Below, piece after piece: positions 1 through 57,134 of a stretch of 57,134 bases of DNA. The notes below the pieces were generated by a model that did no database searches, was not told the DNA's origin, and saw nothing but the letters and a program-made list of their open reading frames with translations. Source of the DNA: Singulisphaera sp. (GTDB lineage: Bacteria > Planctomycetota > Planctomycetia > Isosphaerales > Isosphaeraceae); assembly GCA_027451445.1 (NCBI GenBank), contig DAIDJG010000083.1:1-57134 (forward strand), in the 5' to 3' direction. Numbering within the stretch: the stretch's first letter is position 1; the number at the start of each line of letters is the position of its first letter. Made by a program: the position numbers and the translations under genes.

Positions 1-1194
1 ACGCAGGGCGCACAGCCCGTCGGCAACCTGACAAGTCTCTACGAGGAAGCGAAAGCGAAGCTCCCCGCGTCCGTGGCCAGGTCCATCCGCGACCGAGACG
101 ACGACGATGCGGACGAGGGCGAGAAACGCCCGCCCCGGACTCGCACCAACCCTGAGCCCTGGATGACCGTCGTGCGCATCAAGATCCACGGCCAGGGGAC
201 CATCGGGTTTGGCTCGGGCACCATCATCTACAGCTCCCCCAAGGAAGCGATCATCCTGACGTGCGCCCACATCTTCAAGCTTGACGGCCGACGCCAGGCA
301 CACCCGTCGCAGTTCCCGAACAAGATCGTGATCGACCTCTTCGACGGCCAGTTGCGCGGGAACCCCACGGGGCAAGTCCATTACGCCAACGAGTCGTACG
401 ACGGCGAGGCGGTTGACTACGACTTCAATCTCGACGTCGGCCTGATCCGCATCCGTCCCAATCGACGCTTGCCGTACTCGCGCGTCGTGCCGGCCTCGTG
501 GCAGCCTCAGCAGCGTATGAAGATGACGACCGTCGGGTGCTCCGAGGGACATGACGCCACGGCGTGGACCACCATGATCCTGAACCCGAGCGTTCGCGGA
601 CTCACGGGCAATAACGCTTACGAGGCGATTGAGTGCCGCTTCGCACCCAAACAAGGGCGGTCGGGGGGTGGACTGTACACCGACGACGGCTACGTGGCGG
701 GTGTTTGCGACTTTGCAGAACCGCGCGGCGATCACGGACTGTACGCGACGCCCCGGTCGATCTACCGCATCCTCGATCGCAACAACCTTATGGCGCTCTA
801 CGCACCAGTGTCGAACTCGGGTCCGCTCCTGGCCAAGAACAACGCGACTCCACCTCGCCAACCGACGCGCACGAGAGCACAGTCGCCAGACCGCGACGAC
901 GCCAACGATGTCACCATCCCGCCACCCGAGCTGCTTGGCATCACGACCCCTCGCCTCGCTCAGAGCGCACCTCGCTCGGAAACGCGAAAGACTGGCTGGC
1001 ATAAGGGCGCGGCTCGGACGGACGACACCAAGACGACCGACCTGCACCTGCCTCCGAGCGCCGATAACGACCCATTCGGGCCGTCCACTGCCAAGGCAGA
1101 GACCGACGACGAGGAGTCCGAAGAGCCGGCCAAGCCCCAACCACGGAAGGCGAGCAAGTGGCGCCCGGTGCCTTCGGCGGCCAGGACGCACTGA
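1..1194 (+). CDS. Trypsin-like serine protease, 5' end outside the window
   Basis: The frame is open from base 1, so the gene very probably begins upstream; a GTG at 73 is only an internal candidate. Counting from that GTG, the chymotrypsin-fold triad is visible: His66 in ILTCAHIF, Asp121 in FNLDVGLIRI and Ser197 in GRSGGGLY, in the right order and spacing for the S1/Trypsin_2 group. The last 130 residues are Pro/Arg/Asp-rich, low complexity and probably disordered. The visible part has no signal peptide, but the true N-terminus is missing. It ends 69 bp before a convergent cyclase gene, with a strong hairpin between. The substrate is unknown; a HtrA-like or secreted-regulatory protease is possible, although no PDZ domain is visible. 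Confidence 0.82.
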   Translation, partial: TQGAQPVGNLTSLYEEAKAKLPASVARSIRDRDDDDADEGEKRPPRTRTNPEPWMTVVRIKIHGQGTIGFGSGTIIYSSPKEAIILTCAHIFKLDGRRQAHPSQFPNKIVIDLFDGQLRGNPTGQVHYANESYDGEAVDYDFNLDVGLIRIRPNRRLPYSRVVPASWQPQQRMKMTTVGCSEGHDATAWTTMILNPSVRGLTGNNAYEAIECRFAPKQGRSGGGLYTDDGYVAGVCDFAEPRGDHGLYATPRSIYRILDRNNLMALYAPVSNSGPLLAKNNATPPRQPTRTRAQSPDRDDANDVTIPPPELLGITTPRLAQSAPRSETRKTGWHKGAARTDDTKTTDLHLPPSADNDPFGPSTAKAETDDEESEEPAKPQPRKASKWRPVPSAARTH

Positions 1195-1216
1195 GCGATT
1201 TGTCGCGACTCATCGA

Positions 1217-1252
1217 GGGCCGGTCCTCATTGGTTTCAATAAGGACCGGCCC
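1217..1252. terminator. Bidirectional intrinsic terminator
   Basis: A perfect 11-bp stem (GGGCCGGTCCT at 1217-1227 with AGGACCGGCCC at 1242-1252) closes a 14-nt loop. It sits between the stop of the + strand protease (1194) and the stop of the - strand cyclase (1264). The T-tract is weak on the + side (TATCCATTTCC), so efficiency is uncertain. Confidence 0.7.
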
Positions 1253-1263
1253 TATCCATTTCC

Positions 1264-2934
1264 TCACTTATGTGTCTCGAACACCGGTTCCCACCCCACC
1301 GGCGGTCCTTCGAGCAGCAAACTCTCACACCAGCCGATGTATCCCTGGCTCGGGGGATCATCGCCATCTCGCTGGGAGTTGGCCAGGAGAAATAGGTCGC
1401 GGGCGCGGTCGAAATCGTTGTGCTCGAACGCTTCGAGCGCGCGGTGAAAGGTGGCAATGAACGACAAGTCGACGGCCGGGTCGGCGTCGAACGCCTCGTA
1501 GACGGCAATGGGACAGGAGCGGCCGACGACCCGCACTTGCCCCCAACGGCGCCAGGCCAGGTCGTCACGGTCGGCGCAAAGCAGGAACGTCGATTCCTCG
1601 AACAGGTTTCGCGTGCCGCACTGGGCACTTGCCGGCTCCAGACGCGCGGCGATGTTCACAGCGTCACCCAGAATCGTGTACGACAGCCGCCCGCTGGTGC
1701 CGAAGGCGCCGATGAGGCAATCGTCGGATGAGGCCCCGCCGATTTTGACCCGGCGGAAATAGGGGTCGCCCAGCGATTCGAGCGCTTTCAGGCTATCGAG
1801 CCCGGCCCGCACGGCCCGGTAAGCATGCTCCTCGGGCGTCCCTTTGACGAGGGGACCGCCTCGAAAGCTCATGATCGCATCGCCGATGAACTTATCGATG
1901 ATCAAATCGTGTCGGATCAGTTCGGCGACCAGCCGGTCCATCGCTTGTTCGAGATGGGACGAGAGCCGGTCGGGATCGTCCGCAAGTTTCTCACACGTCT
2001 GCGTGAACCCGACAAAGTCCATGAACACAATCGTGGCCGGCATCCGGCTCTTCTTCTCGTAACAGTGCGGGTCGATCACGAACTGCTCCGCGACCTGCTT
2101 CGGGAGCGCCAGGTTGAGCAGGCCGCGTAACTGGGTCTGAGCGAGGTCGAATTGATGCCAAGTCATAATGTACATAAAATAGAGCATCGTGATCATCATA
2201 CCGAGGATCAGGAAGAACTCGAACTCGTTGGCGCGGGTTTCGAGCCGCTCGAGGCTGAAGAAGACATCGAGCTGGTGATCGTCGACGACGATCTTGCGAT
2301 GCACGGACGGAGTGGTTGGCCGGGTCAGGCTGCCGCCGAGGGCGTGAAGCGCTTCGGGGTCGGCCGCCTGGTGGAGATTGGCGTCGATCCACGCGCGAAA
2401 CTCGAGCTCCATCTGGCGTCTGACGCCCACGATGATGATCAGGACGAGCAGTGTGAGTGACACCATCGCGAACGTCATCGAGCGGTGATAGCGCTGATTG
2501 GCCTCGCTCTCGTGGACTTCCTTGACCAACTGGTGGAACGCCGGAATCCTGCGCAAGGCCCTCAGGACGCGAAGTCCGCGGAGGATCCGCAAGATTCGGA
2601 AACCGCGGATAAACCGAATCGCCCGGAGCGGAAGGAGGCCGTTCACAAGGACGTCGAGCACGGGAAGGCAACTGAGGAGGTCGATCAAGAACCAGGGAGT
2701 GCGAATGTATTCCTTGCCGAACGTCCGCAGCTTGAGCACGAGGTCGAACAGGAAAACGAAGTCAATCAAAAGCGTCACAATCAGGTAAATCGGCCCGGCC
2801 CAGTCGAGCATGTTGCGCAGGTCGAGCAAGTAAAGCACGACGGTGACGATGGCCAGGACCAGTAAAGGTCGGTCCATCGTTTCAATTAAGTGTTCCAGCC
2901 GTTGCTTCTTCGTCTGGGGTACGCTCATGGGCAT
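1264..2934 (-). CDS. Adenylate cyclase (class III) fused to a voltage-sensor/ion-transport-like membrane domain
   Basis: A 556-residue protein predicted to make cAMP at the inner membrane. Residues about 24-38, 47-68, 80-98 and 104-129 form four membrane segments; the fourth carries an Arg about every third residue (RFIRGFRILRILRGLRVLR), like the S4 voltage sensor. Two more segments lie at 152-172 and 238-258, but the 65 residues between them show no TVGYG-type potassium selectivity filter. The cyclase domain (298-440) is complete: metal Asp306 (FMDFVGFT) and Asp352 (DKFIGDA), adenine-contact candidates Lys348 and Thr420 (SYTILGD), and transition-state Asn427 and Arg431 (GDAVNIAARLE). About 100 residues of unclear role follow. 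The start ATG at 2934 has a second in-frame ATG two codons later. A purely structural, non-voltage-sensing membrane domain remains possible. Confidence 0.85.
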   Translation of the reverse strand: MPMSVPQTKKQRLEHLIETMDRPLLVLAIVTVVLYLLDLRNMLDWAGPIYLIVTLLIDFVFLFDLVLKLRTFGKEYIRTPWFLIDLLSCLPVLDVLVNGLLPLRAIRFIRGFRILRILRGLRVLRALRRIPAFHQLVKEVHESEANQRYHRSMTFAMVSLTLLVLIIIVGVRRQMELEFRAWIDANLHQAADPEALHALGGSLTRPTTPSVHRKIVVDDHQLDVFFSLERLETRANEFEFFLILGMMITMLYFMYIMTWHQFDLAQTQLRGLLNLALPKQVAEQFVIDPHCYEKKSRMPATIVFMDFVGFTQTCEKLADDPDRLSSHLEQAMDRLVAELIRHDLIIDKFIGDAIMSFRGGPLVKGTPEEHAYRAVRAGLDSLKALESLGDPYFRRVKIGGASSDDCLIGAFGTSGRLSYTILGDAVNIAARLEPASAQCGTRNLFEESTFLLCADRDDLAWRRWGQVRVVGRSCPIAVYEAFDADPAVDLSFIATFHRALEAFEHNDFDRARDLFLLANSQRDGDDPPSQGYIGWCESLLLEGPPVGWEPVFETHK

Positions 2935-3045
2935 CCGCGATCGACATCGGGTGTTGTGCTTGCAACCGCATCGAATTTGATCGACACCAGACGTAATTGC
3001 AATGTCCGTGTCACCCGCACCACAACCCGCCCGCCGGCGCCGCCT

Positions 3046-5355
3046 TCATTCGTTACCGATAGGTCGCGACGGCGCAACGCTGAGCCCCGACGCCTCGGAC
3101 TCGAGGCGGACGCCCAGCTTGCCGAGGGCAAGTCGAAGCGGTTCGAGCGATTCCTCGGGGACGATGATCGCGGTCGGACCGAGGCGATCCCCGAGGTGCG
3201 CCTTGGTGCTGGGATGCTGGAAGAGACCGTCCAGCAGTTCCGCCGAGGGGGAATAGAGCACGATCGGGCGGGCGGTCGTCAGGGCGGGCAACCGTCCTGC
3301 GGCTGCGAGCAAGAGCAGCCGGACGGCGGGAGGGATGGGGCCGCCAGTGCGCTTCGTGTACCAGTCGGACAGAATCGCGAGGGTGAATCCGTTCTCGGCG
3401 CCGCGCGCCAGGGAAGCCGACGTGACCACGAAACGTCGGCGCGGACTGGTTACGCCGCGCTTCGCGCTTTCGAGCGTCTGTTCCTCGGTAAATCGAGCGA
3501 GTTCCGCATCGACCAGCAAGTCGGAGCGAGCCAGATCCAGTGAAAACGTTACCCCGTCAGGCTCGACCTCGAGGCATGCCTCGGCGGGCCGCCGGTAGTC
3601 GCGCGAACCCGTCAGACGAAAGCGCTGAAATGGAATGGACGCGTCGTCTTCGATCAGCAAGAACCGGTCACCAACGGTCAGCGGAGCAACCCGGGCCGAC
3701 GAGGGCCACAGCCCGAGGGCCTGAGCCAGGTCTTCGGGCGTGGCGAACTCGACGAGGGTGGTGGATGCGTAATACGTCACGCGCTCGCGACGCCCCGCCC
3801 AGGTGCGCAGCGCTTCCGCAATGCCGGCGGGCAGAGGACGAGCGCTGTGACGCGTCAGCCGCTCGAGCATCGCCTGCGACGACAGGCCCCCTTCGAGCCC
3901 TTGATAGACCGATTCCGGCGTGAGCTTGAGCTCGATCGCCGCGCCCACTTGCGACCAGCGGGCAAAACGGCTGAACTCACCGATGAGGAACGGGCTCAAG
4001 CCTTGCCGATAGGCGATCACTTCAAAGTTCGGTTGAACGAACAGAAAATGATCGAATGTCGGCCGGGGGGGAGGAGGAGGCCCGAGTGCCAGGATGTATC
4101 GGCCGAGCGCAGACAGTTGCACGACCCTGCGACCGCCCACAGTCTCTTCTGCCACGCGCACCAAACCAAACTGATAAGCCGCTCCCAGCAGAAGGGCTTC
4201 CAACGAATCGACTTCATGGCTTTTCGCCGCCGCGCGACTCTCGTCTTTCTTCCGGCTCTTGGGGCGTGGGGGAGCCGTACTCTCAAAAAACGCAGGCCGG
4301 TCCCAACCGGCAAACACGCCGTTGAGGTGCTGCGAGAGATCCTCGAGAGCAACCCACTCGTCCTCCGCGAGTCGCGCCAGCCAGAGCAAGACGGCAGGCC
4401 GGACATAAGGGAAGGCAAGCTCGACCGTGCTCCCTTCCTGCTGCATGCCCCCCCGCTCGTGCCAGGATCGAAGGCCGAGCCAGCCCACGGCAACCATCTG
4501 GGGCAGGTGAATCGCATTCTCGGCCCAGAAATCGGGGCGAGCCGCGAGAATTCGATCCGTGCCCGATTCCGCAACCAGCAGGCCCACCCCCTGAGCGAGC
4601 GCCATCCAGAGCGCAGCCATGTCCGGCAGCGGTTCGAGAGCGTCGGCAATCGGACCCGCAAGAACGGAGTCGTCCTCCAGGCGCTCACGGTCGCGTTTGT
4701 ACAGGCTTCCCTGTTGTGTCTGGCGCAGGGGCGCTTCGGCGACTCTCTGCCAGACCGCAGCCAGCCGGAGCACGGGCTCCAGGCCATCCGTCTCGCGAAC
4801 CTGCCGTACCGAATTGGTGACCGGGTAGCACTCCCCTTCGGGGAGAACCGTCCGGGCCGACAACAAGACGGAAGGGTGCGCAACGAGGACGACCTTCGCG
4901 GGGTCTGCACCCGAGAGGTGCCGCTCGATGTCGTACACCGGCCCACCGACTGCGCCGAGCCAGATGGCGAGCAGGCCCCGCTCAACCAGTGCACGGACCG
5001 CCGGCAGTGGGTCCACGCCCAGAGAAGCGAGCGCGTGCGAGAGTCCCGTCAGCGGCCATGACGTGGTTTCCGTCATCGCAAACAGGCCGAGAGCCGTCCG
5101 CGAGCCGCTTTCCAGGTTCGTGATCAGACGCTCGACGATCCTGGCCTCGCGCAGGTTCTCCGCGATGGCACCGGGCAAGGCGTTCGACCGCGCTCCGAGG
5201 TCCGGAATTCCGAGCCCGGAGTAGATGGCAAAGAGGCGCGAACCCTCGTAACGCTTGAGTGCCGCCTGGTAGGCAACGAGCGGGGGCTCTGCGGGAGCCG
5301 GTCCACGCTCCGTTGGCGCCAGCGGGTCCTCCATGTTCCAGTCGGCGTCGGCCAT
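3046..5355 (-). CDS. Helicase-associated protein (Helicase_C_3/XPB-Ssl2 N-terminal type)
   Basis: A 769-residue protein from ATG 5355; a TTG at 5430 that abuts the upstream stop (TGATTG) would add 25 residues and allow translational coupling. It has no Walker motifs. The stretch beginning DHFLFVQPNFEVIAY and running to RRERVTYYAS matches the Helicase_C_3 pattern: predicted strand, helix-rich segment with LTPESVYQGLEGGLS, then LTRHSARPLPAGIAEALRTW. This family lies beside XPB in actinobacteria (for example next to the Mycobacterium XPB gene), and here too it is the third gene of the XPB operon. The C-terminus (DRLGPTAIIVPEESLEPL) resembles the preceding 74-residue protein. The likely role is partner or regulator of the XPB motor in DNA repair or transcription; this is inference. 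Confidence 0.75.
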   Translation of the reverse strand: MADADWNMEDPLAPTERGPAPAEPPLVAYQAALKRYEGSRLFAIYSGLGIPDLGARSNALPGAIAENLREARIVERLITNLESGSRTALGLFAMTETTSWPLTGLSHALASLGVDPLPAVRALVERGLLAIWLGAVGGPVYDIERHLSGADPAKVVLVAHPSVLLSARTVLPEGECYPVTNSVRQVRETDGLEPVLRLAAVWQRVAEAPLRQTQQGSLYKRDRERLEDDSVLAGPIADALEPLPDMAALWMALAQGVGLLVAESGTDRILAARPDFWAENAIHLPQMVAVGWLGLRSWHERGGMQQEGSTVELAFPYVRPAVLLWLARLAEDEWVALEDLSQHLNGVFAGWDRPAFFESTAPPRPKSRKKDESRAAAKSHEVDSLEALLLGAAYQFGLVRVAEETVGGRRVVQLSALGRYILALGPPPPPRPTFDHFLFVQPNFEVIAYRQGLSPFLIGEFSRFARWSQVGAAIELKLTPESVYQGLEGGLSSQAMLERLTRHSARPLPAGIAEALRTWAGRRERVTYYASTTLVEFATPEDLAQALGLWPSSARVAPLTVGDRFLLIEDDASIPFQRFRLTGSRDYRRPAEACLEVEPDGVTFSLDLARSDLLVDAELARFTEEQTLESAKRGVTSPRRRFVVTSASLARGAENGFTLAILSDWYTKRTGGPIPPAVRLLLLAAAGRLPALTTARPIVLYSPSAELLDGLFQHPSTKAHLGDRLGPTAIIVPEESLEPLRLALGKLGVRLESEASGLSVAPSRPIGNE

Positions 5356-5430
5356 CGTCGCATCGATCCCCACGGCACCACACTCGAAAGTGACCCGCAC
5401 GACGGCCAGCCACCTTGCGGCAAGGTTCAA

Positions 5431-5655
5431 TCAACGAACGACACGGGGCGTGTGTCCCATCCGTCGGAGCTCTTCGAGCAGCGCTTCTTCTTCCTCAGGT
5501 CGCACGAGCAGCACCGTCTCCGAGAGCCGCCCCACAACCATCCGCGCCAGGCTTTTCCGCGCAAGCAGCTCCTCGGCAAGCAAGGGGTCGACGGTGCGGA
5601 TGAGCGACACCTGCTTGTGCAGCTTCACGGGGACCCGCGTGGCCGAATTCGTCAT
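5431..5655 (-). CDS. Small conserved-looking protein in the XPB operon
   Basis: A 74-residue protein whose start overlaps the helicase stop by 4 bp (ATGA), and which is followed immediately by the helicase-associated gene, so it is almost certainly cotranslated with both. No family was recognised. Its C-terminal half (GRLSETVLLVRPEEEEALL, then EELRRMG) parallels the last 35 residues of the 794-codon neighbour (DRLGPTAIIVPEESLEPLR, then LALGKLG): a GRL/DRL turn, a beta strand ending V-x-PEE and an amphipathic helix ending in Gly. It may be a stand-alone copy of that module. It is acidic in the middle, has no Cys and no membrane segment. Overlapping junctions on both sides argue that it is real. 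Confidence 0.72.
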   Translation of the reverse strand: MTNSATRVPVKLHKQVSLIRTVDPLLAEELLARKSLARMVVGRLSETVLLVRPEEEEALLEELRRMGHTPRVVR

Positions 5656-7373
5656 CGTCCGGGCTCCTGGACCCGGCTCCCAACGCGGTCGGCGACGTCC
5701 GCCTCGTCCAGAATCTCGTAACTGTAGCCCTGCTCGGTGAGAAACAACTGACGATGGTGAGCGAACTCCATTTCGCGGGTATCCCGGGTCACCAACGTGT
5801 AAAACGCGGCGGGCGCTTCACCCTCTTTCGGACGGAGAATTCGCCCGAGCCGCTGGGCTTCCTCCTGGCGGCTGCCGAACGTTCCCGAAACCTGGATCAT
5901 GACGTTCGCGTCAGGTAGGTCGATCGCGAAGTTGCCGACCTTCGACAGCACCAGCCGGCGGATCTCTCCGCGGCGAAACTTGCCGTACAACTCCTCTCGC
6001 TCCGGGTTGGAGGTCTGCCCCATGATGAGCGGAAGGTCGAACCGTTCCGCGATGCGCCGGAGTTGCTTGATATATTGACCGATGATCAGCACGCGGTCAT
6101 CCGGCCCGTCGTGCATCTCCATGAGCTGCTCGACGAGGTCGTCCTTGACGGGGTTCTCGCTGGCGAGCCGGAACTTGTCGCGCCACTCGGCGACCGCGTA
6201 CTCCATGCGGGCGTCATGCGGCAGGCCGAGACGGATCTCATGGCATTGCGCCTCGGCGATCCAACCTTTCGATTCGAGGATTCGCCAGGGGACGTCGAAC
6301 TTCTTGGGACCGATCAGGCTGAAGACGTCTTCCTCGCGATTGTCCTCGCGCACCAGCGTGGCCGTGAGACCAAGCCGCCGGCGGGCCTGGATGTCCGCCG
6401 TGACGCGGAACACCGGCGCGGGGAGCAGGTGGACCTCGTCGTAAATGATCAGTCCCCAGTCGCGATCGTTGAACAACGAGAAGTGCGGAAAGTCACCGTC
6501 TCGCTTCGGGCGATAGGTCACGATCTGGTACGTTGCCAGCGTGACGGGAGCGATCGCCTTCGAGTCCCCGGTGTAGGTCGCAACCATGTCGTCCGCGAGG
6601 TCGGTCTTATCCAGGATCTCACGCTTCCACTGTTCCACGGCCGTCGTGCTGGTTGTGAGCACGAGCGTATTCTTCTTGAGTGCGGCAAGCGCGGACAGGC
6701 CCACGATGGTCTTCCCCGCGCCGCACGGGAGCACGATCACTCCCGATCCCCCGCGCACGTCGCCGCCGGCGTGGAACGCCTCGACGGCCATCCGCTGATA
6801 GTCGCGAACCCGGAACGGTAGACCGGCGCGCGTGGTCTCGCGCAGGCCGACTTCCAGGCTGGCCCCCTCGGTATAGCCCGCGAGGTCTTCGGCCGGATAG
6901 CCAACGCTGATCAGCGCCTGCTTGAGCACGCCGCGAAACGCGTCGTCGATCGCAAAACTCGTCGCGTCGACGCGCTGCCCGAGGTAGTTGCGCACGTTTT
7001 TTTGGCGCGCCAGCTCTTCGAGAAGCGCCTTCTCCTCGCAGATGAGACGCAGCTCTCCCTCAATGCGCCGCAGGGACACCCGCCCATAGCGCGAGACCAG
7101 CTCGCGGATGTCGGTCAACAGGTTCGGCGGCAAGGGAAACTTGCTATAGGTAGCAAGTGCATCGATCATCTCGTTGGACGACATCCCGGCTGCGGCCGCA
7201 TTCCAGAGCGAGAGCGATGTCAGGCGATATGTGTGGATATGCTCAGGGCTTTTTTCCAGCTCTGCGAAAGGGGCCAGGGCATCACGTGCCTCGGCGTGGA
7301 GCGGGTTGTCGACTTCGAGGAGGACCGTGCGGTCGCCCTGCACGATGAGTGGGTTGGCGGGATTGTACTGCAT
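5652..7373 (-). CDS. XPB-type DNA helicase (superfamily 2)
   Basis: A 573-residue ATP-driven 3'-5' DNA helicase/translocase of the XPB/ERCC3 family, cytoplasmic. Visible motifs: damage-recognition-like N-terminal region (1-180), Walker A LPCGAGKT (about 215-222), motif II DEVH (312-315), motif III LTATLVRED (about 336-344, containing the RED residues typical of XPB), and motif VI QRLGRILRPK (about 508-517). Length is close to bacterial XPB (540-600). It is the first gene of a tight operon with a 74-residue protein (4-bp overlap) and a helicase-associated protein. In bacteria XPB is linked to nucleotide-excision-repair-like unwinding; no nuclease such as Bax1 lies adjacent here. Confidence 0.93.
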   Translation of the reverse strand: MQYNPANPLIVQGDRTVLLEVDNPLHAEARDALAPFAELEKSPEHIHTYRLTSLSLWNAAAAGMSSNEMIDALATYSKFPLPPNLLTDIRELVSRYGRVSLRRIEGELRLICEEKALLEELARQKNVRNYLGQRVDATSFAIDDAFRGVLKQALISVGYPAEDLAGYTEGASLEVGLRETTRAGLPFRVRDYQRMAVEAFHAGGDVRGGSGVIVLPCGAGKTIVGLSALAALKKNTLVLTTSTTAVEQWKREILDKTDLADDMVATYTGDSKAIAPVTLATYQIVTYRPKRDGDFPHFSLFNDRDWGLIIYDEVHLLPAPVFRVTADIQARRRLGLTATLVREDNREEDVFSLIGPKKFDVPWRILESKGWIAEAQCHEIRLGLPHDARMEYAVAEWRDKFRLASENPVKDDLVEQLMEMHDGPDDRVLIIGQYIKQLRRIAERFDLPLIMGQTSNPEREELYGKFRRGEIRRLVLSKVGNFAIDLPDANVMIQVSGTFGSRQEEAQRLGRILRPKEGEAPAAFYTLVTRDTREMEFAHHRQLFLTEQGYSYEILDEADVADRVGSRVQEPGR

Positions 7374-7564
7374 GGGCTCCTAGCCTGGCGGGGCAAGATC
7401 GGGTGGGCGCATGGCGGCGACGCCCCGCGCGCTACTCCAAGCACTTCATCGTAGGCAACCGTCGCCATTCCCGCAAGGCAAGGTGAGCAATTGGAGGCCG
7501 ATTCGGCCGCGCTTTCGATCGATCGTCAGAGGCTCGATCTTCCCGCTACCGCAAGGCGTTCCGC

Positions 7565-8428
7565 TCAATCCACATCCTCTTCTGCGCCCTTGAGATCCAC
7601 CTCTTCCAGACCGCGTGACTTGGCAACGGCCGCGAGTTGGTTCTTGATGTCGAACATCCCGGACGGCCGCTTTTCGGGGCTGATCTCCAGGCACGCGAGG
7701 ATCGTCTCATTCAGCGCTGGAGGGATCTTGTTGTTGATCTGGATGGGGGGAGGGAGCTTCCGAGGTCCGTCGCCGGCCTTGGGAATGCCAGCGTTGGCAA
7801 AACGGCCAGTGAACATACGATACATCGTCGCGCCAAAGTTGTAGATGTCGGTCTGTTCGTTGACGACCTTCTCGCTGGCTTGCTCAGGCGCCATGAACTG
7901 GGGAGTTCCCTGGACGCGTTCCTTCTGCTGTCCGCGCAACCACGCGGTGCCGAAGTCGATCAGTTTGACTTGGCCGGTCTTCGACAGCATGATGTTGGAC
8001 GGCTTGAGGTCCCCGTGGAAAACCCCGCGACGATGCATATGCGCCAGAGCCGAGGCGACCTGGTTAAAGATAAGGATAAGCTGGTCCATGGTCGGACCTT
8101 CGATCTCGTCAAGCGTCTTGCCGTCGACAAATTCCATCAGCAGTTCGACGCCGGACACCTTGAACCAGGAGCGCTTGAGGCGCAGGTCGTAGATCTTGGC
8201 GATGGCCGGATGGTTGAGCTTCTGTGCAGCCTCGTATTCGACGCGGGCTTGATCGATGTAGATGTCGTCGTCAGCGTCCTGACGCTTGACGACCTTGAGG
8301 GCATAGCGCTTGCCGCCGGCCGTCTTGTCGCTGATCTGCAGGATCGTGCTGCCTGCACCGGTTCCGAGTGTGTTCACGACCCGGTACTTCATCGCGCTGA
8401 GTTTAGGAGCGGTCGTCGCGTTAGCCAT
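7565..8428 (-). CDS. Soluble Ser/Thr protein kinase (Hanks type)
   Basis: A 287-residue kinase. I chose ATG 8428 because GAGGAA lies 7 nt upstream and the kinase domain begins directly after it (MKYRVVNTLGTGAGST); a longer frame to 8671 adds a low-quality Arg-rich leader. Motifs: Gly-loop LGTGAGST, VAIK-type ALKVVK, catalytic loop HGDLKPSN (HGD, so a non-RD kinase), DFG in LIDFGTAW, and APE in MAPEQAS. The domain fills the protein: there is no transmembrane helix, PASTA or other sensor module, unlike most planctomycete kinases. It is divergent from a flavin reductase gene (214 bp apart). The substrate is unknown. Confidence 0.88.
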   Translation of the reverse strand: MANATTAPKLSAMKYRVVNTLGTGAGSTILQISDKTAGGKRYALKVVKRQDADDDIYIDQARVEYEAAQKLNHPAIAKIYDLRLKRSWFKVSGVELLMEFVDGKTLDEIEGPTMDQLILIFNQVASALAHMHRRGVFHGDLKPSNIMLSKTGQVKLIDFGTAWLRGQQKERVQGTPQFMAPEQASEKVVNEQTDIYNFGATMYRMFTGRFANAGIPKAGDGPRKLPPPIQINNKIPPALNETILACLEISPEKRPSGMFDIKNQLAAVAKSRGLEEVDLKGAEEDVD

Positions 8429-8642
8429 GCCATTCCTCGGTCGAACACGGCGGAGGGGGTGCGGGGTCCTGGGCGCATCGTGTCGGCTCGCGCGATCACG
8501 AGACGGACCCGCCATGCCGCGTGGGCTCGAAAGACATGAAATTATCCCAACGACGCAGCCGTAGCAATCCCTCGGGACCGAGAAAAGTGCCCAGGCAGCC
8601 CATCGGCGGCGTCGATCCTTTACGTTTACGAGGCCCTCGACC

Positions 8643-9140
8643 ATGACGGAGCATCCCAGGCCGGCAGTCACTCCACTCGCTCAGGCGCTCGGGCGCATTC
8701 CTAGCGGACTCTACATCCTGACCGTCCGCCAAGGGGCGCAGGCGACGGGCCTCCTCGCCAGTTGGGTGCAGCAAGCCGGGTTCGACCCGCCGATGCTGAC
8801 CGTCGCCGTCCAGCGCGACCGGTATGTCGGCGAGTGGATCGCGTCCAGCGGCTGTTTCACACTGAACCAGATCCCCGTGGGCGGCAAGTCATTGATCCGC
8901 CACTTCGGTCGCGGATTCGGACCCGACGAACCTGCCTTCGAGGGGCTCCAGGTGCAGACGGAGACCGCCCGAGGAGGGCCAGTGATCGAGTCGGCCATGG
9001 CCTATCTCGACGCCGAGGTGGCCGGTCAGATCTGTGAGGGGGACCACCGCATCTTCCTTGCGCGCATCACCGCGGGAGCGGTTCTTTCTCCCGACGCGGA
9101 ACCCCTTCAACATGTCCGTTCGAATGGATTCCACTATTGA
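8643..9140 (+). CDS. Flavin reductase-like FMN-binding split-barrel protein
   Basis: A 165-residue cytoplasmic protein of the flavin_reduct family. It starts LGRIPSGLYILTVRQG and continues ATGLLASWVQQAGFDPPMLTV in the canonical order for this split barrel, followed by FTLNQIPVG and HFGRGF. Such proteins bind FMN and reduce flavin with NAD(P)H, often supplying a two-component monooxygenase, but no oxygenase partner is nearby. ATG 8643 begins just after a purine-poor region and the Shine-Dalgarno is weak (ACGAGG about 12 nt upstream). It is divergent from the kinase gene. The physiological substrate is unknown. Confidence 0.82.
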   Translation: MTEHPRPAVTPLAQALGRIPSGLYILTVRQGAQATGLLASWVQQAGFDPPMLTVAVQRDRYVGEWIASSGCFTLNQIPVGGKSLIRHFGRGFGPDEPAFEGLQVQTETARGGPVIESAMAYLDAEVAGQICEGDHRIFLARITAGAVLSPDAEPLQHVRSNGFHY

Positions 9141-9318
9141 CGGAAAACGCCGCGGAACCGACAACCCATCCGAAGGCCGCAGATCAACGCTCCAACTGGC
9201 TGCAACGGGTCGCCACGCCGTCGTTTCCTGGCGTCGGGGTTCGAACAATTGGCCCCCTGGTGACGAATAACATAAGGATTCGGAGGGCGCAATCAGGCTC
9301 TCCGAGGAAAGGATAGCG

Positions 9319-10125
9319 TTGACTATGCGTATGTCGTGGAAACTGGGTCGGATTGCGGGAATCGACGTTTACCTGCATTTCACCCTCCTTTTGCTCGCTC
9401 TGTGGGGGCTCTTGCAGGGCGGAATCGACTCGATCCTGCTTGTCGCGGCGGTGTTCGGTTGCGTGCTGCTCCATGAGTTCGGCCACGCGCTGACCGCCCG
9501 CCGGTTTGGGATCGAGACCGAGGATATCACGCTTTACCCGATTGGCGGTGTGGCCAGGCTTCGCCGCCTACCGCGCAGCCCGGGGGCCGAATTGCTGATC
9601 ACCCTCGCAGGTCCAGCCGTGAACTTCGCGATCGCGGCCGCCCTCTTCTGTGTCGGGTTCGCCGGAGTCGTTCTCGGTGTTTGGAGTGTGCTGCCGGGCT
9701 TCGAGTTCCTGCAAATGCTGATGATAGTCAATCTCGTGTTGGGACTCTTCAACCTGATCCCCGCCTTCCCGATGGATGGGGGCCGCATCCTGCGAGCGCT
9801 GCTCAGTGGTTGGCTTGGCCGGTTGCGGGCCACGGAAATCGCGGCGGGTATCGGCCGGGCGCTGGCGATCGTGTTTGGCGTGGTCAGCCTGTTGCAGGGT
9901 GATCTGCTTCGGGTCGGCCTGGCGACCTTCGTTTACTTCGCCGCGACCGCGGAACTCGCCAGTGTTGGTCTGGAAGAACGGCGCCGGGCCACGATGGGTC
10001 CTCAAGATGCGGGCATCTGGACGGCGCCTCCGGGGTACCGTTGGGTCCGGGTCGGAAACGGCACGTGGCAACTCGCCCCGATCGTCGTCACCACTCGGGA
10101 TTCGGGGCCGATCCGATGGATCTGA
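9319..10125 (+). CDS. Site-2 protease family zinc metallopeptidase (M50)
   Basis: A 268-residue intramembrane protease of the SpoIVFB/Rv-S2P branch. The active site HExxH is HEFGHA in the second membrane segment, and the third ligand lies in LIPAFPMDGGR, the NPDG-like motif of M50. About five membrane segments are visible, and there is no CBS domain. The TTG at 9319 is preferred because AAGGA lies 5 nt upstream; ATG 9325 would be 11 nt away. Its stop overlaps the start of the next gene. Family members cut membrane-bound regulators such as anti-sigma factors; the substrate here is unknown. Confidence 0.88.
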   Translation: MTMRMSWKLGRIAGIDVYLHFTLLLLALWGLLQGGIDSILLVAAVFGCVLLHEFGHALTARRFGIETEDITLYPIGGVARLRRLPRSPGAELLITLAGPAVNFAIAAALFCVGFAGVVLGVWSVLPGFEFLQMLMIVNLVLGLFNLIPAFPMDGGRILRALLSGWLGRLRATEIAAGIGRALAIVFGVVSLLQGDLLRVGLATFVYFAATAELASVGLEERRRATMGPQDAGIWTAPPGYRWVRVGNGTWQLAPIVVTTRDSGPIRWI

Positions 10126-10358
10126 CACCGATCGTGGAACTCGGTGTGGCCGAAGCTTACGCACTGCTGACCGAGCGCTTCGGCCAGACCGATCTCCCCC
10201 CGCTCGAAGCGATCGAGAACGAGGACTGGGGTCGCGATTTTCTCCTCAGCCGCTTCCAGGAACTTCCTCGCGATGCGCTTGCAGCGGCGGGGTTACGGTT
10301 GGACGAAGAGGGGGAATGGCAAAGGGAAGATGGCAGATGTAAGATGACAGAAGTCTGA
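10116..10358 (+). CDS. Small hypothetical protein coupled to the site-2 protease
   Basis: An 80-residue acidic protein from ATG 10116, which overlaps the stop of the protease gene by 10 bp, implying translational coupling. The sequence (MDLTPIVELGVAEAYALLTE) looks helical and soluble, and no family was recognised. The last dozen codons fall inside an inverted repeat (10327-10377), so its C-terminus may be a repeat-derived extension. It could be an accessory of the protease, but nothing shows this directly. Confidence 0.55.
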   Translation: MDLTPIVELGVAEAYALLTERFGQTDLPPLEAIENEDWGRDFLLSRFQELPRDALAAAGLRLDEEGEWQREDGRCKMTEV

Positions 10359-10377
10359 TCCGCCGCTCTGCCATCTT
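10327..10377. repeat. Inverted repeat spanning the stop of the small gene; possible terminator
   Basis: AAGATGGCAGA (10327-10337) is perfectly repeated in inverse orientation as TCTGCCATCTT (10367-10377) around 29 nt. The surrounding bases (TTGCATTTGTCATTTCGCAT) have the look of a dispersed AT-richer repeat unlike the GC-rich neighbourhood. It separates convergent genes and could serve as a terminator for both. Confidence 0.55.
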
Positions 10378-10398
10378 GCATTTGTCATTTCGCATTCC

Positions 10399-11073
10399 TC
10401 ATTGACCGTTCGCCCGGTCCGTCCCCAACTCCTTCACCCGGATATTCCGAAACTCAACTCTCCCGTTATGGCTCTGCAAGCCGAGCCGTCCTGACTTCCG
10501 CTTCAGTCCGGTGTGCTCCTTGTCCAGCTCCGGATGAGCGTCAATCTTATCGTCGACCACTTTCGCGCCGTTGAGACGAATGACGACGTGAGCGCCCTCC
10601 GCGCGGATCTCCAAGCTATTCCATTCACCAGTCGGCTTGAGGTGCCCTGGTTCGGGCGCAGTGACGTGGTAGATTGCACCCGTGCGCTGCCAATTTTTGA
10701 TATCTTTGTAGCGTGGATGAGTCTCGTCGAGGAGTTGAATCTCCATCCCCGTGCGAGAGATGTGCGAGGTATCGGCCGGCGCGCGCAGATAGATTCCCGA
10801 GTTGCTCTCGGGGGTCAGGCGAAAGTCGAGCCGAAGGTCAAAATCGGCGTAATCCTTGGACGTGCTAAGCCAGCCTCCGCCGTCGCCAAAACTGATCAGG
10901 CATCCGTCGTCGACTCCCCACGCGGCCGCTTTGCCGCCCACGACCGTCCAGCCGGTGAGACTCTTGCCATCGAAGAGAGGGCTGAAACCCGGTTCGTCCC
11001 CGCGCACGAACGCAGTGCACACGAAAGCGGTAAGGACGAGACCAACGAGAAGTGCGGCTCTCCGAAACGGCAT
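10399..11073 (-). CDS. DUF1080 / 3-keto-disaccharide hydrolase-like secreted protein
   Basis: A 224-residue exported protein. ATG 11073 is chosen because GGAG lies about 8 nt upstream and a signal peptide follows at once (MPFRRAALLVGLVLTAFVC, cleavage near VRGDE). The mature part has the DUF1080 signature: FSPLFDGKSLTGW, then LRLDFRLTPESNSGIYLR, GMEIQLLDE, WNSLEIRAEG and GRLGLQSHNG. The fold is a concanavalin-like jelly roll, and the family includes 3-keto-disaccharide hydrolases of planctomycetes and Bacteroidetes. The probable role is periplasmic glycan or sugar degradation. The longer frame to 11148 has no good start. Confidence 0.88.
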   Translation of the reverse strand: MPFRRAALLVGLVLTAFVCTAFVRGDEPGFSPLFDGKSLTGWTVVGGKAAAWGVDDGCLISFGDGGGWLSTSKDYADFDLRLDFRLTPESNSGIYLRAPADTSHISRTGMEIQLLDETHPRYKDIKNWQRTGAIYHVTAPEPGHLKPTGEWNSLEIRAEGAHVVIRLNGAKVVDDKIDAHPELDKEHTGLKRKSGRLGLQSHNGRVEFRNIRVKELGTDRANGQ

Positions 11074-11181
11074 GTCAATAGCTCCGAGATCGAACTCCGA
11101 AGGGTCAAACTGCGACAGAATTCGGGGCATTCTCTCAGGATGGATCACTCGCGGCCATAGTTCAGAAAATCGATCCTGGCT

Positions 11182-11529
11182 TCAGACATTACTGCTGGGC
11201 AATTCGACTCCATCGCCGGCATCGTTATGCCACGAAATAAATGTCGGCGGTCTCTGTTCACGTCTGAAATACTCCAACGCCCGACGCACCTCCTTAACGG
11301 GTAGGGCCCAAGACAAGGGATAGGTGTCGCATTGCCCATTGCTCAAGTAATACTCGACTTTCGCATCGGGATCGCCCCGGTAGTCCGGGTTACGTGAGCT
11401 AAAGCCGGCGTCACCCTCTTCGCGCAGGTACATCAGCCAGCCAAGGTCGCCGTTGATGAGCGCACACAACGCCTGGCCGTCGTCGGTCTCTTCCCAAATC
11501 TCGGAGTATCGGGACCGATCGTAACCCAA
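11182..11529 (-). CDS. Imm1-like immunity-family protein
   Basis: A 115-residue protein from TTG 11529 (LGYDRSRYSEIWEETDDGQA). The core GDLGWLMYLREEGDAGFSSR, then YYLSNGQCDTYPLSWALP and ALEYFRREQRPPTFISWHND, follows the pattern I associate with Imm1-family immunity proteins, which in toxin systems neutralise deaminase or nuclease toxins. No polymorphic toxin, Rhs or secretion gene is adjacent, so it would be an orphan. It begins 13 bp after the stop of the membrane-protein gene on the same strand. It is soluble, with no signal peptide. The family call is from memory of the motif and is moderate; an ATG-initiated longer frame to 11619 would overlap the upstream gene. Confidence 0.6.
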   Translation of the reverse strand: MGYDRSRYSEIWEETDDGQALCALINGDLGWLMYLREEGDAGFSSRNPDYRGDPDAKVEYYLSNGQCDTYPLSWALPVKEVRRALEYFRREQRPPTFISWHNDAGDGVELPSSNV

Positions 11530-11542
11530 GTTTTCCGGACCT

Positions 11543-12463
11543 TCAGGAGTTGGTGTAGATCTTCCCCACGCGCATCGGCAGCCCCCACTTGGGCACGCGT
11601 CGGAACCAGCCGAGCGCACTTGCGTGAACGTAGTAGGTCAGCCCCATCATCCGCATGACGACCATGCCTGCATACAGCGCGAACACCCAGAAAACCCACA
11701 GGGCGACGAACGCGATCTTCAGGCTGGAAATCTCGGCGAGGACGGCGGTGAATGCACCGAAAATCATGATCAGCGCGATCCCCGCCACCAGACTCGCCTG
11801 GAGGTAGCGCCACCCGATCCGCACCACTGCCGAGATAACCGTGATCGGGTTCGCCGCGATGATGTTGTCGTGCAAAAGCGCCGCAGCAAGCGCCATCTGA
11901 GCGTAGCCGGCCGCGAGCACGATGAGCTCCGTGATCACAACCCGGTCAACCCAGTCAACGTCGCCGCAACGAATCCAGTACGCGATAATCGGCAATCCCG
12001 CCAGCGCCGCGCCGAAGAGGCCAGCCCAGAGCCAGCGGCCAATCCCCTCGGCGATCTGGTTCGGGTGCCACTCCGGCCAACGCGGGTGATCGCCGTCCCC
12101 CATCGCGCTCGCCACGAGCATCTGGCCCAGGAACAGCAAGACGTAACCCAGCGTCATCACGAAGCTGAACAGCAGCGGCATGAAGACCGGCATGACCAGC
12201 AGACCGAGCGCCCAGTCGCCCTTGGTGAAAGGCGCCAGGATGGCGATGACGTCGAAAATTGGCAGAGTCAGCAGCCAAAGCGCAGGCGGAAAAAAGAGCA
12301 GTAACCCGACGCCCGGACCATCGGTGAAAGGATAGACCAAGCACTCGGTGACCCGAACCGGCGAATGGTCTCGCAAATAGCGCGTGCGCAGAACGCGGTA
12401 CCGGTCGGTTGTGCTGACGACCCGGATGTCGTCCATACCGGTGACGTGCCAGGATCGTCGCAT
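11543..12463 (-). CDS. Multi-pass membrane protein of unknown function
   Basis: A 306-residue protein with roughly six hydrophobic segments (starting at LLLFFPPALWLLTLPIFDV and ending near WVFWVFALYAGMVV), a soluble N-terminus of about 50 residues and a charged C-terminus. No catalytic motif was seen. It resembles planctomycete DUF4013-like membrane proteins only in layout, so no family is assigned. The start is uncertain: ATG 12463 has GGAAGG about 14 nt upstream, while ATG 12436 gives MDDIRVVSTTDRYRV. It is followed 13 bp later by the Imm1-like gene, suggesting an operon. Confidence 0.7.
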   Translation of the reverse strand: MRRSWHVTGMDDIRVVSTTDRYRVLRTRYLRDHSPVRVTECLVYPFTDGPGVGLLLFFPPALWLLTLPIFDVIAILAPFTKGDWALGLLVMPVFMPLLFSFVMTLGYVLLFLGQMLVASAMGDGDHPRWPEWHPNQIAEGIGRWLWAGLFGAALAGLPIIAYWIRCGDVDWVDRVVITELIVLAAGYAQMALAAALLHDNIIAANPITVISAVVRIGWRYLQASLVAGIALIMIFGAFTAVLAEISSLKIAFVALWVFWVFALYAGMVVMRMMGLTYYVHASALGWFRRVPKWGLPMRVGKIYTNS

Positions 12464-12573
12464 CGCGGTCTGATGCCTTCCGGGACATTCCGATCGTCAC
12501 TCAACGTCTTGACGATCGATGCTATCCCTCGAAGGTACTCGATGTGATCGGGGTTGCCAAGCATGCCAACGGC

Positions 12574-13884
12574 TTAGCGCACGGCAACCGACTCGCCCGA
12601 GGGAGCCCTGAGCGACTTGAGAAACGCGAGAATCGCATCCTGGTCTAACGGCGATGCGGCGAGGAACTTGGCCGTAACGTCGCGGGCTTCGCCGCCGTGC
12701 AACTCGATCGCCTCACGGAGGGTCTTCGCGCGTCCGTCGTGGAGATACGGACCCGAGTCGGCCACACCCCAGAGCGGAGCGGTGCGCCACTCGGCAGGGG
12801 TTGGCTGCTCGGAGCTGGCAAAGCGGTCGTTCTGGATCGCCGGCTGCGGAATGATCGAGCCGTAGTATCCTGTGCTCGACTCCAGCTCGACCCCCATGTC
12901 GTGCAACAGCATGTCGGAGTAGATCCCTGCGACCGGACCGAGCTGCTGGGAATGACAGTCGGCACAGCCAATGGCGGCGAAGCGCTCCTGGCCGGCCTTG
13001 ACCAACGCAGCTTCCTTGCGATCGCCTGGTAGGATTTGCCCCGGGACGGGCAGGGCGCGGATGAAATCCGTGATCAGCACACACTGCGCGTCCGTGAGAT
13101 CCTCGCCTTCTGCTTTGTAGTTCAATTTGCCGAGGGGCGTTGCCTGGGGCCGGCCGGGATTGGAGAGGCCGAGTTCGTTGGCACAGGCCGCCTTCACGAA
13201 ATCGCTCAAACTTGCAAATTCGGCCTTCCAGCCGAACCGCCCGATTCGGCCGTCGGCCAGGCGCGCGATTCGGCCGCGCGTCTTGCCGTCACGTGCGCCG
13301 CTCAGACCGACCAGCCGGGCTGCAGTCGAGTGTTCGCGCTGGTGGGCCAGAAGTGTCTCGTCGGGCACGGCGTCGATCAGCCCGTCGCCGAACAGCGCAG
13401 GGGTGTTCCGCTGCGTGACCACCACGTCGGGACTACGCCGACGAGAACGGTTGGTCAACTCGTCGAGCGGGATGAACGGATCGTTGGGCAGGCTCGGATG
13501 AATGAGTCGCAGGGTCTCCTGAAACTCCGGGCGCACCGCCTTCTGATGCACCACACCCGACTGCGCGATCCTCTTCGGATGGGGGTTGACGAGCCCATAG
13601 ACCGTCACGTTCTTCGAGACTGGGCCACCGCCTCCCGGACCGCCTTGCTGATGGCATTCCACGCACGACTTCGCGTTGTAGACTGGGCCCAGACCGTCTC
13701 CCTTCGTGAGCGTATCCTTCGCGGTCCACTCGCGCAGGAACAGTTCTCGACCCGCGGCGACCGCCGCTGGCGTAACCGGCTTGGGTCCTGACCGCAAATA
13801 GGGCGCGGCAAGCTTCACGAGCGGCCCGATGATGAGCATCAACGCGAGCCCGTGAACAGGCCGAAGCCGGAACGTAACGGCCAT
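12574..13884 (-). CDS. Di-haem DUF1111 family protein (cytochrome-c-peroxidase-like)
   Basis: A 436-residue exported c-type cytochrome. ATG 13884 has a strong GGAGG 6 nt upstream and is followed by a hydrophobic export/anchor segment (LALMLIIGPLVKLAA). Two CxxCH haem motifs are present: CVECH near residue 80 and CADCH near 320, plus the family signatures FGDGLIDAVPDE, RFGWKAEF and SGPYLHDGRAKTL. DUF1111 members are di-haem oxidoreductases related to MauG/bacterial peroxidases and act in the periplasm; the substrate is unknown. A second copy lies at 55203-56564, and the two share the same motif order but are clearly diverged. Confidence 0.88.
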   Translation of the reverse strand: MAVTFRLRPVHGLALMLIIGPLVKLAAPYLRSGPKPVTPAAVAAGRELFLREWTAKDTLTKGDGLGPVYNAKSCVECHQQGGPGGGGPVSKNVTVYGLVNPHPKRIAQSGVVHQKAVRPEFQETLRLIHPSLPNDPFIPLDELTNRSRRRSPDVVVTQRNTPALFGDGLIDAVPDETLLAHQREHSTAARLVGLSGARDGKTRGRIARLADGRIGRFGWKAEFASLSDFVKAACANELGLSNPGRPQATPLGKLNYKAEGEDLTDAQCVLITDFIRALPVPGQILPGDRKEAALVKAGQERFAAIGCADCHSQQLGPVAGIYSDMLLHDMGVELESSTGYYGSIIPQPAIQNDRFASSEQPTPAEWRTAPLWGVADSGPYLHDGRAKTLREAIELHGGEARDVTAKFLAASPLDQDAILAFLKSLRAPSGESVAVR

Positions 13885-14016
13885 GCTGGACCTCCGATGA
13901 GCGCTCAAACGAGCATCGCGTGAGCTGTTGGCTCAATGATAGCGAGCCGCGAGCGCAAAGCCACCTCGGAGGGCGACGGATTGCCCTTGGAGTGGAACGA
14001 CGTGGGTACGGAGTGC

Positions 14017-14436
14017 TCACTCTTGCCCGGAAGGCTCGCCCGATCGTTTCTTCTTGTCGCCGGTCATCTCTTCGAGCACAGCGCGAACTTCTTTGGCCTG
14101 CTTGGCGTCCAGCGGATGGGCCTTGAGCAGGTGGAGGACCAGAAGGCCGGGTTCACCCTGGTAGAGCTTGTCGACAAGGTTGCTGACCCGTTTCTGGCGG
14201 ACTTCCTGAGAGCTGACCACAGGCCGGTAGACGAACGCCAGCTCGCTCCGATCGCTCGTGATGACACCCTTCGTCTCGAGCCGGTCAAGCAGCGTGGCCA
14301 CAGTGGCGTAGGACCATTGGCGTCCGGCTTCCCGGAGCGTTTCGAGCACTTCACGGACTGTCGCTTGACCACGGTCCCAAAGGACCTTGAGGACATCCAG
14401 CTCCGAGTCGGGAATCGTCGTGGGGCGCTTGGCCAT
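14017..14436 (-). CDS. blaI: BlaI/MecI/CopY-family transcriptional repressor
   Basis: A 139-residue winged-helix repressor. Visible: IPDSELDVLKVLWDRGQATV and WSYATVATLLDRLETKGVI, the BlaI recognition helix region, with the Tyr-Arg-Pro turn (FVYRPVVS) and a dimerisation tail ending Lys/Arg/Glu-rich. BlaI proteins dimerise on palindromes of the ACA-N2-TGT type and are inactivated by a zinc peptidase (BlaR1, family M56). Here the divergent neighbour is instead an M48 peptidase with a zinc ribbon. Two GACA-N2-TGTC palindromes lie in the shared promoter region, one inside the predicted promoter of this gene, which suggests autorepression. Gene symbol by family only. Confidence 0.9.
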   Translation of the reverse strand: MAKRPTTIPDSELDVLKVLWDRGQATVREVLETLREAGRQWSYATVATLLDRLETKGVITSDRSELAFVYRPVVSSQEVRQKRVSNLVDKLYQGEPGLLVLHLLKAHPLDAKQAKEVRAVLEEMTGDKKKRSGEPSGQE

Positions 14437-14537
14437 CGGCGGTGATCTCGAACACGGATGCGCAATACGCCCGCGCCCGCGCCGTGTTGGGTCACCGCGA
14501 GGCGGGGGCCGGGGTTGACCATCGCCCCCGACCCCCG

Positions 14538-14567
14538 TATCCTAAGACAACTGTCTCATAACGTCAA
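14538..14567. promoter_or_regulatory. Interlocked divergent promoters for blaI and the M48 gene
   Basis: On the + strand, TTGACC at 14515-14520 and TATCCT at 14538-14543 are 17 nt apart and drive the M48/epimerase pair. On the - strand, TTGACG (reverse of 14562-14567) and TAGGAT (reverse of 14539-14544) are also 17 nt apart and drive blaI. The two -10 boxes overlap almost completely, so the promoters face away from one site. This is prediction from consensus only. Confidence 0.6.
14545..14556. promoter_or_regulatory. Probable BlaI operator 1
   Basis: AGACAACTGTCT has perfect 5-bp arms (AGACA/TGTCT) around two bases, fitting the ACA-N2-TGT core bound by BlaI/MecI proteins. It occupies the 17-bp spacer of the blaI promoter and the predicted +1 of the M48 promoter, so bound repressor would block both. 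Confidence 0.6.
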
Positions 14568-14577
14568 CCCCCCTTCC

Positions 14578-14587
14578 GACAGATGTC
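14578..14587. promoter_or_regulatory. Probable BlaI operator 2
   Basis: GACAGATGTC repeats the same GACA-N2-TGTC core, with a further TGT following. Its centre is 32 bp from that of operator 1, about three DNA turns, so two repressor dimers could bind on the same face. Confidence 0.5.
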
Positions 14588-14775
14588 TGTCATTTCTTTC
14601 CCTCCCGGAAGGTTTGTCGGTCCAAGACATACTGGCGTCTGGAAAAGCGAAAAGAGGGATGTTCTCGGCCTGCGATCAGGGATACATTGCAGCATGGGCT
14701 CCTAGAGCTATCGGCCGTGTTGAAGCGCGATCGCAGCAGCGGACTGACTCTCGAGGGCTGTCGCGGAGTGGATTG

Positions 14776-16020
14776 ATGGGCCAGGGCGGGGGCCTGAGGG
14801 GCCTGTTATGTCCCGGTTGCGGCTCACAGCTCGAGCCGCTGGATAACGGTACGCCCGAAGCACCTCGCCTTTCCTGTCCGGGTTGCGGCGAAACCTACCG
14901 GGCACGCCGGCGCGATTCGTCGCACGAACTGCCGGTCACGCGTCCGTCGAGTGCCGATCCTCCGCCTCTCGCGGGCTCTTTTTCCTTGTTCTGGCGAGGG
15001 TTTGCGCTCCGAGTCCTCGAGTGTGCGTTTTACGCGGGGACTGCCGGAGGCACCGCCCTGAGCTTCGCCTTTGGTGGCTTCGTTCCGGTGGTCCGCCGCT
15101 GGTTGGCGGACGAGGTCACGAACTGGGGACATGTGGTCGAGACGTTCGGCGGGGTTTGGGTCGTCACCGAGACTCGAGATCCCGACGCAGATATCGGCCC
15201 GATGCTCACAAGGGTCGACGCCCCCCCGCTGTTCGCGGCCGTGGACGAGGTGGCTCGCCGGCTTGGCGTCAAGTCGCCCGGCCAGATCCGTCTGACCTAC
15301 TTACCGTGCTGCGGGGTCATCGCGTGGGAACGTTCCCGCGCACTCATTCTGGGACTGCCGTTGCTCCGCGTCCTTACTCACGCCGAGCTCCGTGCCATCC
15401 TCGCCCACGAACTGGCCCACCTGGCCCGAGGTGACGCGACCCGCGCAGCGCGCCTGGCACGCTTCGTGGAAGGACTCAGCCAGGAGGTCGAACGCAACAG
15501 CGAACGGTTGCACGGACCGTTAGGCCACCTGGCCAGGATCTGCCACCTGTGGTCCGCTCGCCTCATCGGTCCTATCGCCAGAGGCCAGGAGGCCCGCGCC
15601 GACCGCTTCGCCGCGGCGATCGCGGGAGGGAGCGCCGCGGCCTCGGCGCTCGTCAAGGTCGCCCTGGTGCAGCCCCTCTTCAAGGAAGTGCTCGAACACT
15701 ACGACCCGACCGAGCCTGAAGCGCCCAACCTCTACGCGTTCTTCCGGAGCTTCTGGTACCGGCTTCCCCCCGAGATCCACACGGCCATGCGCCTTCAAGT
15801 CCTGACCAGTCCCGCGGGAACCGACGACCCCGCACACCCCCCCCTGCCCGACCGCCTGGCGCTGCTCCAGGCCTATCCCGACCCCGTTTCCCCCAATGGG
15901 GACGGAAACCCGGCCACGACCCATCTCGGCGACCTGGAAAGCCTCGAACAGATGCTGCACAACCGTCTGTTCGCGATCCCGGCCGTGGAGCCGAGCGTCT
16001 TTCACAAGGCCGGAACGTGA
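14776..16020 (+). CDS. M48-family zinc metallopeptidase with N-terminal zinc ribbon
   Basis: A 414-residue protein from ATG 14776, with GGAG 7 nt upstream. Cys12-Cys15 (CPGC) and Cys34-Cys37 (CPGC) form a zinc-ribbon; a hydrophobic stretch (about 72-106) is a membrane anchor; the peptidase motif HELAHL lies near residues 211-216 with the third ligand Glu in GQEARADRF near 272. This is the HtpX/Ste24-like layout but with one or two membrane spans. The frame is open far upstream, over its own predicted promoter, so the long form is not used. The stop overlaps the epimerase start (GTGA). Being divergent from blaI, it is a candidate sensor or protease of that repressor, by analogy with BlaR1; this is inference. 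Confidence 0.85.
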   Translation: MGQGGGLRGLLCPGCGSQLEPLDNGTPEAPRLSCPGCGETYRARRRDSSHELPVTRPSSADPPPLAGSFSLFWRGFALRVLECAFYAGTAGGTALSFAFGGFVPVVRRWLADEVTNWGHVVETFGGVWVVTETRDPDADIGPMLTRVDAPPLFAAVDEVARRLGVKSPGQIRLTYLPCCGVIAWERSRALILGLPLLRVLTHAELRAILAHELAHLARGDATRAARLARFVEGLSQEVERNSERLHGPLGHLARICHLWSARLIGPIARGQEARADRFAAAIAGGSAAASALVKVALVQPLFKEVLEHYDPTEPEAPNLYAFFRSFWYRLPPEIHTAMRLQVLTSPAGTDDPAHPPLPDRLALLQAYPDPVSPNGDGNPATTHLGDLESLEQMLHNRLFAIPAVEPSVFHKAGT

Positions 16021-17162
16021 ACGTTCAGGAGCACCTCCCCACGACGGGAGAACCCATCCTCGTGACCGGTGCCGGCGGCTTCGTCGGCGGCCATGTGGCG
16101 CGGAGCCTGGCCCAGTCAGGATACCGGGTCCGGGGCTGGACACGTCGCGTCGTGACTCCGGAACCGGGCGATCCCGCGATCGAGTGGTTCACCGGGGACC
16201 TCCGTAGCTCCGACGATCGGCGCCGGGCCGTCGAGGGGATGCGCGGCGTGATTCACGTCGCGGGTTGGGTCAGCCTCGCGAGCGACCCCCGCGGTATGAG
16301 CCAAATCGTTAACGTCGACGCGACACGAGCGCTGCTGGAATCGGCGTGCGACGCCGGTGCGACGCGGTTCGTCTATACGTCGACACTGTGGACGACAGCC
16401 GCGGGCATCGCCTCCGAGCCCGCCGACGAAGATACGCCGTGGAATCTCGCGTGTATCCGCTCGCCGTATTCGAAGTCGAAAAAAGAGGCCGAGGCCCTGG
16501 TGTTGAGTGCCAACAGGCCGGGGTTTCGCACCTGTGTGCTCTGTCCCAGTCTCGTCATCGGCCCCCGTGCTCATAAGCCGACGTCGATGAGCCTTCTCCT
16601 GTTGATGGCACGCACGCACGTGGCTTACTTGCCAGGGGGAGGGATCCCCGTCGTCGACGCCAGCGTCCTCGCCCAGGCCCACGTGCGCGCCCTGGAGCGG
16701 GCCGAGCCGGGATGTCGGTATGTCGTCGCTGGCCCCTACTTGAGTTACCAATCGCTCGCGCGGCTGGTCGCGGAAGTGACCGGGAAACCTCGGTGGATCG
16801 TCACCATTCCCGATTCCTTCGAGCGCGTGTTGTCGCTCATGGCCGGCTGCATCGACTGGCTGAGTCGTGGACGTTTCCCCGAGTGCTCCGCGCCCGCAAT
16901 CCGCGGCGGATTCCTCCGGCTGCATGTCTCCGGAGCGCGGGCGGACGCTCTCTTCGGACTCCGGCACCCCGATCCGCTCGCCTCGATCCGTCTCGCGCTC
17001 GCGGACGCCCAGCGCAGCGGGGTCGCACGCTGGCTCCGAATCCGCACGACGCTGGACGACGGATGCGGATCGGTAGAGTACGGCCATCCTGCAATCGCTT
17101 CAACGCCGAGCCCTCATCCGTCCCCAGCGGATCCCGGCGAGAGCCACGTTACATCGCGTTGA
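16017..17162 (+). CDS. NAD-dependent epimerase/dehydratase family protein
   Basis: A 381-residue extended short-chain dehydrogenase. The Rossmann motif is VTGAGGFVGGH near residue 20, a Tyr-x3-Lys catalytic pair is visible in YSKSKKEAEA, and a Ser/Thr-rich strand (VYTSTLWTT) precedes it. It resembles the dihydroflavonol-reductase/3-beta-HSD branch of the superfamily. The GTG start overlaps the stop of the M48 gene by 4 bp, so the two are translationally coupled. Substrate unknown; sugar nucleotide, sterol or flavonoid-type alcohols are all possible. The last 25 residues are Pro/Ser-rich. Confidence 0.85.
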   Translation: MNVQEHLPTTGEPILVTGAGGFVGGHVARSLAQSGYRVRGWTRRVVTPEPGDPAIEWFTGDLRSSDDRRRAVEGMRGVIHVAGWVSLASDPRGMSQIVNVDATRALLESACDAGATRFVYTSTLWTTAAGIASEPADEDTPWNLACIRSPYSKSKKEAEALVLSANRPGFRTCVLCPSLVIGPRAHKPTSMSLLLLMARTHVAYLPGGGIPVVDASVLAQAHVRALERAEPGCRYVVAGPYLSYQSLARLVAEVTGKPRWIVTIPDSFERVLSLMAGCIDWLSRGRFPECSAPAIRGGFLRLHVSGARADALFGLRHPDPLASIRLALADAQRSGVARWLRIRTTLDDGCGSVEYGHPAIASTPSPHPSPADPGESHVTSR

Positions 17163-17172
17163 CGCCGATCGG

Positions 17173-18054
17173 TCAAGGCTTGAGATACTTATCGAAAAAT
17201 GCGATGGACTGATCGCGCGTGTGCTTCATGTCGTCACCACCCCAGCCGTGGCCGCCTCCCAGCAGCAGTTCGACACGGCCGGGAACGCCAGCCTTTGTCT
17301 GCGCTTCGGCCAGTTTGATCGCCTGCGTGTACGGCACGAGCGGGTCCTTTGTCCCCTGAAAGGAAAGGATCGGCGCGTCGCCGGAGGAGACGAACGCGAG
17401 CGGCGACGCCTTGGCCGCGGCCTCGGGTTTCTCCTGCGCCGTGCCGCCCAGGAAGTCTTTGACGAGGTTGCGCGAGACCGGCGGAATGTCATCCGCCGCG
17501 AGGTCGGTGGGACCAAAGTAATTGATCGCCGCCTGGATCTTCGTATTCGGCGCGTCGGACGCGGCGTCCCCTTCCAGACCATCCGACGGGCCAGTCACCC
17601 CGAGCATCATCGCCAGGTGCGCACCGGCTGAGAAACCAATCGCCCCGACCCGATCGGGGTTGATCTTGTGCTCCTGCGCGTGCGTCTTCGCCCAGCGCAC
17701 GGCAGCCTTCACGTCGTGGACCTGCGCCGGGAAAGTCTCCTTGGGGCAGAACCGATACTGCGGTGAGATCACCACATAGCCGCGTTTCGCGAACTCGAGC
17801 AGCACCGGCCGCATGTCGTTCTTGTTCCCCTGGCGCCAGGCGCCTCCATGAATCGCCAGGATCGCCGGGAACGGCCCGGCGCCTTCCGAAGGCTGGGCCA
17901 GATCCAGCTTCAGCTCGGTTTCGCCCGCCTTCGTGTAAACGATGTCGTAGTCCGTCTTGACCGGTTCCGGCGTCTTCGGTTCGTCGGCTCCCTGCGTAGG
18001 CAGCACTGCGACAACGGAAAGGAACACGACCGACAACAGGCTCGGTAAACGCAT
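17173..18054 (-). CDS. Secreted alpha/beta hydrolase (esterase, BD-FAE-like)
   Basis: A 293-residue exported hydrolase. ATG 18054 has GAGGAT about 8 nt upstream and is followed by a signal peptide (MRLPSLLSVVFLSVVAVLPT, then QGAD). The oxyanion loop is HGGAW, the nucleophile elbow GFSAGAH, the acid GTKDPLVP and the catalytic His in GGGHGWGG, all in family order. It probably cleaves ester-linked sugars or acyl groups in the periplasm. It is the last gene of an operon with the D-2-hydroxyacid dehydrogenase (50 bp upstream). Confidence 0.88.
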   Translation of the reverse strand: MRLPSLLSVVFLSVVAVLPTQGADEPKTPEPVKTDYDIVYTKAGETELKLDLAQPSEGAGPFPAILAIHGGAWRQGNKNDMRPVLLEFAKRGYVVISPQYRFCPKETFPAQVHDVKAAVRWAKTHAQEHKINPDRVGAIGFSAGAHLAMMLGVTGPSDGLEGDAASDAPNTKIQAAINYFGPTDLAADDIPPVSRNLVKDFLGGTAQEKPEAAAKASPLAFVSSGDAPILSFQGTKDPLVPYTQAIKLAEAQTKAGVPGRVELLLGGGHGWGGDDMKHTRDQSIAFFDKYLKP

Positions 18055-18104
18055 CACGGTATCCTCGAATGAAGCGATGATCTGGGCGAGCGAACGCGTT
18101 TTCA

Positions 18105-19109
18105 TCAAAACCACAGCGATTTATTCACAACGTTAATGAGCGGCTCCCCCTTCGTAAACCGGCGGACGTTTTCCACGATCGTCGCCAGATGCCGCCCGGC
18201 GATCACGGGGGAATAGCCCGCCGTGTGCGGGGTCAGGATCACGTTGGGAAAGTCCCAGAGCGGATGGGTGGCCGGCAAGGGCTCCACTTCGTAGACGTCG
18301 AGCGCCGCTCCCGCGAGCCGGCCGGCGCGGAGCGCCGCGACGAGGTCATCCAGTACGACGATCGCACCGCGCCCGATGTTGATCAAGTAAGCGGTCGACC
18401 GGATGTGGGCCAGGAGGCTCGCGTCGAACAAGCGCGCGGTTTCGGGCGTGTGAGGCGCAGCGATCACGACGAAATCGCTCGCCGCCAGGAGGTCGGTGAG
18501 ACGCTCCAGTCCCTCAACGGCACTCCCATCGGGTAACGTCTTTCCGTCCGGAAAACGGTCGACCCCGCGCACCGTCATACCGAAGGCCGCGGCCCTGCGC
18601 CCGATCTCACTGCCGATGGCGCCGTAGCCGAAGACTCCGAGCGTCGCATCCGGCAGGTAGATCGTACCTCGATCCATCGCGTTGACGGTCCCCGGTCCCG
18701 TCGCGTGACTCACCCGGGCAGCCTCACCCCCGACAGGCTCGTAGTGGTGCTCGAGCTGGCGTCTGACATACGTGTGAAGATTCCGTGCGAAACAAAGGAC
18801 GTAACCCATCACCTGATCGGCAATCACATCACCGAATAGCCCCCGCACGTTCGTCAGCGTGCAAGGATGCGTGACGAGCTCCGGAAACATGTAATGCTCC
18901 AGGCTCGCCGTAAACGCCTGGACCCAGCGCAGGCGTGTCGCGTGCTCCAACAGCTCCGGCGTGATCTTACCAATGAACCCGTCCGCATCGGCCACGGCGG
19001 CACGCGCAGCGGCTGCGTCTTCGGCGTTGACCCACTCCGTCTCCGGTGACGCAGCCTCCAACGCAGCCAGGCGGACGGCTTCCACCGCGGGATGAATCAC
19101 AATTCGCAT
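18105..19109 (-). CDS. D-isomer-specific 2-hydroxyacid dehydrogenase
   Basis: A 334-residue cytosolic NAD(P)H-dependent dehydrogenase. The Rossmann motif is GVFGYGAIGSEIGRR with the acidic/basic residues VDRFPD after it. The catalytic set is Arg in NIGRGAIV, Glu in DVYEVEPLP and His in LTPHTAGYS, the order found in GhrB/SerA-like enzymes. It converts 2-oxoacids to D-2-hydroxyacids, such as glyoxylate/hydroxypyruvate or phosphoglycerate. It lacks the ACT domain of SerA. It lies 15 bp after the glycosyltransferase gene, in an operon. Confidence 0.92.
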   Translation of the reverse strand: MRIVIHPAVEAVRLAALEAASPETEWVNAEDAAAARAAVADADGFIGKITPELLEHATRLRWVQAFTASLEHYMFPELVTHPCTLTNVRGLFGDVIADQVMGYVLCFARNLHTYVRRQLEHHYEPVGGEAARVSHATGPGTVNAMDRGTIYLPDATLGVFGYGAIGSEIGRRAAAFGMTVRGVDRFPDGKTLPDGSAVEGLERLTDLLAASDFVVIAAPHTPETARLFDASLLAHIRSTAYLINIGRGAIVVLDDLVAALRAGRLAGAALDVYEVEPLPATHPLWDFPNVILTPHTAGYSPVIAGRHLATIVENVRRFTKGEPLINVVNKSLWF

Positions 19110-19124
19110 AACAGGATCGTCCCT

Positions 19125-20246
19125 TCAATCTCGGAGCTTGAGACAGGAGAGGCAGGTCTGCGCCAGTCGTTCGGCAACACGCGCCGCTCCATCGGCTGGA
19201 AAGGGTGGCGGACCCGGGCGACACTCGATGGCCTGCTCCAGTAGCTTGGCGAGCTGGAACTCGGAGAACGCACGCGCGGACGCCGGAAACCCTCCCGACC
19301 AATTCCGCAGCGCACGATCAAGTACGCGATGCTCGGCAAACCCTGTCCGGGGGGGATAGATCATCGGCGTGCCGGCAACCATCGCTTCGCAGGCTGTGCC
19401 GTAGCCTGCCTTCGCGACGATCGCGTCCACCGAAGCAGCCAGGTCGGCCCCCGTCCACTCGGTCGCGGGGACGACGTGGAGGTTGGCGACCGCTCCTCCA
19501 GGGGCGCTGTGGAACCCGACGAAGTGAATCCGTTTCTTCGCGAGCGCTTCGAGACGTTCCCAGGACAGATTATCCTGGCCATACCGACCGATGTAAAAGT
19601 AAACGAGCTTGTCGGACAAAGTCAGCCCCAGGCGCTTCCTCAATTCTTCGGCCCGGTGCCGGCCGGGCGTCACGACCATGCCGACCTCGATGACGGGTGC
19701 GATGTCGGCCATGCGCAACGCAGGTTCAGCCCGGAACACGGCGGTAGCCTGCCGGTACGCATGCCGAATGTCCGCCACGAGTTTGGGAGCGTCACCCCCT
19801 AGGCGCTTCGCGTGGGGGGCATAGATATCGGCCCACGTGAAGTTCGCCAGTAAAAAGCCCGGCACACCCGCACGTCGCGCAGCCACCAGCGGTACGGGCG
19901 TCGCGTCACACAGAACCGCGGCGGCGCGCGTCTCCCGGAGCCGTTGTGCTTCCTCGTCGACGCGTCCCATCGCTTCCGCATGAACGCGGGCGGCCATTTC
20001 GAGCGTGGCTACACCGTCCACCGCCACACTGTCACCCGCCGGACTCAAGACACCGACGTCCGAAACATGCGGCTCGAGCGTCGCAGGACGTCGCAGCCGT
20101 TCGCGCCAGTGCTCAAACAAGTTAGGGTGGCTCCGGATCGTAACCGGAACCTCCTTCGGGAGCCGATTAATGACGGCCGAAGAGCGATTCAGATGGCCGA
20201 ATCCATGGCTCGTGACGTAAACGGCCAGACCGCCGGCTTGGCCCAT
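19125..20246 (-). CDS. GT-B glycosyltransferase-like protein (MurG/L-arabinokinase N-terminal type)
   Basis: A 373-residue protein with the GT-B beginning AVYVTSHGFGHLNRS, the Gly-rich loop seen in MurG-like transferases and in the N-terminal part of L-arabinokinases. The C-terminal half has the donor-binding segment VDAIVAKAGYGTACEAMVAG and TPMIYPPRTGFAEHRVL. ATG 20246 has AGGG about 9 nt upstream; the frame upstream to 20339 is lower-quality sequence. It is the first gene of an operon with the dehydrogenase and the esterase. Acceptor and donor are unknown; a stand-alone sugar-binding role is possible. Confidence 0.75.
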   Translation of the reverse strand: MGQAGGLAVYVTSHGFGHLNRSSAVINRLPKEVPVTIRSHPNLFEHWRERLRRPATLEPHVSDVGVLSPAGDSVAVDGVATLEMAARVHAEAMGRVDEEAQRLRETRAAAVLCDATPVPLVAARRAGVPGFLLANFTWADIYAPHAKRLGGDAPKLVADIRHAYRQATAVFRAEPALRMADIAPVIEVGMVVTPGRHRAEELRKRLGLTLSDKLVYFYIGRYGQDNLSWERLEALAKKRIHFVGFHSAPGGAVANLHVVPATEWTGADLAASVDAIVAKAGYGTACEAMVAGTPMIYPPRTGFAEHRVLDRALRNWSGGFPASARAFSEFQLAKLLEQAIECRPGPPPFPADGAARVAERLAQTCLSCLKLRD

Positions 20247-20419
20247 CGGAGTCCCTGCGCCCTGGGTGGAAACCAGACACCCCAGTCCGCGCGGCGGACC
20301 GGGGTGGCGAGGATAACCCAGACGCTTACGAGCCGACAAGCCCCTCGTGCGGTGTCCGCGATCGGCGCGTCAGGTGCCCCGTCGGGCCCTCGGCGCTGTC
20401 GCTCATTATAAACATCTGT

Positions 20420-23400
20420 TCAATTGTGTTTCGAGTTGGAATTGTCCGTCGGAATCGTGACGATCGAACCCGCGGGGGTCACGGTGCCGGTGTTCGAGGT
20501 GGGAACGACCAACGGTCCCACTCCACTCGCGAGCAATTGGAACGTCGCAAAGTACGGCGCTCCCCCCGGCGTCACCAGATGGTCGGTCCCGTTCGCGGCC
20601 GTGATATTCGAGATGGAGAACAGGAAGACCTGATTCGCGACGGGTTGGGTCGGCACCATGATCAACTGATTCGTACTCAGATTAAAAGCAAGTTTTGCAT
20701 TCAGGGGCACATCCGCATATCCGGATGCACCCGTCGTCAACCCACCCGTCTGGGGGATCAACATCGCGGAGAAACGCCCCAGGGACGAGAGGGAAATCGG
20801 CTCGCTGAACGTCACTGATCCGTAGCCGAGCGGGTGAAGGAACTGCGTGCCGTTATTGGGAACCGTTCCCGTCACGGTCAGAGGCGAGTTGCCTGTGATA
20901 CCGCCGTCGGTGCTCACGGTAAACGTGGTATAGAACGGCGTACCCAGTGTGAAGGTTGAGCTCGGGAACGACTGGTCATCACTGACCGACCCGGCCACGG
21001 AGACGAGATAGACCGTCCCCGTCTTCAGGATCGCTTCGGGCGTCAGGTAGGCGCTATCGGTCGTCGGGCTGTAGGCGACGGCCGACGGGACCACCTGGTA
21101 CTGGCCCCCCGGACCTGTGTTTGCCATGAGCTGGATCGTGTTCGAGTTGACCGTCCAGGTCGACGCGGGACGGTTGAACTGAATGGCGATCGTGTCCGGC
21201 TGCGGAATCAGGTTATTATTGATCACGGTCGCCCCATGATTGGCGGTCACGTCCAAGACGCGGAACGGAACCGTGCTGCTCGGGGACGCCTGATAATCGA
21301 ACGAGCTGTAGATGGGGCCGGGATTACCGTTCGCGTCCGTAACGGCGTTGCCCGCCACGTCGGACTCGCCCTGGACCGCGATCAGGTAGATGTCCGAACT
21401 GAGAGGGAACGCCGGGGTCAACGTAATCTGAGACGTGCCATCGGCATTCACGTGATAAACCATCGACGCGGGAACGGGCAGATCGCCACTGTCGACGCCG
21501 CTCGGCGCCGACCAAAGTGAGGGACTCCCGTTGGTAAGACGCGCGCCACCGTCAGGCCCACTTGGAATGAGCATGACCGCGAACGGATCGCTCGCAAACC
21601 CCGCGCTCTTGGGCTGGTCGGGAACCAGGTTGGCGAGCGGGTGATTGAACGTGACCAGGATCTGACCATTCGGCAGGGTCGAGGTTGCCGAGTTATTGCT
21701 CGGCGACGTGCTCGTTACATGTGTGCTCGTCTGAATCGTGATTGTGGTGGGAGCGGACATCGCGCTTTGCGTGCCGTTCGACGTCGCCGCAGTCGTCGCG
21801 GCAATCTTATAGGTCCCATCGGGCAACGGCTGCGATCCCGCGATCGTAACCGTCGCAACCCCGTTCGAGGCCTGGACCGGACCCGCCAGGAGCGCCGGAC
21901 TGTTCGAGTTCGTCACGTTGTAAAGCGAGACAAATCCATTCGCAGGCGTCACATCTGAGAAAGTGAACGTCAGTGGGGCTGACTGTGTACCATTGTCTTT
22001 GGTGATGCCATCGGAATTGCTCACGCCGGTATCGCTTTGGGGCGAAAGTTGAGGCGTGTTGGGAGCGCCGATGTTATTGAGCACGAGCTGCCCGATCTGA
22101 TTGGCGTTGAATTCGGTGAACCAGATGTTGCCGTCGGGTCCTTTTGTAATGTTCGTCGGCGAGCTGCCTGAGGTCGGAACCGGGAATTCGCGGATCGCGC
22201 CGGTCGTCGGATTGATATTCGCAATCTTGCTTGCGCCGGTAGCAGCCTCGGTGAACCAGACGTTGCCATCGGACCCGACTGTAATTCCCGACGGCGAGCT
22301 GCTTGCTGTCGGCACGCTGTATTCGGTGATATTGCCCGTCGGCGTAATCCGGCCGATCTTGTTGGCCGCAGTCTCGGTAAACCACAAGTTGCCGTCCGGG
22401 CCCGCGACGATCCCGGTCGGACTCGCATTGGCCGTGGGGACGTTGAACTCGGCGAACTGGTTCGTCGTGGGATTGATGCGCCCGATCTTGTCTCCGAAGC
22501 TCTCGGTGAACCAAAGGTTCCCATCGGGCCCGACGGCGATCTGCGAGGGGGCACCGTCAGTCGTCGGCAGGTTGTAGGTCGTGATGGTACCCGTGGGCGA
22601 GATCTTGCCGATCGCGTCGGGCACGCCATTGGTTGAGGATTGGAGCGTGAACCAGAGGTTCCCGTTCCCCGTCGGACCGTTCGTGATTCCTTGCGGCACG
22701 CCCGTGACGTTGTAGGTAACCACGCTGCCGGTCGTGGTGATGCGGCCAATGCGATTGTCGACGGAATCGGTGAACCAAAGCGCTCCGTCGGGTCCCGTTG
22801 CGATGTACTGCGGGTAGGTCGTCGACGGCAGATTGTACAAGTGGAAGCTACCCGTCGACGTAATGCGGCCGATACTCGACGTACCCAGCGACTGCTCCGT
22901 AAACCACAGGGCGCCGTCGCTCGTAGGGCCAAGCGTAATTCCGAAGGGTTCGGTGCTCGGCGTTTGGGCGATGAACTCGGTCGCGGAACCCGACGGGGTC
23001 ACCTGAGCGATCTTGTCGCCCGCCTGTTCGGTCAGCCAGATGTTGCCATCAGGTCCGGCGGTGATTCCGGTGGGTGCGCTGTTCGCAGTTGTCAGCACAA
23101 ATTCGGTGATCGCCCCACTGGTCGTGATTTCGGCGACCTTGTTTGCGGCGTTTTCGGTAAACCACAAATTGCCGTTGGGACCGCTCGTGATTCCGGTAGG
23201 TGCGCTGTTCGGAGTAAGACCCGTCGAAAACTCCGTAATGACGCCCGCGGGTGTGATCTGGCCGATCTTGTTCCCGCTGCTTTCAGTGAACCAGAGATTA
23301 TTGTCCGGACCGGTGGTAATTCCTGCGAGACCGCTGCTGGCCGTCAACCCCGTCGAGAACTCGGTAATCGTGCCAGTGGCAGGATTGATTTCCCCGATCT

Positions 23401-24025
23401 TGTTAGCGCCGGTCTCCGTGAACCAGAGGTTACCGTTCGGCCCTGCCGTGATTGCCGTGGGTTGGCTGTTCGCGGTTGGGATCGTGTACTCGGTGACGGT
23501 CCCCGACGGGGTAATCTGGCCGATCTTGTTCGCCGCCTTCTCCGTGAACCAGAGGTTCCCGTCAGGACCAGCCGCGATGCCTGTCGGCTGACTGGATGCT
23601 GTCGGGATGGCGTATTCCGTGAAGTTCTGGGTCAGAGTATCGAGCTCACCGATCTTGTTCGTTGCGCTCTCCGTGAACCACATGCCGGTGGTGCCGCTCG
23701 GCCCTGCCGTGATCGATGTCGGTGCGCTCGCTGTGGTCGGGATCGTGAACGTCAAAACGGCACCGGCCGGAGTGATCTGGCCGATCGTGCCCGAGTCGCG
23801 CTCAGCATACCAAAGGTTGCCATCGGCCCCCTTGGCGATGCTGACCGGGGATGTGCTGGGCGTCGGAACGGGAAACTGATTGAAAAGTGACGTGAGAAGC
23901 GCCCGCTCTTCAAGAGCCTCGACCGCCGGACTTCGCTCGCGCCGTGAGGGTTTACCACGACGCATTTGCATACGCCGCGAAGGACTGACCTGCTCATGAT
24001 CGTTCTGGCCAATACGACGATCCAT
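20420..24025 (-). CDS. Secreted giant protein: two 7-bladed virginiamycin-B-lyase-like propellers plus Ig-like domains
   Basis: A 1201-residue exported protein from ATG 24025 (AAGGA 9 nt upstream). The N-terminus ends RSPAVEALEERALLTS, the LEERALL motif frequent in planctomycete surface proteins. About 14 repeats of roughly 42 residues follow, each with GPDGNLWFTE and NKIGxI(T/N)P; counting WFTE-like positions gives 14 blades, i.e. two 7-bladed propellers of the Vgb/NHL type. Then come about three Ig-like (Big_5/SbsA-like) domains, starting VTSTSPSNNSATSTLP, VLDVTANHGATVIN and PLTVTGTVPNNGTQFL. There is no lyase-specific evidence, so binding or structural function is as likely. The repeats are similar enough for the antisense frames to be open. 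Confidence 0.86.
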   Translation of the reverse strand: MDRRIGQNDHEQVSPSRRMQMRRGKPSRRERSPAVEALEERALLTSLFNQFPVPTPSTSPVSIAKGADGNLWYAERDSGTIGQITPAGAVLTFTIPTTASAPTSITAGPSGTTGMWFTESATNKIGELDTLTQNFTEYAIPTASSQPTGIAAGPDGNLWFTEKAANKIGQITPSGTVTEYTIPTANSQPTAITAGPNGNLWFTETGANKIGEINPATGTITEFSTGLTASSGLAGITTGPDNNLWFTESSGNKIGQITPAGVITEFSTGLTPNSAPTGITSGPNGNLWFTENAANKVAEITTSGAITEFVLTTANSAPTGITAGPDGNIWLTEQAGDKIAQVTPSGSATEFIAQTPSTEPFGITLGPTSDGALWFTEQSLGTSSIGRITSTGSFHLYNLPSTTYPQYIATGPDGALWFTDSVDNRIGRITTTGSVVTYNVTGVPQGITNGPTGNGNLWFTLQSSTNGVPDAIGKISPTGTITTYNLPTTDGAPSQIAVGPDGNLWFTESFGDKIGRINPTTNQFAEFNVPTANASPTGIVAGPDGNLWFTETAANKIGRITPTGNITEYSVPTASSSPSGITVGSDGNVWFTEAATGASKIANINPTTGAIREFPVPTSGSSPTNITKGPDGNIWFTEFNANQIGQLVLNNIGAPNTPQLSPQSDTGVSNSDGITKDNGTQSAPLTFTFSDVTPANGFVSLYNVTNSNSPALLAGPVQASNGVATVTIAGSQPLPDGTYKIAATTAATSNGTQSAMSAPTTITIQTSTHVTSTSPSNNSATSTLPNGQILVTFNHPLANLVPDQPKSAGFASDPFAVMLIPSGPDGGARLTNGSPSLWSAPSGVDSGDLPVPASMVYHVNADGTSQITLTPAFPLSSDIYLIAVQGESDVAGNAVTDANGNPGPIYSSFDYQASPSSTVPFRVLDVTANHGATVINNNLIPQPDTIAIQFNRPASTWTVNSNTIQLMANTGPGGQYQVVPSAVAYSPTTDSAYLTPEAILKTGTVYLVSVAGSVSDDQSFPSSTFTLGTPFYTTFTVSTDGGITGNSPLTVTGTVPNNGTQFLHPLGYGSVTFSEPISLSSLGRFSAMLIPQTGGLTTGASGYADVPLNAKLAFNLSTNQLIMVPTQPVANQVFLFSISNITAANGTDHLVTPGGAPYFATFQLLASGVGPLVVPTSNTGTVTPAGSIVTIPTDNSNSKHN

Positions 24026-24278
24026 AGTGCAAATCCTTGAAACGACGAGATCCACGACCCCCGGTTCGCCTCGCAGACGCGTGCACCGTCTCGCGCGTCT
24101 CGCCTCGGACGATCGCTCGTCCGCCGCGAACCGCGATGCGATTCTTGGCAGTGCGCAGTAGCACCGGGTTTCTTTAAGAGTGATCGGTCGTTTCGGTGGG
24201 AGGGATTACGCAAATTCTTCCAGCCATGCAGCGGCGAACGATTATTCCCGTTCGGCGTCGCATACCGCATCTGGTTAT

Positions 24279-24307
24279 ATGATAGGAGCCATGATATTGC
24301 GAGACAA
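24279..24307 (-). promoter_or_regulatory. Predicted promoter of the double-propeller gene
   Basis: On the - strand, TTGTCT (reverse of 24302-24307) and TATCAT (reverse of 24279-24284) are 17 nt apart, upstream of the ATG at 24025. This gives a leader of about 245 nt. The 24026-24480 region holds no gene and nothing else recognisable; the leader showed no known riboswitch motif. Confidence 0.4.
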
Positions 24308-24480
24308 TAGGCTAAGAGGAGGATTTTTGTCGATTCTGCAAGTACGGCGGCCAACGAAAGAAAACGTAGCCTGACCGGATCTGAAAACAAAGAGAGATAG
24401 GGGGTTCGTCTCTGCCTTCGTGGAGGTGGTTCGTCCGTCGCGATTGTTGAGAACGGACGAGTGCGACGAGACGGTACGTG

Positions 24481-25470
24481 TCATTTCGAGTCATCGGGCA
24501 AAGCGGAAACGCGCGTCGGAAGTGGAACGACGGCAAGGGCGGGCCGCGCCGCGGGTCGGCCTGCCCCCAGGATCCCTCCCAACGTCAAAGCACCGCCGAG
24601 CAGCAGTTCGGGAGTGACCGACTCGCCGAAAAGCAGGATGCCCCAAAGGACCGTGAGGACGGGGGATGCGTTGCCGAATGTCGCAACCTGACTGGCGTCG
24701 AGCCGGCGCAGAGCTTGATTCTGAAAAGCCAGCCCCACGACGGTCACCACGAGTGTAAGGTACGCCAGACCGACCCAGGCTTTAGTCGATGCGCCGGCCA
24801 GCGCTGGCCCGCTCGGAAGCAGCGCGATGGCAACGGGAACGTCAAGCAGACTCCCGAGCAAAAACGTTCCCGCAAGGACCGTGAGCGCACCGTACCGGTC
24901 GATCAAGCCTTTACTCGCGGTGAGGTAGCCGCCCCACGACACGACCGCCCCTAGCGTCAGCAGGTCGCCCCAGAAAACCGATGAGCCACCTGATCCGTGC
25001 CGCAGGCTGCCGAGCCCGATCAGCGACACGCCAAGCATGCTCGCCAAGATGCCCCAAACTCGGCCAGCACTGAAGCCCTCCTGTCCAACCAGTCTCGACA
25101 GACCAAGCACAACCAGCGGGCAAGCTGCATAAATTAGGGCGACGTGTGAAGTCAGCGTCAAACGCGCGCCATTGAGGAAAAAGGTTTGGTTGACAGGCAC
25201 GCAAAGTGCCGCCGTGAGGAGTAGGCGCTTTCCATCCTCGCGCCACAGCCGGCGCAGGCGGGTCGATCCGACGATGGGCCAAAGACAAAGACCTGCGATC
25301 CCGAACCGTACCAGCGGAACGAGCGCCACGGGCAACTCTCGGACGGCGAATTTTGCCGATGGGGCTGTGCTCGAGCCGATCAGAACCATGAAGAGGAGAA
25401 AGACATACGCCTCAAAGCCTCCGCTGCGCGGCGATTCGCCGGGCTCCGTGGAGTCACCAGATCCTCCCAT
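24481..25470 (-). CDS. EamA-family (DMT) transporter
   Basis: A 329-residue inner-membrane protein with about ten hydrophobic segments in two EamA repeats, the first starting AYVFLLFMVLIGSSTAPSAK and the second at GDLLTLGAVVSWGGYLTASK. DMT transporters export or import metabolites such as amino acids or nucleotides; specificity cannot be told. ATG 25470 is chosen with GGAAGGTGG about 10-18 nt upstream; longer starts at 25548 or 25626 give a leader rich in Arg and Ala. A basic C-terminus follows the last helix. It is divergent from the YbjN gene. Confidence 0.85.
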   Translation of the reverse strand: MGGSGDSTEPGESPRSGGFEAYVFLLFMVLIGSSTAPSAKFAVRELPVALVPLVRFGIAGLCLWPIVGSTRLRRLWREDGKRLLLTAALCVPVNQTFFLNGARLTLTSHVALIYAACPLVVLGLSRLVGQEGFSAGRVWGILASMLGVSLIGLGSLRHGSGGSSVFWGDLLTLGAVVSWGGYLTASKGLIDRYGALTVLAGTFLLGSLLDVPVAIALLPSGPALAGASTKAWVGLAYLTLVVTVVGLAFQNQALRRLDASQVATFGNASPVLTVLWGILLFGESVTPELLLGGALTLGGILGAGRPAARPALAVVPLPTRVSALPDDSK

Positions 25471-25669
25471 GGCTCGCAACCACCTTCCCAAGGTCAAACG
25501 GGACCAGGCGAGCCTCGGGTTCGGAGCGAGGCTCGCGTCACTTTCCATCGTAGGCAAAAGGGCAAGTCGGGCGAATCGCCGCCGAACGATCCGTCCTCTT
25601 GCACGCACCGTCCTCTCCGACTCCAATAGTCCCGTGCGGGTTCGAACTTAATGCGGAGGGAGAGTGTTT

Positions 25670-26167
25670 ATGAGTTTCGTCCAGACCTTCGACCAATCCA
25701 TGATCGAAGCCTTTCTTGACCACTCCGAACTCGATTACCTCCGCGATCAAGAGGGCGACTTCATTGTTGAGTTCGACTACGACGAGGACATCGCCGGCCA
25801 TCCCCGGTTCCTCCTGGCCGCGGTCGGCGACGAACATCAACAGTATTGTCTACGAGGCGAGACCCTGACGCGCGTGGCGAAACTCGATTGGGAACGTACG
25901 CTCCGTCTCTGCAATGAATGGAACGCGCTTTATAAGATGCCCAAGGTCTACCTGGAGATCGACGACCCCAACCTCTCAACCACCGGCCGCGTCGTCTGCG
26001 AACAGTGGCTCAGCCTCGAGGCAGGCATCTCTCAGGAGTTGCTTAATGAACTAAGTTCGACGTTTTTCTCCGCCTGCTTCGGCTTCTGGCGCTGGATGTT
26101 GCGCCAGGAAGATCTCAACGATTTGATCGATCCTGAACCGCCTTTCCTCTCTTCTCCCGATCCTTGA
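25670..26167 (+). CDS. YbjN domain-containing protein
   Basis: A 165-residue soluble acidic protein of the YbjN family, whose members fold like secretion chaperones (tandem SIMIBI/TTSS-chaperone fold) and are linked to stress and motility control. Visible: FIVEFDYDEDIAGHPRFLL, then WERTLRLCNEWNALYKMPKV and LEAGISQELLNELSSTFF, the usual C-terminal pattern. ATG 25670 has GGAGG 10 nt upstream; GTG 25664 is too close to it. It ends 62 bp before a convergent gene with a shared terminator. Function unknown. Confidence 0.72.
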   Translation: MSFVQTFDQSMIEAFLDHSELDYLRDQEGDFIVEFDYDEDIAGHPRFLLAAVGDEHQQYCLRGETLTRVAKLDWERTLRLCNEWNALYKMPKVYLEIDDPNLSTTGRVVCEQWLSLEAGISQELLNELSSTFFSACFGFWRWMLRQEDLNDLIDPEPPFLSSPDP

Positions 26168-26176
26168 TCCGGGAGT

Positions 26177-26205
26177 CGGCCGACGATCGCGTCAATCGTC
26201 GGCCG
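26177..26205. terminator. Bidirectional terminator between YbjN and the nucleotidyltransferase
   Basis: CGGCCGACGAT (26177-26187) pairs perfectly with ATCGTCGGCCG (26195-26205) around a 7-nt loop. It lies in the 61-bp gap between convergent stops. There is no T-tract, so it may slow rather than end transcription fully. Confidence 0.6.
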
Positions 26206-26228
26206 GCCCCATGGGCTCCTCGGCTGGT

Positions 26229-27542
26229 TCAGACCCGCACCGCGAACGCGTGCCAGTGATCCGGTCGCGGACTGTGCGCACGCTGGAAGGCTCGCTCCCG
26301 TTCGAGCCGCGTTTGCTCGTACAGGTCAAGATAGAGCTGCTCGTACTGCTCGGTGAACTCCTGGCCGCGCCGGCCCATGACGATGCGCGCAGTGGCAAAC
26401 ATTTGCTCGAGCGGGAATCCGGGTGCCACGCGTCCGTAGAGTACCGCCGTAAACGACGGCACATGCTTCGGAAGCAACGGACCCGCGGGGAGGACGTTGC
26501 ACATCACACCCACGGCCGTTCCCGTATTGAGCATGCTTCCCATACCCGTTCGCGTGTGATCGCCCACGAAGCAGCCGACCTTCGCCTGACCCGTCGCCAC
26601 GGGGTCGCCGCCAAGCGGAACGAAGACCTCGCCATAATCGTTTCGCAGGTCGCTGTTCGAGGTGATGGCGCCCAGATTGACCCACTCGCCGATATAGGCG
26701 TGACCGAGAAAGCCTTCGTGGTATTTGTTGGAGAAGCCGTGGACGACGCTCGCTTCCACTTCGCCGCCAATCCGGCACTGCGGACCGATTGTCACCCCTC
26801 CGCGCAGGTTGGCGCGGAAGAGCTGAGACTCACGTCCCACGAAGCTTGGACCTTCGATCCGGGTAAATGGCTGGACGAACACGCCCGCAGCGATCGTGAT
26901 GGGGCCATTCGTCGTATCGAACACTGTGTAGGGGTCAATCCTGGCGGATTCGTGGATGAACAGCCGATCGGCGGGTCCCACGATCGCCGCCGTCGCCAGG
27001 TGCCGGTTGCTGACGCCAACCTGACCGCTGACGCGAAAGTCGCGCTCAACGTGGTCGGCATTCCGCGCAACCAGGTCCCACGGCCGCGTGATCCACTCCC
27101 CACCCAATTCCTGGCCACCAAGCCGCGCAGCCACTTGCTCGAACCAAGAGTCGACACCGTGCGGCTCGAGCTTCACCGCCAGCTCGGGACCAACCAGAGC
27201 GCACGCGGGCTGGCCATCGCAAAGCCCCAGCCACTCGCCCGAATCCGAGGGCAGATCCACCCCGGTCGGCGGGATCCAGCGCCCGTTGGCCACGAGCACC
27301 GGACCGCGAGCCAGCCAGTCGGAGTTATTCACCGTTGTGTGCGGATCCTTCGCCCGCTGCAACGCCGCGAGGTACGGGCGGATTACGGCGCCCCGACGAA
27401 GCGGTCCAGGACCGACACCCGTCGCGCGCGCGATTTTGCTACCAAGAGTCGACGCACCCAGGACAAGCTCATAAACAGGTCGCGTAAGGGTCAAAGGCTC
27501 CAAACCGGCAACCAAGAGATCTTCGACAAGACAAAGGCGCAT
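26229..27542 (-). CDS. Putative sugar nucleotidyltransferase with left-handed beta-helix (GlmU-like)
   Basis: A 437-residue cytosolic protein. The N-terminal half (MRLCLVEDLLVAGLEPLTLT) matches the NTP_transf_4-like domain found in planctomycetes and Bacteroidetes, where the canonical GxGTRM loop is altered. The C-terminal half is hexapeptide-repeat beta-helix: IDPYTVFDTTNGPITIAAGV and VTIGPQCRIGGEVEASVVHG. ATG 27542 has GAGGAG 7 nt upstream. It may activate a sugar-1-phosphate for surface glycan, or have lost catalysis. It stands alone on its strand, 0.1 kb downstream of the phosphodiesterase gene. Confidence 0.8.
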   Translation of the reverse strand: MRLCLVEDLLVAGLEPLTLTRPVYELVLGASTLGSKIARATGVGPGPLRRGAVIRPYLAALQRAKDPHTTVNNSDWLARGPVLVANGRWIPPTGVDLPSDSGEWLGLCDGQPACALVGPELAVKLEPHGVDSWFEQVAARLGGQELGGEWITRPWDLVARNADHVERDFRVSGQVGVSNRHLATAAIVGPADRLFIHESARIDPYTVFDTTNGPITIAAGVFVQPFTRIEGPSFVGRESQLFRANLRGGVTIGPQCRIGGEVEASVVHGFSNKYHEGFLGHAYIGEWVNLGAITSNSDLRNDYGEVFVPLGGDPVATGQAKVGCFVGDHTRTGMGSMLNTGTAVGVMCNVLPAGPLLPKHVPSFTAVLYGRVAPGFPLEQMFATARIVMGRRGQEFTEQYEQLYLDLYEQTRLERERAFQRAHSPRPDHWHAFAVRV

Positions 27543-27685
27543 GGCTTTCTCCTCACCGAGTCCTTCGGCGAATAGCGTCCCCCTCGAAACCGCGTCCGGT
27601 GTGAGTCAGCCGTTCGCCGTCCCGAGTCAAGACGCTGACTCAAAGTTATGGAGCTCGAACCTCGGCGGCTACTCCGCCGAGACCG

Positions 27686-28171
27686 TTAGCTCCCGTGGAC
27701 TCTGAGAAATTGTAGGTCATCCGTCTCCAGGTCGAGCGTAGCCACGGTCCATTCGGCCGCGCGGTGGAGCGCTCCTGGGTTGATCCAGCGGGTTCCGTCC
27801 CGTCGCTCGTCGCAACGCTGGTGCGAATGCCCAAACAACAAGTAGTCGGGAGAAAGTCCCGCGAGGCGTCGAAATTCGCACGCGGAATCCCCATGGGTCA
27901 CCGCAATCCGACGCCCACCCAGGACGACCTCCCCCCCCCATTCAAGGCAAACTCCGCCAACGACGGTCATCGCGCCGCGTAGCTCGTTGAGGTCGAAGTC
28001 GTTGTTTCCGAAGACGTAATAACCGGGAACGGTGCATTCGTAGATAACATCCGGACAGGTGTAATCGCCACAATGGATGAGGGCTTGGACGCCCTGTTCG
28101 ATGAGTAGAGCGACGGCCTTTGAGGTCCGCGCGACCTGATCGTGGGTATCGGAAAGGATTCCAATTCGCAT
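27686..28171 (-). CDS. YfcE/MJ0936-type metallophosphoesterase
   Basis: A 161-residue calcineurin-like phosphodiesterase. Metal ligands are seen in DTHD (SDTHDQVAR), CGDYTC, GNNDFD, VTHGDSA and GHSHQRC, the complete set for this family. It has the usual length (about 160). ATG 28171 has GAGGGG 6 nt upstream. Such enzymes hydrolyse phosphodiesters such as cyclic nucleotides in the cytosol; a physiological substrate is not known. No cyclase is adjacent; the adenylate cyclase is 25 kb away. Confidence 0.9.
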   Translation of the reverse strand: MRIGILSDTHDQVARTSKAVALLIEQGVQALIHCGDYTCPDVIYECTVPGYYVFGNNDFDLNELRGAMTVVGGVCLEWGGEVVLGGRRIAVTHGDSACEFRRLAGLSPDYLLFGHSHQRCDERRDGTRWINPGALHRAAEWTVATLDLETDDLQFLRVHGS

Positions 28172-28925
28172 GGCGTCCCCTCAGAACGAACGTGGATTCC
28201 TCGGGCAGGTCCGGCAAATCCGGCGCCTCACACAGACACTTCGATCTGGCCTCGGTGCCATTGACGGAATAGACTGATGATTAGAGGATAACGAGGCTGA
28301 GTCCACACCATCTACGCAGCGCAAAGCCGCCAGTCTGTGATTCGGTTTCGGAACTCTCCGCGGGCACCCCGTGTTTGGGAACCCGCACGATCGGTCTCAG
28401 GAACGGTCGATCGCGGGAAGGGCGTTCGGTACAACCCGCTCTGGCGATTTCCATGGCTCTTCCCTGGATTGTCCCGCGCCACGCGGGGAGGTGTTACGTG
28501 TCCATCACGATCCGCCAGAAACGCTTGGTGCCTTCCAACACATCCACCGCCGTGACTCCCACGGCACACGCCACCCAGTCAGTTTCGCACGGTCTCGAAG
28601 CGCCCGAAGGTGGTCATCAAGAAGTCGCCGAATCTCGGCACACCCAACATGCCGAGGCCCCGGATCGGGGGGAGGGACGAGCCTACGGGCTCGAGTGTGC
28701 GTTCACACATGGCCGGAGTCGGAGCTGAGCAGTCGAGCCAGGACCCCGTCCCGGGACACCAGAGGCCCCATCACTCCGTTCTCCCGGCTTGATCCCAAGC
28801 CGTTGCGAATACTCCGCGCACTTTGGGTGGCGTTGCTTCCCCGCAGGCGTGGGATTTTGGTTGTGCGGTCGTTTGGAGATGCACCGCTCCGTTCGAGAGC
28901 AAAATGATCCCTAACATGCGAGAGC
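28172..28925. other. Gene-free stretch
   Basis: About 750 bases in which I see no convincing gene. Several overlapping frames of 60-180 codons are open on both strands but are Arg/Ser/Pro-rich and mutually exclusive, as expected in GC-rich DNA. No tRNA or repeat was recognised. The region may be decayed coding sequence, since the next gene is a pseudogene. Confidence 0.5.
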
Positions 28926-29700
28926 GTGGCCGTGACACGCGACGACGCTTGGTGGGACATTGTGCCGTTTCGACTTGCGCTGGAGTGGTTGGCGATGGCC
29001 GGCGCGAGCGCGGTGATCGGCCTGTTGGTCGCCCCCCTTCAATTCGCTGGCAGTCTTGATCTAAGGGCCGTGGCCCTCGGTTTGACACTCTTCGGGCTGT
29101 TCGGAACGATGGTGGCACCCTTCCGGACGAATGTTTGGGACGGGACCGCGTGCCTGGCGTTCCCCGGAATTTAGAGTCTGTCCCGGAAGTGGAGCGGAGC
29201 CGGAAAACGCGGACCGGCTCCGAGTCTTCGAGGTGCCTGTCCCCGTTTTCCAGCGGAGCGGGAAGCGAGAAATGGGGACAGGCACCGTCCGAAGACGTCC
29301 GGAGTCAGCCCCCATTTCTCGCTTCCCGCCCTATTGGGACAGACTCTTACCCCATCTACTTCCATGCCACGCACCCTGAGGGAGGATGGAAGCCGTTCAT
29401 CAACATGGTACTCGGTTTCGGTTGGATCTGGGTGGCTGTCCACGTTTTTCCGGCATACCAAAAGGTCGACGCCGAGCCGCGCTGCAGGCGAACCTCGTGC
29501 CCTCGCCGACCGCGACCAACTCGTGAGCATCTCCGCCCTCGTCAAGCTCGGTCCTCATTTTCGCGACGCGAACCGGGCGCTCGAAGCCCAACGCAAGCGC
29601 ATCCATCGGACGGCAGATCTCTCCGAGATCAATCGAAGCATCCCACTGAGCCGCCGCGCCCCCTTCACTCCGCAAGGACTCGCCTCGACCCGAGCATGAT
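28926..29700 (+). pseudogene. Membrane-protein pseudogene split by a MITE and a frameshift
   Basis: The 5' part (GTG 28926) encodes WWDIVPFRLALEWLAMAG and two further hydrophobic segments, stopping in FPGI at the mobile element. The 3' part, in another frame, reads YPIYFHATHPEGGWKPFIN and a hydrophobic segment. Removing 29172-29347 joins the two in frame (AFPGI-YPIYF), so one protein of unknown family was interrupted. Downstream the frame shifts again, with helical coding-like sequence (ALADRDQLVSISALVKLGPH) in a third frame around 29500-29680, so the C-terminus is also broken or belongs to another remnant. Probably non-functional. Confidence 0.7.
29174..29346. mobile_element. 173-bp MITE-like element with TTA target duplication
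   Basis: Perfect 11-bp terminal inverted repeats (GAGTCTGTCCC at 29174-29184; GGGACAGACTC at 29336-29346) are flanked by TTA on both sides (29171-29173 and 29347-29349). No transposase is inside. Internal arms pair too: 13 bp (29232-29244 with 29274-29286) and 20 bp (29258-29277 with 29310-29329). A TNA target is typical of some IS5-family groups, so a non-autonomous relative is plausible; this is inference. Confidence 0.75.
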
Positions 29701-29879
29701 TCCAGGGGCGCAGTTAAGGAACGAAGGCGATCAGCCGGGGCTTCCTGAAAACGATGGCGTTCATTAAGCCATTCATGGTGTTTCGCCTGTTGCTTTGGAG
29801 AACGGCTCCCATAGAGATCATGAGGTTTGAGTGCCCTGGCAGCCAGTCGCCACGGTCCAATTCCAGGTCGCCGCGAACC

Positions 29880-30572
29880 TTACGGGTTCGAGCATCGAAC
29901 GCGGTGTACCGTCCCGCAGACCTCCCCAAGCTCCGTGTCCTCCAAGGCGAGGCGTCTGACCTCAGACGATAATCCGAGCGAGGCTAATTCCGCACCGAAA
30001 CCTTCTGCAGCGACCCGATAGGGGCCCGCGATCAACGCCAGTCCTCCTGGCGCTAACAGTCGTCCGACGAGATTTGCGACCAGAGGAACCAGCCTGCGCT
30101 CGTACAGGACGTCAGCGCCGAGAATCACAGGATAGCGCTCCTCGGGCAAGTCTCGCCAATCGAGACACGCGGTCGAAAAGTGCGAACGATCGAAGCCGTT
30201 CTCCTGAGCGCTCTGCTGCACGAAGCGCAGGGGCGCCTCGTCATAGTCAGTAAACCGCACTTTCAGACCGGCGTGGAGTCCCACGATTCCCGCCAGCCCC
30301 AGTCCGCAACCGATCTCAAGGGCTTCCTGTCCCTCGATCCACGGCTCGCGCGCGACGGCCTCCGCGAGCAGAAACGCACCCGGCCAGAGGTAGGCCCAGT
30401 AGGGCATGTAATCGTCTTGGGCATTCCAGGCGAGCACCCCGGGGTCCTCCAGGAGCCGATCCGGCTCCGCAGGCCGGATCAAACGAACGGATCGCCCCAA
30501 GAAGCAGAATTCCGAGACCTTCACCGGTCCTGCGTATTCGGTGGCTCCGACACTCGGCTTTGGTGCCGACAT
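29880..30572 (-). CDS. Class I SAM-dependent methyltransferase (protein-Lys/METTL23-like)
   Basis: A 230-residue cytosolic methyltransferase. SAM motif I is ALEIGCGLGLAGIVGL near residue 88-100, with the acidic ribose contact in VRFTDYDE; the post-motif GADVLYERRLVP fits the NNMT/PNMT/METTL23-like (nicotinamide N-methylase-annotated) branch. ATG 30572 has GAGG 8 nt upstream. It is divergent from the iron-transport operon, and only 26 bp separate its start from the -35 of that promoter. Substrate unknown. Confidence 0.83.
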   Translation of the reverse strand: MSAPKPSVGATEYAGPVKVSEFCFLGRSVRLIRPAEPDRLLEDPGVLAWNAQDDYMPYWAYLWPGAFLLAEAVAREPWIEGQEALEIGCGLGLAGIVGLHAGLKVRFTDYDEAPLRFVQQSAQENGFDRSHFSTACLDWRDLPEERYPVILGADVLYERRLVPLVANLVGRLLAPGGLALIAGPYRVAAEGFGAELASLGLSSEVRRLALEDTELGEVCGTVHRVRCSNP

Positions 30573-30597
30573 TTCTCAACCTCAAGGGGTTTTGTGT

Positions 30598-30627
30598 TTG
30601 ACGTCGCGGTTTTCGTCCGCGTATAAT
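30598..30627 (+). promoter_or_regulatory. Sigma-70 promoter of the iron-uptake operon
   Basis: TTGACG (30598-30603) and a perfect TATAAT (30622-30627) are 18 nt apart, predicting a start near 30634 and a leader of about 80 nt before fetM. A Fur-like palindrome covers the predicted start point. Confidence 0.7.
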
Positions 30628-30633
30628 CCAGCG

Positions 30634-30654
30634 TATTGAGATTGAATCTCAATA
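30634..30654. promoter_or_regulatory. Fur-box-like operator
   Basis: A perfect 21-bp palindrome with arms TATTGAGATT and AATCTCAATA around one G. The inner TGAGATT-N-AATCTCA is the 7-1-7 layout of Fur boxes. It begins at the predicted +1 of the fetM promoter, so Fe-Fur binding would block transcription when iron is plentiful. Confidence 0.75.
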
Positions 30655-30714
30655 TGAATCTCCCGCCCCGAATCGTACCCACCTGCCCCGGCCCACGGAT
30701 TGGTGAGAACACTC

Positions 30715-32913
30715 ATGCGAAGAATGGTGCTCCCAACCTTTTTCATCGTTCTGACCGTAGCCTCGGAAATCTCGGCTGCCGAGGTGAGGGGACGCGTGGA
30801 GATGCCGGAGCTCTGCGCGCCCGAGGTCAGCCCTGCGGTGGTGTTCCTGGAGCCGAAGGATACGAAGTTGGCGCCTTCGTTGGGAAGCGCGTCTCGAGAC
30901 GTGGCGCTCGTGAACCAGCATGGCCTGCAATTCGTGCCGCGCGTCCAGGCGATGAGCGTGGGACAGACGCTACGGTTCACGAACGAGGACTCCGAAACGC
31001 ATAACGTCCATATTCTGTCGCCCGGCTTCGAGTTCAATCAATCCATGACGCCCGGTCAGCCGCGGGAATTCGTACCCGAGCGCTCCGGCGTGATCCGATT
31101 GGCGTGCGATATCCACAGCCACATGCGGGGTTACGTCGTCGTCAGTGGGTCACCCTGGTTCCAGGTCTGCTCGCGGAAGGGCGGGTTTCGTCTCGACGGC
31201 GTTCCCGAAGGCCAGTACACGTTGACGGTCTGGCACGAGATGGGAGACCGTTTGGAGCGCGAGGTCACCATTGGTGCTGAGGATGTTGACCTCGGCACGT
31301 TGAAGGTCACGGGACCCACGCCCTCGACGCGCGTTGCCGCAACGGCCCCGGCGCGTCCGTGGGCCGACGTGATCGACCGCATCAGCGTGCTCCTGGCGTC
31401 GAGCCTCGACGCGGCGACGCATCCCGGCGGCTTCAAAAAAGCTCGCAAACTGGCACAGGATGCCTACTGGGTCGAGTTTGAGACGTCCGACATGGAGACG
31501 GCCGTTCGACTGCATCTTGGGTTCGCCCGGGCAGGGGAGCTCGAAGGACGGTTCCGGTCGCTCATCCCGGCCCTGCGTGGTCTGGCGGAGGGTCAAAACG
31601 ATCCCACCGGGTTCACCGACCTGAGCCGACAGCTCCTCCTGGACCTGAACCAGGCGTCGGCAGAGCTCAATCGTAAAGGGGTCGTCGACCGTACGCAGCT
31701 TTATGCGACCGCGACGGTTCCCACGAGCCCCATACCCGTGTCGGGAGACCCCAAGGGTCAGCTTCAAACGCTTCTGGGCGCCTTGCAGCATGTCCGCGAG
31801 CTGGCCGACAAGTCCGAGCCCGAGGACGCTGCCGCCGCCATGACGGCCGCGTACTGGGAGCAGTTCGAGCCGCTCGAACGGCACATTCAGGCTTACGATC
31901 CGCAGTCCATTCGCCCTTTGGAGACGCGGTTCACGAACCTTCGCGGAGAGGTGGGCGCGGGCCTGAAAGGAGAACGGCTCGCGACGGCACTCACTGCGCT
32001 CTCGACCGAGGTGGAAGCCTCGCTCGCCAAGATCGAGGCTCGCCCGAGTGGGGCCTTTGCGCCGGCGTTTGCCGCCTCGCTCGTGACCATCCTGCGGGAA
32101 GGGGTCGAGGTGATCCTGATCTTGACCATGCTCCTGACTCTGGTTGCCAAGACCGGTCAGCCGGGGGCGCGTCGGGCGATTTGGTCGGGCGTGGCGATTG
32201 CGGTGGTTGCCAGTGTCGTCACGGCTGTGGGTCTGAACTCGATGGTCGCGTCCACCCAGGGCCGGGTGCGCGAGCTGGTCGAGGGCGGGGTCATGCTCGT
32301 GGCCGCCGGCGTGCTGTTCTATGTGAGTTACTGGTTGATCTCGCAGAGTGAGTCGAAACGCTGGATGAACTTCCTCAAACAGCGGACCGCCCAGAGTGCG
32401 GCGCTGGGTGGACTCGGGACTTTGGCGTTCACCGCGTTCCTCGCCGTCTACCGCGAAGGGGCGGAAACGGCCCTCATGTACCAGGCGATGATCGGCAGCC
32501 AGGCCCATTCGCAAGCCGCGTTGACGGGCCTGGTGGCAGGCCTTGGCGTGGGCTTGCTGCTCCTGGGGCTGATTGCCGTCGTCATCCGCGCCACGAGTGT
32601 CCGTCTGCCAATGCGAACATTCTTTGCCCTGACGGGGTGCCTGCTGTTCGCCATGTCGGTGATCTTCGCGGGCAACGGCGTGTTCGCACTCCAGGAATCG
32701 GGAATCCTGCGCGCGACGCCGGTTGCCTGGCTCGGCACAGGGATTCCGGCGCTAGGGCTGCATCCCAATTCGCAGTCACTGTCGGTCCAGGCCATGCTCG
32801 TTGCCGGGGCGCTGCTCGCGCTGGTGCTTAGCCTTACGGGTGGACGGTCGATGCCCTCTCTTCGGAGCCCGGACTCGAACGTGTCCACGCCGCCCGCGAC
32901 CGTCCAGGCCTGA
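30715..32913 (+). CDS. fetM: FetM-like iron permease: cupredoxin-FTR1 fusion
   Basis: A 732-residue inner-membrane iron transporter. ATG 30715 has GGTGAG 7 nt upstream and a signal peptide follows (MVLPTFFIVLTVASEISAAE). The periplasmic N-domain is cupredoxin-like, with candidate copper ligands His96 (SETHNVH), Cys131, His134/His136 and Met137 (ACDIHSHM). A helical linker region spans about 205-445. The C-terminal FTR1 domain has about seven helices and both REGxE iron motifs, LREGVEVIL (about 460-468) and YREGAETAL (about 577-585). FetM works with the P19 protein encoded next. The operon is probably iron-regulated by Fur. Gene symbol by similarity of organisation to FetMP. Confidence 0.88.
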   Translation: MRRMVLPTFFIVLTVASEISAAEVRGRVEMPELCAPEVSPAVVFLEPKDTKLAPSLGSASRDVALVNQHGLQFVPRVQAMSVGQTLRFTNEDSETHNVHILSPGFEFNQSMTPGQPREFVPERSGVIRLACDIHSHMRGYVVVSGSPWFQVCSRKGGFRLDGVPEGQYTLTVWHEMGDRLEREVTIGAEDVDLGTLKVTGPTPSTRVAATAPARPWADVIDRISVLLASSLDAATHPGGFKKARKLAQDAYWVEFETSDMETAVRLHLGFARAGELEGRFRSLIPALRGLAEGQNDPTGFTDLSRQLLLDLNQASAELNRKGVVDRTQLYATATVPTSPIPVSGDPKGQLQTLLGALQHVRELADKSEPEDAAAAMTAAYWEQFEPLERHIQAYDPQSIRPLETRFTNLRGEVGAGLKGERLATALTALSTEVEASLAKIEARPSGAFAPAFAASLVTILREGVEVILILTMLLTLVAKTGQPGARRAIWSGVAIAVVASVVTAVGLNSMVASTQGRVRELVEGGVMLVAAGVLFYVSYWLISQSESKRWMNFLKQRTAQSAALGGLGTLAFTAFLAVYREGAETALMYQAMIGSQAHSQAALTGLVAGLGVGLLLLGLIAVVIRATSVRLPMRTFFALTGCLLFAMSVIFAGNGVFALQESGILRATPVAWLGTGIPALGLHPNSQSLSVQAMLVAGALLALVLSLTGGRSMPSLRSPDSNVSTPPATVQA

Positions 32914-32947
32914 GGTCCGGTCGGTCTGCCAGTCGAAGGAGCTATCC

Positions 32948-33583
32948 GTGCAGAACCGCTGGGTTGGGCCGCTCGTCACGATCGTCATCGTTGCCGGTAT
33001 CGGCATGATCCTGTTTGTCAACCTGCAGAGTCCGCCCGGGGCGACCTCGAACAAGCCCGTGGCTCCGGCTGGGCAGGAACCGCCGAAGGTTCCCGCGCTG
33101 AAGCCCGCGGGTTTCCGCGAGCACCCGATCGGTGAAGAAGTCCTGAAAAATCACATGCGGATCGCGGCGGTGTGGCTGCCGCCGATTCAGATGGATGGAA
33201 CCGCGTCACTGGCTGACACGGACATCATCCACATCGAGGCCGACGTGAGAGCGACAGAGGGGAACCCGAACGGCTTCGCGAAGGATGAGTTTGTCCCCTA
33301 CATGAACGTCACTTACAAAATTACCCCCGTCGGTAGCGACAAGCCGATTGACCACGGCAATCTCATTCCCATGGTGGCGTCCGACGGGCTGCACTATGGC
33401 GCGAGTATCGTGATGCCGAAGGCTGGCGAGTACCGGCTCACCTACGCGTTCCAGCCGCCCCAAAGCGGGGGGCTCGGCCGCCACTCCGATCCGGTGACGG
33501 GCGTTGCGCCCTGGTGGGAACCGTTCGAAGCGACGTTTGATTGGGATTGTCCCGGCCCATCAGAGATCACAAAGAAAAATTGA
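32948..33583 (+). CDS. fetP: P19/Tp34-family periplasmic iron-binding protein
   Basis: A 211-residue protein starting at GTG 32948, with GAAGGAG 6 nt upstream. An N-terminal hydrophobic segment (PLVTIVIVAGIGMILFV) is a signal anchor. Metal-ligand candidates of the family are present: His and Glu in IIHIEADVRA, Met in VPYMNVTY, His in GLHYGASIVM and His in GRHSDPVTG. P19/Tp34 proteins bind copper and iron as dimers in the periplasm and hand iron to FTR1-type permeases. It follows fetM by 34 bp. Confidence 0.87.
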   Translation: MQNRWVGPLVTIVIVAGIGMILFVNLQSPPGATSNKPVAPAGQEPPKVPALKPAGFREHPIGEEVLKNHMRIAAVWLPPIQMDGTASLADTDIIHIEADVRATEGNPNGFAKDEFVPYMNVTYKITPVGSDKPIDHGNLIPMVASDGLHYGASIVMPKAGEYRLTYAFQPPQSGGLGRHSDPVTGVAPWWEPFEATFDWDCPGPSEITKKN

Positions 33584-33627
33584 ATGAGCGCGGATCGGAC
33601 AATTTGGTGAGCGGCCTGGGAATTTGA

Positions 33628-33655
33628 TTGACAAGGCCGCCACCCACGGTACCAT
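33628..33655 (+). promoter_or_regulatory. Predicted promoter upstream of the Tat-like genes
   Basis: TTGACA (33628-33633) and TACCAT (33650-33655) are 16 nt apart. GCGGCCT (33611-33617) and AGGCCGC (33634-33640) form a 7-bp inverted repeat flanking the -35, which could be an operator or part of the terminator of the iron operon. Confidence 0.4.
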
Positions 33656-33881
33656 TACCCTTGTAGAGAACCCGCCCCGCGTCGTCCCTGTCGAGACGCT
33701 CAGGCCTCGGTCGGTGCTGATCTGTCAGCGCCCCTCCGGATCCTTATCCCCACCGTGACTCTTCCCGCTTTCCCCAACATTCGCGAGTGCTCTCGCGTGC
33801 GCCTCGCGGTAAAATGCACTCTAGGCCCCAGGCCTCGCGGACGTGTTTACGCCTCCGTCGGGCGAGGGCAGGAGCGTTTCT

Positions 33882-34232
33882 GTGAGCGTCAGTGCCGTCG
33901 CGGAGTTGGGCTGGACGGGGCTTTGGGCCACTCTCGGACCGAGGGAACTGGTCGTCGTGGCCGTTGTCGCGTTGATTCTGTACGGCCGGGCGGGCATGCG
34001 GCATACACGGCACGCACGTACGGTCCTCTCATGGATGACCGTGCCTCCTCGGTTCTCCAAGCCCGTACGGCGCCCCGCACCACCACCCGAACCGAAACGC
34101 TTCTGGGCGGTTTCTCAATGGGGACGAGGCGAACGCCTCTTCTGGTCGCTGGTGCTGCTGGCGATGACCGCTGTGGCGGCATGGGTCGTGACGCGAACCC
34201 TGATCGCCAGCGCGTCGGGACCGGCACGCTGA
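33882..34232 (+). CDS. Divergent TatA-like protein with a second membrane helix
   Basis: A 116-residue protein from GTG 33882 (AGGAG 7 nt upstream). The segment LGPRELVVVAVVALILYGRA looks like a TatA transmembrane helix and hinge, but the usual basic amphipathic helix after it is replaced by Arg/Pro-rich sequence, and a second hydrophobic segment (FWSLVLLAMTAVAAWVV) ends the protein. It precedes two clear TatA genes, so it is probably a diverged paralogue. It may not function in transport. Confidence 0.6.
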   Translation: MSVSAVAELGWTGLWATLGPRELVVVAVVALILYGRAGMRHTRHARTVLSWMTVPPRFSKPVRRPAPPPEPKRFWAVSQWGRGERLFWSLVLLAMTAVAAWVVTRTLIASASGPAR

Positions 34233-34307
34233 CCCATTGTTTCCGACTTCGTCTAACCTGACCCCGAACGATTGCCTGTGCCTCTTGTTGAGCCGAGGAG
34301 ACCGACG

Positions 34308-34526
34308 ATGATGCCTTTCGCTTTCCTTCCCAACCTGGGTGCGACCGAACTGATGGTCGTCGCCTTCGTGTCCTTGCTGATCTTTGGCAACCGTCTTCCC
34401 AGTGTGATGCGTTCGCTGGGCAAGAGCGTGACCGAATTCAAGAAGGGTGTCGCCGGGATCGAGGAAGACATCGACACCGCCGTGACCGCTGACAGCAGCA
34501 AGAAGACCCCCACGCCCGAGGTCTGA
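34308..34526 (+). CDS. tatA: TatA-family twin-arginine translocase protein
   Basis: A 72-residue protein (ATG 34308, GAGGAG 7 nt upstream). One N-terminal helix (GATELMVVAFVSLLIFGNRL) with the hinge FGNRLP, then a short amphipathic helix (VMRSLGKSVTEFKKG) and an acidic tail. This is the TatA signature. It is the middle of three tandem Tat-like genes, and no tatC is within the window. Confidence 0.88.
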   Translation: MMPFAFLPNLGATELMVVAFVSLLIFGNRLPSVMRSLGKSVTEFKKGVAGIEEDIDTAVTADSSKKTPTPEV

Positions 34527-34598
34527 GGTTCGCGAACCGTCGACCGACCCGCATACCGTGATCTGCGAGAAGACACCTGCTCAGGAGCCACTCGAGTT

Positions 34599-34901
34599 AT
34601 GCTTCCACAATTGGGCCTGCTGGAAATGATGGTCGTCATGGGAGTGGCCGTGCTCCTGTTCGGGAAGCGGCTTCCCGAGGTCGGCCGGTCGCTGGGTAAA
34701 GGGATCATCGAGTTCAAGAAAGGCCTGCGCGGGATCGAGGATGGGTTCGACATCTCGTCCCACTCGACGAGCCATCGCTACGACGATCGCCCCCGCACGA
34801 GCACGAGCGATCACGTTGAAACGTCCGTGCCGAAATTCGAGGCCCCGACCTCTGCGCCAGTCCCGCAAATGGAATACGAACCCCAACCCGCCCAGGACTG
34901 A
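34599..34901 (+). CDS. TatA-family protein (second copy)
   Basis: A 100-residue TatA/E-type protein: LPQLGLLEMMVVMGVAVLLF, hinge FGKRLPEV, amphipathic helix GRSLGKGIIEFKKGLRG. The tail is Ser/Pro-rich and longer than in the preceding gene, approaching TatB length but without its signature Glu pattern. It lies 72 bp after tatA and ends 37 bp before the convergent thioesterase gene. Confidence 0.86.
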   Translation: MLPQLGLLEMMVVMGVAVLLFGKRLPEVGRSLGKGIIEFKKGLRGIEDGFDISSHSTSHRYDDRPRTSTSDHVETSVPKFEAPTSAPVPQMEYEPQPAQD

Positions 34902-34938
34902 ACGCCAAACGCTCTGCCGAGAGCGCGCAGTGTGCGAG

Positions 34939-35466
34939 TCAAACGTCCGGTTTCTGGTCCGACGGTCCGTGCACTCCCTGCTGAACCGCTTCGGCCCGTC
35001 GCGCGAGGCGGACGGCCTGGCGAGCACGGGCTGCGGTGTCTCGAAGGTAATCCTCTTCCGTCTCGAGCCGAAGCGGGGGAACGGGACACGGTCGCCCCGC
35101 GTCATCGAGCGCGACGTAGAGGCCATAGCCGATGGCGACCTGTCTGCGCTCGCCGCTCTCGAGTCGCTCGGCGAAAATCTCCACGCGGGACTCGATGGAC
35201 GTACGGCCGACGTGGCTGACTTCGGCCAACACCTCGACGCGTTCACCCACGAGAACGGGTTGGAGAAAGGTGAAGGAGTCGATCGCGGCCGTGGTGACGC
35301 GTCCGCCGCCCGCGTGTCGGAGCGCGGCGATGGCGCCGCACTCGTCGGCGACCTTCAGCAAAACGCCGCCATGAATGGTCCCGACGAAATTCGCGTGGCA
35401 CGGCTCGGTGATGAACGACAGGCTGAGCCGCGACTCAGCCGGCGATTTGGCGCGATCGTCTGCCAC
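34939..35466 (-). CDS. Acyl-CoA thioesterase (hotdog fold, YciA/BACH-like)
   Basis: A 175-residue soluble hotdog protein. The motif ANFVGTIHGGVLLKVADECG contains the usual catalytic acid (Asp) next to the HGG loop, and VTTAAIDSFTFLQPVLVGE matches the second strand/helix pattern. It hydrolyses acyl-CoA thioesters in the cytosol. GTG 35466 has GAGGG 6 nt upstream. The C-terminus (about 30 residues) is charged and helix-like. It is alone on its strand. Confidence 0.88.
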   Translation of the reverse strand: MADDRAKSPAESRLSLSFITEPCHANFVGTIHGGVLLKVADECGAIAALRHAGGGRVTTAAIDSFTFLQPVLVGERVEVLAEVSHVGRTSIESRVEIFAERLESGERRQVAIGYGLYVALDDAGRPCPVPPLRLETEEDYLRDTAARARQAVRLARRAEAVQQGVHGPSDQKPDV

Positions 35467-35584
35467 GGCAACCCTCGCAGAGACCTTGGGGTCTCATTCT
35501 TAAGGCATCATTTCCGTTCGAGATGATCCTACGGTTCGCCCCCACTCGCGGCCAGTCGATTCCGAGCCCGGGAGATTCCCAACG

Positions 35585-36130
35585 ATGGTCGAGGATGACT
35601 TATTGGGGCTCATCGACCCCGTTCTCAAAGGTCTGGGAGCGGTTGTCGAAGAAGGGGAAGAATTCCGGCAGCCACCCCTCGACGTCTTGCGTTATTATCG
35701 TCGCAAGGTGCGGCTGAACTGGGTCCCGCTGGTCGGTTCGGCGCTGCACGTCGTCGCAGTCGTCCGACAGCCCGTGGACATCGGGTTCTCAGCCGCCGAA
35801 TACACCAAACTGCTGACCCGGTTGGCCATGGCCGTGAATAGCCGTTTCCCCCCTTGGCGCAAACCGAGGGCGCTGGCACTCGGATTGACGACCGTGATCC
35901 TGACGCCGGAACCGATCCGCCCTGAGGACGATGCGACACTCGGCGGAGTGCTCGGTAACCTGAGTCGCCAGCGTGCGGTGCTGGTGGGGCTCATACGTCT
36001 CAATTTGGGCCAGGAGGCGCTTTCGTTCGCCCTCAGCGGAAACCCCGAGGGGCTCTTTTCCGAGCCGGAGCGGCTCGTCGATACGCTCACTCCCCATTTC
36101 CGCCGCTTCGTGCCGCTGATGGAACTTTGA
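35585..36130 (+). CDS. Hypothetical protein
   Basis: A 181-residue protein with no recognised domain. It has a helix-rich N-terminus (MVEDDLLGLIDPVLKGLGAV) and mixed alpha/beta sequence (ALHVVAVVRQPVDIGFSAAE, ALGLTTVILTPEPIRPEDDA), without signal peptide or membrane helix. ATG 35585 has GGGAG about 10 nt upstream. Its stop overlaps the TTG that could start the next gene by 4 bp (TTGA). Possibly cotranscribed with the desulfurase-like gene. Confidence 0.6.
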   Translation: MVEDDLLGLIDPVLKGLGAVVEEGEEFRQPPLDVLRYYRRKVRLNWVPLVGSALHVVAVVRQPVDIGFSAAEYTKLLTRLAMAVNSRFPPWRKPRALALGLTTVILTPEPIRPEDDATLGGVLGNLSRQRAVLVGLIRLNLGQEALSFALSGNPEGLFSEPERLVDTLTPHFRRFVPLMEL

Positions 36131-36168
36131 ACGGCGATCCGACCGTCCTCCAACTTCGGGGTTCGCTC

Positions 36169-37416
36169 ATGACCATGCCCAGCGATCGTTCGGTCCGCTC
36201 CACGTTGGAAATTCGCGCGGAATTCCCGGCCCTGGAGCGCAGGCTTGGGGAGCACCCGGTAGCGTATTTCGACGGTCCCGGCGGCACCCAGGTTCCTCGC
36301 GCGGTCGCCGAATCGATGGTGGACTATCTCTACCACCACAACGCCAACACCCACTGGGCGTTCCCCACCAGCGCCGAGACCGACGCCGCGATGGATCACG
36401 CTCGCAGCGCCCTTGCAGACTTCGTGAACGCCGCCCCCGACGAAATCGCCTTCGGGGCCAATATGACAACCTTGACGTTCCACCTGGCGCGCGCCCTGGG
36501 CCGCGGGTGGGGGCCAGGTGATGAAATCGTCGTGACGGAGCTGGATCACCACGCGAACGTGGCCCCCTGGCACGCGCTTGCGAGCGAGCACGGAGTGACC
36601 GTCCGGATGGTGCGAATGCATCCTGAATCCGGCGAGCTGGACCTCGAAGATCTGGATCGCCAGGTCACGGAGCGTACGCGGTTGGTGGCGATTGGCGCCG
36701 CCTCGAATGCCCTGGGCACGATCAGCGACGTTGCACGCGTCGTGCGTTTGGCTCACATCGTTGGTGCGCAGACATTCGTGGACGCCGTCCACTTTGCGCC
36801 TCACCGCCTCGTCGATGTGCGGGCCTGGGACTGCGATTTCCTGGCGTGCTCGGCGTACAAGTTCTACGGACCCCATGTCGGCGTGCTCTACGGCAAGCGT
36901 GACGCTCTGGCTGCACTCGACGTTCCCAAGCTCCAGCCGGCGCCCGATACGGTACCCGACCGGCTGGAAACGGGGACCAAGAATCACGAGGGCATTGTCG
37001 GAAGTGCCGCCGCCGTTGACTTCCTGGCGGGCCTAGCGGACGGGGCGAACCGTCGCGAGCGGCTCCAGGCTGCGTTCGAAGCACTTCATGTGCGAGGCTC
37101 AGTGCTACTGGAGCGTCTGTGGCGCGGTCTCGAGGAGATCCCGAGCGTTCGCCTCTTCGGTCCACCGCCGGAGAGACCGCGCACGCCGACGGTTTCGTTC
37201 ACGATGGGCCGACTCCCCGCGGCCGACGTCAGTTCACGCCTCGCTGCACGCGGCATCTTCGTCTCGCATGGGGACTTCTACGCGTCAACGGTCGCGGAGC
37301 GGCTCGGTCAAGCCCGTGACGGCTTCGTCCGGATCGGGTGCGCGTGCTACAGCACCGAGGAAGAAATCGATCGGCTCCTCAACGGGCTCCGCGCCATTGC
37401 GCGTAAAGCAACCTGA
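36169..37416 (+). CDS. Cysteine desulfurase-like PLP enzyme (aminotransferase class V, VC1184 type)
   Basis: A 415-residue fold-type I PLP protein (429 from a TTG at 36127 that overlaps the upstream stop). The Schiff-base Lys is in SAYKFYGPH; the phosphate/aldehyde contacts lie in NMTTLTFHLARAL, TELDHHAN and DAVHFAPH. It resembles cysteine-desulfurase-like proteins (TIGR01976) rather than NifS/SufS, and the active-site Cys loop was not recognised, so desulfurase activity is uncertain; selenocysteine lyase or aminotransferase are alternatives. It is followed by a GyrI-like gene. Confidence 0.86.
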   Translation: MTMPSDRSVRSTLEIRAEFPALERRLGEHPVAYFDGPGGTQVPRAVAESMVDYLYHHNANTHWAFPTSAETDAAMDHARSALADFVNAAPDEIAFGANMTTLTFHLARALGRGWGPGDEIVVTELDHHANVAPWHALASEHGVTVRMVRMHPESGELDLEDLDRQVTERTRLVAIGAASNALGTISDVARVVRLAHIVGAQTFVDAVHFAPHRLVDVRAWDCDFLACSAYKFYGPHVGVLYGKRDALAALDVPKLQPAPDTVPDRLETGTKNHEGIVGSAAAVDFLAGLADGANRRERLQAAFEALHVRGSVLLERLWRGLEEIPSVRLFGPPPERPRTPTVSFTMGRLPAADVSSRLAARGIFVSHGDFYASTVAERLGQARDGFVRIGCACYSTEEEIDRLLNGLRAIARKAT

Positions 37417-37488
37417 ATGGAAGTCCGTCGATAAGGACGTGACGGGAATCCGAGGTTTTCGCTCAACCCGCCGGGTAGGCGACTGAAC

Positions 37489-37953
37489 ATGATCGAGACG
37501 CCACAAATCGTCCAAACGACTGGTCAACTGATGGCGGTCATCCGCCTCACTGTCCCCCGCGCGGAGATCCGCAACGTCATGGGGCCGGGACTTGCGGAGC
37601 TCAAGGCGACCGTCGAGGCGCAGGGGATCGCACACCCTGGCCCCTGGTTTACGCATCATTTGCGAATGGACCCCGCCATTTTTGATTTCGAGATCTGTGT
37701 CCCGGTCACGGCGACGGTGACCGCCACCGGTCGCGTGCAGCCGGGAGAATGGCCCGCGATCAAGGTCGCGCGCACGGTCTACCACGGGCCCTACGAAGGA
37801 TTGGGCTCCGCCTGGGGCGAATTCGACGCATGGATCGTGGCCCAGGGACTCAAACCCACGCCGGACCTCTGGGAGTGTTACGTCGCCGGTCCGGAATCGA
37901 GCTCCGATCCCGCTGCCTGGCGTACGCAGCTCAACCGCCCTTTGACCGATTAG
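37489..37953 (+). CDS. GyrI-like small-molecule-binding domain protein
   Basis: A 154-residue protein of the GyrI-like/effector-binding fold (SOUL-like barrel). It has QTTGQLMAVIRLTVPRAEIR at the start, and HGPYEGLGSAWGEFDAWIVA, PTPDLWECYVAGPESSSDP near the end, the typical Y-x-G...WE-x-Y pattern with the Glu that sits in the binding pocket. It binds hydrophobic cations in some members; alone, it may sequester or hydrolyse ligands. It lacks the AraC DNA-binding half. Confidence 0.83.
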   Translation: MIETPQIVQTTGQLMAVIRLTVPRAEIRNVMGPGLAELKATVEAQGIAHPGPWFTHHLRMDPAIFDFEICVPVTATVTATGRVQPGEWPAIKVARTVYHGPYEGLGSAWGEFDAWIVAQGLKPTPDLWECYVAGPESSSDPAAWRTQLNRPLTD

Positions 37954-38008
37954 TGCCAATGCGGCGCCAGGCCGGGCAGCTCGGTGAGAATCGAGCCTCG
38001 TCGCACGG

Positions 38009-39994
38009 CTATTCTCCTGCGACGTTGAAGAGCAGTTTTCGAACCGAAAAACTGTCCGAACCCGAGAACACGAGGTGAAGTGTTTTCCCATCGGCGCTCA
38101 TCCACTTCGTGGGCAAAGCGCACGATTCGCCGGGGTTCGTGTCCCAGCTCTTGGTTTGGAAGACGGTCGACCACGGGCCCCATGGCTCGGGCGCGTCGTA
38201 AATGCCGAAGCTCGCTCGGACAGAGGCGTCGCTACCCGTCTGACAGAGGAGATAACGCTTCAGGCCCGCGTCGTAACTCACACTCGAGCGGTAGCAGGCC
38301 CCAGGGTTCTCAAAGACAGCGCCCCGCTTTGTAATGTCCGCGGTCCAGACCGGGGCTCCTTGCTCGTCCCGATGTTCGAAGAACTCATACGCCGATCGAT
38401 CGCGTACCCGAGATTTGGGAACGCGCGCGAGAACCAGGGCGTCGGCCAGCGCATAGGCACTATCGGAATCGTGTGAGTAGAGGTAGACGTAATCGTCCCG
38501 GGCGCCTGCATAGTTTTTGCCGAAGTTCAAAAACGTCGGACAGCCGAAGCTTGTGGTGAAGGCCCAATCGTTGACTTGCCAGGTCCTCGCGTGGTCGCTC
38601 GACCAGGCGAGACGTGCGTTTCCCGCGTTGCGCACCAGCATATAGAGCTCGCCGTCGACCATGAGCAGTCCACTGGCCTTCCAGCCAGCATGACCGTCGC
38701 CTTTCCGTTCTCCGCTGGGCGAGCGAATGTTGAATCCGTGGAACGCCTCCGGGCCCCCCTCGACGCGTGCCAAGCCGAGACTCAGCTTTTCCGGTACTTT
38801 GGGGTCGAAGCCAGTGCCGTCGCCATAGGCGGTGTAGAGATGTCCGTCGTCGGCCCAGGTCATCGGCCAGTTATCACTGTCGCGCGCGGCACGGACGATC
38901 GACTCCAGGGGGGACCAGGTGACCCCCTTAATGACAGGACTCCTGGGCGCGGGCGCGGTGATGGCGTCGGCGACTTGCTTGAACAGGCCTCCGACCTTCT
39001 CTTCCCACGCATCGGTGAAGGGCGGCATCTGCGATTTCGTCGAGCCCGTGCCCAGACGCACCACCACGAGGTCGAGACTGGGGCAGACGGCGAGAATGCT
39101 GTCACCCAGGCCAAGCGCCCAGTAAAGATCGCGCGGGAGGCCGGGAAGAATCCCTTTCGCGTTGCTTCCCCAGTAGAACGCGTAGTAGGGATAAGGCGCG
39201 GGCAGATCCGTCGGTTGCGTGGCGGCGCGGATGTACGAGGCGGAGAGGATCCGATCGCCGTCCCACATCCCATCCCGCAGATAGAGATAACCGATTCGCG
39301 CCAGGGCGCGATGCGTGATTGTGATGCCTGACGCAAACTCGCGGGTCTTGAGCCCGTCGATCGTCTTGGGACGATACGCGTTGTCCCGCCAGCGCCATTC
39401 GGAAGGCGGTACGCCGATCGGATCGAGGATCCTGCGCTTCACGACGTCCTTGAGATCTTTACGGAAGCGTAGGGTCAGCGTGTCGGCGAGGATGTTTGCG
39501 GTATCGTTACTATAAATCCCCTTCGTTCCGGGCCGGTAGACGAGCTTGGCGGGGCGCGCGTCGTCGAACCCCGCCGTCATCGTCGCGAGCTCCCGGATCG
39601 TGATCTCGGCCAGCCAGTCGTGCACCGCCTCAGGTTGACCCGCCCCCAGCGCGGGGAAATGGTGAACCGCCTGGTCGTCGAGCTTCACCAGACCGTCGTT
39701 AATCGCTAGCCCGAGTACCGTGGCGCCGAAGGCTCCCTTCGTCGCCGACTTGATGTCGGCCAGCGCGTCCACGGGTCCCCACTCTTTGACGAGATATCCA
39801 TGACGGATGACACAGCCGGATGCACCGCCATACTTCTGAGCGTACGCCTCCGCCTTGTCGAGGCCTGCGCTCGACATGCCTTGGCTTTCAGGCGTTGCGA
39901 CCGGCCACTCGCGGGCGGGGAACTCAACGGCGCTCACTGGTCCCATCAGCGCGAGCAGAAAAAGGAAACAACAGCAATGTCTTTGGTTGATCAT
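38009..39994 (-). CDS. Secreted beta-lactamase-fold serine hydrolase fused to a DUF4185-like domain
   Basis: A 661-residue exported protein with signal peptide (MINQRHCCCFLFLLALMGP). The N-terminal half is a class-C-like serine hydrolase: Ser83-x-x-Lys86 in IKSATKGAF and Tyr161-Ser-Asn163 in GIYSNDTAN. The C-terminal half (about 350-660) has repeated propeller-like signatures, such as WADDGHLYTAYGDGTGFD, LARVEGGPEAFHGFN, ARLAWSSDHARTWQVND and LKRYLLCQTGSD, which match DUF4185-type glycoside-hydrolase-like domains. The fusion suggests a carbohydrate or ester hydrolase. ATG 39994 lacks a good Shine-Dalgarno. Confidence 0.78.
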   Translation of the reverse strand: MINQRHCCCFLFLLALMGPVSAVEFPAREWPVATPESQGMSSAGLDKAEAYAQKYGGASGCVIRHGYLVKEWGPVDALADIKSATKGAFGATVLGLAINDGLVKLDDQAVHHFPALGAGQPEAVHDWLAEITIRELATMTAGFDDARPAKLVYRPGTKGIYSNDTANILADTLTLRFRKDLKDVVKRRILDPIGVPPSEWRWRDNAYRPKTIDGLKTREFASGITITHRALARIGYLYLRDGMWDGDRILSASYIRAATQPTDLPAPYPYYAFYWGSNAKGILPGLPRDLYWALGLGDSILAVCPSLDLVVVRLGTGSTKSQMPPFTDAWEEKVGGLFKQVADAITAPAPRSPVIKGVTWSPLESIVRAARDSDNWPMTWADDGHLYTAYGDGTGFDPKVPEKLSLGLARVEGGPEAFHGFNIRSPSGERKGDGHAGWKASGLLMVDGELYMLVRNAGNARLAWSSDHARTWQVNDWAFTTSFGCPTFLNFGKNYAGARDDYVYLYSHDSDSAYALADALVLARVPKSRVRDRSAYEFFEHRDEQGAPVWTADITKRGAVFENPGACYRSSVSYDAGLKRYLLCQTGSDASVRASFGIYDAPEPWGPWSTVFQTKSWDTNPGESCALPTKWMSADGKTLHLVFSGSDSFSVRKLLFNVAGE

Positions 39995-40053
39995 GGAAGA
40001 ATAAGGTAGGAATTACGCAGTTGGAATCACCACGCCGTCGGGAGCAGCGTGCC

Positions 40054-40103
40054 CTCGTTCCCACGCTCCCGCGTGGGAATGCAGTCTTGACCGCTCTGCG
40101 GTC
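40054..40103 (+). repeat. REP-like two-hairpin repeat, forward copy
   Basis: A 9-bp stem (TTCCCACGC, loop TCCC, GCGTGGGAA) within 40054-40082 is followed by a second stem (GACCGC, loop TCT, GCGGTC) at 40089-40103. The 40054-40082 part matches the 40196-40224 copy perfectly in inverse orientation. Confidence 0.75.
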
Positions 40104-40174
40104 GCCCCAACGGTGCGTTTGCTGGGCCAGGTGAGGCGTTGCCAGTACCCGTCGGTGAAACCTAACGCGGAAGA

Positions 40175-40224
40175 CGACGCAGAGCGTCGAAGACGGCATT
40201 CCCACGCGGGAGCGTGGGAACGAG
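40175..40224 (-). repeat. REP-like two-hairpin repeat, inverse copy
   Basis: The inverse of the first copy: 29 bp identical as reverse complement (40196-40224), then a second stem CGACGC-AGA-GCGTCG at 40175-40189. The second stem differs in sequence but keeps pairing and the TCT/AGA loop. The two copies lie 113 bp apart in a gene-free stretch (39995-40491) between a divergent gene pair. Confidence 0.75.
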
Positions 40225-40491
40225 GATTTCCGTGTGAGGCGCACCAAAACGTCAACTTCGTAACTCCTATAACGATTTTTGCTGAGAATGAACGGGGGCG
40301 TGTCAGGCTTTTCGTTGCTGGTGTCATCGAGCGGTTTTGAATTCTTCGGCGAATCCGCATGCAAACGCAAGCGACCGCGACGACTTTGCGAATCGCGCCG
40401 TAACCCAACGAATTCACGACCGAACCGACGATTCGCCTGGTATCATCCTGTGCAAAGCATTGGGTTTGCAACAGGGTAGAAGGGGCGCACC

Positions 40492-41652
40492 ATGCAAGGG
40501 CCATTACGCGCGAATCGACGCGCTGTCCCATCCGTATGCCTCTCGCGTCGGAACGCGTTGCGCCTTTCGGCGGCGTCTCTCGTTGGCTGGTACGCGGGAC
40601 GGGCTGGGTTCACGGCCGATGCGGTCCCTCCGCTCAATGAGCGGATTCAGGTAGCGGCTGAGCGATCACCGCTGAGCATGCGCTTCACGGGGACCTCTGC
40701 GGCGGACTGCCGCGCCTGGCAGGACGCATTCGCCGCGAAACTCCGGTCGCTGCTAGGTCCGCACCAACCTCCGTCGGACTGGAAACCGGTTCTCGAGGCG
40801 TCGGTGACTCGCGACGATCATGTACGTGAGCAATGGTTGCTGACGGCCGATGGCGTCGATTCGGTTCCCGTGTATCTGTTGCGTCCCAAAACGGAGACCA
40901 AAGGCAAGACGTTGCCGGGAATCATGGCGGTGCACGGGCATGGATCGTTTGGTAACGATCCTGTGGCGGGGGTTGATGACACGCCCGCCCTGCGCAACGC
41001 GATTTCCTCGTGCCAGTACGACTACGGCCGGCAGCTCGTACGTCGCGGGTACGTCGTCGCCGCGCCGTGCCTAACGCCGTTCGGTCGTCGGCTCACCGGC
41101 GGTCACGCGAACACACGGCAAGGAGACGCGTGTGGCGCAGCCTTCATCAGCCTCCAACTCCTCGGTCGCTTACTGATGGCTGACAACCTGCGCGACATTC
41201 TCTGGAGCATCGAGTTCCTTGCCTCTCGCGAAGGGGTCGATCGGGAACGGCTGGGGTGTGTCGGGCTGTCGTACGGCGGTCGGATGACGATGCTGACGGC
41301 CGCCCTCGAGCCTCGGATCAAGGTTGCCGCGGTTTCCGGCGCTTTGAACTGTCTTCAGGAGCGCGTGGCGACCGGCCACAGCGCCGGGTGCCAGGTGATC
41401 CCCAACCTGCTCGCGTTCGGTGACGTCCCGGAAATTGGATCGCTGATTGCGCCGAGGCCTTGCGTCTGGGAAGTGGGAACTCGGGATGGCTTGATCGCGC
41501 CGGAATGGGCCGAGACCGCCCTCACGCGACTGCGGAAGGCTTACCATGCGTTCGGAGCGGAGCACGCGCTTCAGGTCGATCGTTTCGACGGGGGACACGA
41601 ATGGCACGGCGCGATGGCGTATCCACTGCTCGATCGGATCCTGAAGCCATGA
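40492..41652 (+). CDS. Tat-exported alpha/beta hydrolase (dienelactone/acetyl-esterase-like)
   Basis: A 386-residue exported hydrolase with a twin-arginine signal (SRRNALRLSAASLVGWYAG). The nucleophile elbow is GLSYGGRMT, the oxyanion strand VHGHGSFG, the acid likely in EVGTRDGLIAPE and His in FDGGHEWHG, matching the abhydrolase_7-like/xylan esterase group. ATG 40492 has GAAGGGG 7 nt upstream. It fits with the Tat genes in the window, although these are 6 kb away. It is divergent from the beta-lactamase-fold gene. Substrate unknown; likely esters of plant or algal polysaccharides. Confidence 0.83.
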   Translation: MQGPLRANRRAVPSVCLSRRNALRLSAASLVGWYAGRAGFTADAVPPLNERIQVAAERSPLSMRFTGTSAADCRAWQDAFAAKLRSLLGPHQPPSDWKPVLEASVTRDDHVREQWLLTADGVDSVPVYLLRPKTETKGKTLPGIMAVHGHGSFGNDPVAGVDDTPALRNAISSCQYDYGRQLVRRGYVVAAPCLTPFGRRLTGGHANTRQGDACGAAFISLQLLGRLLMADNLRDILWSIEFLASREGVDRERLGCVGLSYGGRMTMLTAALEPRIKVAAVSGALNCLQERVATGHSAGCQVIPNLLAFGDVPEIGSLIAPRPCVWEVGTRDGLIAPEWAETALTRLRKAYHAFGAEHALQVDRFDGGHEWHGAMAYPLLDRILKP

Positions 41653-41767
41653 TGCACGCGCGACGTTCAGTCGCGAGTCTCCCACCAGCACGCTTTGTTG
41701 CGTCTGCCGACCATCCAGCGTTGTCAATTCCTGGACCGAACCCGCGAGCCCGCCCGCTCAATAAATC

Positions 41768-42331
41768 CTAATCCTGCGGACCTTTGCGAGAAGAGAGGGA
41801 ACCCGACCGCAGTCTTAGCTCGGTGCGGAGCTTGAACACCAGGTAGATGACGATTGCGAGATTCACTGCGAAGACAGACAACCGTAAGTCTGTATACTTT
41901 TTGTGGATCTCGTAGCCCTCCAGCGGCAGCAGTGATCCCGAGGCTACGATCGTCAGGTAGCCGGCCCAGAGGCGTTTGAAGAACAGCCCGGCTCCTTCGA
42001 CGAAATGGAGCGCCGCGTAAAAGAACGTCCCAGCGCCGATGGCCCGGATATGGGCTCGGTCGAGCCCCGCGACGCGCTCGAGCACCTCGTGGACCAGGCG
42101 GTTCTCGGGGTCGAGGTGCATCCGGCTCACGAAATGGTCGAGCAATGCGCCTGTGTCTCCGTTCAACAGGCGGAAGATGCCGAAGCCGGCGGCGGCGAGG
42201 AACAGCCCGCTGGTGAATTTCATCGCGCCGACGACTCGGAGGCCGAACAGGCTATTCTCCGGTCCGTAGGCCACGACCGTGTTCTGGTGCCCGCGTGTAA
42301 CACCCTCGATCTTTAAGTCACCTTGCTCCAT
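41768..42331 (-). CDS. DUF2127 family membrane protein
   Basis: A 187-residue protein with about four hydrophobic segments (MKFTSGLFLAAAGFGIFRLL, AGTFFYAALHFVEGAGLFF, LTIVASGSLLPLEGYEIHKK, and a final LSVFAVNLAIVIYLVFKL), following the DUF2127 pattern. ATG 42331 has GGAG 8 nt upstream and so is favoured over ATG 42343 or 42385. Function unknown. It diverges from a methyltransferase remnant. Confidence 0.78.
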   Translation of the reverse strand: MEQGDLKIEGVTRGHQNTVVAYGPENSLFGLRVVGAMKFTSGLFLAAAGFGIFRLLNGDTGALLDHFVSRMHLDPENRLVHEVLERVAGLDRAHIRAIGAGTFFYAALHFVEGAGLFFKRLWAGYLTIVASGSLLPLEGYEIHKKYTDLRLSVFAVNLAIVIYLVFKLRTELRLRSGSLSSRKGPQD

Positions 42332-42408
42332 CGAATGCTCCATCGGAGGTTGACGGTGGACCCATTTCCGGCCCGTCGCCGGCATGCGAGGGCATCAGGA
42401 GAGCCAAT

Positions 42409-42720
42409 ATGATGCCGCAGCAACCGGCTCGCGTGACCAGCGGCTACTTGGTTCGCACAGGCCGTGCGACTGGCGGTCAAACCGGCTCTCGTCAATCGAC
42501 ATGCAGGGCTGCCCGCGCGACACGGAGACTCTGGCCCGTGCGACCAAGAACGATCCACGATCACTCTACCGGGTGGTGCAGGAGCTGGCCAGCGCGGGCG
42601 CTTTCATGGAACCGATGTTTGGACACCTTGCCCTTACGTGCCTCGCCGAACGCGCTGAGACTCACGGCGACAGCCGACGCATGCGGCCTCCTCCTGCGAG
42701 GTCTCAACACCAGTTGACGC
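42409..42720 (+). pseudogene. Decayed O-methyltransferase N-terminal fragment
   Basis: An intact start (ATG 42409, GGAG about 8 nt upstream) opens MMPQQPARVTSGY, then a single inserted T near 42453 shifts the frame; continuing in the shifted frame gives WFAQAVRLAVKPALVN. A second shift near 42505 leads to DTETLARATKNDPRSLYRVV and ELASAGAFMEP, then GHLALTCLAER. Together this is the dimerisation domain of acetylserotonin/hydroxyneurosporene O-methyltransferases. The SAM-binding domain is absent. At least two frameshifts and a 3' deletion make it dead. Confidence 0.7.
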
Positions 42721-42863
42721 ATCTTCTTGAAGCCGCCGCACTTCCGGTCGAAACGGACTGCCATTGCCCGAAACTGGGCGAATGTCTATCCTCCTGGTGA
42801 CTGCGGACTGAATGCTTCGCGCAGGGAAGCGGCGAGCGTGCGGTCCGATCTATCTCGGGACGA

Positions 42864-44267
42864 ATGGCCATGATGCACAATGGATTGTGGCGTCGGGCGG
42901 CCATGGGTGTGATGGTGTACCTGGCGTGCGTCTGCCCTGGCTCGGCCGTGGAGCCGACCGATTCCACGCTCGGCACGAGGGTCGTCACAAAGAACGGGAT
43001 CGTTCCCAGGCCCGACAATCACACGGTCGTTGAACTACGCAAGACGCGCCAGGTCTTCAAGGTCGAGCGCGCCTACAACGACTGGTACTGGATCGCGGGG
43101 CAGGAGATCGCCGGCTGGGTGAACGTCGCTGACGTAATTCCGCTCGACCGAGCGATGGATTACCTCACGGGCGAGATCAAGGAGAATCCCAACGCCGGTT
43201 GGGCCTACCTGATGCGAGGCATTGTTTGGGAAGAGATGAACGAGCCCGACATTGCACTGGCCGACTACAATGAGGCCCTCCGCCAGGATCCGAACGACGC
43301 CGAAGCCCATCTGAGGCGCGCGAACGTGCGACAGACGCGCAAGCACGATCCTGAAGGCGCTCTGACCGATTACAACGCCGCGCTCCGGCTCGACCCCACG
43401 CTCATCCAAGCGTATCGTCAGCGGGCGCAGGCGTTGATGGCAAAACAGCGGTTCGAGCTGGCGATCGCGGACTATAACGAAGCGATTCGCCTCGATGGAC
43501 GCGACATCACGGCCTACCACGGCCGGGCACTTGCCAATCAGGCCAAAGGAAACCTCGACGACGCGATCGAAGACCTGACCACCGCGATCCGACTGGGTTC
43601 GAACGACCCGGTCGTGTACCTGAATCGGGGCAATGCATGGAGCGATAAGCAGGAGTACGACAAGGCGATCGCCGACTACTCCGAGGCCATCAAACTTGAC
43701 CGACACTATGCGGCGGCATTCCATAATCGAGGCATCGCGTCGAGGCTCAAGAAGGATTACGACAAGGCGATTTCCGATCACAACGTCGCAATCAGGCTCG
43801 CTCCCAAGGACCCGGCAGCGTACCTGGCGCGCGGAGTTGCGTGGAAGAAAATGAAAGAGTACGACCGCGCCCTGGCCGACTACAGCGAGGCGCTTCGCCT
43901 TGACCCCAAGAACGCCGAGGCGCTGAACGGGCGGGCCTGGATTCTCGCAACGTGTCCCGAGGCCCACATTCGCAATGGCAAGATCGCCTACGACTTTGCC
44001 CTCCGCGCGTGCGAGATCAGCGGCTGGAAGGCTGCGAACCATCTCGATACGCTTGCCGCGGCTTATGCCGAGTCGCGCGACTTCACACATGCGACGGAGT
44101 GGGAGAACAAGGCGCTCGAGGCCGCAGTCAGTGCGGACGAAAAGGCCGAATTCATGGCCCGCTTGCAGCTCTACGAGAAGAAGAAGGCGTATCGCGACGA
44201 ACCCGCCGTAGACATCGAGTCTCGGCCCTTGAGTCAGCCGCGGACGTCGACGGCGTCCGCGCGATAA
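42864..44267 (+). CDS. Exported TPR-repeat protein with SH3-like N-domain
   Basis: A 467-residue protein with a signal peptide (LWRRAAMGVMVYLACVCPGS) and about seven to eight TPR repeats (ADYNEALRQDPNDAEAHLRR, IADYNEAIRLDGRDITAYHG and so on), preceded by an SH3-like region (residues about 40-90, WYWIAGQEIAGWVNVADVIP). TPRs bind partner proteins. It ends in convergent overlap of 34 bp with the glycerol kinase gene. Role unknown. Confidence 0.85.
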   Translation: MAMMHNGLWRRAAMGVMVYLACVCPGSAVEPTDSTLGTRVVTKNGIVPRPDNHTVVELRKTRQVFKVERAYNDWYWIAGQEIAGWVNVADVIPLDRAMDYLTGEIKENPNAGWAYLMRGIVWEEMNEPDIALADYNEALRQDPNDAEAHLRRANVRQTRKHDPEGALTDYNAALRLDPTLIQAYRQRAQALMAKQRFELAIADYNEAIRLDGRDITAYHGRALANQAKGNLDDAIEDLTTAIRLGSNDPVVYLNRGNAWSDKQEYDKAIADYSEAIKLDRHYAAAFHNRGIASRLKKDYDKAISDHNVAIRLAPKDPAAYLARGVAWKKMKEYDRALADYSEALRLDPKNAEALNGRAWILATCPEAHIRNGKIAYDFALRACEISGWKAANHLDTLAAAYAESRDFTHATEWENKALEAAVSADEKAEFMARLQLYEKKKAYRDEPAVDIESRPLSQPRTSTASAR

Positions 44268-45754
44268 TGGCGTTTCACCGTCTCCACGGCACGGCGCCAC
44301 TGACTTAACGCCGCACTGCGCCAAGTGGCTTCTCGAGAGGGGCGGAAGTTCTGGCTTCCACTCTTGAGGAGCTCGGCTGCGACATCGGCGTTGGGCCAGA
44401 GTCCGGCTCCTAGGCCCGCGAGAAGTGCGGCGCCGAGGGCGGTCGATTCGGTGAACGGACTGCGGGCGATCGTGAGGTCGAGCAGGTCGGCCTGGAATTG
44501 AAGGAATGGGTCCGACCGTGCCATGCCGCCATCAACGCGCAGCTCGGAAAGCGGGCTTGGTAGGTCGGCGTTCATCGCATCGATCAAGTCGGCCACTTGA
44601 AACGCGACGCCCTCCAGCGTGGCTCGTGCGAGGTCGGCGATGCTCGTTGCGCGTGTCAGGCCGAACAACGTTCCTCGCGCCTCGGGTTCCCAGTGAGGAG
44701 CCCCGAGCCCGGTTAAGGCGGGAACGAAGACAACTCCCGAATCGGGATTTCCGAGCGGGTACAGGCGGTCGATTTCCGGGGCCGCTCCCACCGCCTTGAG
44801 CCCATCGCGAAACCACTGGACCGCGGCACCTGCGACGAACACGCTTCCCTCGAGCGCGTACTGTGCAGGGCCATCGCCGATCGTGGCCGCGAGCGTCGTG
44901 ACGAGGCCTCGGGTTGAAGGGATCACCTTTTCACCGGTGTGAACCAGCAGAAACGCGCCGGTACCGTAAGTGCACTTGGCCTGTCCGGCATGCATGCACC
45001 CCTGGCCGACGAGCGATGCCTGCTGGTCGCCGGCGACGCCGGTGATCGGCAACCCATCCGGCAGGTAATCCAGACCTTGGGTGCGGCCGAATTCGCCCGC
45101 GCTGGGGAGGATTTCGGGTAATAAACCGCGCGGAACTCCGAAGAATTGGCAGAGCGTTTTGTCCCAGGCCAGCGTTCGTAAGTCCATCAGCAGGGTGCGG
45201 GAGGCGTTGGTGACGTCGGTGACATGCCGCTGGCCGCCGGTGAGGTGCCAGAGGATCAAGGAATCGACGGTTCCGGCGGCGAGTTCTCCGGCTTCGGCTC
45301 GTTGGGTGACGCCTGGTGTGTGTTCGAGGATCCACGCGATCTTGGTGGCGGAGAAATACGGGTCGAGCACCAGACCAGTCTTCTCGGCGATCCAGGGGCG
45401 ACGGTCGCGGTGACGGTCGCAAAACTCGGCCGTCCGGCGATCTTGCCAGACGAGCGCAGGTCCGACGGGTTGGCCGGTTGCGCGGTCCCAAAGCACCGTG
45501 GTTTCGCGTTGGTTGGTCAGACCAATCGCGGCGAGTCGGTCCGCAGAGATGCCGGCCTCTCGCAGCGCCTGGGTGACCTGAGGGCCGACAGAGTTGACGA
45601 GTGCGGAAGCGTTGTGCTCGACCCAGCCGGACTGCGGGTAGGTTGGTGCGACCTCGGCCTGGGCTTGGCCGATGGGTTGGAGGCGGTTGTCGTACACCAC
45701 GGCACGCGTGCTGGTTGTCCCCTGGTCGATTGCTAACAGGTGGTCGCGAGCCAT
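44234..45754 (-). CDS. glpK: Glycerol kinase
   Basis: A 506-residue FGGY-family sugar kinase. The start ATG 45754 gives MARDHLLAIDQGTTSTRAVV, with the phosphate loop DQGTTST, followed by LTNQRETTVLWDR, the GlpK signature LVWQDRRTAEFCD, and C-terminal VDGGMARSDPFLQFQADLLD. Longer frames add non-conserved sequence. It phosphorylates glycerol to sn-glycerol-3-phosphate in the cytosol using ATP. No glpF or glpD is adjacent. It is divergent from a small membrane protein gene. Confidence 0.94.
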   Translation of the reverse strand: MARDHLLAIDQGTTSTRAVVYDNRLQPIGQAQAEVAPTYPQSGWVEHNASALVNSVGPQVTQALREAGISADRLAAIGLTNQRETTVLWDRATGQPVGPALVWQDRRTAEFCDRHRDRRPWIAEKTGLVLDPYFSATKIAWILEHTPGVTQRAEAGELAAGTVDSLILWHLTGGQRHVTDVTNASRTLLMDLRTLAWDKTLCQFFGVPRGLLPEILPSAGEFGRTQGLDYLPDGLPITGVAGDQQASLVGQGCMHAGQAKCTYGTGAFLLVHTGEKVIPSTRGLVTTLAATIGDGPAQYALEGSVFVAGAAVQWFRDGLKAVGAAPEIDRLYPLGNPDSGVVFVPALTGLGAPHWEPEARGTLFGLTRATSIADLARATLEGVAFQVADLIDAMNADLPSPLSELRVDGGMARSDPFLQFQADLLDLTIARSPFTESTALGAALLAGLGAGLWPNADVAAELLKSGSQNFRPSREATWRSAALSQWRRAVETVKRHYRADAVDVRG

Positions 45755-45874
45755 CAGTGGTGACTCCGTGGTGTACGTGCGGTGGTATTCTGTGAAAAGT
45801 CGCATACTAACGCGCGGTTCTGCGGAGTGCGCGAGGTTCTCGACGATTCTGTGTTCGTGAAAGGACGATTTCCC

Positions 45875-46297
45875 ATGATTGATGCTCTGCTGATTCCGCT
45901 CGCCGGAATTGCCGTTCCGATCGTCATCGTTCCGGTGGTCATGGGACTGAAGCATGCCCGCCTGGAGCGTGAGCTCGAGCATGCCGAGCGGATGAAAGCG
46001 CTCGAACTCGGCCGGACGCTGCCACAGGATGAACCCTGGTGGACACCGCTTCGAGTGAGTCTCGCCTTCGGCGTGGGTGTGCCGATCGGGGTGTCCGCGT
46101 GTGCGGCATTCGCGACCGTGTTTAGCGGATTTCAGGATGGGATCTGGGTCGGCTCCATGGCCGTGGGAGTGTGTGGCGTCTTGAGCGGTTCATGGCTGGC
46201 GAGTCGCCAAATCGGGGCGAGCCGCCGCCAGGACGGGGCGTTTGTGAAGCCCCACGTGGTCGACGATCTCTTCGATATGGCGGGAAACGTGCGCTGA
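45875..46297 (+). CDS. Small membrane protein, hypothetical
   Basis: A 140-residue protein with three hydrophobic segments (IDALLIPLAGIAVPIVIVPV, then LAFGVGVPIGVSACAAF and GSMAVGVCGVLSGSWLA) and a short charged helix between the first and second. ATG 45875 has AAAGGA about 11 nt upstream. No family recognised. Its 3' end overlaps the GT39-like gene on the other strand by 108 bp, so one of the two C-termini may be an extension. Confidence 0.6.
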   Translation: MIDALLIPLAGIAVPIVIVPVVMGLKHARLERELEHAERMKALELGRTLPQDEPWWTPLRVSLAFGVGVPIGVSACAAFATVFSGFQDGIWVGSMAVGVCGVLSGSWLASRQIGASRRQDGAFVKPHVVDDLFDMAGNVR

Positions 46298-47611
46298 CTC
46301 CCACTTGCCAATCCCCGCTGCGGCCCAGAGTGCCAGCAAGGGTTCGAGCGGGATGTGAAATCGCGCGGAAACAATCGTCAACGTGTGAAACAGCGTAATC
46401 GCGGCGGCCGTGACGAACGTCGGCCACAGCCGTCGCCGAAGATCGCTCGGCGCCAGAATGAGTCCGACCGCCGCCAACGCGGTAAATCCAACCTGACTCG
46501 CGCGATAGATGATGTTGCGCGTTTTGGGATTCGTTTCATCGAAAAGCAGGAAGAAACGGAGCCGGCGCAGGCATAGTTGGGGATACCGGCCGGGATCGGC
46601 CCGAAGGTCGCTCAAAGCGCGGCGGAACAAGCGGCGTGAACGCTCCGGCTCCGACACGGCCGCGAGCTCCTGGTAATCCGTGGCCGTCAGCACGATGTCA
46701 TCAAGATAGCCCGCCTCATGCCGCGCTGCCCAAAGGGATTCGTTGAGCCCGCGAAGGCCCGTTTCCTTTTGATTCAGGGCAGCTTCGACCGAGGGGCGAA
46801 TGATTTTGTCGGTCCCTTCGCTGAGTGCACAATTCCCTTGCCAGAACGCGTAACCGAACGTGCTCTTGATCAGCACGAGCTCGCCGTGTACCCACGCGTT
46901 GCGGGCGATCCAGGGTGCGACGCCAAGAAGTGCGGTGAATCCGATCAGGGGCAAGATCAGCCGAGGTTTCGCGTACGGACCTCCCAACAGCACCGCCCCG
47001 ACGATCCCGAGCGCGACCAGCGCCAGGATGGGATCGGTCAGGGTCAGCGCGGCGAGGAACATGCCCGTTATCACAGAGTCGCGACAGCGCCCAGTTCGAC
47101 CAGCGCGATAGGACCAGGCGAGTGTCAAAGTCAGGAGCGTGGCAGCAAGTAGCGCGACTTGGACGTGAGTGGCTGCGTAAATCAGCGTGGGATGGAGCGC
47201 AACCAGCAAGCCAGCGAGGGCAGCGCATCTCGGGTACCGTGGCGCAACCTCGCTCGCAAGCATCAGGACGCCCGCGACCAGCAGACCGCCCAAAGCCGAC
47301 TGGCCGAGTTCGAGGATCAGCAACGATGTCGGGGTGCCTACGCCTCCCAGCGCGTAGGCACCCGTGACGAGAAACGGATACAACGGCGCTTGCTGCGACG
47401 TGGGTCCGTCCGCCCCGAGAAAGCGGACTGAGAAACCTCGGCCCGCGAGCAAGTTGGCGGCGATCTCGCCGTGCTCAAACGTGCTGTGCGGTACCCTGTG
47501 ACTCTGCAGCACCAGGACAGCCGCTGCGCGAACCACGAACGCCAGGACGATCAACGCCCAGACGAGGCGACGGTCGAGTTCGAGCTTCCGTGCTCCTTCC
47601 ATGCGCGGCAT
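46190..47611 (-). CDS. GT39/ArnT-like membrane glycosyltransferase
   Basis: A 473-residue inner-membrane protein with about ten hydrophobic segments. The first loop after the first helix carries the acidic residue (EHGEIAANLLAGRGFS) typical of GT-C glycosyltransferases of the dolichyl-phosphate mannosyl/ArnT type, and PLYPFLVTGAYAL resembles the conserved second-segment region. It probably transfers a lipid-linked sugar to a protein or lipid. ATG 47611 is one of several candidates (47602, TTG 47638); no strong Shine-Dalgarno. It lies 38 bp after the sigma-factor gene. Confidence 0.78.
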   Translation of the reverse strand: MPRMEGARKLELDRRLVWALIVLAFVVRAAAVLVLQSHRVPHSTFEHGEIAANLLAGRGFSVRFLGADGPTSQQAPLYPFLVTGAYALGGVGTPTSLLILELGQSALGGLLVAGVLMLASEVAPRYPRCAALAGLLVALHPTLIYAATHVQVALLAATLLTLTLAWSYRAGRTGRCRDSVITGMFLAALTLTDPILALVALGIVGAVLLGGPYAKPRLILPLIGFTALLGVAPWIARNAWVHGELVLIKSTFGYAFWQGNCALSEGTDKIIRPSVEAALNQKETGLRGLNESLWAARHEAGYLDDIVLTATDYQELAAVSEPERSRRLFRRALSDLRADPGRYPQLCLRRLRFFLLFDETNPKTRNIIYRASQVGFTALAAVGLILAPSDLRRRLWPTFVTAAAITLFHTLTIVSARFHIPLEPLLALWAAAGIGKWESAHVSRHIEEIVDHVGLHKRPVLAAARPDLATRQP

Positions 47612-47649
47612 TGTGGCGGAGCCTGGACGATCGGTCAACCCGGAGCGGC

Positions 47650-48555
47650 TCAGGCCGAGTGTCGGCGACGCCGGGGGGACGTATCGCAGGCCGGCTCCGC
47701 AGACCGCCGGATGGGCACCGGACGCGACGAAGCCGAGGGCCGCTCGAGCTTCTTCACCGCGCGGATCTCAATCTTGCGGACCCCCTCACGGGTCATCCCG
47801 AGCCGCTTACCGACTTCCCGGAGGGTCATCGGGGAGCCTCCATCCAACCCGAATCGCAGCGTCAGAATCTTGCGCTCGCGCTCTTCCAGGTTGCGCAGGC
47901 GTCGGAGTACGTTCTCGCGTTCTTCATCGGCCTCGATCGCAGCGTCGGGTGCGTATTCCGGGCGCGTCGCCTCGTCGGCTGACCAGGCGTTCTCATCGTC
48001 AGAGAGGGTGCATTCAAACCGAAGCTGGCTCGCGCGGAGAGCGCTCTCCACCAACCCTCGTTGCGAGTCGGTTAGCCCCAAGGCAATCGCGACCTGATCG
48101 GGGTGGGGAGTGAAGCCGAACTCATTGGTCAGCGCACGCTCCATTCGCTTCCACTTCGTCAAGAGTCCCACGACGTGCGCTGGCAGCCGGATGGTTTGTG
48201 TCGTATTCAGGAGGGCCTGGCGGATCGCTTGTTTGATCCAGAAACTCGCGTAGGTGCTGAACCGGGTGCCAAAATCGGGATCAAATTCCTCCGCCGCTCG
48301 GATCAATCCGAGGTTTCCCTCGCCGACCAGATCGTCAAGTACCATTCCTCGCCACTGGTAGCCGCGGGCGATTTTTACGACCAAGCGCAGGTTCGCCTGA
48401 ATCAGTCGTTCGCGAGCGGCAAGATCGCCTCGGTGGATCGCCTCCGCCAAGGACCGCTCCTCCGCGGCCGAGAGCAGGGAGCCGTCGCTGACCTCGCCGA
48501 AATGCACATTCGCCGAGTTGTGAACCGTGCAATCCCTCGCCTGAATCAGAGACAT
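47650..48555 (-). CDS. Sigma-70 family RNA polymerase sigma factor (RpoD-like)
   Basis: A 301-residue sigma factor. ATG 48555 has GGAG 9 nt upstream. Regions 1.2-2 (SLLSAAEERSLAEAIHRGDL, IQANLRLVVKIARGYQWRG, DDLVGEGNLGLIRAAEEFDP, RFSTYASFWIKQAIRQALL) and 4 (LEERERKILTLRFGLDGG, MTLREVGKRLGMTREGVRKI) are typical of the SigA/RpoD groups 2-3. There is no region 1.1. It could drive stress or general genes. It is followed by a glycosyltransferase gene in the same direction. The tail (about 30 residues) is Arg/Ser/Pro-rich. Confidence 0.9.
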   Translation of the reverse strand: MSLIQARDCTVHNSANVHFGEVSDGSLLSAAEERSLAEAIHRGDLAARERLIQANLRLVVKIARGYQWRGMVLDDLVGEGNLGLIRAAEEFDPDFGTRFSTYASFWIKQAIRQALLNTTQTIRLPAHVVGLLTKWKRMERALTNEFGFTPHPDQVAIALGLTDSQRGLVESALRASQLRFECTLSDDENAWSADEATRPEYAPDAAIEADEERENVLRRLRNLEERERKILTLRFGLDGGSPMTLREVGKRLGMTREGVRKIEIRAVKKLERPSASSRPVPIRRSAEPACDTSPRRRRHSA

Positions 48556-49193
48556 AAACAGCGCTCCGAGGTCGGACGCGTGCGAGGAGCTCGCCGCGTG
48601 CGGGTGGTCCAAATCTTTGGTGAATCCTGTGGAGGGAGAGCGGGCTGCTCCCTCCCCGTCGAAATGTGCAAACACCCCGAGGCCGAGCGTCACAGTTTAA
48701 TTGAGCCGCTCATGCTTGGATCTGTCTTGAGTGTTGTCGAAGGCATCACACCTGTAGTAGTGACTTTTGGCGACGAAGACCGACACACTTTCTCGTTTTT
48801 TTTCGGTCGCTCATCGCTTCGCCAGTTTCTACGGCCGTACCCGTCGATTCGGGACACGGTACAACTGTCTTCTACCGGCGGAATGCACGCGATTCTTGCG
48901 ATGTGGGCCATCGAGCAAATCGGCTGCGCGGTCCGTCAAGCCGAGTCGAGATGGCTCGAGATGCCACCATCACTCACGATGGCTTGAACCCGGCGAGTCC
49001 CGTGAATCAGGATGCGGGAACGCTTGCACGCAAGTGGCGAGTACCGCATGATGGGGGTTACTAAAGCCTTAGTGATGCCCCCCACGTTGGTGCTGGCGAT
49101 CCGGGTTTGTGAAGTGCCTTCCCTCGTTTCCAAGGGTGTCAATACCGACGCGAACGGCTCGCTGATCGAGCTTACTCCGGATTGTTTCTGGAC
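48556..49193. other. Divergent regulatory region, no gene
   Basis: A 638-base stretch between the sigma-factor gene (-) and the TPR kinase (+). A weak imperfect hairpin is seen at 49052-49084 (TGGGGG with CCCCCA around ACTAA/TTAGT). No promoter was convincing on either strand. Confidence 0.5.
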
Positions 49194-52163
49194 ATGCCGT
49201 CGTTTTCGCTGGGATCCATTCTGGACGATTTCCTCGGTCGCTGGCAGCGGGGCGAAGCGCCGCGCGCTGAGGAATACCTGAGCCGGCTCCAAACTTCCGA
49301 AGATGCGGTCGAACTGATCTATCGGGAGTTCTGTCTGGCCGAAGCGGCGGGCCTCAATCCGGAGCCTTCGGATTACCTCAGCCGGTTTTCTCACCTTCAG
49401 CAACCGCTTGGCCGGCTCCTGGATCTGCACGACGCGATCAGCGTCTCGCAGCTCCGCGCGTGGACCGAACCCGCGGTGCTTCCCGTCGCGGGAGACGAGA
49501 TCGGTCCGTATCACCTCGAGCGCGAGCTTGGCCGAGGCGCGTTTGCGCGGGTCTTCCTCGCGCGCCAGACCGATCTCGACGACCGGCATGTGGTGGTCAA
49601 AGTCTCGATCAAGGTCACGCCCGAGCCTCGACTGCTGGCGCGTTCGCAACATCCGAACATCGTTGCGATTCACTGGCACGGGATCGTCAACGACGGTGAG
49701 TTCCAACTGATCTGTATGCCGTTCCACGGCGGTGGAACGCTTTCCGACGTGCTGGCGGACCTGCAACGCGCCGCGAAACGCCCTCGCTCCGGCCGGGACC
49801 TCCTGGCCGCACTCGATCGGATTGCCGCGCCCGAATACCACGTCACGGGCCAGTCGCGGTCGACACGCGAGACACTGGGGGTGCTCCCGTATGCTCAAGC
49901 GCTCGGCTGGATCATCGCTCGCCTGGCGGACGCCCTCGACCACGCGTATCGCCGGGGCGTCGCGCACGGCGATATCAAGACCTCGAACATTCTGCTCACT
50001 GCGGACGGCGACCCCAAACTGCTCGACTTCAACCTTGCGGTGGGCTGGCGGGCCCACAGTGTGAACGACACCCTTGAAGATGTGGGCGGCACCCTCGCCT
50101 ACATGGCTCCCGAACGGCTCAAGATTGTCGCGGGCGCGGACCATACGACACTTCCCCGCGCGGCCGACCGCCATCGGGCAGACCTTTATGGACTCGGTAT
50201 CGTGTTTCTGGAGGCTCTGTCAGGTCGGCCACCGATTGCTCCCGAGGACCGCCCCCGCGCCCCCAAGGAGCTTGCACAGGCCCTCGCATCCATTCGCCTG
50301 CAAGGCAGCGACGTTTTGGTGAAAGCGTCGAAGGCAGCGATACCGGCGACGCTGCGCTCGATTTTGACGCGCTGTCTGGCACCCGAACCGGCCGACCGCT
50401 ACGGCCGCTCGTCTGAGCTCGCCCATGATCTCGACTGCTGGATCAACGGTCGTCCCCTGGTTTACGCCAGGCAGCCGATCCTGGGGTTCCAGGTCCGGCA
50501 CCGACTCCGGCAGTGGGGTCTGGTCGGGGCACTCGTGCTGGTCGTCGCACTGGGTGCGTTCGCATTGCAGTTCTGGGACGGAATGCAACGCGCCGCGCGC
50601 GCACGCGCGCTCACAAACCTGCTTGCCTATTACGATCAACCTGGGTCCGGCGTCTTCCGCTTCCGCAGCTATGATGCGATGCGCGTCATTGGACGGGATG
50701 ACCCCGCCGAGGTCGCAAAGGCTCACCTCGCGCACTTCGGGTTGCTCGATTCCGACGATTGGAATCAGCGTGAGTCGTTTCGAGACCTTCCACGTCCCAT
50801 TCAAGAGGATCTTCAGCTCTGGCTCTATGAGCAAGTATTGCGCTTCGCGCACGCCGCCGGGAAGCCGGGAGTATCGAGCGACGAAAAGCGCCGGGCGCTT
50901 GGCGTTGTCGAGCGGGCGATTGCGAGAACGTCCGCAAGTCCGCTCGAAACGTATCGGCTGCGCTTCCGCCGAGAGCTTGGATTGCCCGACGAGCCGACGC
51001 CCACAGCAGCGGAAGGCGCGGTTCGCGCCGTGGACGAATACCTGCTCGGCATTCTCGACGAGCTCGAACAGCACAAGGCCAGCGACGAGCAGGTGCACTA
51101 TCGCAAGCTGCTCAACGACCGCCCGCGCTCGTTCTGGGGCCATTACCGCATGGCGACGGTGGCCTATCGACTTCATGACTTTGGCGCGGCCGTCGACCAT
51201 ATGAAGGAATGCATCGAACAACTCCCCGGCAGTCCCGATCTGCGCGCGCAGCTCGCGGGCTGTCTCTACGGGCAGGGCCGTTTCGCCGAGGCGCTCGAGG
51301 CCTGCGACAGGGCGCTGGCGATCAACCCCGACCACCCCGAACCCTATCGCACTCGTTCTTACGTGCGCAGACGAATGGGACAGGCTGAAGGAAGCGCGAA
51401 CGATCTCAAAAAATTCCGCGAGCTAGCGCGCAAGAATACCCATCTCACACTTGGTGAGAGCCGCCTGATTTCATTGCTTCCGAACCCTCGCGATGTGAGC
51501 AAGGATGACTCCATCGAGAACACCGACCTACCGCGTCGTATCCTGGCCGTGGACCCGGACGACCTGGATGCCCGCAGGTTGCTCGCCACGCAATTGATGC
51601 TCAAGGGCGAAATGAAAGAGGCTCTGGAGCAGGCGGAGGAACTCCTACGCGCTAATCCCAACTTCCTGTGGGCTCTCTACGCACGCGCCAATGCGAGCAT
51701 GTCGCTCAGCCGCGGGAACCTTCGGCCCGACCTCCGAGCGAACGCCGACCGAGACCTCGCGGCGCTTTTGAGCCATCCGCGCCTCGAGGAATTTCTCCAC
51801 GATTATCCCCAAGGGCTCGGAGCCTACCAATTGAGCGTCTGGAGCAGTCTGGAGCGAAAGGACGTCCAACACGCCGAGCAAGTCGCTCTCGCAGGGCTGG
51901 AACAGGCTGCGCGGCTCGGCGTGCAGAAGGGAGACATGCACTTTACGCTCGCTCGGGTCTATGGGCTTCAGTCCGGTAGTGACCCCGCTCTTTTATTGAA
52001 GACGTTCCAGCAACTCTGTCTGACCCTGTCGTTGCCCACGCAGATTCACGTTCTCGATCGATTCGAGCATGACCCCGCATTCGTTCCCTGTCGTGCGAAG
52101 CTTAGACTGTTACTGAACGAGGCGTTTCCATTCGCTCCGTACCCTTATATTATTGCATATTGA
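49194..52163 (+). CDS. Large Ser/Thr kinase-TPR protein with altered DFG motif
   Basis: A 989-residue protein. The start ATG 49194 begins MPSFSLGSILDDFLGRWQRG, the planctomycete kinase N-terminal region (about 100 residues, ...AVELIYREFCLAEAAG). The kinase domain (about 105-425) has LGRGAFARVF, VVVKVSIK, catalytic loop HGDIKTSNIL and APE in MAPERL, but the DFG is DFN (LLDFNLAV), so Gly is replaced. A transmembrane helix (GLVGALVLVVALGAFALQF) follows near residues 445-465, then about 500 residues with TPR-like repeats (AQLAGCLYGQGRFAEALEAC). It may bind ATP weakly or act as a scaffold. Confidence 0.85.
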   Translation: MPSFSLGSILDDFLGRWQRGEAPRAEEYLSRLQTSEDAVELIYREFCLAEAAGLNPEPSDYLSRFSHLQQPLGRLLDLHDAISVSQLRAWTEPAVLPVAGDEIGPYHLERELGRGAFARVFLARQTDLDDRHVVVKVSIKVTPEPRLLARSQHPNIVAIHWHGIVNDGEFQLICMPFHGGGTLSDVLADLQRAAKRPRSGRDLLAALDRIAAPEYHVTGQSRSTRETLGVLPYAQALGWIIARLADALDHAYRRGVAHGDIKTSNILLTADGDPKLLDFNLAVGWRAHSVNDTLEDVGGTLAYMAPERLKIVAGADHTTLPRAADRHRADLYGLGIVFLEALSGRPPIAPEDRPRAPKELAQALASIRLQGSDVLVKASKAAIPATLRSILTRCLAPEPADRYGRSSELAHDLDCWINGRPLVYARQPILGFQVRHRLRQWGLVGALVLVVALGAFALQFWDGMQRAARARALTNLLAYYDQPGSGVFRFRSYDAMRVIGRDDPAEVAKAHLAHFGLLDSDDWNQRESFRDLPRPIQEDLQLWLYEQVLRFAHAAGKPGVSSDEKRRALGVVERAIARTSASPLETYRLRFRRELGLPDEPTPTAAEGAVRAVDEYLLGILDELEQHKASDEQVHYRKLLNDRPRSFWGHYRMATVAYRLHDFGAAVDHMKECIEQLPGSPDLRAQLAGCLYGQGRFAEALEACDRALAINPDHPEPYRTRSYVRRRMGQAEGSANDLKKFRELARKNTHLTLGESRLISLLPNPRDVSKDDSIENTDLPRRILAVDPDDLDARRLLATQLMLKGEMKEALEQAEELLRANPNFLWALYARANASMSLSRGNLRPDLRANADRDLAALLSHPRLEEFLHDYPQGLGAYQLSVWSSLERKDVQHAEQVALAGLEQAARLGVQKGDMHFTLARVYGLQSGSDPALLLKTFQQLCLTLSLPTQIHVLDRFEHDPAFVPCRAKLRLLLNEAFPFAPYPYIIAY

Positions 52164-52217
52164 ATAGGTATGCAAAGTCACGGCGGTTACCGCTCGCTCG
52201 CTTCAGGCGAGTGCTGA

Positions 52218-52859
52218 TTAGGCCCGTGAGTAGGCGAATCCGCGACTTGTGGAAGCGAGCTTCATGACGGCGCAGTCATGGCAACCGCCGTGAGACCCGT
52301 GTTCGCCGCTACCGCAGCCACCGCCCGAGCCGCATCCACCCCCACCGGCGCCGCAGCTCCCGCAGCCTCCGCTGGATTCTTGGGTGAGGGCTTCATCGGG
52401 TACGTCGCGCCCGATGGGCTCGAAGATCACCTCGAGATCGTGAGCGGAACGGAGGGCCGCCACGAGTCCTGAAGTATCAAGCTGATGCGGCCCCAGGTAA
52501 TGGAGAACCGTGCGACGATCGTCGAGCAGCGGCTCGACATCGATGAGCTCGATCGGCCAGCTTCCCTCTCGGAACACGGTCTCGCAAAGGGTGAGCCGAC
52601 GCGTGCGGTCCGCTTCGACCGTACGCGCGTGATCCAGGTCAGCACCCTGCGCAAGGCGCAAAACCTGCGGGGCGTCGGGCTGAGTCAGCGCCTCCTCCGT
52701 GGGCGTTGAATCCGGCGCTGGGATTAGCACCTCCCCGAGTTCCGTTCCCCGGACCGAGCGGAGAACCACGACCTGGCCTCTCTCGAGCCCGGTGAGCGTG
52801 GACGCAAACCGAGCCACGTGTCGCATGAGCCCGTAGCGGATGAAATAGGTGTTGGGCAT
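52218..52859 (-). CDS. PSP1-domain protein with Cys/Gly/His-rich C-terminus
   Basis: A 213-residue cytosolic protein. The PSP1 signature is RYGLMRHVARFASTLTGLER, then GQVVVLRSVRGTELGEVL and WPIELIDVEPLLDDRRTVLH, and VIFEPIG. The last 50 residues are dominated by Gly, Cys and His (repeats of GGCGSC and GSGEHGSHGG), which look like a metal-binding tail. ATG 52859 has AGGGGA 4 nt upstream. PSP1 proteins include RicT/YaaT, which in Bacillus acts with RicA/RicF and binds FeS clusters. It is divergent from the P-type ATPase gene, 219 bp apart. Confidence 0.82.
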   Translation of the reverse strand: MPNTYFIRYGLMRHVARFASTLTGLERGQVVVLRSVRGTELGEVLIPAPDSTPTEEALTQPDAPQVLRLAQGADLDHARTVEADRTRRLTLCETVFREGSWPIELIDVEPLLDDRRTVLHYLGPHQLDTSGLVAALRSAHDLEVIFEPIGRDVPDEALTQESSGGCGSCGAGGGGCGSGGGCGSGEHGSHGGCHDCAVMKLASTSRGFAYSRA

Positions 52860-52936
52860 GTATCCCCTGAAATCCTGCGTTCCGACGCGTTTTTTCCACT
52901 TTAGCAGGGCATGCCATTCCCATGCAAGTTCACGAA

Positions 52937-52981
52937 AACGGGGGTATTCCCGTTCTCCGGGATATATCTCCCCACTATAAT
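52937..52981 (+). promoter_or_regulatory. Promoter/operator region of the metal ATPase
   Basis: A perfect -10 TATAAT lies at 52976-52981 and ends 97 bp before the ATG. A 6-bp inverted repeat, AACGGG (52937-52942) and CCCGTT (52949-52954), spans the -35 area and could bind a metal-responsive repressor. No such regulator gene is adjacent. Confidence 0.45.
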
Positions 52982-53078
52982 TCCGGCGCTGAGCCGGCGA
53001 GTCCGCGATGGAATGGAGTTTCGGAACGTCGCCGCCTGCCAGGGAAGGGGAGTCTGTCCCCGATTGGGTGGACGCGCA

Positions 53079-55238
53079 ATGAGCCAAGTCCGTTGTGTGC
53101 TACAGGTTAAGGGGCTCGACTGCCCAACGGAGATGGGTGCCCTCCAGGGGGCTCTGCTCGGTTCACCTGGCGTGATCGGACTGGGGTTCGACCTCATTCA
53201 CGGCACGATGACCGTCGACTACGACGACGCGTCCGTGGGCATCCCGGAGCTCATTCAAAGGGTCGCCACCCGAGCGGGGATGCAGGCGAGTCTCCTGGGG
53301 AGCCCCGCGCCTCTACAGGGGTGGTGGGTGCGCCATGAGCGCTGGCTCGTCATCACGGGGTCAGGCATCGCCCTTGGCCTCGGTGTTGGCTTGCAGTGGG
53401 CCGGCGCACCGCACCTAGCTGTTCGAGGGCTGCTCGCACTGGCAATCGGGATCGGCGGCGGCGATTTGTTGGTCAAATCGTGGCGGAGCTTGCGGCAGGG
53501 ACGGTTCGATATCCATCTGCTGATGGGATTGGCGGTACTTGGGGCGCTGATCCTGGGTCAGTGGGACGAGGCCGCGACGGTCGCTTTTCTCTTTGCGCTT
53601 TCGGAGGGACTGGAGTCCCTGAGCCTGGAACGCGCCCGACGCGCGGTGCGGGCCTTGCTGGAAATTGCGCCGGAAACCGCAGAGGTCCAGCAAGCGGATG
53701 GAAGTTTTCGGCTCATTCCGGCGAATGATGTGAGCGCCGGCGATCGCGTGCTCGTTCGCGCCGGGCAGAAGGTTCCTGTGGACGGGAACGTTTTCGCGGG
53801 GCGATCGAGTGTCGATCAGAAGGCGGTCACGGGCGAGTCGGTGCCGGTTGTGCGCGAACCAGGGGATGACGTATTCGCCGGTAGTGTGAACGGCGATGGA
53901 ACGCTTCAGATCGTGGCACAGGGACCCGTTGGCGATTCGCTGGTGGCCCGGGTTGTCGCTCGCGTGCGCCAGGCCCAGGCAGGACGGGCACCGGCGGAGC
54001 GCCGGATCGAACGATTCGCGAAGATCTACACGCCGTTGGTGATCGTGGCTTCATTGATGGTTATGCTGCTACCGCTGATCCTGGTGGTACTGGGGTTTCC
54101 GGCAGACTGGCGGGAGTGGTTTTCACGCGGGCTGGTCGTCCTGGTGATCGCTTGCCCTTGCGCGTTGGTGATCGCGACGCCGGTCGCTGTTGTGAGTGCA
54201 CTTGCGTCGGCAGCGAGGCGCGGGATCCTGGTGAAGGGAGGGGAATACCTGGAAGAATTCGGCCGGCTGCGTGTTCTCGCGTTCGACAAGACCGGCACTT
54301 TGACGTGTGGCGAGCCGGATGTGATCGAGGTGATCTCCGCCGAGGGTCAGGACCACGAGGACGTGCTCCGGATCGCCGCCGCGCTCGGCAATCGGGGGAG
54401 CCATGTGCTTGGTAGGGCGATTGCGCGACACGCGCAGGGGATGAAGCTTCACGTTCCCGAAGCGCACGAGTACACCGCCATCCCGGGACGTGGTGCCCTG
54501 GGGCAGGTCGACTCCGTCGAGTACCACCTTGGGAGCCATCGCTACATCGACGAGGCAGGGCTCTGCCGGCCGGATTTCCACCAGCGACTCGACGACGCGG
54601 AGAGTCTGGCCGGCACTTCGGTGGCACTCTCGGCACGCTCTGGTCCTCTTGGCTGGATTCGGCTCGCCGACCGGCCCAGGCCGGAGGCGGCTCGAGTGCT
54701 GTCCGAGTTGAAGACGCTCGGCGTTGAGACCGTGATGCTCACAGGCGATAACGCTCAGACCGCATCGGCCATGGCCGAGGAATTGGGGATCACCCGCCAG
54801 CGCGCGGGTTTGCTGCCGGAAGACAAGGCGACCGCCATTGCTGAGCTCGACGCCGAGCACGGCCCGACCGGTATGGTTGGCGACGGCGTGAACGACGCCC
54901 CTGCGCTTGCGGCTGCGCGGGTCAGCGTGGCCCTTGGTGGCATCTCGAGCGGCGCCGCACTCGAAACGGCCGACGTTGTCTTGATGGCCGACGACCTGGC
55001 CGGCATCCCCTGGCTTGTGACGCACAGTCGCAGAACGCTCGCTCGAATCCGACAGAACATCGCGATCGCGCTGACGACCAAAGTCATCGTCCTCGTTTTG
55101 GCCGTGCTCGGGTACGCGGGATTGTGGTTGGCGATCGTCTCAGATGTCGGCGCGAGCCTGCTGGTGACGGCGAACGCGCTCCGGTTGTTGGCTCCCCATG
55201 CGTCAATGACTGTTAGTCGGGGCGCTCAGCGTGTTTAA
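53079..55238 (+). CDS. Heavy-metal (Zn/Cd-type) translocating P-type ATPase
   Basis: A 719-residue P1B ATPase. The start ATG 53079 gives MSQVRCVLQVKGLDCPTEMG, an HMA domain with the single-Cys DCPTE variant in place of CxxC. Then come two N-terminal membrane pairs, the TGES motif (AVTGESVPVVREPG), membrane motif ACPCALVIATPV (the CPC that binds metal), phosphorylation site DKTGTLT, and GDGVNDAPALAAA. It exports divalent cations such as Zn, Cd or Pb from the cytosol. The last 36 bp overlap the convergent DUF1111 gene. It is divergent from the PSP1 gene with the Cys-rich tail. Confidence 0.93.
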   Translation: MSQVRCVLQVKGLDCPTEMGALQGALLGSPGVIGLGFDLIHGTMTVDYDDASVGIPELIQRVATRAGMQASLLGSPAPLQGWWVRHERWLVITGSGIALGLGVGLQWAGAPHLAVRGLLALAIGIGGGDLLVKSWRSLRQGRFDIHLLMGLAVLGALILGQWDEAATVAFLFALSEGLESLSLERARRAVRALLEIAPETAEVQQADGSFRLIPANDVSAGDRVLVRAGQKVPVDGNVFAGRSSVDQKAVTGESVPVVREPGDDVFAGSVNGDGTLQIVAQGPVGDSLVARVVARVRQAQAGRAPAERRIERFAKIYTPLVIVASLMVMLLPLILVVLGFPADWREWFSRGLVVLVIACPCALVIATPVAVVSALASAARRGILVKGGEYLEEFGRLRVLAFDKTGTLTCGEPDVIEVISAEGQDHEDVLRIAAALGNRGSHVLGRAIARHAQGMKLHVPEAHEYTAIPGRGALGQVDSVEYHLGSHRYIDEAGLCRPDFHQRLDDAESLAGTSVALSARSGPLGWIRLADRPRPEAARVLSELKTLGVETVMLTGDNAQTASAMAEELGITRQRAGLLPEDKATAIAELDAEHGPTGMVGDGVNDAPALAAARVSVALGGISSGAALETADVVLMADDLAGIPWLVTHSRRTLARIRQNIAIALTTKVIVLVLAVLGYAGLWLAIVSDVGASLLVTANALRLLAPHASMTVSRGAQRV

Positions 55239-56564
55239 GAACGTTTGCACCTTGAGCCGATCGCTCAGCGGCAATTCGAAGAAGTGTATCGCGGACACCT
55301 CGCTCTGCCCGCCGTGGAAGGCCACGGCTTGCTCCAGCGTCTCGGCGCGGCCGTCGTGGAGGTAAGGCGCCGAGTCGCGGAATCCCCATAGTGGCGGAGT
55401 ACGCCATTCCTCGGCGCTTGCGCCGCTGTTCTTGGACTCGTCGATGATTCCGTAGTAAGCGCTTGCGTCAGAGAGGTCGTCTCCCATTGCGTGCAGTCCG
55501 AGATCACTGTAGATCCCGCGCACCGTCCCCAAATCCGGCACATGACACTCGGCACACCCGATTTTCTGGAAAAGATCGCTCCCTGCTTGTGCATCGGGCG
55601 AGTCAGGGCGCTCGGTAGGTGCAGGGAGGGTACCGACGAACTTGGTCAGCGCATCGCATTCCTTCTGAGTCAGGTCAAGCCCGGCAGACCTCTTCGACCC
55701 GAAATCGAGCGGTGAACGTGCCTGGTGGTGTGACGGGACTTCCAGCCCAAGTTCCATCGCGCAGGCGGCTTCGACGAACTCCTTGAGGGTGGCTGTCTGA
55801 CCCTTCCAGCCGAACCGGCCAACGACTCCAGCTTTGAGCAGATTGAGACGCCCCTTCGACTGCATCTGTGCTTCCAGGAGCACCTCGATGGGAATCGCGT
55901 CGATCAGTCCCACTCCAAAAAGTGGCGGTGGATTTCGTTTCGACACACTTACTGCCGAGCCGAACAACAGCTCCCCCTTAACCCGTTTCGGCGCGATCGC
56001 GGCCCTAAAGGAAGGTCTGAGGGCGCGACCGGACGGGACGGTGTTCGACTGGACCATCTCGCGGATCTGTTGCATCGCCTCCTCCCCACCGACGTCAGAC
56101 ATTTCCGCGTGCTCGACTCCATCGATCCGTCGGAGTCTCCATGAACGATACAACTGATCCGTACCGTAGCGGTGTAGGACCACACTCTTCGCGTCGCGAA
56201 AGCCTGGATGGAGCTCGTCGACCGAAACGTCTTCCCCCTTCGCGCGTGCCGCACCCCTCCGGCTCAAAGAAATGATCTCGACGTTTTTGCTCGTCGATCC
56301 TGCGCCGCCGGCGCCGCCGAGGTTGTGGCAACCTACGCATGAACTGTCGTTATAGAGGGGCCCGAGTCCGTCGCCGCCGTGACTTCTGGGGTCGCCGGGA
56401 ACCCACTCCCGCAGAAACAGGGCGTGGCCCTCAGTAACATCGACCGAGTGGGCTGGCTCCGCACCCAAAACGCCAACGTCCGAAGCGCCGGCTGCGGCGA
56501 GCACGAGAGACACGTAACCAGCGACGCGTGCCCCGAAGCAACGAGACGTTCGGATCATGCTCAT
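55203..56564 (-). CDS. Di-haem DUF1111 family protein (second copy)
   Basis: A 453-residue exported cytochrome-like protein. ATG 56564 has AAGGGG 8 nt upstream; a signal peptide follows (GARVAGYVSLVLAAAG). Haem motifs CVGCH and CAECH are present, together with LFGVGLIDAIPIE, GRFGWKGQTATL and SAPYLHDGRAETLEQA. The gene has the same architecture as the 12.6-13.9 kb copy but a longer central region and different residues around both haems. It overlaps the P-ATPase stop by 36 bp. Function unknown; a periplasmic peroxidase-like role is suggested by the family. Confidence 0.87.
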   Translation of the reverse strand: MSMIRTSRCFGARVAGYVSLVLAAAGASDVGVLGAEPAHSVDVTEGHALFLREWVPGDPRSHGGDGLGPLYNDSSCVGCHNLGGAGGAGSTSKNVEIISLSRRGAARAKGEDVSVDELHPGFRDAKSVVLHRYGTDQLYRSWRLRRIDGVEHAEMSDVGGEEAMQQIREMVQSNTVPSGRALRPSFRAAIAPKRVKGELLFGSAVSVSKRNPPPLFGVGLIDAIPIEVLLEAQMQSKGRLNLLKAGVVGRFGWKGQTATLKEFVEAACAMELGLEVPSHHQARSPLDFGSKRSAGLDLTQKECDALTKFVGTLPAPTERPDSPDAQAGSDLFQKIGCAECHVPDLGTVRGIYSDLGLHAMGDDLSDASAYYGIIDESKNSGASAEEWRTPPLWGFRDSAPYLHDGRAETLEQAVAFHGGQSEVSAIHFFELPLSDRLKVQTFLNTLSAPTNSH

Positions 56565-56690
56565 GCCACACCCCTTGTGTTTGATCGGAATTCGAGCTCC
56601 AAAGACCGAGACGTGAGACGTTGCAACTTATTCTATCGCTTGGACGCACCGTGTACCAAAGTCGTTCCACATATTTAGCGAGCGCCAAGA

Positions 56691-57134
56691 TCACACTTCG
56701 GGTGCGTAAGGTTCACCTGGCCGGGGAAAGATCTGCGGCGCACCTTGAGCCTGCAACTGCTGAGTCTCCTGTTCGACGGCCGCGATGCTATCCCTGGTAT
56801 TGTGGAGCTCCAGCGTTGTTTCCGCGACGTGACGGCCATCGACAGGAAGCACGGGAATGCGCTTCCGCGCAAGTTCGAAAGGTCGAGCGTTGGGGTAGTT
56901 GGTCGCAGGTTCGAGCCCGGTGACGTAACCCTCGCGCCGTCCTCCTGTATTCTTCCAGAGGGTGAATGCTGGTAGTTGTGATGTGTTGAACCGAAGTACG
57001 ACAGCTTTCGCGCCGCCACGGTTGCGAAGCATCGCCAAGGTTCGACCATCGGCGGGGTCGCCAAACAGTTCGAACAAGTACACCTGTTCGGCATAGCCTG
57101 GCTCCGGGCCCTGGTACACGTCGAAGTGACCGAT
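56691..57134 (-). CDS. DUF4432 family protein, 5' end outside the window
   Basis: At least 147 codons, open through the right edge. The visible part contains YQGPEPGYAEQVYLFELFGD, LPAFTLWKNTGGRREGYVTG and LEPATNYPNARPFELARKRI, which matches the C-terminal part of DUF4432, an aldose-1-epimerase-like (galactose mutarotase fold) family. It may act on sugars; the catalytic residues cannot be confirmed here. The GTG at 57119 is not the true start because the frame continues to base 57134. Confidence 0.8.
   Translation of the reverse strand: MGHFDVYQGPEPGYAEQVYLFELFGDPADGRTLAMLRNRGGAKAVVLRFNTSQLPAFTLWKNTGGRREGYVTGLEPATNYPNARPFELARKRIPVLPVDGRHVAETTLELHNTRDSIAAVEQETQQLQAQGAPQIFPRPGEPYAPEV

What the first reader, a model, noticed from the sequence alone, without database searches (positions are those of the whole stretch)
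14515..14590. Interlocked divergent promoters with two BlaI-type palindromes control blaI and an M48 peptidase
Both promoters have near-consensus boxes at 17-bp spacing, their -10s overlap, and one GACA-N2-TGTC palindrome lies in the spacer of one and at the +1 of the other. A second lies 32 bp away (three turns). A zinc peptidase next to BlaI recalls BlaR1 but is of family M48 with a zinc ribbon and no penicillin sensor, so the signal would be different.
Basis: partly seen in the sequence, partly recalled or inferred. Interest (0 to 1): 0.62.

Follow-up and report, generated by a model that had tools for sequence, protein, structure and literature searches.

The report
Self-repressing switch with M48 protease
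In a family of planctomycete bacteria, a BlaI-type repressor and an M48-type zinc protease are transcribed back to back from overlapping promoters that carry conserved repressor-type palindromes, which suggests a relative of the penicillin-resistance switch with a different kind of protease as partner.

Summary
Two facing promoters (TTGACC-N17-TATCCT, + strand; TTGACG-N17-TAGGAT, - strand) have overlapping -10 boxes. GACA-N2-TGTC sites lie at 14546-14555 (O1) and 14578-14587 (O2), 32 bp apart. They are the only two such sites in the window.

All 39 blaI orthologues keep at least one site, in 38 of them O1 between the -35 and -10 of blaI. O2, at 32-34 bp, is found only where the M48 gene is directly divergent (14 of 21 genomes; 0 of 16 otherwise), largely together with the M48-facing -35 box. 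A distant relative from another family has the same divergent pair and a site in the same promoter position.

The genome's nine other BlaI genes all sit beside an M56 (BlaR1-type) peptidase gene on the same strand. This blaI alone is paired with M48, and divergently.

Repression of both genes by this BlaI is well supported, although binding is not shown. That M48 senses a signal and cleaves BlaI is plausible but untested. I call it a new variant of the BlaI-peptidase module.

The parts
14017..14436 (-). blaI-type repressor gene (139 aa, PF03965)
   Evidence: Pfam E 1.6e-29; homologue of solved BlaI 1sd4 and MecI 1okr, E about 9e-13; no cysteine
14539..14544 (-). -10 box of blaI, TAGGAT
   Evidence: kept in nearly all orthologues
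14562..14567 (-). -35 box of blaI, TTGACG
   Evidence: kept in nearly all orthologues
14515..14520 (+). -35 box of the M48 gene, TTGACC
   Evidence: present in 14 of 21 adjacent pairs, 0 of 16 decoupled
14538..14543 (+). -10 box of the M48 gene, TATCCT, overlapping the blaI -10
14546..14555 (.). operator O1 GACAACTGTC (core of the 12-bp palindrome AGACAACTGTCT)
   Evidence: present at this place in 38 of 39 orthologous blaI promoters
14578..14587 (.). operator O2 GACAGATGTC, 32 bp from O1
   Evidence: spacing 32-34 bp in 14 genomes, only with M48 adjacent
14776..16020 (+). M48-family zinc peptidase gene (414 aa; HELAH 211-215, E272; N-terminal CxxC...CxxC; hydrophobic stretch about 80-111)
   Evidence: Pfam M48 E 1.1e-11, 45.3 bits vs cut-off 20.3; conserved catalytic residues
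16017..17162 (+). NAD-dependent epimerase gene overlapping the M48 stop codon; found next to M48 only within the genus
12574..13908 (-). di-haem oxidoreductase (DHOR) gene downstream of blaI, possibly co-transcribed
   Evidence: Pfam DHOR E 1.5e-23; next to blaI in 11 other genomes

Best explanation
An autoregulated, BlaI-repressed divergent switch. A BlaI dimer on O1 sits at once in the blaI promoter spacer and on the start region of the M48 promoter, so one bound dimer blocks both genes. A second dimer on O2, three helical turns away, lies just upstream of the blaI -35 and about 30 bp inside the M48 transcript; it tightens repression of M48, perhaps cooperatively. Supported by comparative sequence evidence: the operators, the interlocked promoters and their conservation. 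Inferred: the membrane-type M48 peptidase is activated by an envelope signal, cuts BlaI (directly or through a cascade), both operators empty, more M48 and BlaI are made, and new BlaI resets the switch. The regulatory part alone I rate at about 0.9; the proteolytic loop, given the regulatory part, at about 0.5. The confidence given is for the whole statement.
For: O1 is kept in 38 of 39 orthologous blaI promoters, with TTGAC before and TTAGGAT after it. The pattern TTGAC-N6-8-GACANNTGTC occurs once in the 10.9-Mb own genome, at blaI, and in 37 of 45 family genomes, mostly at blaI; control 3 hits. O2 at 32-34 bp in 14 of 21 adjacent pairs and 0 of 16 decoupled; O2 and the M48 -35 box agree in 33 of 37 genomes. 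M48 genes that have moved away carry no such site. Where O2 is missing, O1 is usually the perfect 12-bp palindrome (22 of 25), and where O2 is present it usually is not (3 of 14), as if one stronger site makes up for two. Distant family f4: two genomes have M48 divergent from a BlaI, one with TACATGTGTC inside TTGACA-N17-TAGCAT. All nine other BlaI genes of the genome have an M56 peptidase beside them, so a peptidase partner is the rule. M48 was not found without blaI: 37 of 39 genomes with blaI have it, 0 of 6 without. BlaI has no cysteine, so no CopY-type metal release.
Against: No binding, expression or cleavage data. The tree shows only one main separation of blaI and M48, so the genome counts are not independent. 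The S. aureus cleavage residues Asn-Phe are His-Leu here, invariant but in a segment that may be conserved for other reasons. Where M48 has moved away it has no operator, so BlaI control of M48 is dispensable in a large clade. M48 topology is unknown; the structure model was too poor to use (pLDDT 38).
Confidence: 0.5

Rival explanations
1. BlaI simply represses itself and M48, an HtpX-like quality-control protease; the inducer is a ligand or another protease (for example one of the nine M56 peptidases), and M48 never touches BlaI.
For: M48 proteases such as HtpX are housekeeping membrane proteases (own knowledge); the only, weak, solved-structure match is HtpX (E 0.098); nine BlaR1-type peptidases are in the same genome and could act in trans.
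Against: Both genes are kept in 16 of 18 genomes in which M48 is no longer found under the operator, which suggests a link beyond transcription; BlaI has no cysteine.
Confidence: 0.38
2. The palindromes serve blaI alone (autorepression), and the M48-facing promoter is a by-product of the overlapping -10 sequence (TATCCTA reads as TAGGATA on the other strand).
For: TATCCT on the M48 strand is often kept even where M48 has moved, because it is the blaI -10 read backwards; O1 alone is near universal.
Against: A separate TTGAC or TTGAT at 17-18 bp from TATCCT, and O2, are kept across about eight genera in the adjacent state and missing in the decoupled state.
Confidence: 0.07
3. The palindromes are bound by a different regulator, for instance another BlaI paralogue.
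For: The BlaI paralogue on contig C138 also has GACACGTGTC upstream; family operators share the KACANNTGTM core (PMC7253601).
Against: The site follows this blaI orthologue in 39 genomes; most other paralogues lack it upstream.
Confidence: 0.05

Closest known systems
BlaI-BlaR1 / MecI-MecR1 beta-lactam switches of Staphylococcus aureus and Bacillus licheniformis
   Same: BlaI/MecI-family winged-helix repressor; N2-spaced palindromes in a divergent promoter region; autoregulation (inferred here); zinc metallopeptidase (gluzincin) gene next to the repressor
   Different: peptidase is M48, not M56; no penicillin sensor; peptidase divergent from the repressor; no beta-lactamase; residues at the cleavage position are His-Leu in place of Asn-Phe
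BlaI-M56 pairs of the same planctomycete genome (nine copies)
   Same: BlaI paralogue beside a zinc peptidase gene without a recognised penicillin-binding domain
   Different: M56, same strand and directly downstream of blaI
CopY/CopR copper repressors
   Same: operator core KACANNTGTM, often two sites (PMC7253601)
   Different: no CxC metal-binding motif, no cysteine at all in this BlaI; no copper exporter gene alongside
HtpX / Ste24 (M48) membrane proteases
   Same: HExxH plus distal glutamate, N-terminal hydrophobic segment
   Different: N-terminal zinc ribbon in many members; genetic link to a BlaI repressor

Membership tests
BlaI/MecI/CopY repressors (PF03965) | family profile match and solved homologues | tested here: met
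   103 bits vs cut-off 22.6; 1sd4 and 1okr at E about 9e-13
BlaI/MecI/CopY repressors (PF03965) | binds an N2-spaced ACA..TGT palindrome | not testable with these tools
   site conserved at 39 orthologous promoters, binding not measured
CopY copper repressors | C-terminal CxC metal site | tested here: not met
   no cysteine in the protein
BlaR1-BlaI system | M56 peptidase domain in the partner | tested here: not met
   M48 45.3 bits over cut-off 20.3; M56 16.3 bits under cut-off 31
BlaR1-BlaI system | extracellular penicillin-binding sensor domain | tested here: not met
   no such Pfam match in the 414 aa
BlaR1-BlaI system | repressor is cleaved by the partner peptidase (Asn101-Phe102 in S. 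aureus, PMC9834060) | tested here: inconclusive
   aligned residues are His-Leu, invariant in orthologues; cleavage itself not testable
M48 peptidases | HExxH and distal Glu ligand | tested here: met
   HELAH 211-215 and E272 in at least 97% of orthologues
M48 peptidases of HtpX/Ste24 type | membrane integration with active site on the cytosolic side | tested here: inconclusive
   one clear hydrophobic stretch 80-111, a weaker one near 278-298; model unusable

The most novel reading that the evidence does not exclude
A signal-transduction module in which an M48 (HtpX/Ste24-like) peptidase has taken the place of BlaR1 as the anti-repressor of a BlaI protein, in a planctomycete order and beyond, with an unknown non-beta-lactam signal.
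Probability: 0.4. Interest if true: 0.7.

Novelty: new variant of a known kind. Interest (0 to 1): 0.52.

Why it matters
BlaI-family repressors are common in bacteria, yet the best-known signals are beta-lactams and copper. A module with a different class of peptidase, a compact two-operator switch, and a natural series of relatives in which peptidase and repressor have been separated offers a clean way to ask how BlaI proteins are released. It would also show that the repressor-plus-peptidase design is not tied to the M56 family.

Tried and rejected
Genome-wide regulon: RGACANNTGTCY occurs 12 times in the own genome against 10 for the reversed control, and only the window site has the promoter context; rejected as evidence of a large regulon. 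Operators overlapping a -35 (TTGACANNTGTC...TANNNT): 22 hits against 2 in 45 genomes, some shared by related genomes, but real promoters inflate such a count; kept as a lead only. The genome-contig scan gave only one close relative. Literature searches found no paper on a BlaI-M48 pair in the held library. The tree-aware test of adjacency against O2 has only one independent pair, so it cannot reach significance.

Full report
What is there. The stretch 14515-14590 lies between a blaI-type gene on the - strand (14017-14436) and an M48-family peptidase gene on the + strand (start probably 14776). Each gene has one sigma-70-like promoter with 17-bp spacing, and the two -10 boxes overlap: TATCCTA on one strand is TAGGATA on the other. 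GACAACTGTC (O1, 14546-14555) lies between the -35 and -10 of blaI and over the start region of the M48 promoter. GACAGATGTC (O2, 14578-14587) lies 32 bp further on. These are the only two GACANNTGTC sites in the 57-kb window. About one such site per window is expected by chance, but no two within 60 bp turned up in 5 Mb of simulated sequence.

Where it comes from. The window is contig 83 of a 10.9-Mb draft genome. The genome of the same genus (G009) corresponds to a record titled Isosphaeraceae bacterium MAG_BA398, so the host is a planctomycete of family Isosphaeraceae.

Phylogenetic footprint. I collected the blaI orthologue and the M48 orthologue in 45 family genomes and read the DNA upstream. 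All 39 blaI orthologues examined carry GACANNTGTC in the promoter; in 38 it sits in the place of O1, in the frame TTGA-n7-9-GACANNTGTC-TTAG-AT or close to it. In G040 O1 has decayed and O2 remains. The pattern TTGAC-N6-8-GACANNTGTC occurs once in the own genome and in 37 of 45 genomes, mostly at this gene; the reversed pattern occurs 3 times in all.

O2 belongs to M48. Where M48 is the direct divergent neighbour, O2 is present in 14 of 21 genomes at 32-34 bp; where other DNA separates them or M48 is elsewhere, in 0 of 16. The M48-facing -35 (TTGAC or TTGAT, 17-18 bp from TATCCT) shows the same pattern, and the two features agree in 33 of 37 genomes. M48 genes that have moved away have no such site in 500 bp upstream. 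In genera g2 and g17 a small lipoprotein gene, with a TATAAT-like box before it, lies between blaI and M48. Caution: on the tree all decoupled genomes form one clade, so this is one large event plus a few smaller losses (G037/G038, G014, G004, G011), and simple significance tests overstate it. A side observation fits joint action of the two sites: where O2 is absent, O1 is nearly always the perfect 12-bp palindrome AGACANNTGTCT (22 of 25); where O2 is present it usually is not (3 of 14). This too is affected by shared descent.

Beyond the family. A class-level search found three distant M48 relatives (32-35% identity). In two of them (family f4) a BlaI gene is again directly divergent from the M48 gene, and in one the blaI promoter reads TTGACA-N17-TAGCAT with TACATGTGTC in the spacer. 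The layout is therefore probably older than the family.

The repressor and its paralogues. The repressor is a clear BlaI/MecI homologue without cysteines, so release by a CopY-type metal site is ruled out. The genome has ten BlaI-family genes. I checked the neighbours of the other nine: each has an M56 (BlaR1-type) peptidase directly downstream on the same strand. None of these nine peptidases shows a penicillin-binding domain in Pfam; several carry carboxypeptidase-regulatory-like domains. So a zinc peptidase partner is the rule for BlaI in this organism, and the gene in the window is the exception in using M48 and in being divergent.

The peptidase. Pfam gives M48 (45.3 bits, cut-off 20.3) and only sub-threshold M56. 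HELAH and the distal E272 are conserved in at least 97% of orthologues. A hydrophobic stretch lies at 80-111. The N-terminal zinc ribbon (CxxC...CxxC) is present in the window protein but missing in several genera. Structure prediction with two sequences was not usable. BlaR1 cuts BlaI between Asn101 and Phe102 (PMC9834060); the aligned residues here are His-Leu and do not vary, which neither supports nor excludes cleavage.

Link between the two genes. M48 orthologues occur in 37 of the 39 genomes with the blaI orthologue and in none of the 6 without. In the two exceptions (G003, G012) the contig ends just upstream of blaI, so a missing piece of assembly is possible. The pair is kept in the genome even after the shared promoter is lost, which hints at a functional link at the protein level, but this is weak evidence because descent is shared.

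Mechanism. Best supported: BlaI on O1 represses both promoters at once, and O2 strengthens repression of M48. Inferred: M48 is the signal-activated protease that relieves repression, giving a self-amplifying and self-resetting switch. Main rival: M48 is only a regulated target, and another protease or a ligand releases BlaI. What BlaI controls besides itself and M48 is open. The di-haem oxidoreductase gene follows blaI in 12 genomes and could be read with it. A few dual or -35-overlapping boxes occur before HlyD-like, redoxin and small secreted-protein genes in single genera, without proof that this BlaI binds them.

Verdict. Observation confirmed; interpretation supported at the level of comparative sequence evidence; proteolytic loop untested. 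It is a new variant of the known BlaI-peptidase module. I found no description of a BlaI-M48 pair in the held literature; most subscription-journal papers are not held, so absence there is not proof.

Noticed in passing
window 12574-13908 (-): Di-haem oxidoreductase (DHOR) gene directly downstream of blaI, same strand; the same neighbour is found next to blaI in 11 other family genomes, including one (G013) where M48 has moved away.
   Followed up: partly
window 16017-16020: The M48 stop codon overlaps the start of an NAD-dependent epimerase gene (GTGA); this neighbour was found only in the same-genus genome.
   Followed up: partly
own genome contigs C449, C67, C160, C503, C295, C392, C471, C223, C138 (L155-L163): Nine further BlaI genes, each followed by an M56 peptidase on the same strand; C392 and C471 hold nearly identical copies; several peptidases carry carboxypeptidase-regulatory-like domains and none shows a penicillin sensor in Pfam.
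   Followed up: partly
L078, L079, L081, L082, L083, L086 (between blaI and M48): A small lipoprotein gene (signal peptide ending GCSGE, helical repeats) preceded by a TATAAT-like box sits between blaI and M48 in genera g2 and g17.
   Followed up: partly
L109:1501-1547, L110:1501-1547, L115:1501-1545: Pairs of GACANNTGTC boxes 35-37 bp apart, the first overlapping a TTGACA -35, upstream of an HlyD-like gene (two genomes of one genus) and a redoxin-domain gene: candidate further targets of a BlaI protein.
   Followed up: partly
L114:1501-1546 (G000:C117:43336-43381): A second pair of GACANNTGTC boxes in the own genome, 36 bp apart, between a FAD monooxygenase gene and a membrane-protein gene, without a clear promoter.
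   Followed up: partly
window 14546-14555 and relatives: O1 is a perfect 12-bp palindrome in 22 of 25 genomes without O2 but in only 3 of 14 with O2, as if one strong site replaces two weaker ones.
   Followed up: partly
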